DNA of 39,476 nt, taken from the NCBI GenBank assembly GCA_903874255.1, contig CAIQRN010000063.1:1-39476 (forward strand). The letters run 5' to 3'. Both the position numbers and the translations under genes were made by a program. Of the stretch, positions 1 through 39,476 are shown one piece after another; positions within the stretch are counted from its first letter, which is position 1, and the number at the start of each line of letters is the position of its first letter. The DNA is from an uncultured Actinomycetes bacterium (GTDB lineage Bacteria > Actinomycetota > Actinomycetes > Nanopelagicales > Nanopelagicaceae). The notes beneath the pieces were generated by a model, which ran no database searches, had not been told where the DNA came from, and saw only the letters and a program-made list of their open reading frames with translations.

Positions 1-994
1 CCATTGCCAATGCCAAGATTAATACTCCCGTGTGAAGTGCTGTGTAACCAAGTCCGCCTTGCAAGAAGAGCGGAAGTGAGAAAAGCATTCCAAATTCACC
101 CAGTGCTACAACTAAAGCTGCAATGCTTCCATACCGAAATGATTTAATTTTCAGTAAATTCAAATCAAGAAGAATTGGTTTTGCAGCCAGTGCACGTGAA
201 TTTTCAATCCGGACAAAAATCGCCATGGTTGCAATACCAATTACAAAAGCAATAACGACTGGTGAAATTGACCAACTCCAGGTAAGTGAACCAACTGAAA
301 ACTCTTCTTGCGTTTTCCACCAACCAAAGCGAATTCCCTCAATGAGGCCGAAGACAATTAACGCTAAACCAATAATCGAGAGAGAAACTCCAGCAAGATC
401 GGCACCTTTTTGAACATGCGGATCTTTGGTCTCAGGAATAAACAAGAGTGCACCGAGTAGAACAATCACAACTATTGGAATATTGATAAGAAATGCCCAG
501 TGCCATGACGAAACCGTTGTTAGCCAACCACCAACAACTGGGCCCACCGCGGCCATTCCTCCAATGGTTGAACCCCAAATCGCAAAAGCGATGCCACGTT
601 CTTTACCCTTAAAGAGCGCATTAACCGTAGATAAAGTTGCCGGTAAGACCATTGCTCCACCTACGCCCTGTAAAAAGCGAGCGAAAATTAGCGAACTTCC
701 GGATCCAGAAAAACTTGCAAGCACACTTGCTAAACCAAAAACAGTAATTCCCACCATAAGTAATTTCTTGCGTCCATGTAAATCACCAATTCGGCCTACC
801 GTGATTAGCAATGCGGCAAAAACCAATGAATAGATTGAGTTAATCCATTCGGCATCCGATGCTGAAAGAGAGAGATCTCGAACAATGACGGGTAGTGCAA
901 CGTTTACAACAGTCGCATCCATAATGATTAACGAAACCGCAAGTGCGATAAAGGGCATCGCCTTCCAGCGCAGTGGGTGGGCGGCTTCGGTCAT
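1..994 (-). CDS. MFS drug:H+ antiporter, DHA2 (EmrB/QacA) type, 3' part cut by window edge
   Basis: This is the N-terminal ~331 residues of a 14-helix major facilitator transporter, which exports drugs or other small organics across the cytoplasmic membrane in exchange for protons. The first helix carries the DHA2 signature MDATVVNVALP. The helix 2-3 loop has motif A (GRIGDLHGRKK), and helix 5 has the antiporter motif C around GPVVGGW. Several further hydrophobic helices follow before the frame leaves the window at position 1, so the C-terminal ~150-170 residues are missing. The start is the ATG at 994, preceded by GAAGGG a few bases upstream. It lies 16 nt behind the glutaredoxin-like gene and is probably co-transcribed with it. 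The family is clear; the substrate cannot be told. Confidence 0.88.
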   Translation of the reverse strand, partial: MTEAAHPLRWKAMPFIALAVSLIIMDATVVNVALPVIVRDLSLSASDAEWINSIYSLVFAALLITVGRIGDLHGRKKLLMVGITVFGLASVLASFSGSGSSLIFARFLQGVGGAMVLPATLSTVNALFKGKERGIAFAIWGSTIGGMAAVGPVVGGWLTTVSSWHWAFLINIPIVVIVLLGALLFIPETKDPHVQKGADLAGVSLSIIGLALIVFGLIEGIRFGWWKTQEEFSVGSLTWSWSISPVVIAFVIGIATMAIFVRIENSRALAAKPILLDLNLLKIKSFRYGSIAALVVALGEFGMLFSLPLFLQGGLGYTALHTGVLILALAM

Positions 995-1010
995 TGTGTA
1001 GCCCTTCTAT

Positions 1011-1268
1011 TTAAATGATTTTGAGCGCTTCGAGCTTGGCTTTCAAATCATTATCGGATGGTTCGGTTAAATGTGTTCCGTCTGAAAATACAATGACAGG
1101 AATTGATTGAGCTCCGCCATTAATCTCTTTAACTTTATCTGCAGCTGAGAGATCGGCATCTACATCGATGTGCGTGTACTCAACATTGAGTTCTTCTAAC
1201 AAGCGCTTTGACCGACGGCAATCTCCACACCAATCGGCACCGTACATAGTTATTTGATCTTTAGACAT
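1011..1268 (-). CDS. Glutaredoxin-like (mycoredoxin-type) thiol oxidoreductase
   Basis: An 85-residue thioredoxin-fold protein. The redox site is WCGDC (Cys14 and Cys17) after the first beta strand, and the cis-proline loop is SIPVIV (Pro57). Length and layout match NrdH/mycoredoxin-like glutaredoxins, which in Actinobacteria reduce mixed disulfides with mycothiol or serve as electron donors. The CGDC active site is less common than CPYC, so I do not assign a specific partner. The start is secured by AAAAGGAGAG just upstream of the ATG. The gene is 12 nt downstream of dapB and 16 nt upstream of the MFS exporter, so it is probably the middle gene of that transcript. Confidence 0.85.
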   Translation of the reverse strand: MSKDQITMYGADWCGDCRRSKRLLEELNVEYTHIDVDADLSAADKVKEINGGAQSIPVIVFSDGTHLTEPSDNDLKAKLEALKII

Positions 1269-1280
1269 GTCGCTCTCCTT

Positions 1281-3289
<2,009 letters not shown>

Positions 3290-5494
3290 TTATTCTGCAG
3301 AATCTGCAGCGCCTTCTTCGAGAACTGGAACCAAAGACAACTTACCCTTTGGATCAATTTCACCGATTTCAACTTGAATCTTGTCGCCAACCTTCATGAC
3401 TTCTTCCAAGTTTTCAATTCGCTTTCCGCCATGCATCTTGCGAATCTGAGACACATGGAGCAAGCCATCTTTTCCTGGCATCAATGAAATGAATGCACCG
3501 AAGGCCGCCAGCTTTACAACGGTACCGAGGTAGCGCTCTCCAACTTCTGGCATTTGTGGGTTAGCAATTGCATTGATTTGCGCACGAGCAGCTTCAGCTG
3601 ATGGACCATCAGTTGCACCGATATAAATCGTGCCATCATCTTCAATTGAAATCTCTGCGCCAGTTTCATCTTGGATCTGGTTAATAATCTTGCCCTTAGG
3701 CCCAATTACTGCACCGATCTGATCAACAGGAATCTTGACAGAGATAATGCGTGGAGCAAATGGGCTCATTTCATCTGGGCCATCAATTGCTTCATTCATC
3801 ACATCAAGAATTGCTAAACGTGCTTCCTTTGCTTGGTGCAATGCACCAGCAAGAACTGAAGCTGGAATTCCATCTAACTTTGTATCAAGCTGCAAAGCAG
3901 TAACGAAATCCTTTGTTCCAGCGACTTTAAAGTCCATATCGCCAAATGCATCTTCTGCACCAAGAATGTCGGTAAGAGCTACGTACTCGACCTTGCCATC
4001 GACAGTGTCTGAAATAAGACCCATTGCAATTCCTGCAACTGGTGCACGAAGTGGAACACCTGCGTTATAGAGAGCAAGTGTTGATGCACAAACAGATCCC
4101 ATTGACGTTGAACCATTTGAGCCAAGAGCTTCTGATACCTGACGGATTGCGTAAGGGAACTCTTCGCGACTTGGTAGAACTGGAATCAATGCACGCTCTG
4201 CTAATGCTCCGTGACCGATTTCGCGGCGCTTAGGAGTTCCAACACGACCTGTTTCACCAGTTGAATATGGCGGGAAGTTGTAGTTGTGCATATAACGCTT
4301 GTGATTTTCAGGATTCAACGTATCTAACTGTTGTTCCATCTTAAGCATGTTAAGGGTTGTGATTCCAAGAATCTGTGTCTCTCCACGTTCGAAGATTGCT
4401 GAACCATGAACGCGAGGAATAACTTCAACCTCTGCTGAAAGTGCACGGATATCGCGCAATCCACGTCCATCGATACGAATCTTGTCACGAAGTACACGCT
4501 GACGAACAAGTTTTTTAGTTAGTGAGCGAAATGCTGCAGGAACTTCCTTTTCACGGCCTTCAAAGTTGGCTGAAACGGATTCCTTAACAGATGCGCTAAT
4601 TTCATCAATCTTTGTTTCGCGCTCTTGCTTTCCAGCAATTGTTAGCGCCTTAGCAAGATCATCTTTTCCGGCCTTTTCAACGGCTGCAAAAACATCATCT
4701 TGGTAATCAAGAAAGACTGGGAAATCTGCGGTTGGCTTAGCTGCAACTTTTGCAAGTTTTGACTGCGCATCGCAGAGAATCTTAATAAATGGCTTTGAAG
4801 CATCGAGACCTTGTGCAACAACTTCTTCAGTAGGAGTTGGTGCGCCACCCTTGATGAGTTCGATTGTGCGCTCTGTTGCTTCTGCTTCAACCATCATGAT
4901 TGCAACATCGCCATCATCACTGATGCGACCAGCAACAACCATGTCAAAGACTGCATTTGCAACCTGTGAATGATTTGGGAATGCAATCCATTGTCCTTCA
5001 ATCAAAGCAACGCGAACGCCGCCGATTGGACCAGAGAATGGCAGACCAGCAAGTTGTGTTGACATTGAGGCTGCATTGATCGCAATCACGTCATACATGT
5101 GGTCTGGATCTAGCGCCATAACAGTTACAACGATTTGAACTTCATTACGAAGTCCCTTAACAAATGATGGACGCAATGGGCGGTCGATTAAACGACAGGT
5201 GAGAATTGCATCTTCTGATGGACGACCTTCACGACGAAAGAATGATCCTGGGATACGACCAACTGCATACATCTTTTCTTCAACATCAACTGTTAAAGGA
5301 AAGAAATCAAATTGATCTTTAGGAGTCTTTGATGCAGTTGTTGCTGAGAAGATCATTGTTTGATCATCTAAGTAAACTGCTGCTGCTCCTGCTGCTTGGC
5401 GCGCTAGGCGACCTGTTTCAAAACGAATTTCTCGTTTTCCGAATTTTCCGTTATCAATAACTGCAACGGCTGACTGAACCTCTTGACCCTCCAT
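3290..5494 (-). CDS. pnp: Polyribonucleotide nucleotidyltransferase (PNPase)
   Basis: A 3'-to-5' phosphorolytic exoribonuclease that degrades mRNA and can add 3' tails. The order is two RNase PH-like domains around a helical linker, then a KH domain ([16 protein letters not shown]) and an S1 domain ([21 protein letters not shown]) at the C terminus. The catalytic second RNase PH core includes [11 protein letters not shown] place the start at the ATG at 5494 (MEGQEV), giving 734 residues, because a perfect AAAGGAGG lies 4 nt upstream. An in-frame ATG 33 nt earlier would put that ribosome-binding site inside the gene. It is downstream of rpsO, the widely conserved rpsO-pnp pair, where RNA processing often controls pnp. 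Confidence 0.97.
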
Positions 5495-5498
5495 GGGT

Positions 5499-5506
5499 CC
5501 TCCTTT
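5499..5506 (-). promoter_or_regulatory. Strong ribosome-binding site of pnp
   Basis: On the minus strand this reads AAAGGAGG, complementary to the 16S 3' end, and sits 4 nt before the ATG at 5494. It decides the pnp start in favour of MEGQEV rather than the ATG at 5527. Confidence 0.85.
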
Positions 5507-5570
5507 GTTTCTATGGACACGACTCACTCACAAGGAAGAATTGCCTTGAAGTGGTGTACGAACTTCTAAA

Positions 5571-5840
5571 TTAGCGGCGAATACCGAGCTTCTCGATAAT
5601 CACGCGGTAACGATTGATATCTGTCTTTGCAAGATACTGAAGAATTCGACGACGACGACCAACAAGTAGCAAAAGACCACGACGGTTGTGGTGATCATGT
5701 GGGTTGGACTTTAAATGTAATGTGATTTCTTCAATGCGCTTAGATAGCAAAGCGACCTGAGCTTCAGGACTTCCCGTGTCAGTAGGAGTAGAACCGAACT
5801 CTGCAACAATTTGCTTTGTAACTTCTGGTGTTAGTGCCAT
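5571..5840 (-). CDS. rpsO: 30S ribosomal protein S15
   Basis: An 89-residue protein, the standard S15 length. It binds the 16S central domain early in 30S assembly. Family features seen are the N-terminal [12 protein letters not shown], the [14 protein letters not shown] helix, the [21 protein letters not shown] core and a basic C terminus. An AAAAGGAG site precedes the ATG at 5840. It is upstream of pnp with a 76-nt spacer to the chosen pnp start. The 120-nt leader between ribF and rpsO contains competing hairpins described separately. Confidence 0.97.
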
Positions 5841-5870
5841 TCTGTAGTGCTCCTTTTAGTTATCTGATCA

Positions 5871-5910
5871 CGAGGGCTTTCGGTTTGCCTCACGAAAGCT
5901 CGCTTTCTCG
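5871..5910 (-). promoter_or_regulatory. Candidate rpsO leader with mutually exclusive hairpins
   Basis: In the rpsO 5' region the plus-strand segment cgaaagc (5893-5899) can pair perfectly with gctttcg (5876-5882; 10-nt loop). Its core gaaagc (5894-5899) can instead pair with gctttc (5902-5907), leaving a small loop. The two helices share one arm and cannot coexist. S15 is known in several phyla to repress its own mRNA by binding alternative leader structures, so an autoregulatory leader is plausible here. I cannot match it to a defined S15 leader class, and no T-run follows that would make it a terminator. Confidence 0.4.
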
Positions 5911-5960
5911 TTGGACTGGGCAAGGCTACCAGCGAGCGTGATTTAGGCGAAATCCTAGGC

Positions 5961-6833
5961 TCAGAGCTCAGTTAGCTCGCGGGCTCTAGCGCAATCCTTG
6001 GCCATTTGCACAAGCAATGGTTCAAGACCATCAAATTTCAATGTATCGCGCAATCGCCAACCAAATTCAATTGTGGCGCTTTGGGTATACAGATCAAGAC
6101 CAACTTGATCCAATGCATAGGCCTCAACTTGGCGACCACGCACTCCATCAAAAGTTGGATTCGTTCCAATTGAAATTGCGGCGGCCCAACGATTAATGCC
6201 AACTGTTAACCAACCGGCATAAACGCCATCGGCAGGAATTGTTTGGTGTTCTAGATCGCCTAAGTTGGCCGTTGGGTATCCAATTTCGCGACCGCGTTTT
6301 TCGCCATGAACAACGATTCCATCTAGACGATGTGGGCGAGTTAATAGCACGCGAGCTTGTTCAACATCTCCTTCAGCAATTAACTTTCTGATTCGAGTGG
6401 AAGAAATAACATCGCCTTCTGCTGGTTCCAGTTCCAAGACAATTGTTTCAAATTCTGAGTGCGCTTTGAGAGTGTCAACGGTTCCTGCAGCTTTAAATCC
6501 ATATGTGAAGTTCTTACCCACTACAACTTTTGTAGCCCCCAACTGTTCAACCAATACACGATTGACGAAATCCTCGGGCGGCATTGCTGCAAACTCTGGG
6601 GTGAACTTCATAACCGCAACTTGGTCTGCATTATGAATTTTAAGAAGCTCAATACGGTCAGTCAAAATTGTCAATAAAGTTGGAGCTCGATCAGGTGCAA
6701 AGACAGTTGTCGGATGCGGATCAAAAGTTAGGGCGATGATTTTTTCATCCCCAGCTAGCGCTTTGGCGCGGTTAAGAACCTCTTGATGGCCTTTATGCAC
6801 TCCATCAAAAACACCAATAACGACGACGCTCAT
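5961..6833 (-). CDS. ribF: Bifunctional riboflavin kinase / FAD synthetase
   Basis: A 290-residue enzyme converting riboflavin to FMN and FMN to FAD with ATP. The N-terminal adenylyltransferase domain has the nucleotidyl-transferase motif FDGVHKGH (9-16), then FDPHPTTVF and ISSTRIR. The C-terminal flavokinase domain begins near residue 160 and carries GREIGYPTANL with the catalytic PTAN turn. The protein starts only two residues before the first beta strand, shorter than many actinobacterial RibF proteins that carry ~15 extra N-terminal residues. No better in-frame start exists in the 18-nt gap after truB, and the ribosome-binding site is weak. The truB-ribF-rpsO order is conserved. Confidence 0.96.
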   Translation of the reverse strand: MSVVVIGVFDGVHKGHQEVLNRAKALAGDEKIIALTFDPHPTTVFAPDRAPTLLTILTDRIELLKIHNADQVAVMKFTPEFAAMPPEDFVNRVLVEQLGATKVVVGKNFTYGFKAAGTVDTLKAHSEFETIVLELEPAEGDVISSTRIRKLIAEGDVEQARVLLTRPHRLDGIVVHGEKRGREIGYPTANLGDLEHQTIPADGVYAGWLTVGINRWAAAISIGTNPTFDGVRGRQVEAYALDQVGLDLYTQSATIEFGWRLRDTLKFDGLEPLLVQMAKDCARARELTEL

Positions 6834-6851
6834 ATAACTATTATCTCAGAA

Positions 6852-7685
6852 CTAATTCGCCGCCGCGAATACAGCGCTCGGCTTAGCCAGACCATCTTTA
6901 TTGGTAAGCAAAGCAATAAGTTGCTGACCTGAGATAGCTGCATAGATTTCATCATCTGGATTTGCAGATAGTGGGCGACCAAAGGAAAGCTCATTTACTT
7001 CATCCAATGCAAGTTCACGAACTTTGAAAGTGGCCGAAGCGATCTCAACTAATGGCAATGTTGTTAATTCGCCCGCCTTCAGCGCGGCAAGTGAGATTGA
7101 TTTATCTAACCCAAAACCGGCGACTCGAGTGCGGCGCAAAGCGTTCAAATGTCCACCTACGCCCAATGCATCACCGCAATCTCGGGCAATGGCTCGGATG
7201 AAAGTACCCGCCGAACATGTCACTTCAATATCGATCTCAATTGCACCATCAACTCGGCGAATCGCTTTGATTTCTAAGGCTGAAATTGTGACCTCGCGTT
7301 TTGCTAATTCAACTTTTTCGCCAGCTCGAACTCGATCATAAGCTCGCTCACCATCAACTTTTACCGCAGACACCGAACTTGGTCGTTGCAATATTGTGCC
7401 GCGCATTTTCGCTAACTCTCGCTCAATGTCTGCATCACTTACTTGGGATATATCTCCAGTGAAAATTACTTCACCTTCTACGTCATCGGTAACAGTTGCT
7501 GCACCTAGAACAACAGTTGCGACATAGTTTTTATCACCATCGGTTATGTACTGCAGCAGTCGAGTTCCGTTATTAAAACCTAAAACTAAAACTCCAGTTG
7601 CCATTGGATCTAAGGTGCCGGCATGTCCGACTTTGCGAGTTCCGAGTGCGCGTCTTGCAATCGCCACAACATCGTGACTCGTCAT
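6852..7685 (-). CDS. truB: tRNA pseudouridine(55) synthase
   Basis: Converts U55 of tRNA T-loops to pseudouridine. The catalytic motif GHAGTLDPMATG is at about residues 20-31 (catalytic Asp26), and later TruB stretches around RAYDRVRAGE and SAGTFIRAIARD are present. The ATG at 7685 is the first canonical start, but it removes the conserved family N terminus. In the same frame the upstream DNA encodes GFLVVDKEPG (7715-7686), which TruB proteins normally contain, and no ATG, GTG or TTG lies upstream before a stop. The true start may be an ATC codon near 7724 behind an AGAGGA site (see finding). Identity is secure; the 5' end is not. Confidence 0.94.
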   Translation of the reverse strand: MTSHDVVAIARRALGTRKVGHAGTLDPMATGVLVLGFNNGTRLLQYITDGDKNYVATVVLGAATVTDDVEGEVIFTGDISQVSDADIERELAKMRGTILQRPSSVSAVKVDGERAYDRVRAGEKVELAKREVTISALEIKAIRRVDGAIEIDIEVTCSAGTFIRAIARDCGDALGVGGHLNALRRTRVAGFGLDKSISLAALKAGELTTLPLVEIASATFKVRELALDEVNELSFGRPLSANPDDEIYAAISGQQLIALLTNKDGLAKPSAVFAAAN

Positions 7686-7726
7686 GCCTGGTTCTTTATC
7701 TACAACCAGAAAGCCGTGCTCGATGA

Positions 7727-8161
7727 TTAATCCTCTTCGATTACTCGAGGTGCTTTATAAGGATCTTCTCCCCCAGCATAAGTTGCGTGAGCACGCAAAG
7801 CTGCAACTTCTGCATCTTGCTCATGAACTTTTGCTAACAAAGAATCCAAAGCTTTTGCACTCTCGGGCAAACCATCTTCAAAGAATTCGATGCTAGGAGT
7901 AATTCGAAGTCCAAGTTCGCGACCTAGAGCCGAACGAATTGCACCTTTAGCGCTCTCAAGGGCGGCGGCCGTAGATGAGCGCTGATCAATATCGCCAAGC
8001 ACGGTATAAAAAACCGAGGCTTGCTGTAAATCACCAGTAACGCGCGCATCAGTAACAGTGACAAAACCAAGACGCGGATCTTTAATCTTTGTCTCAAGCA
8101 GCTGTGCCACTACTACTTTGATGCGATCTGCAACCTTTTGGCTGCGATGTGATTGAGCCAT
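7727..8161 (-). CDS. rbfA: 30S ribosome-binding factor A
   Basis: A 144-residue KH-like assembly factor that helps mature the 5' helix of 16S rRNA and is important in cold growth. The N-terminal RSQKVADRIKVVVAQLL, the GFVTVTDARVT strand and the LGRELGLRITPSIEFFED segment are typical RbfA features. An acidic C-terminal tail ends in EED. The start lies 2 nt after the infB stop. The last codons (GAA GAG GAT TAA) contain a purine-rich GAAGAGGA that can serve as the ribosome-binding site for truB. Confidence 0.96.
   Translation of the reverse strand: MAQSHRSQKVADRIKVVVAQLLETKIKDPRLGFVTVTDARVTGDLQQASVFYTVLGDIDQRSSTAAALESAKGAIRSALGRELGLRITPSIEFFEDGLPESAKALDSLLAKVHEQDAEVAALRAHATYAGGEDPYKAPRVIEED
7731..7738 (-). 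promoter_or_regulatory. Probable truB ribosome-binding site inside the end of rbfA
   Basis: The minus strand reads GAAGAGGA in the last rbfA codons. It is 46 nt from the first canonical truB ATG (7685), too far to serve it, but 6 nt from an in-frame ATC at 7724-7722 that would restore the conserved TruB N terminus. Confidence 0.45.
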
Positions 8162-8163
8162 TC

Positions 8164-10833
8164 TTATACCCGCTTTTTCTCGCGCATCTCAAATACCTGA
8201 ATGGTGTCGCCAATTTGAAGATCCTTCATGTTGCCAAGACCAATACCGCACTCGAAGCCCTCTTTGACTTCAGTTGCATCATCTTTAAATCGCTTGAGAG
8301 AGTCGATGGTGAGGTTATCAAGGATGACTTCTTCACCACGCAAAATTCTTGCCTTAGCGTTACGTCGAATAACACCATCTTTAACGATTGAACCAGCGAT
8401 ATTTCCAGCCTTTGAAGATTTAAAGATTTCGCGAACTTCTGCGTTACCAAGAATTGCTTCTTCAAAGATTGGCTTGAGAAGACCCTTGAGCGAAAGTTCA
8501 ATCTCATCGATGGCCTGATAAATAACGGAGTAGAAGCGAACTTCAACGCCTTCTTGATCAGCAAAGATTGCAGTCTGTGGCTCTGGCTTAACATTAAAGC
8601 CGATGACAACTGCAGTGGATGCAGATGCCAACGTGATGTCACTCTTTGTAATTGCACCTACACCTCGGTGAATAACGCGAAGATCTACTTCAGCGCCAAC
8701 ATCTAGTTGCATCAATGCTTCTTCTAGAGCTTCAACCGAACCACTCACGTCACCCTTAAGAATCAAATTAAGAGTAGATATCTTTGATTGTTCCATGAAG
8801 TCTTCAAGTGAAACCTTCTTGCGAGCCTTAGCAAGTTGAGCATTTCGCTCGGCGGCCTGACGCTTTTCAGCAATCTGACGCGCAGTGCGATCTTCATCGG
8901 CTACTAAGAATGTGTCACCAGCACTTGGGACTGATGTGAAACCAAGAACCTGGACTGGACGAGATGGGCCCGCTGTATCAACAGAATCTCCATTTTCATC
9001 GAGCATCGCACGCACGCGACCAAATGCGCCACCGGCAACAATTGGGTCACCAATTTTGAGTGTTCCGCGTTGAACTAGAACAGTTGTAACTGGTCCACGT
9101 CCACGGTCGAGGTGGGCTTCGATTGCAACACCGCGTGCTGAATCATCGGCAACTGCACGCAAATCAATTGCGGCATCTGCGGTGAGAAGAATTGAGTCAA
9201 TTAAATCTTGAACACCTTGACCTGATTTCGCAGAAACATTTACGAAAATTGTTTCTCCGCCGTACTCTTCTGCGATTAAGTTGTATTCGGTCAACTGTTG
9301 ACGGACCTTGTCTGGGTTCGCACCCTCTTTATCCATCTTGTTAACCGCTACAACGATTGGAACATCGGCAGCTTGAGCGTGATTAAGCGCTTCAATTGTC
9401 TGAGGCATGATTCCATCATCTGCAGCAACAACTAGAACTGCAATGTCGGTCACCTTTGCACCACGTGCACGCATTGCAGTAAATGCTTCGTGACCCGGTG
9501 TATCAATAAATGTTATTGCACGGTTAACGCCATCGTGGTCGTGGTGAATTTGGTAAGCACCAATGTGCTGAGTAATTCCACCCGCTTCAGATTTCATAAC
9601 TTCGCTCTTTCGGATTGCATCCAAAAGGGAAGTCTTACCGTGGTCAACGTGACCCATAACCGTTACTACTGGTGGGCGGGCAACTAAAGTATCTGGATCG
9701 ATGTCGTTGAGTTCATCTGCTAAATCAATATCAAATCCCTGAAGCAGTTCGCGATCTTCATCTTCGGGACTAACGATTTCAATGTTATAGCCAAGTTGAA
9801 CACCAAGAATTTCAAAAGTATCTGCATCAACAGATTGAGTTGCAGTAACCATTTCTCCTAAGTGGAAAAGCGCTGCAACTAATGCAGCTGGATCTGCACC
9901 AATTTTGTCGGCAAAATCTGCAAGCGATGCACCGCGGCGCATGCGAATTGGAGTTTTACCATCGCCGTGAGGAACAACTGCGCCACCAAGTTGTGGTGCC
10001 TGCATATTGTCGAATTCATCGCGCAATGCTTTTCTAGATTTTGCTTTACGCCCTGATTTTTTACTTGCATTTTTTCCAAATGCTCCACCTGCGCCACCAC
10101 GTTGTGGCGGACGACCGCCGCCTGGACGTTGCGGACCACCAGTAGTTGCACCACCGGCAGTATTTGATTTATATGGTGAACCTGGTGCGCCAGTTGATGA
10201 TCCACCAGCACGTGGAGGAAAACCTGCACCTGCGGGTGGTCGTGATCCCGCTGGACGTGCAGCAAAACCTGGACGAACAGATCCTGGACGAGAGCCAGCC
10301 ATTCCCGGACGTTGCGGAGCGCCGGCTGGACGTTGTGGTGGACGTGGAACTGCGCCACCAGTTGAAAATGGATTATTACCTGGACGTGGTGGACGTGGAA
10401 GCGCGCCACCAGTTGAAAATGGATTATTACCTGGACGTGGTGCAGGTTTTGGAAGTTCGGCTTTTTCCTCTGAACTTACTTCGGCGGCATGAGTTCGCGC
10501 AGCTTCTGCTTTTGCTGCTTCTACTCGCTCTTGTTGTGCCTTGAGTGCATTGATATCAACACCAAGTTCTGCCGCTAACTCAGCAGCTTGTTCGGCGCTA
10601 ACTTCACTGGCAGGTTTTGCAGCGGCCTTCTTTGCTGCAGCCTTTTTAACAGGCTTTTTTTCCTCTGCAGGTTTTGCATCTGGATACATTTCAACAAGTT
10701 TGCGCACCACAGGTGCTTCTACTGTTGATGAAGCTGATCGGACGAATTCGCCCATTTCTTGGAGCTTTGCAAGAACTTCCTTGCTCTCCATACCGAGTTG
10801 CTTTGCTAACTCGTGTACGCGGACCTTTGACAC
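8164..10833 (-). CDS. infB: Translation initiation factor IF-2
   Basis: A GTPase that places initiator fMet-tRNA on the 30S subunit and promotes subunit joining. The N terminus [13 protein letters not shown] is the conserved IF2_N module. Residues ~60-280 form a long low-complexity Ala/Lys then Gly/Pro/Arg linker with an internal 17-residue duplication. The G domain follows with [15 protein letters not shown] (G1), GGITQHIG (G2), DTPGHEAF (G3), NKMDKE (G4) and SAKSG (G5), then domains II-IV. I choose the GTG at 10833 (889 residues): it has AGGGGA 4 nt upstream and gives the usual actinobacterial N terminus. The ATG at 10857 would add eight odd residues containing that site. The ylxR gene expected between nusA and infB is absent. 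Confidence 0.97.
10335..10442 (-). repeat. Tandem 51-bp duplication inside the infB linker
   Basis: Two adjacent copies with a 51-bp period differ at only two bases over the aligned stretch (10335-10391 against 10386-10442). Each encodes the 17-residue unit [12 protein letters not shown](L/V)PRPP. The period is a multiple of three, so the reading frame is kept. It looks like slippage or unequal recombination in a disordered segment. Confidence 0.85.
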
Positions 10834-10837
10834 TTTT

Positions 10838-10843
10838 TCCCCT
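10838..10843 (-). promoter_or_regulatory. Ribosome-binding site that sets the infB start
   Basis: The minus strand reads AGGGGA followed by AAAA and GTG at 10833-10831. The spacing supports the GTG start over the ATG at 10857, which has no comparable site. Confidence 0.7.
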
Positions 10844-10999
10844 GTCTTGGCCCGCATGAAACTTTACATGCAAGCCCTAGTTGAACGACCTCATAGTTCT
10901 AACGAGCTCATTTGAGTTTCATATCTTTCATTTCCATTTCAGTAGCGCCATTAAAGTGGCGATTGTGCAATGCCCCATGGTACCCAACCTTGAGCCTGA

Positions 11000-11971
11000 T
11001 TACATAACTGGATTGTCTGGATGAATGTCGATTCTCCAGCCAGTTAGGCGTGCGGCTAGACGTGCATTTTGGCCATCTTTTCCAATAGCTAAAGAGAGCT
11101 GGTAATCGGGAACGACGACTTTGGCCGAGCGGGAGGCTAAATCAGTGACTTCAACCGATGAGACCTTTGCCGGGGCAAGTGAATGTGCCACAAATGTTGC
11201 TGGATCTTCAGACCAATCAACGATGTCGATTTTCTCGCCATGAAGTTCATCCATAACTGCTCGAGCACGTGAACCTAATGGGCCAATGAGTGAGCCTTTT
11301 GGGCTTACTCCAGCGCGATGAGTTCGCACGGCAATTTTTGTTCTGTGACCAGCTTCGCGTGCAACGGCCATGATCTCGACGATTCTTTCTTGAATCTCTG
11401 GGACTTCAAGAGCAAACAACTGTTTAACCAGAGCGGGGTGAGAACGAGACAGCATAATCTCAGGTCCTTTTAATCCCTGCTTAACTTCAACAACAAAACA
11501 TTTAATTCGATCACCGTGCGTATATACCTCACCAGGAACTTGCTCCTGCGGAGGAATTCGACCTTCGAAACGACCAAGATTTACATTAATCATTTTTGGA
11601 TCACGGCCTTGTTGGACTACGCCAGAAATAACATCCCCAACATTTGCAGTGAATTCAGCCACGATTGAAGCATCGTTGGTTTCGCGCATTTTCATTTTAA
11701 TTACTTGTCGCGCCGTTGATGTTGCAACACGTGAAAAACCTTCAGGCATATCGGATTCGTCACCGGTTTTTTCACCTAATTCGTTGAACTGCGGAATTAA
11801 GATTTGAATCTCACCAGTTTCGCGATTAAGAACTGCATGCGCATATCGCTTAGCTTCATCGGTTTGGTTGTAGGCAGTTAATACTCCTACTTCAATAGCT
11901 TGGATTAACTGCTCGAGCGGAATGCCCTTTTCATTTGTGAGAGCAACCAGCGCGGACATTTCGACATGCAT
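11000..11971 (-). CDS. nusA: Transcription termination/antitermination factor NusA
   Basis: A 323-residue RNA polymerase-binding factor that modulates pausing, intrinsic termination and antitermination. It has the N-terminal polymerase-binding domain, an S1 domain (about 120-200, including GVVQQGRDPKMINVNLGRFEG), KH1 (HRAGVSPKGSLIGPLGSRAR) and KH2 (LAIGKDGQNARLAARLTGW). It lacks the C-terminal acidic repeats of E. coli NusA, as is normal for Actinobacteria. The start ATG shares its A with the rimP stop (TAATG at 11971), and AAGGAAG in rimP's last codons supplies the ribosome-binding site. The 166 bp between nusA and infB hold no ylxR and no other credible gene, only a short CGCCA/TGGCG stem-loop at 10946-10961. 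Confidence 0.96.
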   Translation of the reverse strand: MHVEMSALVALTNEKGIPLEQLIQAIEVGVLTAYNQTDEAKRYAHAVLNRETGEIQILIPQFNELGEKTGDESDMPEGFSRVATSTARQVIKMKMRETNDASIVAEFTANVGDVISGVVQQGRDPKMINVNLGRFEGRIPPQEQVPGEVYTHGDRIKCFVVEVKQGLKGPEIMLSRSHPALVKQLFALEVPEIQERIVEIMAVAREAGHRTKIAVRTHRAGVSPKGSLIGPLGSRARAVMDELHGEKIDIVDWSEDPATFVAHSLAPAKVSSVEVTDLASRSAKVVVPDYQLSLAIGKDGQNARLAARLTGWRIDIHPDNPVM

Positions 11972-12444
11972 TATTTTTCTTCCTTACGGTTGAATTCAAT
12001 TTCTACTACCGCGCGCTTGATGTCTGCGAAAGCAATTTCATGATCTTTCATTCGACCTTTGATATTTTCAACAAACTTTGCATGCGTTTCATTAAATTCC
12101 AGTAAACGAGCGGTAAGAACGGTTCCATCATTGAGCGTCATTTTGATTAGGCGAGTTAAATTCTTCGTCCAGTGACGAGTCAGTGTAAGAGGGCGATCTA
12201 CGCCAGGAGACGTGACTTCCAAAGTGAAAGCCTGTTCTCCCATGAGCGGCGCTTCATCCAAAATTTCGGAAATGACCCGTGAAACGGTTGTGACTTCATC
12301 CATATCAAGTGGCTTTATGCCATCGACAACGCAGACTACAGTTCGGTGATTTCCAGGGGTTGTAACTTGAACTTCATCTAAGAAAAAACCCGCGGTTTCT
12401 ACAGCTGGGGCTAGAAGTTCCTGAAGTGAATCTTTAAGAGACAT
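11971..12444 (-). CDS. rimP: Ribosome maturation factor RimP
   Basis: A 157-residue cytosolic factor needed for late 30S assembly. The N-terminal domain contains LAPAVETAGFFLDEVQV and the conserved LEVTSPGVDRPL stretch (about residues 76-90), followed by the SH3-like C-terminal domain ending in VEIEFNRKEEK. It is the first gene of the rimP-nusA-infB-rbfA-truB string, the standard bacterial order. The ribosome-binding site is weak (AAGAAAGTAG region), and a 43-nt gap separates it from the TSUP permease, so a promoter may lie in or before that gap. I see no convincing -35/-10 pair. Confidence 0.95.
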   Translation of the reverse strand: MSLKDSLQELLAPAVETAGFFLDEVQVTTPGNHRTVVCVVDGIKPLDMDEVTTVSRVISEILDEAPLMGEQAFTLEVTSPGVDRPLTLTRHWTKNLTRLIKMTLNDGTVLTARLLEFNETHAKFVENIKGRMKDHEIAFADIKRAVVEIEFNRKEEK

Positions 12445-12487
12445 GTTGTATTTCTACTTTCTTATTAAGTTGTAGGGGCAATTGTAA

Positions 12488-13270
12488 CTAGAAAGATGCG
12501 AAAGTATCAATTCCGACTTTAATAATTAGTGCCACCGTGACGATAAGAAAAACTTTGCGAACCAAGGTGGATCCGCCGCGTATGGCAAGACGCGAACCAA
12601 TAATCGCCCCACTAATATTTGCCGCCCCCAGCAATAATCCCAACTTCCAAAGAACTTCACTATGAATACCAAAAATAAGAATCGCTCCAAAATTTGTCGA
12701 AACATTTACAACTTTTGCAATCGCAGATGCGGTAATAAATGCATAACCAAGGGATGCAACTAAAATCAACATTAGGAATGAACCTGTACCGGGTCCAAAA
12801 ATTCCGTCATAGAAACCGATGACGAGTCCAGCAAGAAGTGAGATTTGAATCCGGCGCTTTGCAGGATGTCGCAGTAACTCGATTTTTCCAAGGTCAGGCT
12901 TCAACCAGGTATAAATGGCAACGATTAAAAGAAGCACCAAGACAATTGGTCGCATACTTTTCGTTGGAATGTTGGACGCTAACGATGCGCCAAATGCCGA
13001 ACCGAGAAATGCTGGGATAGACATCGCAAGTAATACCTTGCGATCAGGCTTTATTTGACGACGATACAGCGCCGCAGCCGTTGTAGTACCAAAAACTGAG
13101 GCCAATTTATTTGTACCAAGAACGGTCACAGTCTCCGTTTTAGGTAAACCAATCAGTAGCGCAGGCAATTGAATTAATCCACCGCCACCAGCTATGGAGT
13201 CAACAAAGCCAGCAAAAAAGGATGCGGAAATTAAAAAGATACATGTCAGCAGAGTTAAATCAGCAAACAC
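12488..13270 (-). CDS. TSUP-family (TauE/SafE) membrane permease
   Basis: A 260-residue polytopic inner-membrane protein with about eight predicted helices. The hallmark N-terminal motif GFVDSIAGGGGLIQLPALL (residues ~21-39) and the repeat-like second-half segment FYDGIFGPGTGSFLMLI identify the sulfite/sulfoacetate exporter (TauE/SafE) family. Members move sulfite, sulfonates or other organic anions; the substrate here is unknown. The start is GTG at 13270, 4 nt after the proS stop, so it is likely co-transcribed with proS. The gene is not part of the usual proS-rimP neighbourhood and looks like a lineage-specific insertion. No mobile element remnants flank it. Confidence 0.88.
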   Translation of the reverse strand: MFADLTLLTCIFLISASFFAGFVDSIAGGGGLIQLPALLIGLPKTETVTVLGTNKLASVFGTTTAAALYRRQIKPDRKVLLAMSIPAFLGSAFGASLASNIPTKSMRPIVLVLLLIVAIYTWLKPDLGKIELLRHPAKRRIQISLLAGLVIGFYDGIFGPGTGSFLMLILVASLGYAFITASAIAKVVNVSTNFGAILIFGIHSEVLWKLGLLLGAANISGAIIGSRLAIRGGSTLVRKVFLIVTVALIIKVGIDTFASF

Positions 13271-13274
13271 TTTT

Positions 13275-14999
13275 CTAAGCTAATAACTTCGTAATAGAAG
13301 AGATTGCATCTGCAAGTGCAACTTCACTCTTCTCTCCGCTCTTACGGACCCGGAGTTCAACTTTTCCTTCAGTGAGAGCTTTGCCCACTACAACGATGAT
13401 TGGGTTTCCAATAAGTTCTGCATCTTTAAATTTGACCCCCGCACTTGCATCGCGGCGATCATCGAGCATTACGGTGATTCCACAGGCCTCGAGTTTTGTT
13501 GCAATATCTAGTGCGGTATCAAATGGAAGATCTTCTTTTCCAGTTGCCACGATATGTACTTTTGCTGGTGCGATTTCAACTGGCCAGTTCAAGCCGATTT
13601 CATCACTTGTTTGCTCAGCGATTGCGGCAACGGCGCGAGAAACTCCAATTCCATAAGAGCCCATTGTGACAACTTGAGACTTTCCGTTCTGGTCGAGAAC
13701 AGTAAGGCTTAGCGCTTCTGCATATTTGCGCCCGAGTTGAAAAATATGTCCGATTTCGATTGCACGGTCAATAACGATTTCAGTATTGCACTCTGGGCAT
13801 GCATCTCCAGCGCGAACTTCGGCCGCTTCAACATATGCATCAGGAGTGAAATCTCTTCCATTTACTACGTATCGTGCATGGCGATCTTTCTTATTTGCAC
13901 CACTAATCCAGGATGTTCCCGGAGCAACACGTGGATCAGCTAGAACTTTAATTCCAGATTTAACAGCATCTTGCGGTCCAATGTATCCCTTAACCAAAGT
14001 TGGATGTTTTGCAAAGTCGGCTTCCTCGAACACGCGCAACTCATGTATGCCACCAAGGTTTTCTTGTAATCTCTTGAGATCGACTTCGCGATCACCTGGA
14101 ACTAATACTGCAAGTGGAGTTCCATCTGCAACCAACATAATGTTTTTCAAAGTATCTGCAGCGGTATATCCCCCGCCAAATTTCTGATTCATAAGTTCAA
14201 CTAGTGAATCTATCGTTGGAGTATTTGGCGTATCCATCTCTTCTAGAGCCGGTACTGACGTTGAATCTGCGGCAGGCATTTTTGTCACCATCGCCTCTAC
14301 GTTTGCAGCAAATCCACAGTTGGGACACAGCACGTATGTGTCTTCACCTGTTGAACATGGTGCGAGAAACTCTTCAGATTTTGATCCGCCCATGGCACCA
14401 GAAACTGCCTTAACGATGTTGTAGTTCATTCCTAAACGGTTAAAACAACTAATGTAAGCATCGCGGTGTTTTTGATAGGAGGCTTCCAAACCTGCATCAT
14501 CGATATCAAAGGAGTATGAATCCTTCATAACGAATTCGCGACCACGAATAATTCCACTTCGTGGTCTGGCTTCATCACGATATTTTGTCTGTATTTGATA
14601 GATAGATAGTGGCAAATCTTTATACGAGGAATACTCCCCCTTGACCATCAACGTGAACATTTCCTCGTGAGTAGGTCCTAATAAGTAGTCGCCACCTTTT
14701 CGATCTTGAAGGCGAAATAACGATGGCCCGTATTCTTCCCAACGATTAGTTGCCTCATATGCTTCACGCGGTAAAAGTGCAGGAAAGTGAACCTCTTGAA
14801 AACCGGCTTGATCCATCTCCTGGCGAATAACGTTTTCTACGTTGCGCAGAGTTATGACTCCCAGTGGTAGCCAAGAGTAAATTCCAGCTGCAATGCGACG
14901 AATATATCCCGCACGTACCAATAAACGGTGACTAGTAACTTCTGCATCTGCAGGATCATCACGCAGGGTACGCAAAAAAAGCGTAGACATTTTTAACAT
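13275..14999 (-). CDS. proS: Prolyl-tRNA synthetase (bacterial type)
   Basis: Charges tRNA-Pro with proline. A class II synthetase of 574 residues, the length of the bacterial type with an editing insertion. Motif 2 lies around [18 protein letters not shown] (about 138-155), followed by VMKDSYSFD. The insertion domain (about 225-385) is present and should remove misloaded alanine. Motif 3 is [18 protein letters not shown] (about 444-461), and an anticodon-binding domain ends the protein. The start at 14999 has GATAGG 8 nt upstream; the ATG three codons in is an alternative. It follows ispG by 9 nt. Confidence 0.97.
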
Positions 15000-15008
15000 G
15001 GCGCGAGC

Positions 15009-16160
15009 CTATCGAATATCGACGATTGGTTGCCCAGAAGCAACGCCTGCCGCTTCCATTTCTTCGGCTAAACGCATTGCTTCTTCGATAAGAGTTTCAA
15101 CAATCTGTGCTTCAGGTACAGTCTTAATTACTTCGCCTTTAACGAAAATCTGGCCTTTACCATTTCCAGAAGCAACGCCTAAATCAGCTTCGCGGGCTTC
15201 ACCTGGGCCATTTACAACGCAACCCATAACTGCAACTCGCAATGGAACTGTCATTCCCTGTAAACCGGCCTGCACTTTTTCTGCCAATGTATAAACATCC
15301 ACTTGTGCGCGACCGCATGAAGGGCAAGAGACAATTTCAAGTTTTCGTTGGCGCAAATTTAAAGATTCAAGAATTGAAATTCCAACTTTTACTTCTTCTA
15401 CTGGCGGTGCAGATAAAGAAACACGAATAGTGTCTCCAATGCCTTCGGCTAATAAAATTCCAAATGCAGTAGCCGACTTAATCGTTCCTTGAAAAATAGG
15501 ACCAGCTTCAGTGACTCCTAAATGCAACGGGTAGTCACACTTGGCTGCCAAAATTCGATAGGCATTTACCATGGTTACTGGATCATGATGCTTTACCGAA
15601 ATCTTAATATTTGAAAACCCATGCTCTTCAAAAAGTGATGCCTCCCAAAGCGCTGATTCAGCCAACGCTTCCGGTGTTGCTTTGCCATATTTAGCTAAAA
15701 GGCGCGGATCTAATGAACCAGCATTTACGCCAATACGGATTGGAATTCCGGCATCCCCAGCAGCTTTGGCAACTTCCTTAACTTTGTCATCAAACTGTTT
15801 AATATTTCCAGGATTAACTCGAACGGCGGCACACCCTGCATCAATTGCGGCAAAAATATATTTTGGTTGAAAGTGAATGTCAGCAATGACGGGAATTTGA
15901 GATTTCTTTGCAATCTGTGCAAGCGCGTCGGCATCGTCCTGACTTGGAACAGCAACGCGAACTATTTGGCAACCGGAGGCAGTTAACTCTGCGATTTGTT
16001 GCAAAGTAGCATTCACATCGGCGGTAAGAGTGGTGCACATAGATTGCACGCTGACGGGGTGATCACTGCCTACCCCTACATTGCCCACCATCATTTGTCG
16101 CGTTTTACGGCGAGGGTGAAGTGTTGGAGGAGGCGCGCTTGGAATTCCCAGATCAACCAT
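15009..16160 (-). CDS. ispG: 4-hydroxy-3-methylbut-2-en-1-yl diphosphate synthase (HMBPP synthase)
   Basis: An iron-sulfur enzyme of the MEP isoprenoid pathway that reductively opens the cyclic diphosphate MEcPP to HMBPP. The N-terminal TIM-barrel part contains [11 protein letters not shown] and RVNPGNIK. The C-terminal part supplies the [4Fe-4S] ligands in [10 protein letters not shown] and [15 protein letters not shown]. At 383 residues it is a normal short-type bacterial IspG. It needs a low-potential electron donor (flavodoxin or ferredoxin). It lies between the M50 protease gene and proS, and dxr of the same pathway is two genes upstream, the conserved actinobacterial arrangement. Confidence 0.97.
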
Positions 16161-16192
16161 GGCGCTATTGTGCCGTAAGAATGGGCTTAGCG

Positions 16193-17338
16193 CTAAAGAT
16201 TGAGAACTACTGGATTTACGATGTCTGCGACAAGAAGTAGAACAGTAAGCGCAGCAAGAATCACAAAGACCACCATCGTGATGGGGGTCAGTAAAGTCAC
16301 ATCAATCGCGGCCGGTCGTGGACGGCCGCGCAATCGTGCGAAAAATGCACGAATCTCATCCGCGATCGCAACGGCCATATGCCCACCATCAAGTGGCAAT
16401 ACCGGCAACAAATTAAAAAGACCGACGAATATATTTAAACTCGCGATAATTAAAATAAAAGTAGAGAGCCGTTCGACAATAGAAAGCGAATCACTGCCTA
16501 TAGCTTGTCCTGAGACTCTTGCAACTCCCACTACTCCGACTAAACCATTTGGGTCACGTTTTTCTCCACCCACAGTTTGACCCCAAAGAGCTGGAATTTT
16601 AGATGGCAGACTCTTGAGTGACTTTACGCTTTCAGTTAAGAAGCCCCACGTTACCGTTCCAGAGTTTTTAATTGAGGTCAAAATTCCTGAGCGCTTCAAA
16701 CCAATTTTATTAACAATGCCAAGTATGTAGCGCTTTTCGCCATCTACATTTTGAATCTTTGCTGAAGCTTTAATGACAACAGTGGTTGATTCACGTTTGA
16801 CTGTAATAGTTAATTCTTTTCCATGTGAATCACGGATTACTTGTACATCGTCGTACCAGTTTGTAACCTTTTTCCCATTAATTGCAATTACTTCATCATT
16901 GGGCAGAAATCCAGCAGCTTGAGCGGCAGAACCCTTAACTACTTCTTGAATAGTAGGAAGTACTTGATTTGTTCCAACACAGGCAAACAAAACAAAGAGT
17001 AGAAGGTAACCAAGAACAAAATGCAAGAATGATCCTGCTCCAAGAACAACTAACTTACGAGAAGATTTAGCGGTATAAAAAGCACGGGCTTCTTCGCCTT
17101 CGGGCATAACATCACCGGGAGTCATTCCCTCAATTTTGCAATAACCACCTGCAGGGATTGCCTTAATGCCGAATTCGGTTTCTCCGCATTTGGTTGACCA
17201 AAGTTTGGTTCCAAAACCTAAGAAGAATTCACTCACTTTCATCCCAAATCGTTTTGCCATGATGAAATGGCCAAATTCGTGAATCATTACAGAGAGAAGT
17301 AAGGCAACTACAAAAGCGAGAATTCCAAGTATCTGCAT
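16193..17338 (-). CDS. rseP: M50 site-2 (intramembrane) metalloprotease, RseP/Rip1-like
   Basis: A 381-residue membrane protease that cleaves transmembrane anti-sigma factors or signal-peptide remnants. The zinc motif HEFGH (20-24) lies in the first helix. A PDZ domain follows (about 125-205, [16 protein letters not shown]), and the third ligand motif is in [11 protein letters not shown] near residue 320. Further hydrophobic helices end the protein. In Mycobacterium the homologue Rip1 controls several sigma-factor pathways; the substrates here are unknown. Its ATG shares one base with the dxr stop (TAATG at 17338). The dxr-rip-ispG order is conserved in Actinobacteria. Confidence 0.95.
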
Positions 17339-18483
17339 TATGGGGCCAATCGTATTAGATGTGCCGAAGCACGTGAGCGAGCATCATCTTCAATTGCACT
17401 GACATCGTCCAAATCACGCAGGGTTTTTGGTGAATCCTTTTCCAATTCGGCAACAACTGCGGCAACAACTTCCACAATGGCTTTGAATGAAAGTTTGCCA
17501 CCAATGAAAGCTTCGACTGCAACTTCATTTGCTGCGTTAAAAATCGCCGGCAGGGCGCCGCCAATCTCTCCACAGTGGCGGGCTAAATCAATAGCCGGGA
17601 ATTTCCTAGAGTCCACTGGTTCAAAACTCCAGTTGTGTGGAACCGACCAATCGATGGGGCTTGTTGAATTCGGCAATCGAGCCGGCCAGTTCATTGCATA
17701 TGCGATTGCCCCTTTCATATTTGGTGGACTTGCCTGGGCAATAGTTGATCCATCATGAAATTCAACTAAAGAATGCACAACCGATTGCGGATGAATCACT
17801 GCCTCAATCTGTGAATATGGCATTTGAAAGAGATGATGCGCCTCAATGATTTCTAATCCTTTATTGATCAATGTCGCAGAGTTGATCGTCACGACCGCGC
17901 CCATGCTCCACGTTGGATGTTTCAGCGCATCGCTAACGGAAATTCCATCAAGATTTTGGCGATCTTTAAATGGGCCACCACTTGCAGTCACAATCAATTT
18001 CTTTATTTCGTTTTTCTTACCGGCCAATGAACTCTGAAATATTGCACTGTGCTCGGAATCGACAGGGATAATCTGCCCAGGCTTTGCTCGATGCATCACT
18101 AAATCTCCACCGGCAACCAAGGATTCTTTATTTGCCAAAGCTAAAACATTGCCTGATTGCAAGGCTGCTAACGTTGGCCCAAGACCAATGGAGCCCGTGA
18201 TTCCATTGATTACTACATCGCACTTTATCTCTGCGATTTCTGTTGAAGCTAAAGCGCCATCAATAACCTTTACGCCAGGTAATGCTTGGCGAATAGTTTC
18301 AGCGTTTTTTATCACACCAACATATTTGACAGAAAATCTCTTGGCTTGGGCAATGACTAAATCAGGATTACTTCCGGCGCTAGAAATTGCAATCACATTA
18401 AATAACTCAGGGTTATCGGCAATGATTTCTAAGGTTTGAACGCCTATCGAACCTGTAGAACCCAGTACAACTACATCGCGCAT
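17338..18483 (-). CDS. dxr: 1-deoxy-D-xylulose 5-phosphate reductoisomerase
   Basis: Catalyses the committed MEP-pathway step, DXP to MEP with NADPH. The NADPH fold starts at GSTGSIG (8-14). The active-site region has NKESLVAGG, VDSEHSAIFQ (metal ligands), SGGPFKDR and the HPTWSMG loop, followed by EIIEAHHLF. At 381 residues it is full length. Its ATG directly follows the stop of the agmatinase-like gene with no intervening base, so here dxr is probably read from the polyamine transcript as well as from any upstream promoter. In most Actinobacteria dxr lies near rlmN, from which it is separated here by about 8 kb. Confidence 0.97.
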   Translation of the reverse strand: MRDVVVLGSTGSIGVQTLEIIADNPELFNVIAISSAGSNPDLVIAQAKRFSVKYVGVIKNAETIRQALPGVKVIDGALASTEIAEIKCDVVINGITGSIGLGPTLAALQSGNVLALANKESLVAGGDLVMHRAKPGQIIPVDSEHSAIFQSSLAGKKNEIKKLIVTASGGPFKDRQNLDGISVSDALKHPTWSMGAVVTINSATLINKGLEIIEAHHLFQMPYSQIEAVIHPQSVVHSLVEFHDGSTIAQASPPNMKGAIAYAMNWPARLPNSTSPIDWSVPHNWSFEPVDSRKFPAIDLARHCGEIGGALPAIFNAANEVAVEAFIGGKLSFKAIVEVVAAVVAELEKDSPKTLRDLDDVSAIEDDARSRASAHLIRLAP

Positions 18484-19482
18484 TTATCTATCCAAAAGAT
18501 TTTGTGTTGGAGAATACTTGGTTCCTGATCGGCGTTTTGCAATTGCGCTGAGGGCTTCAAGAACCACTCGGTTTGCCAAGATGGCGGTTATATCCGCGCT
18601 ATCAAAAGCTGGTGCCACCTCAACTACATCAATTCCGACAACGGGTAGTTCTAAGCAAATTCTTCGAACCGATTCCAACAACTCCCGGCTGGTCATTCCT
18701 CCGGGTTCAGGGGTTCCGGTGCCAGGTGCCATTCCTGGATCAACAACATCGATGTCAACCGAGAGAAATACACCGTCACATTCGTTAGTAAGAATGGCGA
18801 AAGATTCATCAAGAACTGCGTTGAGTCCGCGGTGATGAATTTCAGTCATTTCATAAGAGCGCATTCCTTGATCGCGCATCCAATCTAATGTTTTTGCATC
18901 TGGCCAATAGCCACGCAGCCCCAACTGCAAGAAGCGATCCCCACGGACAGTTCCTGTATCAATCAAGCGGCGCATGGGAGTTCCGTGTCCAATAAGCGCA
19001 CCCCACTGATCTTCACCAGTATCTGCATGTGCATCAAAATGAATCATCGAAATTTTGCCAAGCCCTCTGTGTCGTGCAATTCCTGCAACATCGGCAGATG
19101 CAATGGAGTGGTCTCCCCCAAGAATTACCGGAATTGCACCAGCACGTGAAATTTTCTCTGTTGCTTGCGCCAATACTTCTAGAGATGCGACAAGATCTCC
19201 GCCAGGCATTAGTAAATCTCCGGCATCAACAACTTTCATTTCTTTCAATGCATCAATGCGAAGGGCTAAATGTGGACGCTCGGCATCATGTGGCAAATAG
19301 TCACCACCACGAATTGCTTGTGGACCAAATTTTGCGCCTGATCGATGCGACGTCCCGCTATCAATTGGAGCACCAACAATTACTACATCGGCATCTGAAT
19401 ATGATGATGCAATATCCAAATCACAGCGTTCGATCCCAAGAAATGTGAAGTCGGGGCCATACATATTGCCGTGATTAGTCAT
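18484..19482 (-). CDS. speB: Agmatinase-type ureohydrolase (arginase superfamily)
   Basis: A 332-residue manganese enzyme that hydrolyses a guanidino compound to urea and an amine. Metal-binding motifs GGDHSI, DAHADTG and SVDIDVVDPGMAPGTGTPEP are complete, and the N terminus has APIDSGTSHRSGAKFGP. Among family members it looks most like agmatinase (agmatine to putrescine plus urea). Guanidinobutyrase, guanidinopropionase or guanidine hydrolase activity cannot be excluded from motifs alone. It sits 22 nt behind the FAD oxidase and in a transporter cassette for polyamines, which supports agmatine or a related compound. No arginine decarboxylase is in the window, so the substrate would come from outside or elsewhere in the genome. 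The ribosome-binding site is weak; an ATG six codons in is an alternative start. Confidence 0.88.
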   Translation of the reverse strand: MTNHGNMYGPDFTFLGIERCDLDIASSYSDADVVIVGAPIDSGTSHRSGAKFGPQAIRGGDYLPHDAERPHLALRIDALKEMKVVDAGDLLMPGGDLVASLEVLAQATEKISRAGAIPVILGGDHSIASADVAGIARHRGLGKISMIHFDAHADTGEDQWGALIGHGTPMRRLIDTGTVRGDRFLQLGLRGYWPDAKTLDWMRDQGMRSYEMTEIHHRGLNAVLDESFAILTNECDGVFLSVDIDVVDPGMAPGTGTPEPGGMTSRELLESVRRICLELPVVGIDVVEVAPAFDSADITAILANRVVLEALSAIAKRRSGTKYSPTQNLLDR

Positions 19483-19504
19483 GGCTTAAGAATAGAGGCA
19501 AAGC

Positions 19505-20917
19505 TTAAGAATCAAAGCCTAAGCCGAGTACGTCAAGGAATCTCAGCCATAAATTACGCTTACCCTGATTTTGATCAGCCCTGTTTATCGACCACTGAGT
19601 TAAGCGAATAAAGATAAATTTCAACGGTTCGGGTGGAAACGGTAGCGGTTTCTTTTGCACCATCTTCAACCGAGTTCTTTCATTATCAATGCCGTCCAAT
19701 AAATCAAGCATTACCTGTGCACCAAATCGAGTAGAGCCAACACCTAGTCCGGTGTAACCCATTACATAGGCAACTCGGCCGCCAAAAGCTTTACCCCAGA
19801 ATGGCGAGAAGCGTGAACAGGTATCAATTGCGCCTCCCCATCCATGTGTGAATTTAATTCCCTTTAACTGTGGGAAAGTTTCTAGAAATGCCTCGGCCAA
19901 ATGTGCATATGTTTGTGCATCAGATTCATATTCTTGGCGAACTTTTCCGCGGAAGTTATATATAGCATCGTAACCACCCCACAATATTTCATTGTCTTTT
20001 GTAAGGCGGTAATAGTGAAATTGATTTCCGGCTTCTGATAAACCTTCACGGCCATCCCAACCAATTGATTGCATTTGTTCTTTACTTAAAGGCTCCGTAA
20101 CAAGTTGGAAGTCATAAACAGGAACTACGTATTTATGCGCCCGTTTTACTAGTGACTTAAATACATTGGTTGCCAAAGCAACTTTTTGCGCATAAACCGA
20201 ACCGTAAGGAGTGTGCACAATCATTGCAGTGCTAGTTTTTTCCAACCATTCCACATGTGTATTTTCATAAATCTTTACACCAAGCTTGAGGCAAGCCCGC
20301 TCTAAGCCCCACACTAAACGCGCAGGATCTACAAGTGCAGTGCCATCTGGATCCCACAAAGCAGCTTTAGATAATGGTGAATTGACTCTGCCTTGAATTT
20401 CATCTTGGTTGAGAACTTCTACGTTATCTCCCATTGAATTACGCAGATTTGCTTCTTCAACTAAACCTTCGATTTGCCACTCTTCATTTGCAATACGGAG
20501 TTCGCCCGTCCATTCAAACTGGCAATCAATTCCGTAACGTTTAATAGTCTCTTCAATCGCATCAAGGTTTTCACGCCCTAATCTTTCAATCACAGCCATT
20601 TCATCTTTAAATCGGCTGTAACCATTCATAAATCCATGTGTGAGCGAGTAACTGCAGAATCCGCCGTTGCGACCTGATGCACCTGCACCTGTTTCACGTT
20701 GCTCGACAATTATCACTTCACGTTCTGGGTTTTGTTCCTTGGCCAATAATGCGCTCCATAGCCCGGTATACCCAGCGCCAACAATGCATAAATCTGTTGT
20801 GACATCACCAATTAAAGTTGGATTTGCTTGAGGCTCAAGTGGATCTTCATCGAGCCAATATAATGCTGGCTGCATATGAGATAAATGTTTGAGAACGTAA
20901 GGGTCGATGGTTGCCAT
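19505..20917 (-). CDS. FAD-dependent amine oxidoreductase (DAO family, PuuB-like)
   Basis: A 470-residue flavoprotein. The FAD-binding beta-alpha-beta motif is CIVGAGYTGLWSAL (about 44-57), followed by VEQRETGAGASGRNGG, the usual stretch in DAO-family oxidases such as gamma-glutamylputrescine oxidase (PuuB). The C-terminal GYTGLGVGSTRFG contacts the flavin in this family. Context (agmatinase downstream, PotABCD and an aminobutyraldehyde-type dehydrogenase upstream) suggests it oxidises putrescine, a glutamylated polyamine or a related amine to the aldehyde, releasing ammonia and H2O2. No PuuA or PuuD is present locally, so whether the amine is glutamylated first is open. A structured 123-nt leader precedes it. 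Confidence 0.87.
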   Translation of the reverse strand: MATIDPYVLKHLSHMQPALYWLDEDPLEPQANPTLIGDVTTDLCIVGAGYTGLWSALLAKEQNPEREVIIVEQRETGAGASGRNGGFCSYSLTHGFMNGYSRFKDEMAVIERLGRENLDAIEETIKRYGIDCQFEWTGELRIANEEWQIEGLVEEANLRNSMGDNVEVLNQDEIQGRVNSPLSKAALWDPDGTALVDPARLVWGLERACLKLGVKIYENTHVEWLEKTSTAMIVHTPYGSVYAQKVALATNVFKSLVKRAHKYVVPVYDFQLVTEPLSKEQMQSIGWDGREGLSEAGNQFHYYRLTKDNEILWGGYDAIYNFRGKVRQEYESDAQTYAHLAEAFLETFPQLKGIKFTHGWGGAIDTCSRFSPFWGKAFGGRVAYVMGYTGLGVGSTRFGAQVMLDLLDGIDNERTRLKMVQKKPLPFPPEPLKFIFIRLTQWSINRADQNQGKRNLWLRFLDVLGLGFDS

Positions 20918-21040
20918 CGTGCTATCCGGCCTTGACCGGAATCACCCCTTCAATCACTACTCAGAGTTGGCCCGGGTCCTCCGGAACCTAACCCCATAAC
21001 GCAGATTCTCTTAAACAACCTGTGGTTCGTTATGGACTAG
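20918..21040 (-). promoter_or_regulatory. Candidate structured 5' leader (riboswitch-like) of the amine oxidase gene
   Basis: Between potC and the FAD oxidase the minus strand can fold extensively. Stem 1 pairs 21040-21028 with 21001-20988: 13 bp with one bulged G and two G-T pairs, including a perfect CCATAACG/CGTTATGG. Inside it AACC and GGTT form a small hairpin. Stem 2 pairs CCGG at 20984-20981 with CCGG at 20975-20972, and can extend outward through GTTAGG/CCAAC, which uses the 3' arm of stem 1, so the two compete. Stem 3 (20940-20936 with 20929-20925, 6-nt loop) buries the GGA Shine-Dalgarno bases 7 nt before the ATG. No T-run follows, so it is not an intrinsic terminator. I recognise no known riboswitch class with confidence. 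Confidence 0.55.
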
Positions 21041-21044
21041 CTGA

Positions 21045-21073
21045 ATATTACCGTGTTTTCTTTCGATTGACGA
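21045..21073 (-). promoter_or_regulatory. Candidate promoter at the end of potC
   Basis: On the minus strand TCGTCA (21073-21068) and TAATAT (21050-21045) are separated by 17 bp, giving 4/6 matches to each sigma-70-type consensus box. Transcription would begin near 21038, inside the 5' arm of the first leader stem, which is where a cis-regulatory RNA would be expected to start. Predicted from sequence only. Confidence 0.35.
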
Positions 21074-21884
21074 GTTGCCCCGCAATAACAATTGCTAAAG
21101 CTAAGAAAAACATGGCAGAACCAATGACATTTGCCTGTGCAGGGATTCCTCGTGCGGCGGCAACATAGACAAATTTAGGGAAAGTAATCAAAGTTCCTGA
21201 ATTGAAATTAGTAATAATGAAATCATCGAAAGAAAGGCTAAACGCCAAAAGTGCTGCGCCTGCAATTCCTGGCGCAACTAGAGGCAGAGTGACTCGTTTG
21301 AAAGTTTCGAGTTCGTTTGCATAGAGATCCATCGCCGCTTGTTCTAGTCTGGGATCAAGTGATGCAATTCGAGCTTTAACTGTTACAACTACGAATGAGA
21401 TACAAAACATCACGTGTGCGATAACAGTTGGCCAAAACCCTGGATTAATTTTAAATACAAGAAATAGCGAGAGCAGGGAAGCTCCAAGGACAATTTCTGG
21501 AGTTGCCATAGGTAGGAAGATTAATAGGTTTGAACTAGCACGGCCCTTAAAATGGTATCGGCCAATAGCAAAAGCGATCATAGTTCCAAGAATTGTTGAG
21601 AAAGTAGTAGCCAAAAGACCAATTTTAATTGAGTTGCCTAAAGCGTTACAGACTTCAGGCGCACCGCAAGGGTTCTGCCAATTACCTAATGTAAAGCCTT
21701 TCCAAATCAAATTGCTTTTTCCTGAATCATTAAAGGAAAATGCAAATGTGTAAGCCACTGGAATAAAGAGATACGTAAAACCGAAAATCATGTAAATACG
21801 AAGTAGGTTGCGTCCGAACCAACGGGAAAAGCGAGCTTTAAATGGGATTGTTGGGATTGATGCATCCTTAATCTTTTGTGTCAT
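21048..21884 (-). CDS. potC: Polyamine ABC transporter permease, PotC-like
   Basis: A 278-residue inner-membrane permease with about six helices. The cytoplasmic EAA loop, which docks on the ATPase, is EQAAMDLYANELETFKRVTL (about residues 175-194). The order potA-potB-potC and the family fit the spermidine/putrescine importers. Its ATG overlaps the potB stop (ATGA at 21881-21884), so both permeases should be made in equal amounts. The C terminus is short and basic (NRKKTR). A candidate promoter for the next genes overlaps its stop codon. Confidence 0.92.
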   Translation of the reverse strand: MTQKIKDASIPTIPFKARFSRWFGRNLLRIYMIFGFTYLFIPVAYTFAFSFNDSGKSNLIWKGFTLGNWQNPCGAPEVCNALGNSIKIGLLATTFSTILGTMIAFAIGRYHFKGRASSNLLIFLPMATPEIVLGASLLSLFLVFKINPGFWPTVIAHVMFCISFVVVTVKARIASLDPRLEQAAMDLYANELETFKRVTLPLVAPGIAGAALLAFSLSFDDFIITNFNSGTLITFPKFVYVAAARGIPAQANVIGSAMFFLALAIVIAGQLVNRKKTR

Positions 21885-22735
21885 ACCAACTCCTCCGTTC
21901 CTGCTTTTCTAATATAGAGAGTTACTAATATTAAGATCGCAGCCATTAAAGTGAATGAAAGCGCAGCCGCAGTTGGATAGTCCACTATTTTGAAATATCT
22001 TGATTCGATGACATTTCCGATCATCTTGGTATTTGGGCTTCCAAGAATTGCGGCATTTACATAATCACCAGCAGCTGGAATAAAGGTCAACAAAGTTCCA
22101 GCAACAACGCCAGGCAAAGAAAGTGGGACAGTTACTCGGCGAAAAGCGGTGATTCCATTTGCATAAAGATCACCAGCAGCTTCAATTGTTCGTGGGTCAA
22201 TGCGCTCAAGGGATGCGTAAAGTGGCAAAGTCATAAATGGTAAAAAGTTATAAGTCATACCTGCAACAACGGCAAAGGAAGTTGAAGTTAAGGTTGTTTG
22301 TTGACCAATAATGTGAAGTGAACGTAAGCCCGGCACAACAAATCCTTCTTCACCGAGAATCTGCTTCCAAGCGATTGTGCGAAGCAAGAATGACGTAAAA
22401 AAGGGGGCGACAACAAGGACTAGAAGAATATTCTTGAATTTTCCTGATTTGAATGCGATTGCATAAGCCAAGGGGTAAGCAATTGCCAAAGCAAATAATG
22501 TTGCAAGAGTTGCATAGAGAAATGACCGACCAAATTGTTCTTTGTTATCTAGAAAAGCTTGGACATAATTGCTAAAGGCCAGAGTTTGTTCGTACTGCCC
22601 GGTGTCTCCCCCAGCAATTGGAGTCTGTGTTGAAGTCTGCGCCAGATTAATAATTGGCAGGATAAAAAAAGTAAAAAGAAATGCAAAACCTGGGAAAAGG
22701 AGTAGGTAAGGAACACGTACCTTTGGCAAGGACAC
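21881..22735 (-). CDS. potB: Polyamine ABC transporter permease, PotB-like
   Basis: A 284-residue inner-membrane permease, partner of PotC. It has an N-terminal hydrophobic helix (LLFPGFAFLFTFFILP), a large periplasmic segment, and the EAA loop EAAGDLYANGITAFRRVTV (about residues 187-205). Membrane topology and length match PotB/PotH proteins. It starts 1 nt after the potA stop and overlaps potC by 4 nt. Polyamines are the likely cargo, from context with PotA/PotD and the downstream amine oxidase and ureohydrolase. Confidence 0.92.
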   Translation of the reverse strand: MSLPKVRVPYLLLFPGFAFLFTFFILPIINLAQTSTQTPIAGGDTGQYEQTLAFSNYVQAFLDNKEQFGRSFLYATLATLFALAIAYPLAYAIAFKSGKFKNILLVLVVAPFFTSFLLRTIAWKQILGEEGFVVPGLRSLHIIGQQTTLTSTSFAVVAGMTYNFLPFMTLPLYASLERIDPRTIEAAGDLYANGITAFRRVTVPLSLPGVVAGTLLTFIPAAGDYVNAAILGSPNTKMIGNVIESRYFKIVDYPTAAALSFTLMAAILILVTLYIRKAGTEELV

Positions 22736-22736
22736 G

Positions 22737-23885
22737 CTATTCCTCCTCTAATTCCTCAGGATTTACTTCTGTGCCAGCTTCGATATCTTCATCCCCACGT
22801 AAACCAAAAGTAAAGTTTGGTTCCCAAGAGATATTTACTTCATCGCCTTTATCAAATGGAGGAACTCCGTCATCATTTTGCTCAAAGACCATGACCTCTT
22901 GTCCCCAAGGCATAGCTACAACATATTGTGTACTCACGCCAATATAGGAAACATCTTCAATTCTGCCTCCAGTTAATGAGTTACCTCGAACTGGTGTACC
23001 AACTAATGAAATTCGAAATTTTTCCGGGCGTATACCGGCATACATTGAATTATCAACTGCATGGCTTCGACTCTTTGGCATAGAAATTTTCTGACCGAAC
23101 AAATCGACCACAAGATTGTCGCCATCAGAGCCCTCAATTTTTCCTTTAATTAAATTGGACTGCCCTAGGAAGTTGGCAACAAAGGCCGTCTTGGGGTTGT
23201 CATACAAATCAGCAGGTGTTCCCATCTGCTCGATTTTGCCTTCATTCATAACTGCGATCGTGTCAGCCATCGTCATTGCTTCTTCTTGATCATGTGTTAC
23301 GTGGACGAAAGTTAAACCAACTTCGCGCTGGATCCACTTGAGTTCAATCTGCATCTGGCGACGAAGTTTAAGGTCAAGGGCGCCGAGAGGTTCATCAAGT
23401 AGCAATAACGCAGGGCGATTAACAATTGCGCGTGCGAGTGCAATGCGCTGTTGTTGACCACCAGAAAGTTGTGTTGGCTTGCGTTCTGCTAAATGTGGAA
23501 GTTCGACAAGGTTTAGAACTTTATCCACCTGCTCTTTAACATCTTTGATTCCGCGCCGGCGTAAACCAAAAGCGATATTTTCAAAGATAGTTAAATGTGG
23601 GAATAGCGCATAGTTTTGAAAGACAGTATTAATGGGGCGCTGATAAGGGCGTGTAGTTGTAATGTCAGTATCGCCTAAATGAATACTTCCAACTGTTGGT
23701 TCTTCAAGTCCAGCAACCATTCGAAGTGTTGTGGTTTTGCCACAACCTGATGGGCCAAGGAGAGCAAAAAAGGATCCCTTTGGAATTGTTAAAGTCAGAT
23801 CATCAACTGCAGTGAAGTCACCGTACGACTTGGTGATACGAGTGAGTTTGAGATCGCCTCTTGCTGAAATTGAATCTTTTGACAC
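22737..23885 (-). CDS. potA: Polyamine ABC transporter ATPase, PotA-like
   Basis: The ATP-hydrolysing subunit of the polyamine importer. Walker A GPSGCGKTT, signature LSGGQQQRIALARA and Walker B LLLLDEPLGALD are intact, followed by the H-loop HVTHDQEEAM. A C-terminal TOBE-type regulatory region (RPEKFRIS) precedes an acidic tail rich in Glu. I use the GTG at 23885 (382 residues): it forms a TAGTG junction with the potD stop and has AAGG 7 nt upstream. An upstream GTG at 23921 would overlap potD by 37 nt and add an unconserved leader. Confidence 0.94.
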   Translation of the reverse strand: MSKDSISARGDLKLTRITKSYGDFTAVDDLTLTIPKGSFFALLGPSGCGKTTTLRMVAGLEEPTVGSIHLGDTDITTTRPYQRPINTVFQNYALFPHLTIFENIAFGLRRRGIKDVKEQVDKVLNLVELPHLAERKPTQLSGGQQQRIALARAIVNRPALLLLDEPLGALDLKLRRQMQIELKWIQREVGLTFVHVTHDQEEAMTMADTIAVMNEGKIEQMGTPADLYDNPKTAFVANFLGQSNLIKGKIEGSDGDNLVVDLFGQKISMPKSRSHAVDNSMYAGIRPEKFRISLVGTPVRGNSLTGGRIEDVSYIGVSTQYVVAMPWGQEVMVFEQNDDGVPPFDKGDEVNISWEPNFTFGLRGDEDIEAGTEVNPEELEEE

Positions 23886-25063
23886 TAGTTGCCTTGTGCC
23901 TGCTGGAACGCTTCTGACCACTTAGTTTCCTCGGTCGGAGTAAGTGAACGGAATACATTTAAACGAGATGCAGTCTTCTCAGTTGGGAAGATGTACTCAC
24001 TCGTTGCAAGTTCTGGGGCAATCTTTTCCATCTCAGCTTGTGCACCTTTAACCGGACACACATAGTTAACGTAGGCCGCAACTTCAGCTGCAACCGCTGG
24101 TTCAAAGTAGTAATTAATCATCTTTTCGCCATTTAATTTACCTTCAGCAGATGCCGTTGATGGAATCATCAAATTGTCGCCAGAAATAGTTCCGCCTGAT
24201 TCAGGAATTGCAAAATCAAATTTTCCTTCATTTTCACTTGAAAGAATAAACATGTCACCTGACCAACCGATAACGGCAGTTGCATCTCCAGATGTCAGAT
24301 CTTCGGCGTATTCATTGCCCTTAACGCCACGAATCCAACCATCTGAAATCTTCTTAGCCATGAAATCCACGGCGTTCATGAATTGATCTTCAGTGACCTT
24401 TGTAATATCTACGCCTTGGCCCAATAAAATTACGCCTATTGTGTCGCGCATTTCAGTGAGAACAACGATCTTTCCCTTGTTCTGGGGAGCGAATAAATCA
24501 TCGAGTGTGCGAATCCCCTTTGGATTTTTTTCAACGTTCCAACCAAAACCGCCCATAATTCCCTGCCACGTTAGTGTTGATTCACGGTTTGGATCATACG
24601 AAGGTGAAGCAAGAGAATCCAAAATATTTACTTTGTTAGGAATATTTGCTGCGTCGAATTTTTGTGCATATCCAAGTCGAATCCAACGTGCTGCCATCCA
24701 GTCTGTTGGCGTTACAACGTCATACCCAATATCTTCGCCAAGTTTAAGTTGTGCCTGAACCTTTCCAAAGAACTCATCGTTGTCGTTGTAATCTTCAAAG
24801 TACTTAGCATCAATTCCGGTTTGTTCAGAAAACTTTTCAAGTGTTGGATATGTCTTTGTCGCTTCATCAAAATCTAAATACAAAGGCCAGTTGCCCCAGC
24901 GAACAGCATTTGCATCACCGCCGGCAGAAGATCCTCCGCCACCACATGCTGCAAGTAAACCTGCCGCACCTAAACCACCTGCGCCAGCTAGAACTGCGCG
25001 ACGTGAAACCTGTGTTCCTAAAATTGATCGGGCTTCCGGTGAGAGTGAACGCTCTGTTGCCAT
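23885..25063 (-). CDS. potD: Polyamine-binding lipoprotein, PotD-like
   Basis: A 392-residue extracytoplasmic solute-binding protein. The N terminus has a twin-arginine motif SRRAVLAG (20-27) followed by a lipobox LLAAC (lipidated Cys40) and a Gly/Ser linker. It is therefore probably exported folded by Tat and anchored as a lipoprotein. The mature part (WGNWPLYLDFDEATKTYPTL, VTPTDWMAARW, FGWNVEKNPKG) matches spermidine/putrescine-binding proteins. An AAGGAG site sits 9 nt before the ATG. It is the first transporter gene, 44 nt after the dehydrogenase, and a stable hairpin lies in that gap. Confidence 0.93.
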   Translation of the reverse strand: MATERSLSPEARSILGTQVSRRAVLAGAGGLGAAGLLAACGGGGSSAGGDANAVRWGNWPLYLDFDEATKTYPTLEKFSEQTGIDAKYFEDYNDNDEFFGKVQAQLKLGEDIGYDVVTPTDWMAARWIRLGYAQKFDAANIPNKVNILDSLASPSYDPNRESTLTWQGIMGGFGWNVEKNPKGIRTLDDLFAPQNKGKIVVLTEMRDTIGVILLGQGVDITKVTEDQFMNAVDFMAKKISDGWIRGVKGNEYAEDLTSGDATAVIGWSGDMFILSSENEGKFDFAIPESGGTISGDNLMIPSTASAEGKLNGEKMINYYFEPAVAAEVAAYVNYVCPVKGAQAEMEKIAPELATSEYIFPTEKTASRLNVFRSLTPTEETKWSEAFQQAQGN

Positions 25064-25095
25064 TGGGGTGAACTCCTTAATTGTGAAGGTTCCTA

Positions 25096-25117
25096 TGGGG
25101 CGAAATACTACGCCCCA
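25096..25117 (-). promoter_or_regulatory. Stable hairpin across the dehydrogenase stop codon, before potD
   Basis: The plus strand has TGGGGCG (25096-25102), an 8-nt spacer and CGCCCCA (25111-25117), a perfect 7-bp GC-rich inverted repeat. In the minus-strand mRNA the dehydrogenase stop (TAG, 25110-25108) lies in the loop. No T-run follows, so it is not a standard terminator. It may act as an mRNA end-stabiliser or processing site that lets the binding protein be expressed differently from the enzyme. Confidence 0.5.
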
Positions 25118-26532
25118 AGGTTGGTCATGACGTGCTTGATTCGTGTGTAATCTTCAAATCCATATGCAGAAAGATCCTTGCCATATCCCGAGCGCTTGAA
25201 GCCTCCGTGTGGCATTTCGGCGACAATTGGGATGTGCGTATTTATCCAGACGCATCCAAAGTCAAAAGCCTTTGCCATCCGCATGGCTCGGCCGTGGTCC
25301 TTAGTCCAGACGCTTGAAGCCAGGCCATAATCAACGCCATTGGCCTTGGTGATGGCATCTGCCTCGTCATTAAATGGTTGAACGGTAATTACCGGTCCAA
25401 AAATCTCACTTTGAATCATCTCATCGTCCTGCTTCAAATCTGAAACAACGGTTGCAGGGAAGAAGTAGCCCGGTCTATCTAAAGCTTTGCCACCGGTTGT
25501 GACTGTTGCATGATCTGGAAGGCGGTCGAAGAAAGCGCTGACCCTGGCCAACTGGTTGGCATTATTAACTGGCCCCAGGAATACATCTTCTGACGGAGCC
25601 CCAATTGCAATGCCCTTTGCTTGCTCCGTCAATAGCGCAACGAACTCTTTGTAAACACTTGCTTCAACAATTACACGAGTCGCTGCCGTGCAATCTTGGC
25701 CCGCATTGAAATAGCCCGCAATTGCTATTGCTTCAGCTGCTGCAGGTAAATCTGCATCAGCAAAAACTACGACAGGTGCTTTTCCACCAAGTTCAAGGTG
25801 AACGCGCTTAAGTTGAGTTGCTGCAGATTGGGCCACTTGAATTCCTGCACCAACTGAACCGGTAATCGAAACCATATCTGGGCGCTTATGTTCTACAACC
25901 ATGCGTCCGGTTTCGCGCTCTCCACACACAACATTGAAAACACCATTCGGAAGAAACTCGGACATCACAGAAGCCATCCACACTGTTGATGCAGGAGTTG
26001 TATCACTTGGTTTTAACACCACCGTGTTTCCTGCTGCAATTGCAGGTGCCCATTTCCAAACTGCCATCATCATTGGATAGTTCCAAGGGGTCACTTGACC
26101 GATAACTCCAACAGGTTCGCGGCGAATCATTGAAGTCATTCCTGGCATATATTCACCAGCTGATTTGCCCTCTAAATTTCTTGCAGCACCTGCAAAAAAA
26201 CGAATCTGATCGATCATCGGTGGAACTTCTTCAGAAGTTGTTAAAGAGATTGGTTTACCTGTGTTTGTACTTTCAATATTAATGATCTCATCTGCACGCG
26301 CCTCTATTGCATCTGCAATCTTTAGTAATGCGCGCTGACGTTGCGATGGAGTTGAATCGCGCCAGCCAGGAAATGCATCACTGGCAGCTTTAAATGCGCT
26401 ATCAACATCTGCTGCATTTGATTTTGGGGCAACCGCATAAGCAGTTCCCGTTGCTGGATTGATGAGTTGTGAAGTTTCGCCGGACGTACTGTCTACGGCC
26501 TTGCCATTGATGAAGTTAGTTAACTTTTCCAT
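25108..26532 (-). CDS. Aldehyde dehydrogenase, gamma-aminobutyraldehyde dehydrogenase type
   Basis: A 474-residue NAD(P)-dependent aldehyde dehydrogenase. Features in order are the NAD site VTPWNYPMMMAVWK, GNTVVLKPSDTTP, the general-base Glu motif LELGGKAPVVV and the catalytic Cys in FNAGQDCTA. The QDCTA form is typical of the aminobutyraldehyde (PatD/Prr-like) branch. A C-terminal GFKRSGYGKDLS region completes the fold. It would oxidise 4-aminobutanal from putrescine to GABA. It is the first gene of the polyamine module, starting 29 nt after rlmN behind a GGTAGG site, so it may be read from the rlmN transcript. Confidence 0.9.
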   Translation of the reverse strand: MEKLTNFINGKAVDSTSGETSQLINPATGTAYAVAPKSNAADVDSAFKAASDAFPGWRDSTPSQRQRALLKIADAIEARADEIINIESTNTGKPISLTTSEEVPPMIDQIRFFAGAARNLEGKSAGEYMPGMTSMIRREPVGVIGQVTPWNYPMMMAVWKWAPAIAAGNTVVLKPSDTTPASTVWMASVMSEFLPNGVFNVVCGERETGRMVVEHKRPDMVSITGSVGAGIQVAQSAATQLKRVHLELGGKAPVVVFADADLPAAAEAIAIAGYFNAGQDCTAATRVIVEASVYKEFVALLTEQAKGIAIGAPSEDVFLGPVNNANQLARVSAFFDRLPDHATVTTGGKALDRPGYFFPATVVSDLKQDDEMIQSEIFGPVITVQPFNDEADAITKANGVDYGLASSVWTKDHGRAMRMAKAFDFGCVWINTHIPIVAEMPHGGFKRSGYGKDLSAYGFEDYTRIKHVMTNLGA

Positions 26533-26561
26533 GGAATTGAGCCTACCAATTCCAAACCTTG

Positions 26562-27689
26562 CTAACTAGTAGGGCTTTGGTTTTTTTCAGCCGCGGCCAA
26601 CTGGCCACATGCGCCATCTATTTCACGGCCTCGAGTATCTCGAACCGTGACAGGGACCCCATAACTTTCAAGGATGCGAACAAATTCAGCTTCATCTTCG
26701 CGGCGTGAAGCCGTCCATTTAGAACCTGGCGTTGGATTGAGTGGAATTAAATTGACATGGGCGTTTCGATTCTTGAGCAATCTACCTAATAAATCGGAGC
26801 GCCATGATTGATCGTTTATGTCTCGAATGAGTGCGTACTCGATTGAATATCTACGACCTGTTTTCTTTTCGTAAGCATCGGCGGCGGCCAATACCTCTTT
26901 AATTTTCCACCGTGAGTTAATTGGTACTAATGAATCACGTAGTTCATCATCGGGTGTGTGCAAAGAGACGGCCAAAGTTACAGATAATCCCTCTTCGGTA
27001 AGTTTTTCAATTCCATTTACTAGTCCGACTGTTGAAACGGTTACTGAACGTGCACTGATTCCGAGACCATCCGGGTTTGGATCAGTAATATTCCGCAAAG
27101 TTCGTATTACTGCGTTGTAATTTGCAAGCGGCTCACCCATGCCCATAAAAACAATATTAGAAAGTCGGGCTTCTCCCCCCGGTAATTCGCCATTTGCACA
27201 TGCACGCGCTGCGGCAACAATCTGTTCGGTGATTTCGCCTGCACTTAAATTTCTCGTTAAACCAGCCTGACCGGTTGCACAAAAAGGACAGTTCATGCCG
27301 CATCCAGCTTGTGAAGAGATACATACAGTTACTCGATCGGTGTAGCGCATCAAAACCGACTCAACTAAGACGCCATCATGTAATTTCCATAAATCTTTAC
27401 GCGTCATTCCGCCATCACATTCAACAGAACGTACGAGCTCAATAAGTTTTGGCGTGAATTGTTGCGCAAGCGAAGCCCGCAAGTCAGCCGGAATATCTGT
27501 CCAGGTTTCTGGATCATTAGATAAATGTGTGAAGTAGTGAGTCGCAATTTGGTTGGCACGAAAAGCAGGCAGACCAAGAGAAACCGCTAAGTCGCGGCGT
27601 TCCTGTGGAGAATAATCCGCTAGGTGCTTAGGCGCTTTTTTGCGCTGGGTTGGCTCGTCAAAAACCAAATTGATTTCAGTTTTACTCAT
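26562..27689 (-). CDS. rlmN: Dual-specificity 23S rRNA/tRNA adenine C2 methyltransferase (radical SAM)
   Basis: Methylates C2 of A2503 in 23S rRNA and A37 in some tRNAs. The radical-SAM cluster motif is CGMNCPFC (CxxxCxxC), and SAM-binding GMGEPL follows. The C-terminal CGQLA holds the Cys that is transiently methylated, and [11 protein letters not shown] is the conserved context. I take the ATG at 27689 ([10 protein letters not shown], 375 residues) because it overlaps the cdsA stop as ATGA, the coupling seen across this locus. An upstream ATG at 27722 would add 11 unconserved residues inside cdsA. Confidence 0.96.
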
Positions 27690-28531
27690 GACCAGCGTTT
27701 CACAAGCTCTAGTGCTAACCATAAAGCCGGGGCTGAAATTAAAACAGAATCAAGTCGATCAAGGATTCCACCATGGCCCGGTAGAAGCGATCCCATATCT
27801 TTTAACTGTAGGTCTCGCTTCATTGCGCTTTCAATTAAGTCACCACATGTTGCCGTAAAAACAATCATGAGCGCAACAATTGCACCAATCCACCAGTGCA
27901 TCTTCAAAATGTAATTAAATGCTAACGAACCACCAGTAATTGTAAATATAAGTGAGCCAGTTAATCCTTCCCAGCTTTTCTTAGGACTGATGTTTGGCAC
28001 CATTGGATGTTTACCAAATAAAACACCAACGATGTATCCAAATGTGTCATTACAACCGACAAGAACTACAAAGGTCATCACACGGGCAAGGCCATTGCTT
28101 GGTCTAGCCAGCAAAATTAAGAAGCCCGCAAGAAATGGCAAATATAAAAGTGAAAAAGTCGTTGCAGTAGCGCTCTGCACAAAGCCCTCAGGACCCTTGG
28201 TTAGTAATTGAATGAGCAGCAAAGGAATAGCGATGGCGGTTGCTATAGCTAATCCCGCAACACCACCATTCCATGTTGCATATGCCAAGCCAAGTGAACC
28301 AGTCACCAATGAAGCCGATGAAATATAAATCTCTCGGGCCGAAAATGCCCTTACGATTTCGCGGATTCCAAAGAGGACCGCTACTGCGACAACTACTGCA
28401 AAAATTTCGCGGTGGTATGCAAGCGCGAACCAGATAAGTGCGATAAGTGACAAAGAAACAAGAATGGAAGGACCAAGTTTTCGGCCAGCGCGCTTATTAA
28501 TCGCATTGTTAATGGATTGAAAATCAGACAT
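27686..28531 (-). CDS. cdsA: Phosphatidate cytidylyltransferase (CDP-diacylglycerol synthase)
   Basis: A 281-residue integral membrane enzyme making CDP-diacylglycerol from phosphatidate and CTP, the branch point to all phospholipids. Several hydrophobic helices precede the diagnostic C-terminal signature [20 protein letters not shown] with ILDRLDS following. The preceding [14 protein letters not shown] stretch is also typical. It begins 14 nt after frr and ends with a 4-nt overlap into rlmN. The frr-cdsA-rlmN order is conserved in Actinobacteria. Confidence 0.96.
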
Positions 28532-28545
28532 GAGAGTGAAACTGC

Positions 28546-29109
28546 CTAGACTTCTAGGAGCTCAGCCTCCTTGTGCTTAAGCAGTTCTTCAACTTTAGCG
28601 ACATGTTCGGCGGTAATTTTCTCTAACTCTTTTTCTGCACGCGCCAAATCATCTTTGCCAATTTCGCCATCTTTTTCCATTTTTTCAATCGTCTCTTTTG
28701 CTGCACGACGAATGTTTCGCATCGAAACCTTGGAATCTTCGGACTTTCCCTTAGCTACCTTGATGTATTCCTTACGGCGCTCTTCAGTCAGTTGTGGAAA
28801 ATTAATACGAATTACAACTCCATCATTTCCTGGATTAACTCCAAGATCGGATTCACGAATTGCTTTTTCAATGCTAGCCATCGCCCCTTTATCAAAAGGT
28901 GCAATTGTTGCCATCCGTGCTTCAGGAACTTGAATTGATGCAAGTTGGGAAAGTGCGGTGTAAGTACCGTAGTAATCCACCATGATCTTGTTGAACATTG
29001 AAGGATGTGCACGGCCTGTGCGAATCGAAGCGAAATCATCTTTTGCGACTTCAACCGCTTTGCTCATCTTTACATCTGCGTCCTTGAGGGCGCTTGCTAA
29101 ATCTGCCAT
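28546..29109 (-). CDS. frr: Ribosome recycling factor
   Basis: A 187-residue two-domain protein that, with EF-G, splits post-termination ribosomes. The start [20 protein letters not shown], then [23 protein letters not shown] and the C-terminal coiled helices ([21 protein letters not shown]) are standard. A GGGGAG site lies close before the ATG. In most bacteria frr follows pyrH directly; here it is separated by the 4.4-kb plus-strand 2-oxoacid oxidoreductase block. It must therefore use its own promoter in the 186-bp divergent region. Confidence 0.97.
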
Positions 29110-29295
29110 GACTTCTCCCCTTACATACTTAAGTCGGTAATTCTATATGAAATGACCCAATTCACATTACCGTGCAGAATTATGCGTAATTCATTGATGT
29201 TTTTACCAAACTAGCACTGGCACTCAGGATTTCTTGGTGATGTATTTAGTGACAGGAGTAGTTTCCAGTTAGTTACAACAACGGGGAGCTACATA
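29110..29295. promoter_or_regulatory. Divergent control region between frr and the 2-oxoacid oxidoreductase operon
   Basis: This 186-bp AT-rich spacer must drive frr leftward and the oxidoreductase operon rightward. It contains a perfect inverted repeat GAATTA-TGCG-TAATTC at 29177-29192, a possible operator. It also has a second inverted repeat, CGGTAAT at 29135-29141 with ATTACCG at 29166-29172, which could fold in the frr leader. On the minus strand CATAAT and TATAGAAT are plausible -10 elements for frr. GGGGAG 8 nt before the GTG at 29296 serves the first oxidoreductase gene. Promoter positions are guesses. Confidence 0.45.
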
Positions 29296-29865
29296 GTGTT
29301 TCAAGTCAGATTTCATGGTCGAGGCGGCCAAGGCGTAGTTACAGCCGCAGAGTTATTGGCACATTCTGCTTTTGATGAGAAGCGATTTGCTGCAGCATTC
29401 CCAAGTTTTGGATCAGAGCGAACTGGTGCACCGGTTGTTGCATTTTGCAGAATCTCAGCCAACCCCATTCGAGTTCGTGAGCCAATCATGCATCCAGATG
29501 CATTAATTGTTCAGGACTCAACGTTATTCAAGCAAGTAGATATTTTTGCGGGTCTCAATGAGGGGGGTTATGTCCTCATTAACTCAACACGAACTTTTAA
29601 AGAACTAGGAATTGAAGATCTTGTAAATGGAAATCCTCGTTTTGTAACGGTTCCTGCAACAAGTATTGCTATGGAGCATTTGGGCCGTCCAGTACCTAAT
29701 GCGGTTTTACTTGGTGCATTTGCCGCGCTCACTGGAGAAATTTCTCTTCATTCTGTCACCGATGCGATAACTGAGAAATTTAAACCAAAGATTGCTGCAG
29801 GAAACTGTGCCGCCGCAACGGCTGCATATGAATTTATTATGAGTAAGGCGGCTACACATGCTTAA
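29296..29865 (+). CDS. porG: 2-oxoacid:acceptor oxidoreductase, gamma subunit (pyruvate type)
   Basis: A 189-residue gamma subunit (POR family) of a CoA-acylating 2-oxoacid oxidoreductase. The N-terminal FHGRGGQGVVTAAELLA is the diagnostic motif, and SFGSERTGAPV follows. The gamma domain helps close over the CoA/TPP site. It starts at a GTG behind GGGGAG and overlaps the alpha gene by 8 nt. It is the first gene of the only plus-strand operon in the window. This subunit alone does not fix the substrate; pyruvate or a branched-chain 2-oxoacid are the likely options. Confidence 0.92.
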   Translation: MFQVRFHGRGGQGVVTAAELLAHSAFDEKRFAAAFPSFGSERTGAPVVAFCRISANPIRVREPIMHPDALIVQDSTLFKQVDIFAGLNEGGYVLINSTRTFKELGIEDLVNGNPRFVTVPATSIAMEHLGRPVPNAVLLGAFAALTGEISLHSVTDAITEKFKPKIAAGNCAAATAAYEFIMSKAATHA

Positions 29866-31048
29866 GCAAATTGAAGGCTCGAAAGCGATTGCCGACACTG
29901 TGGCTGCCTGCAGACCCGAAGTTATTTGCGCTTATCCCATCTCACCACAAACCCATATTGTTGAAGGTTTAAGTGCGATTGTTAAAGCTGGAAAATTAGC
30001 CAAATGTGAATTCATTAATGTTGAATCAGAGTTCGCGGCAATGTCGGTAGCGATTGGCGCAAGTGCAGCGGGTGCTCGCGCATACACCGCAACGGCAAGC
30101 CAAGGTCTTTTGTATATGGTGGAGGCTGTCTACAACGCCGCAGGTTTGGGATTACCAATAGTGATGACAGTTGCCAATCGCGCAATTGGCGGACCTATCA
30201 ATATTTGGAATGATCACAGCGATTCTATGTCTCAGCGTGACTCTGGTTGGATTCAAATGTATGCCGAAACTAATCAGGAAGCCGCTGATTTACATGTACA
30301 GGCTTTTGCAATCGCTGAAAGACTTTCTCTTCCAATAATGGTGTGTATGGATGGCTTTATCTTGACCCATGCATACGAACAAATAGATGTTCCAGAGCAA
30401 GAGTTAGTTGATAAATATCTTCCGACTTTCAATCCTCGCCAAATACTTGATCCAGCCGATCCCGTTTCTATCGGTGCGATGGTTGGGCCAGAAGCTTTTA
30501 CTGAAGTGAAATACATGTCGCATATGAAAAATCTCCAAGCGTTAACTGTAATCCCTGAGGAGTCCGAGAAATTCGCCCAAGTATTTAATCGAGATTCAGG
30601 GGGCTTAGTTCGACCTTATAAAATGCAAGAAGCTCGTAACGTTGTGATTGCCCTTGGATCGGTTCTAGGCACTATAAAAGATGTTGTCGATGAAATGATT
30701 CATGACGGTTATTCCATTGGAGTTTTGGGATTAACCACTTTTAGGCCGTTTCCATTTGAAGCTGTTCGTGAAGCCCTGACCGCTGCGCACAATGTGTTTA
30801 TCGTTGAGAAAGCTTTTCAATTAGGTGTAGGTGGAATAGTCACTGAAAATGTTCGTAGCTCACTTCGAGGAACGGCAACACATGATCAAACCCTCATTGC
30901 CGGTCTTGGTGGTCGCCCGATAACGAAGCAATCACTTCGTACATATTTTGAAGCAGCAATCGATGGACGAGTTGAAGAGTTAACTTTCTTGGATTTAGAC
31001 AAGGATCTGGCAGAGCGTGAGCTGCTGAAAGAGAAGGTCGGACTATGA
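29858..31048 (+). CDS. porA: 2-oxoacid:acceptor oxidoreductase, alpha subunit (pyruvate type)
   Basis: A 396-residue alpha subunit carrying the TPP-pyrimidine domain and domain II. The YPISPQTHIVEGL stretch, the VESEFAAMSVAIGASAAGAR segment with the expected acidic TPP contact, and IGGPINIWNDHSDSM all match PorA-type subunits of pyruvate:ferredoxin oxidoreductases rather than 2-oxoglutarate enzymes. AAGG upstream of the ATG lies in the end of the gamma gene. It overlaps the beta gene as ATGA (31045-31048). Together with beta it would form the catalytic core that decarboxylates the 2-oxoacid and transfers the acyl group to CoA. Confidence 0.93.
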   Translation: MLKQIEGSKAIADTVAACRPEVICAYPISPQTHIVEGLSAIVKAGKLAKCEFINVESEFAAMSVAIGASAAGARAYTATASQGLLYMVEAVYNAAGLGLPIVMTVANRAIGGPINIWNDHSDSMSQRDSGWIQMYAETNQEAADLHVQAFAIAERLSLPIMVCMDGFILTHAYEQIDVPEQELVDKYLPTFNPRQILDPADPVSIGAMVGPEAFTEVKYMSHMKNLQALTVIPEESEKFAQVFNRDSGGLVRPYKMQEARNVVIALGSVLGTIKDVVDEMIHDGYSIGVLGLTTFRPFPFEAVREALTAAHNVFIVEKAFQLGVGGIVTENVRSSLRGTATHDQTLIAGLGGRPITKQSLRTYFEAAIDGRVEELTFLDLDKDLAERELLKEKVGL

Positions 31049-32049
31049 CAACAACTCCCATTAAGTTTTACCAGGTAGGAAGTTTTGCAGTAGGAAATCG
31101 ACTTCTCTCGGAGGAAGATCGCTCTATTCAATCCGATCCAAATCGCACCAATGCTTTAACTTCTGGTCACCGCGCATGCCAAGGATGCGGTGAAGCTTTA
31201 GGTGCGCGCTATGCATTAGATGCGGCAATGCGTGCATGTAATGATCAAGTAATTGCAGTTAATGCCACAGGATGTTTAGAGGTATTTTCAACTCCATATC
31301 CAGAATCATCGTGGCGAATCCCTTGGTTACATTCCCTTTTCGGAAACGCACCTGCAGTTGCAACTGGAGTAGCTGCGGCAATGAAAGCAAAAGGTCGCAC
31401 TGATGTTCGCGTAGTTGGCCAAGGCGGAGATGGTGCAACTGTCGATATTGGTTTTGGTGCTTTGTCAGGAATGTTCGAACGAAACGATGACGTGCTCTAT
31501 ATCTGTTACGACAATGAGGCATACATGAACACGGGAGTTCAACGATCTGGAGCGACTCCCCCAGCTGCACGTACTGCAACAACACAAGCCGTTGGTAGCG
31601 CCCCTGGAAATGTATTTGGACAGGGAAAGAATTTGCCGCGCATCGCAATGGCCCACGAAATTCCCTACGTTGCAACTGCATCGGTAGCAGATTTACGCGA
31701 TCTTGAAGCCAAAGTAACTAAAGCTATGAGTTTTAGGGGTGCGCGTTATATTCACGTTCTCGTCCCATGCCCACTTGGCTGGGGATCTGCTTCTTGCGAC
31801 ACAATAAAAATTGCTCGCCTTGCAACTCAAAGCGGTTTATTTCCAGTATTTGAAGCTGAAAGCGGCGAAGTAACCTCCTCAACACCAATTAGAAAGAAAG
31901 TTGATGTTGAGGAATATCTCAAATTACAACTTCGATATGCGCATTTATTTTCACCCACACGCAACGATGCCGTGATAAACCACTTGCAGGAAATGGCGGA
32001 TAAAAATATTCGTCGCTATAACTTGCTCAATCAAAGTTCGGAGAGCTAA
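31045..32049 (+). CDS. porB: 2-oxoacid:acceptor oxidoreductase, beta subunit (pyruvate type)
   Basis: A 334-residue beta subunit binding TPP diphosphate and a [4Fe-4S] cluster. The TPP motif runs from GDG (128-130) to NEAYMNTG (157-164). Probable cluster Cys residues are C45 and C48 (CQGC), C77 (ATGC) and C242 (VPCPLGW), the usual PorB pattern. ESSWRIPWLHSLFGNA resembles the pyruvate-type signature. It is translationally coupled to alpha. With the fused flavoprotein/ferredoxin downstream, electrons probably go on to NAD(P). Enzymes of this class are typically oxygen-sensitive, which is notable if the host is an aerobic plankton cell. Confidence 0.93.
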   Translation: MTTTPIKFYQVGSFAVGNRLLSEEDRSIQSDPNRTNALTSGHRACQGCGEALGARYALDAAMRACNDQVIAVNATGCLEVFSTPYPESSWRIPWLHSLFGNAPAVATGVAAAMKAKGRTDVRVVGQGGDGATVDIGFGALSGMFERNDDVLYICYDNEAYMNTGVQRSGATPPAARTATTQAVGSAPGNVFGQGKNLPRIAMAHEIPYVATASVADLRDLEAKVTKAMSFRGARYIHVLVPCPLGWGSASCDTIKIARLATQSGLFPVFEAESGEVTSSTPIRKKVDVEEYLKLQLRYAHLFSPTRNDAVINHLQEMADKNIRRYNLLNQSSES

Positions 32050-32054
32050 GCACT

Positions 32055-33674
32055 ATGGAAAAACCTTTTGCAATAACTTTGTCAGTTGAGAGTTCGCTTG
32101 CAAATCACACAGGCTCTTGGCGGGTAGAAAAACCTGAATATGTGCATCGCATGCCCCCTTGTAATAATGCATGTCCTGCAGGTGAAAATATTCAGAACTG
32201 GCTCTATATCGCCGAAGATGGTTCTTACGAAAACGCTTGGCATGCTCTGATCCAAGAAAACCCATTCCCTGCAATTATGGGGCGAGTGTGTTATCACCCA
32301 TGCCAAGATGTTTGTAATCGTTCATTTCTTGATGAAGCTGTCGGAATTAATTCAGTTGAAAGATTTTTGGGCGATCACGCAATTGAAAAAGGTTGGAAAA
32401 TTCCCGCACCCGATGTGGAAAGTGGGTTCAAGGTTTTAATTATTGGAGCGGGTCCTGCCGGATTAAGTGCCGCTTATCATCTACGGCGACTTGGCCATGA
32501 TGTAACCGTACGCGATGCCACTCATGCACCTGGTGGAATGATGCGATATGGAATACCTAAATATCGCCTTCCACGCGAAATATTAGATGCAGAAATTAAT
32601 CGCATTAAAGAGATGGGCATCCGTTTTGAAATGAACACCCGGGTCGATGATGTTCATGTGGCCATGGATGAAGGCTTTGATGCAGTATTTCTAGCCATAG
32701 GCGCACAATTAAGTAAGCGTGCATATATCCCAGCAAGTGAAGCTGCTCGAATCATGGATGCAATCAAAGTTCTACATGATGTTGAAGAGGGCAATCAACC
32801 ACTTCTCGGTCGCAAGGTTGTGGTCTACGGCGGTGGAAATACTGCAATGGATGTGGCACGAACTGCGAAGCGTTTAGGCGCCGAAGAGGCAGTAATTGTT
32901 TATCGCCGAACCAGAGATAAAGCTCCAGCAAATGACCTTGAAATTACGGAGGCACTTGAGGAAGGGATTCTTGTTAAATGGTTATCGACGGTTAATCACG
33001 TTGGTCAACATGAGTTGCGAATTGAAAAGATGGAGTTAGATGAAAAGGGATTCCCACAGCCAACTGGGGAATTTGAGACCCTTGAAGCTGATTCATTGAT
33101 TTTAGCTTTAGGGCAGGAAGTTGATTTTTCATTGCTGGGAAATAGTGCAGACCTCGATGTCGTGGATGGAACCATGACAGTTGATGCAACGATGATGACA
33201 AGCCATCCAGGAATCTTTGCAGGTGGAGATATGGTTCCGGCCGATCGCACCGTTACAACTGGTGTTGGCCACGGTAAAAAAGCTGCACGCAATATCGATG
33301 CTTGGTTGCGCAAATCTACCTATGAGAATACAAAGAACACCGATCTTGTCACTTACGAACAATTGAACAGTTGGTATTACACCGATGCACCACACGTAGT
33401 TCGTGAGCGCTTAGAAGCTTCCCGGCGTGCCAAAGATTTTTCAGAAGTTGTGAAGGGTCTAGATGAGTCAAATGCTTTATACGAAGCCCGTCGTTGCATG
33501 TCTTGCGGAAATTGTTTTGAGTGTGACAACTGCTTTGGGGTGTGTCCAGATAACGCGATTATCAAACTAGGTCCGGGCAAGGGATTTGAGATCAACTTGG
33601 ATTACTGCAAAGGCTGTGGAATCTGCGTTAGCGAGTGCCCATCAAGTTCTATTGTGATGGTGGCAGACAAATAA
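32055..33674 (+). CDS. GltD-like NAD(P)H flavoprotein fused to a C-terminal 2[4Fe-4S] ferredoxin (PorD-like)
   Basis: A 539-residue electron-transfer protein. The N terminus has GltD-type Fe-S cysteines (C36, C40, C79, C83, C87), then an FAD site GAGPAG (131-136) and a second nucleotide site YGGGNTAMDVA (258-268) for NAD(P). After about residue 478 comes a ferredoxin domain with two complete CxxCxxCxxxCP clusters (C487/490/493/497 and C518/521/524/528), plus an extra CxxC at 481/484. It matches the small subunit of glutamate synthase fused to the delta (PorD) subunit. It most likely moves electrons from the oxidoreductase to NAD(P)+, or in reverse. It starts 5 nt after porB. Its stop abuts the pyrH stop on the other strand. 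Confidence 0.9.
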   Translation: MEKPFAITLSVESSLANHTGSWRVEKPEYVHRMPPCNNACPAGENIQNWLYIAEDGSYENAWHALIQENPFPAIMGRVCYHPCQDVCNRSFLDEAVGINSVERFLGDHAIEKGWKIPAPDVESGFKVLIIGAGPAGLSAAYHLRRLGHDVTVRDATHAPGGMMRYGIPKYRLPREILDAEINRIKEMGIRFEMNTRVDDVHVAMDEGFDAVFLAIGAQLSKRAYIPASEAARIMDAIKVLHDVEEGNQPLLGRKVVVYGGGNTAMDVARTAKRLGAEEAVIVYRRTRDKAPANDLEITEALEEGILVKWLSTVNHVGQHELRIEKMELDEKGFPQPTGEFETLEADSLILALGQEVDFSLLGNSADLDVVDGTMTVDATMMTSHPGIFAGGDMVPADRTVTTGVGHGKKAARNIDAWLRKSTYENTKNTDLVTYEQLNSWYYTDAPHVVRERLEASRRAKDFSEVVKGLDESNALYEARRCMSCGNCFECDNCFGVCPDNAIIKLGPGKGFEINLDYCKGCGICVSECPSSSIVMVADK

Positions 33675-34397
33675 TTAGGAAACTAAAGTACCTATAGTTT
33701 CACCACGCACTGCTCGAGCTATATTTCCATTTTGCATTAGATCAAAGACCACAATAGGTAAGTGATTTTCACGGCATAGAGCAAAAGCTGCTGCATCTGC
33801 AACTGCGAGAGACTTACTTAAGACCTCATCGTAAGAAATAGTTTCAAACTTGACTGCCGACGCATCTTTCTTAGGGTCTGCGTTGTAAACACCATCGACG
33901 CCGCTCTTTGCTAATAGCAAGGCTTCTGCGCCGATTTCAAGTGCGCGTTGGGCTGAAACTGTATCGGTGGTGAAGAATGGCATTCCTGCACCTGCACCGA
34001 AAATTACCACGCGACCTTTTTCAAGATGTCGAATTGCTCGAAGCGGAATGTAAGGTTCAGCTACTTGCCCCATTGAGATTGCGGTTTGTACGCGAGTTTG
34101 AATTCCCTCTTTTTCAAGAAAATCTTGGAGCGCCAAGCAGTTCATCACAGTTCCGAGCATTCCCATATAGTCAGCGCGCGAGCGATCCATTCCACGCTGT
34201 GAAAGTTCTGCTCCTCGGAAATAATTTCCACCGCCAACAACAATCGCAACTTGAACACCGCTACGGGCTACATCAGCGATTTGTTTGGCAATATCTTGAA
34301 CAACATCAGGGTCAACACCGATGCCTTTTTCTCCACCAAAAACTTCACCAGAAAGTTTAAGGAGCACCCGCCGATACGTTCCTCGTGTACCGGGCAT
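33675..34397 (-). CDS. pyrH: UMP kinase
   Basis: A 240-residue amino-acid-kinase-fold enzyme phosphorylating UMP to UDP, usually a hexamer regulated by GTP and UTP. The N-terminal [30 protein letters not shown] and the [20 protein letters not shown] segment are standard. An AAAGGAG site precedes the ATG. It follows tsf by 59 nt, as in most bacteria, but its usual downstream partner frr has been displaced. It ends tail-to-tail with the flavoprotein gene with no base between the stop codons. Confidence 0.97.
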
Positions 34398-34456
34398 GAG
34401 TGCTCCTTTAACTTCTAGTTCGAATATCTAAATTCTAAGCGTTAAAGCCTTTGAAC

Positions 34457-35287
34457 TTATTGACCGACGCGGAAGCGATCGAAAGCCTTAACGGCTGTTC
34501 CTGCTTCATCGAGGATCTGCTTGACCGTCTTCTTTGCATCTTTAGCAAATGACTGCTCGATTAAAGAAACTTCCTTGACGAAGCCAGTAACTCGACCCTC
34601 AATGATTTTAATCATCGAAGCTTCAGGCTTACCTTCTTCACGGGCGGTCTCTTCGGCAATGCGTCGCTCATTTTCAATGAGATCTGCAGGCACATCTTCG
34701 CGATTTACAAATTGTGGCGCAAAGGCTGCAATGTGTTGAGCGATGTCCTTGCCAACTTCAGCAGCATCCTTAGTCAATTGAACTAGAACGCCAACTTGTG
34801 GTGGCAAATCTGGGCTAGTGCGGTGCAAATAGATTCCAACTGGAGAATCCTTCAACACGGTGATTCGGCGAACTTCAATCTTTTCGCCGAGCGTTGCGTT
34901 GGCTTCATCAACTGTTGCTTGGACAGTGCTTCCATTTGCCATTGTTGAAGCAAGGAAAGATTCAAGTGAATCTGACTGAGCATTTTGAAGATGAGCAAGT
35001 AGTTCATCAGCAAGAGCAATAAAGCGCTCACCCTTAGCAACGAAATCTGTCTCGCAGTTAAGCTCAAGCATCACGCCAAGATTTCCTTCAACCTTTGCAA
35101 CTACTGCACCGTTTGAAGTTAAACGACCCTCACGCTTTGTTACTCCCTTGAGTCCCTTAACGCGAATGATGTCGATGGCCTTGTTGTAATCGCCTTCAGC
35201 TTCATCCAAAGCTTTCTTGCAATCAAGCATTCCCGCAGCTGTTGCTTCGCGAAGCTTCTTTACATCTTCAGCTGTATATGCAGCCAT
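34457..35287 (-). CDS. tsf: Translation elongation factor Ts
   Basis: A 276-residue guanine-nucleotide exchange factor for EF-Tu. The N-terminal TAEDVKKLREATAAGMLDCK (UBA-like) and the core NCETDFVAKGERF motif, whose TDFVAKG contacts EF-Tu, are both present. Length is normal for Actinobacteria. An AGAAGGAG site lies in the last codons of rpsB, and only 4 nt separate the two genes, so rpsB-tsf is the expected operon. Confidence 0.97.
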   Translation of the reverse strand: MAAYTAEDVKKLREATAAGMLDCKKALDEAEGDYNKAIDIIRVKGLKGVTKREGRLTSNGAVVAKVEGNLGVMLELNCETDFVAKGERFIALADELLAHLQNAQSDSLESFLASTMANGSTVQATVDEANATLGEKIEVRRITVLKDSPVGIYLHRTSPDLPPQVGVLVQLTKDAAEVGKDIAQHIAAFAPQFVNREDVPADLIENERRIAEETAREEGKPEASMIKIIEGRVTGFVKEVSLIEQSFAKDAKKTVKQILDEAGTAVKAFDRFRVGQ

Positions 35288-35291
35288 TTAA

Positions 35292-36137
35292 TTAAGCTCC
35301 TTCTGTAACTGTTGGTGCTTCTGTTGCAACTGCTTCAACTGCTGGAGCAGCGGCTTCTTCAATTGTTCCCGCAATTTCTTTTTCCCAGTCAGCTAAAGGT
35401 TCGCCTTCAGCAACTGCAGGCGCTTCAGCTTTAACTTCTGATTTAGCTTGAGCCGAACGTGCAGCAAGACCTGCAACGATTGCATCAGTAATAACGCGTG
35501 TTAGTAATCCGATTGAACGGATTGCATCATCGTTACCTGGAATCTTGTAATCAACTTCATCTGGATCGCAGTTTGTATCCAAAATTGCAATTACTGGAAT
35601 ACCAAGCTTCTTAGCTTCTTGCACTGCAAGGTGTTCTTTCTTCGTGTCTACAACCCAAATCGCTGAAGGCAACTTAGTCATGTTACGGATACCGTTAAGG
35701 TTCTTAAATAGTTTTTCGCGTTCGCGACGCAAGACAAGAAGTTCCTTCTTGGTTAGAAGTAAATCATTCTTCTCTTCAAGTGCTTCAAGCTCCTTAAGGC
35801 GCTGAATACGCTTGTATACAGTTGGGAAATTTGTAAGCATTCCACCTAACCAACGCTCAGTCACTGTTGGCATACCAACGCGCGCTGCTTGTTCGATGAT
35901 TGGTTCTTGTGCTTGCTTCTTTGTTCCAACAAATAAAACGTGACCGCCCTTTGCAACTGTGTCCTTAACGAACTCGTAAGCATTGTCGATCAAAGCAAGT
36001 GACTGTTGGATATCGATGATGTAGATGCCATTGCGTTCTGTAAAAATAAAACGCTTCATCTTTGGATTCCATCGACGAGTCTGGTGTCCGAAGTGGACTC
36101 CGCTGTCGAGGAGTTCGCGCATTGTTACAACTGCCAT
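35292..36137 (-). CDS. rpsB: 30S ribosomal protein S2
   Basis: A 281-residue protein of the 30S head-body junction. [20 protein letters not shown] at the N terminus and the [12 protein letters not shown] region are diagnostic. The C terminus carries an Ala/Glu-rich extension common in Actinobacteria. The start is the ATG at 36137, behind AAGGAG at 36152-36147. An upstream in-frame ATG at 36308 would translate the leader into 57 unconserved residues and is rejected. The leader is highly structured (separate entry), suggesting autogenous control of rpsB-tsf. Confidence 0.96.
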
Positions 36138-36146
36138 TTCGGCATA

Positions 36147-36152
36147 CTCCTT
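36147..36152 (-). promoter_or_regulatory. Ribosome-binding site that sets the rpsB start
   Basis: The minus strand reads AAGGAG 9 nt before the ATG at 36137. It confirms the short S2 start and leaves the 36138-36308 stretch as untranslated leader. Confidence 0.8.
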
Positions 36153-36176
36153 CTTAGGTTTTACGTGCAGCGCACA

Positions 36177-36316
36177 AAAACCCGCTCGGTTTTGGCCAAA
36201 CAATTTGTTAGGCCCGTCGCACTGAAAGTCATCTACCGATTTAACGGACCGAGATGATTCACCGACCAATTGGTCAGGCAGTGCTGAGATGTCACCGCTG
36301 AAAAACATCAGTGGTG
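36177..36316 (-). promoter_or_regulatory. Candidate structured rpsB leader with junction and attenuator-like hairpins
   Basis: In the minus-strand transcript a hairpin at 36316-36293 (8 pairs, one mismatch) comes first. A junction follows. GCACTG (36284-36279) pairs with CAGTGC (36224-36219) and encloses a GACC-AATT-GGTC hairpin (36275-36264) and a TCATCT/AGATGA stem (36257-36252 with 36234-36229). Next is a GGCCTAAC/GTTTGGCC hairpin (36214-36194, one mismatch). Then AAAACC/GGTTTT (36193-36177) ends in a run of T, like a weak intrinsic terminator about 40 nt before the S2 start. TAAGAT in the upstream spacer (36332-36327) could be the -10 box. The order fits a ribosomal-protein leader with attenuation, inferred from complementarity only. 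Confidence 0.5.
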
Positions 36317-36358
36317 CAGGCGAAATCTTACCCGAGCCCTGAGCGTGAAATTACCGCG

Positions 36359-38908
36359 TTAGACCCCGCTCGGAGCACAGATATAGAGGCCAGTTATTGG
36401 GGCATTGGTATCGGCAGCGCAGTTCGAGGTGACCCACGATGTGATGGAGTTGCTGGCGCCAGCCTCTTTTCCTGGCTGACCCATTCCCCCATCAGTTAAT
36501 ACATATCGAATATCTCCGGCATTAACTAAATCGATGAATTTTTCTAAGGTCGGCGTTGGATCTTGACCATCAAAACCGCCGATTGGCAAAATATTTTCAC
36601 CAGTTGCAGTTATGTATGGCGCAGCCGACTGCGCACCAAAGGTAACAAGCAGAAACTTTGCACCATTGCGATTGGCTTTTAGGTAATCAAGAGTTGTTGA
36701 AACATCTTGTTGTCCGAAATTACCAGGGCTCGGATTCCCAAATCCAGGAGCGCCGTTGCCGGGCAACTGTGGTGCAAAACCAATGCGTCGATCACGTGGT
36801 TTGAAATTCCCATTCATTGGCCCACCGTGGCCACCGCCCATAGCTTCAATATTGCCAGCGAGTGGGTTAATCGAATTTGTGTAACTGTGTGCATCAATTG
36901 CCCATGCTGCTGGAGTTAAAACTAATGCACCTAATAGCGTTGCCGGGAAGAGATATCGTGAAACTCTATGTGAAGTGAAGAAAATGAGTGCAATCGCGGC
37001 GATAGCAACTCCACCTTGTGCATAAGCAAGCCAAGAAAGATATGCGTACTGCTCACTGAAAAGAAATGCAGAGACCGAAGCGGTCAAGGCCAATATCAAG
37101 AGAATGGCATGGTTGTGCGTTGATCGCGCTTTGGACACTGCACCAGCAATCAATAACGCTACTGGAATCGCTAGGGAACTTGTGTAGAACTGGTGGATTC
37201 CTGCAACTACTGAAAACATTGTAAAAAAAGTAGCAAGCCAAATTGCCAGGAAAATAGTGATTGATGTTCGAGCGCGCATAAAAATTAATGCAATGATTGA
37301 AACGAGTGCGGCGGGAATCAACCAAGCTATTTGCCCGGAAACCGCTTGACTAAAAATACGACCGAAGCCGGCAGTGCCACCAAATGGTGGCGTAAAGGAT
37401 CGGAAATTAGGATTATCTGTTGTGGTTGAAAGCGCAGAAGTCGTTGAGCTAAAACGTCCAAGACCGTTATAACCAAAAACCATTTCAAAAGGATTGTTGT
37501 GATACGTACCGCCAACATATGGTCGATGGCTTGCTGGAACTGCCCAAACAATTAAAATCCAAGAGAGCGAAAGTACTAAGGATGTTGTACCCGCAACAAG
37601 CAAATCAATTATCTTTTTACCCATTTGTTGTTTAGTAAAGAGCCAAGCGATTATTAATGCAGGCCACAATGCCCAGGCTTCAAGCATGTACGTATGAAAT
37701 GCCAAAGCGATAAAGGCTCCGGCGATTACTAAATCTCTCCGGCGAGTACTCTGCAAAGCCTTTACGGCCCACAACGAAGACAAAGCTAGAGTTAATAGAA
37801 ATGCTGATTGTGGTTGATTAGCTCTAGCAACGGCAATAACGATTGGAGTTGTTGCAACAATTGCTCCAGAGACTAGTGCACCCGTTGTGCCAAATAATCT
37901 CTTTCCTATCATCGCAACTACAATTACTAAAGCAATAGTTAGTAGTGCATTTGGAGCGAGAATTGCCCACGTGCTAAAACCAAATATCTTTACAAAAATC
38001 GCTGGCAACCAATAAGAGCCTGGGATTTTATCGAGCGTTACCGTGCCTGCAGGATCGATGGCACCGAAAAAGAAGTTTCCAAAGTTCTTGCTCATACTCA
38101 TTGCGATAGATGCATAATATTCAGAGCGTTGTGATTTAGCTAAGCCCCATAAAGTGGTGAAGCCGGTGAAGAAAGCTAAAACAAGTAGCCCTAGGTGATA
38201 AATATCTTTAAAAAGCCCCCAATATGTCACGCGTGCCATTGCTTCGATGACAATTCGCATTGACATTTTGCTCTTACCAAATGCTCTTTCAATGAAAGTT
38301 ATTGGCACTTCCTTAATCACGGCTCCAACATCATGTGCTCTGCGCGTCATCTCGATTTGAAAGCAATATCCTTCACTTGTAATTGTTGACATGTCCATAC
38401 GTTTGATGAGTTCTGCTTTGTAGATTCTAAAACCAGCCGTTGAATCTTTAACTCCCAAACCAATCATCGCTTGGGTGTATTTATTCGCCACACGAGATAG
38501 AAGTTCACGGCCTTTGCTCCAATTAACCACGCGTCCGCCATGCATCCAACGCGAACCTATAACTAACTCTGTAGCTTGATCGGCATCAATCACCTGAAGC
38601 ATGGCTGGTAAATCACTGACTTGGTGCGAACCATCGGCATCCATCTGAATTATTTCGGTGTACTCATGTTCCAGTGCCCAGGAATATCCCGCCCTGTATG
38701 CACTTCCTAGCCCCATTTTTTTATTTCTTTGAAGTATAAAAACTGTAGAAATATTCAATGAATTAATGAGATCAACTGTGCCGTCGGTTGATCCATCATC
38801 AACAATCAAGACATCAAGGGCTAACTCATTCACAGGTTTTAGAAGAGCAGCAATGCTTTCTACTTCGTTGAAGGTAGGAATAATAACTAGTCGTTTAGGC
38901 GTGTTCAT
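36359..38908 (-). CDS. GT2 polyprenyl-phosphate glycosyltransferase fused to a GT-C membrane glycosyltransferase (YkcC-YkcB-like)
   Basis: An 849-residue two-enzyme fusion. Residues 1-230 form a GT2 domain of the dolichol/polyprenyl-phosphate mannose synthase type, with VDDGS (36-40), the DxD metal site in QMDADGSHQ (D90, D92) and SRVANKYTQAMIGLGVKDST. From ~235 a GT-C domain with about 10-12 helices begins. Its first loop has SEYYASIAMSMSKNFGNFFF and AIDPAGTVTLDKIPG (D285, D293), as in YkcB-family transferases. A Gly/Pro/Asn-rich segment (~685-740) and a C-terminal soluble domain (IGGFDGQDPTPTLEKF) follow. The first half would charge a lipid carrier with sugar and the second transfer it outside the membrane. 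In Bacillus the two are separate neighbouring genes. AAGGAT precedes the ATG. Confidence 0.87.
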   Translation of the reverse strand: MNTPKRLVIIPTFNEVESIAALLKPVNELALDVLIVDDGSTDGTVDLINSLNISTVFILQRNKKMGLGSAYRAGYSWALEHEYTEIIQMDADGSHQVSDLPAMLQVIDADQATELVIGSRWMHGGRVVNWSKGRELLSRVANKYTQAMIGLGVKDSTAGFRIYKAELIKRMDMSTITSEGYCFQIEMTRRAHDVGAVIKEVPITFIERAFGKSKMSMRIVIEAMARVTYWGLFKDIYHLGLLVLAFFTGFTTLWGLAKSQRSEYYASIAMSMSKNFGNFFFGAIDPAGTVTLDKIPGSYWLPAIFVKIFGFSTWAILAPNALLTIALVIVVAMIGKRLFGTTGALVSGAIVATTPIVIAVARANQPQSAFLLTLALSSLWAVKALQSTRRRDLVIAGAFIALAFHTYMLEAWALWPALIIAWLFTKQQMGKKIIDLLVAGTTSLVLSLSWILIVWAVPASHRPYVGGTYHNNPFEMVFGYNGLGRFSSTTSALSTTTDNPNFRSFTPPFGGTAGFGRIFSQAVSGQIAWLIPAALVSIIALIFMRARTSITIFLAIWLATFFTMFSVVAGIHQFYTSSLAIPVALLIAGAVSKARSTHNHAILLILALTASVSAFLFSEQYAYLSWLAYAQGGVAIAAIALIFFTSHRVSRYLFPATLLGALVLTPAAWAIDAHSYTNSINPLAGNIEAMGGGHGGPMNGNFKPRDRRIGFAPQLPGNGAPGFGNPSPGNFGQQDVSTTLDYLKANRNGAKFLLVTFGAQSAAPYITATGENILPIGGFDGQDPTPTLEKFIDLVNAGDIRYVLTDGGMGQPGKEAGASNSITSWVTSNCAADTNAPITGLYICAPSGV

Positions 38909-38971
38909 ATGGGAATCCTTATTTATAAACCTGAGTAAACCATGAGTGGCATCTGAAATTTTGCAGCAAAT

Positions 38972-39476
38972 TTAGGCACGCGGATGTGCCTGCTTGAAGG
39001 TTTTCTGAAGTCTATCCGTCGAAACATGTGTATATATCTGTGTCGTGGCAAGTGAAGCATGTCCCAAAATCTCTTGCACTGTTCGCAAATCAGCTCCACC
39101 TTCAAGTAAATGCGTTGCCGCTGAATGGCGAAGTCCATGTGGACCCATGCGCGTAACCCCTTCAATGGCAGATAACGCATCGTAAACAACAGTTCGCACT
39201 GCTCGTTGATCAATCCTTTTGCCCCGAGCTCCCAGAAATACTGCATCTCCAGATTTGGCGTTTGCTAATTGCTCTCTTCCTTCGGCCAACCATTTCTTCA
39301 AAGCCCGCATAGCTGGATTTCCAAGTGGAATAACTCGTTCTTTATTTCCCTTACCCAGTACTTGAATAGTTTGGCGATTGTAATCAATATCGCCTAGATC
39401 TAAACCGCATAACTCGGCTACACGTGCTCCTGTGGCATATAAAAGTTCCACTATCGCGACATCTCGAAGGGATTGC
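38972..39476 (-). CDS. xerC: Tyrosine recombinase XerC, N-terminal part beyond the window
   Basis: The C-terminal catalytic part (~167 residues) of a site-specific recombinase that resolves chromosome dimers at dif. Catalytic residues are visible: Arg in [13 protein letters not shown], Lys in [27 protein letters not shown] (His/Arg), [15 protein letters not shown] (His and the Tyr nucleophile). The frame stays open to the window's right edge ([13 protein letters not shown]), so the gene begins outside. A GTG at 39451 is internal, not the start. Location upstream of rpsB is the usual place of chromosomal xerC in Actinobacteria, which argues against a phage or integron integrase. Confidence 0.88.

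Follow-up and report, generated by a model that had tools for sequence, protein, structure and literature searches.

A conserved structured leader RNA with riboswitch-like features precedes a putative amine-catabolic oxidase gene in Nanopelagicaceae

In bacteriophage T4, the Shine-Dalgarno (SD) sequences of genes 38 and 25 lie at the extended distances of 22 and 27 nt from the AUG, and a hairpin brings each distant SD to a working distance; this arrangement acts constitutively (PMC3014915). Convincing polyamine riboswitches are rare. The spermidine riboswitch is a cis-acting RNA upstream of polyamine-related genes; it is built on a SAM-I four-stem junction, occurs in Bacillota before biosynthesis genes and has a terminator platform (PMC10853860). 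The leader described here resembles the T4 sites in its hairpin-spanned SD-AUG spacing of about 25 nt, and the spermidine riboswitch in its place upstream of a polyamine-related gene. Unlike the T4 sites, it has an aptamer-like domain before the bridging hairpin and a start-codon hairpin after it. Unlike the spermidine riboswitch, it consists of two hairpin domains, belongs to Nanopelagicaceae and precedes a putative amine-catabolic oxidase gene, and no terminator hairpin with a U-run, as used by intrinsic-terminator riboswitches, was found in the one sequence scanned.

The leader lies within a stretch of 39,476 nucleotides, called the window below, from a draft genome of 1.57 Mb in 131 contigs. 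This genome is closely related to Candidatus Planktophila and to further Candidatus Nanopelagicaceae, the freshwater actinobacteria known as acI. The genes and RNA elements to which the text refers are the following, in minus-strand order.

25108-26532, minus strand: aldehyde dehydrogenase gene, first in the gene run, followed by potD, potA, potB and potC
21048-21884, minus strand: potC-like permease gene, upstream of the leader; its stop codon overlaps the candidate promoter
21045-21050, minus strand: candidate -10 box TAATAT, overlapping the potC stop codon
21035-20918, minus strand: structured 5' leader in the gap between potC and the oxidase gene, conserved across Candidatus Nanopelagicaceae
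21028-21035, minus strand: P1 5' arm CCATAACG, pairing with 21001-20994; six of eight pairs covary (80 distinct sequences)
21023-21027, minus strand: conserved 5-nt bulge AACCA (GAACNA with the preceding G), near-invariant in A1 and GAANNA-like in divergent members
21017-21022, minus strand: P1b 5' arm CAGGTT, pairing with 21007-21002; all six pairs covary
21002-21007, minus strand: P1b 3' arm AATCTG (covariation alignment)
20994-21001, minus strand: P1 3' arm CGTTATGG (covariation alignment)
20987-20992, minus strand: P2 outer helix 5' arm GTTAGG with one bulged A, pairing with 20970-20966
20971-20985, minus strand: invariant core TCCGGAGGACCCGGG, the P2 inner hairpin with loop AGGAC, identical in 83 of 85 distinct leaders
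20966-20970, minus strand: P2 outer helix 3' arm CCAAC (covariation alignment)
20941-20950, minus strand: extended Shine-Dalgarno sequence AAGGGGTGAT, 5' of the bridge hairpin and about 25 nt before the AUG
20925-20940, minus strand: bridge hairpin TCCGGT-CAAG-GCCGGA, between the SD and the AUG
20905-20919, minus strand: start-codon hairpin CGATGG-CAA-CCATCG, holding the AUG and codons 2-4; consensus CG-AUGG-NNN-CCAU-CG
20899-20904, minus strand: codons 5-6, possible SD partner (ACCC or CCCTT with GGGGT or AAGGG; predicted)
19505-20917, minus strand: FAD-dependent oxidoreductase gene (Pfam DAO, PF01266), the gene probably controlled, 3' of the leader
18484-19482, minus strand: agmatinase-family hydrolase gene, after the oxidase gene

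The gap before the FAD oxidase gene and the structured leader in it, to which the first-pass annotation had drawn attention, are both real, and the oxidase starts at 20917. SCO5671 of Streptomyces coelicolor is annotated as a PuuB-like gamma-glutamylpolyamine oxidoreductase (PMC5403932). Judging from the 57-59% identity between the oxidase and its Streptomyces matches, SCO5671 is probably the Streptomyces counterpart of this gene.

Folded alone, the leader of the window is only slightly more stable than its shuffles (z = -2.0, 6/200). The existence of the structure is settled by pairing and covariation among homologues. Pairing is kept in 95% of the paired cells among 35 sequences and in 94.1% among 80 distinct sequences. 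In the latter set, both partners change in 15 of the 24 aptamer-domain pairs, and when partners are shifted out of register, pairing falls to 29-51%. Double-sided changes were found in 199 cells as compared with 46 in shuffles. When placed on a tree, 40 pair-preserving double changes stand against 2.8 +/- 1.7 under a phylogenetic null (maximum 9), a tree-based simulation built for this analysis (n = 300). Three pairs reach E<0.05 in the tree-based test, in which no covarying pair outside the structural model passed this threshold. Compensatory changes in the stems of related genomes, set beforehand as the test on which the leader could fail, are thus present. As in riboswitches, the 5' untranslated region contains a structured domain supported by covariation, and it is close to certain that the leader is a conserved structured cis-regulatory RNA.

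The consensus from the 80-sequence alignment has two hairpin domains. The first starts with P1, which was originally proposed as a 13-bp stem. Eight of these base pairs (21035-21028 with 21001-20994) stand, and the outer five, at 49% paired, do not rise above the level of shuffles. P1 is followed by the 5-nt bulge and then by the 6-bp stem P1b (21022-21017 with 21007-21002). The second domain, P2, comprises 20992-20981 paired with 20975-20966. Its outer helix covaries and is swapped for GGCGT/ATGCC in L154-L155 and for GTTGA/TCAAC in L078. The inner pairs of P2 never vary, and covariation cannot speak on their pairing. The core TCCGGAGGACCCGGG occurs once in the window, where no occurrence is expected. 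Such invariance of the core together with an unpaired bulge would be typical of a binding pocket.

P2 takes the place of the second helix set of CCGG segments that the first-pass annotation had proposed to share an arm with stem 1. In the window sequence, cross-pairing of these segments would be less stable by about 6-10 kcal/mol, and covariation does not support it. As a switch it would be possible but weaker, and the double change in a single member, L167, is too little to support it. L167 is the sole member with the core CCCGAG and the bridge stem CCAG/CTGG, a single hint that the core and the bridge may interact.

The leader probably has a promoter of its own at the end of potC. When the relatives are aligned on P1, a TANNNT box is found 8-10 nt upstream of it in about 69 of 83 distinct sequences. 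The box is also present where there is no potC upstream, in the forms TATAAT (e.g. the stand-alone L019), TATGAT and TATACT, and in genus g4 (e.g. L145) it does not overlap the potC stop codon. The window sequence gave no promoter match in a simple sigma-70 scan, and the -35 element must therefore be weak. The conserved distance of the -10 box would place the 5' end of the RNA just before stem 1, about 2 nt ahead of P1. Thus, of the promoter earlier suggested at 21073-21045, the -10 box is retained, and the RNA would start before stem 1 and not inside it.

The ribosome-binding site is formed by the extended SD AAGGGGTGAT at 20950-20941. The motif AAGGGGTG is kept in nearly all aptamer-bearing leaders, and, with the AUUCC that follows, it is predicted to form a duplex of -17.7 kcal/mol with the anti-SD tail of the 16S RNA. 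The 16S 3' end, GGATCACCTCCTTTC, was confirmed in three relatives, whose sequence was used since it was not found in the draft genome of the window. The GGA nearer to the start codon, previously taken for the SD, is not conserved and is ruled out by its absence in genus g4 (L145 and others). The hairpin at 20940-20925 exists exactly where it had been predicted; it does not cover the SD, which lies outside, 5' of the hairpin. Its stem survives sequence replacement in Nanopelagicaceae and Acidimicrobiia (TCCGG/CCGGA, TCCAACC/GGTTGGA, TCCAGC/GCTGGA), and the SD-hairpin pattern occurs once in the genome of the window. By its layout and its compensatory stem changes, this site is of the type of T4 genes 38 and 25, in which a hairpin closes a wide gap between SD and AUG, and the hairpin here probably bridges the 25 nt.

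The start codon itself lies in a further hairpin, absent from the first-pass annotation, with a 5-bp stem that 78 of 82 aptamer-bearing oxidase genes keep complete, versus 6 of 43 aptamer-less ones. Its codons are under strong constraint at synonymous sites. The third base is C in 85 of 87 genes at codon 3 (22.5 expected), in 84 at codon 4 (25.7 expected) and in 75 at codon 5 (18.1 expected), where the expectations were taken from the other codons of these genes and are naive statistics from which relatedness has not been removed. At codons 3 and 4 this choice serves the start-codon hairpin; at codon 5 it may serve the modelled pairing of the SD with codons 5-6. In the predicted folds of 75 leaders, the probability of the AUG hairpin averages 0.94, and the SD is unpaired only 24% of the time.

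Nature has also provided deletions. In L043 and L045-L048, which are closely related, P1-P2 is lost, and the -10 box, the linker, the SD and the bridge hairpin are retained; the SD has the form AGAGGTG, and the AUG hairpin lacks its outer pair. Such natural P1-P2 deletions show that the aptamer is a separable module. Comparison of these sequences suggests that the AUG hairpin appears to go along with the aptamer when the latter is lost. L060 is another natural aptamer loss that retains the SD-bridge hairpin.

The leader was present in 82 of 201 genomes of the family by DNA search and, by covariance model search, in 101 of 251 genomes of the order, all in the one family. No credible member was found outside the family among 396 phylum and 345 class genomes; two weak matches there, L141 and L142, both sit in coding sequence and are due to chance. 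A search of viral contigs for the leader core and a plasmid search gave no match. The oxidase gene is directly downstream in all 30 loci of the family DNA search and in 37 of 40 further loci, the remaining three of which stop at a contig edge. In 67 of the 70 loci retrieved, the one gene partner is thus the DAO-family oxidase, a one-pathway association of the kind known for riboswitches. The position in the middle of a polyamine operon, seen in the window, does not extend to at least four genera (g2, g6, g8 and g9), where the leader and the oxidase gene are not part of a pot operon and have phosphate-transporter-like, CorA, aldo-keto reductase or DUF4236 genes as neighbours. It is thus the oxidase, and not the operon, that the leader accompanies. 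At one locus, L200 (G167 C17:41200-49500), potC and the oxidase gene are separated by the insertion of another pot-like ABC operon, and after potC there remains a broken piece of an oxidase start that still has half of the bridge hairpin.

The orthologous oxidase genes of the Acidimicrobiia type have a different covarying leader, some 100 nt ahead of the start of the gene (L073, L076, L079-L085, L087-L092, L094, L095, L098, L099, L101 and L105). Its hairpins are GGCCGG/CCGGC and GTTCG...CGAAA, and 13 of 20 pairs, including those of the bridge hairpin, show double-sided change. Confident matches to its model in 396 phylum genomes are oxidase leaders only, and one member, L091, gave no credible match to Rfam at E<=10. 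This leader resembles that of Nanopelagicaceae in the gene it precedes, in the SD and bridge-hairpin layout and in having covarying stems, but its upstream domain is unrelated and it lacks the start-codon hairpin. At four further loci (L086, L093, L096 and L097), GCGAGAGAAGGTGA and an AGCC/GGCT-like hairpin precede the same oxidase gene; this region, unlike both leaders, is possibly a third leader type.

By combining these observations, it is possible to propose how the leader might work. Transcription would start at its own promoter at the potC end, just before P1, producing an RNA in which an aptamer-like domain (P1, bulge, P1b, P2 and the invariant core) is followed on the 3' side by a translation-control platform. 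With no signal, the predicted fold would enclose the AUG in its hairpin and let codons 5-6 pair with part of the strong SD, keeping translation low. The aptamer would then bind a small molecule connected with the reaction of the oxidase, most likely its amine substrate or the product, and binding would shift the balance, so that a 30S subunit could dock on the extended SD and cross the bridge hairpin to the AUG. We infer from the arrangement of these elements that control is translational rather than transcriptional, that a ligand is sensed, that it acts in the ON direction and that it is such an amine. The leader is most likely an orphan riboswitch-like translational regulator; it probably controls oxidase translation, perhaps by metabolite sensing. 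The original suggestion of a structured cis-acting leader with control elements at the ribosome site and its own promoter is backed by the covariation, the conserved -10 box and the SD and AUG elements. The likeliest single interpretation is a riboswitch, and a probability of about 0.58 can be given to an aptamer-like domain and translation-control platform by which an amine-linked ligand switches oxidase translation on. The fuller proposal must be held tentatively, at somewhat less than even odds: that the leader is a riboswitch of a new class, responding to a polyamine or some other amine that the oxidase handles, and that it switches translation on via the bridge hairpin and a start-codon hairpin encoded within the gene itself, with an unrelated aptamer-like domain on the same SD-bridge module in Acidimicrobiia.

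The switching step itself is not visible, since no covarying alternative helix links P1-P2 to the SD or the AUG, and a motif confined to one family and one gene would also suit a protein-binding or a purely structural leader. P1-P2 could be the target of a protein, be it the oxidase or a dedicated regulator, that controls translation of the oxidase, as the sole gene partner, the narrow distribution and the invariant loop AGGAC on a conserved stem might suggest. Such an operator is nevertheless unlikely, because the combination of a GAANNA bulge with an invariant 15-nt core exceeds most operators in complexity, and no gene for an RNA-binding regulator travels with the leader in the neighbourhoods examined. 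It is also conceivable that the leader senses nothing, and that it protects the mRNA while the SD, bridge and AUG fix the rate of translation. Constitutive action is known for hairpins that bridge SD and AUG, as in T4 genes 38 and 25 (PMC3014915), and some relatives without the aptamer domain retain the SD and the bridge. Conservation of the core far beyond the needs of stability makes this quite unlikely, as does the start-codon hairpin, which tracks the aptamer and would lower rather than raise translation.

That both AUG and SD lie in predicted helices could point to an RNA thermometer in which heat melts them, but a thermometer needs neither the invariant core nor the bulge, and the AUG hairpin of the window is strongly GC-closed with a predicted probability of about 1.0, which makes this reading very improbable. 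Attenuation by a leader peptide, as in speF, is scarcely credible. The window does have a short open reading frame across the core (MGLGSGGPGPTLSSD), whose stop codon abuts the SD; a start without an in-frame stop is found in only 44 of 85 leaders, and the core, read as TCC GGA GGA CCC GGG, has no synonymous change other than two single departures. The alignment thus largely refutes a conserved upstream frame encoding an arrest peptide. Finally, the chance that the leader belongs, in diverged form, to a riboswitch class already known is next to negligible. The short resemblance TTAGGTTCCG to the ykkC family (guanidine-I, ppGpp, PRPP) seen at first reading is a 10-nt string only, and the relation is rejected because the window leader matches none of the 4227 covariance models of Rfam 15, either at the gathering threshold or at E<=10. 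The same scan gave no match to the SAM clan, whose SAM-I-like four-stem aptamer is the basis of the spermidine riboswitch, a variant that works by termination (PMC10853860). A scan of the divergent L155 leader at E<=10 returned only below-threshold matches to miRNA, lncRNA and eukaryotic elements.

The leader thus is an RNA family new to Rfam, although a known kind of device. No earlier description was found in searches of the openly accessible literature, and the acI genome paper searched for only four Rfam riboswitch models (PMC5301498), so that the leader would have escaped notice. With more than 100 members, a constant gene partner and no Rfam entry, the family is directly testable, and the natural aptamer losses (L043, L045, L046, L047, L048 and L060) can be used as natural controls. 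According to the acI genome paper, the Nanopelagicaceae (acI) rank first in abundance among the bacteria of most freshwater lakes, and spermidine/putrescine uptake is among the few transport capacities common to all four acI genomes that it compared (PMC5301498). The different leaders before one gene in two classes suggest that RNA control has been invented repeatedly for one enzyme. If the ligand is an amine, the leader would represent a second, unrelated solution to the problem of a polyamine riboswitch.
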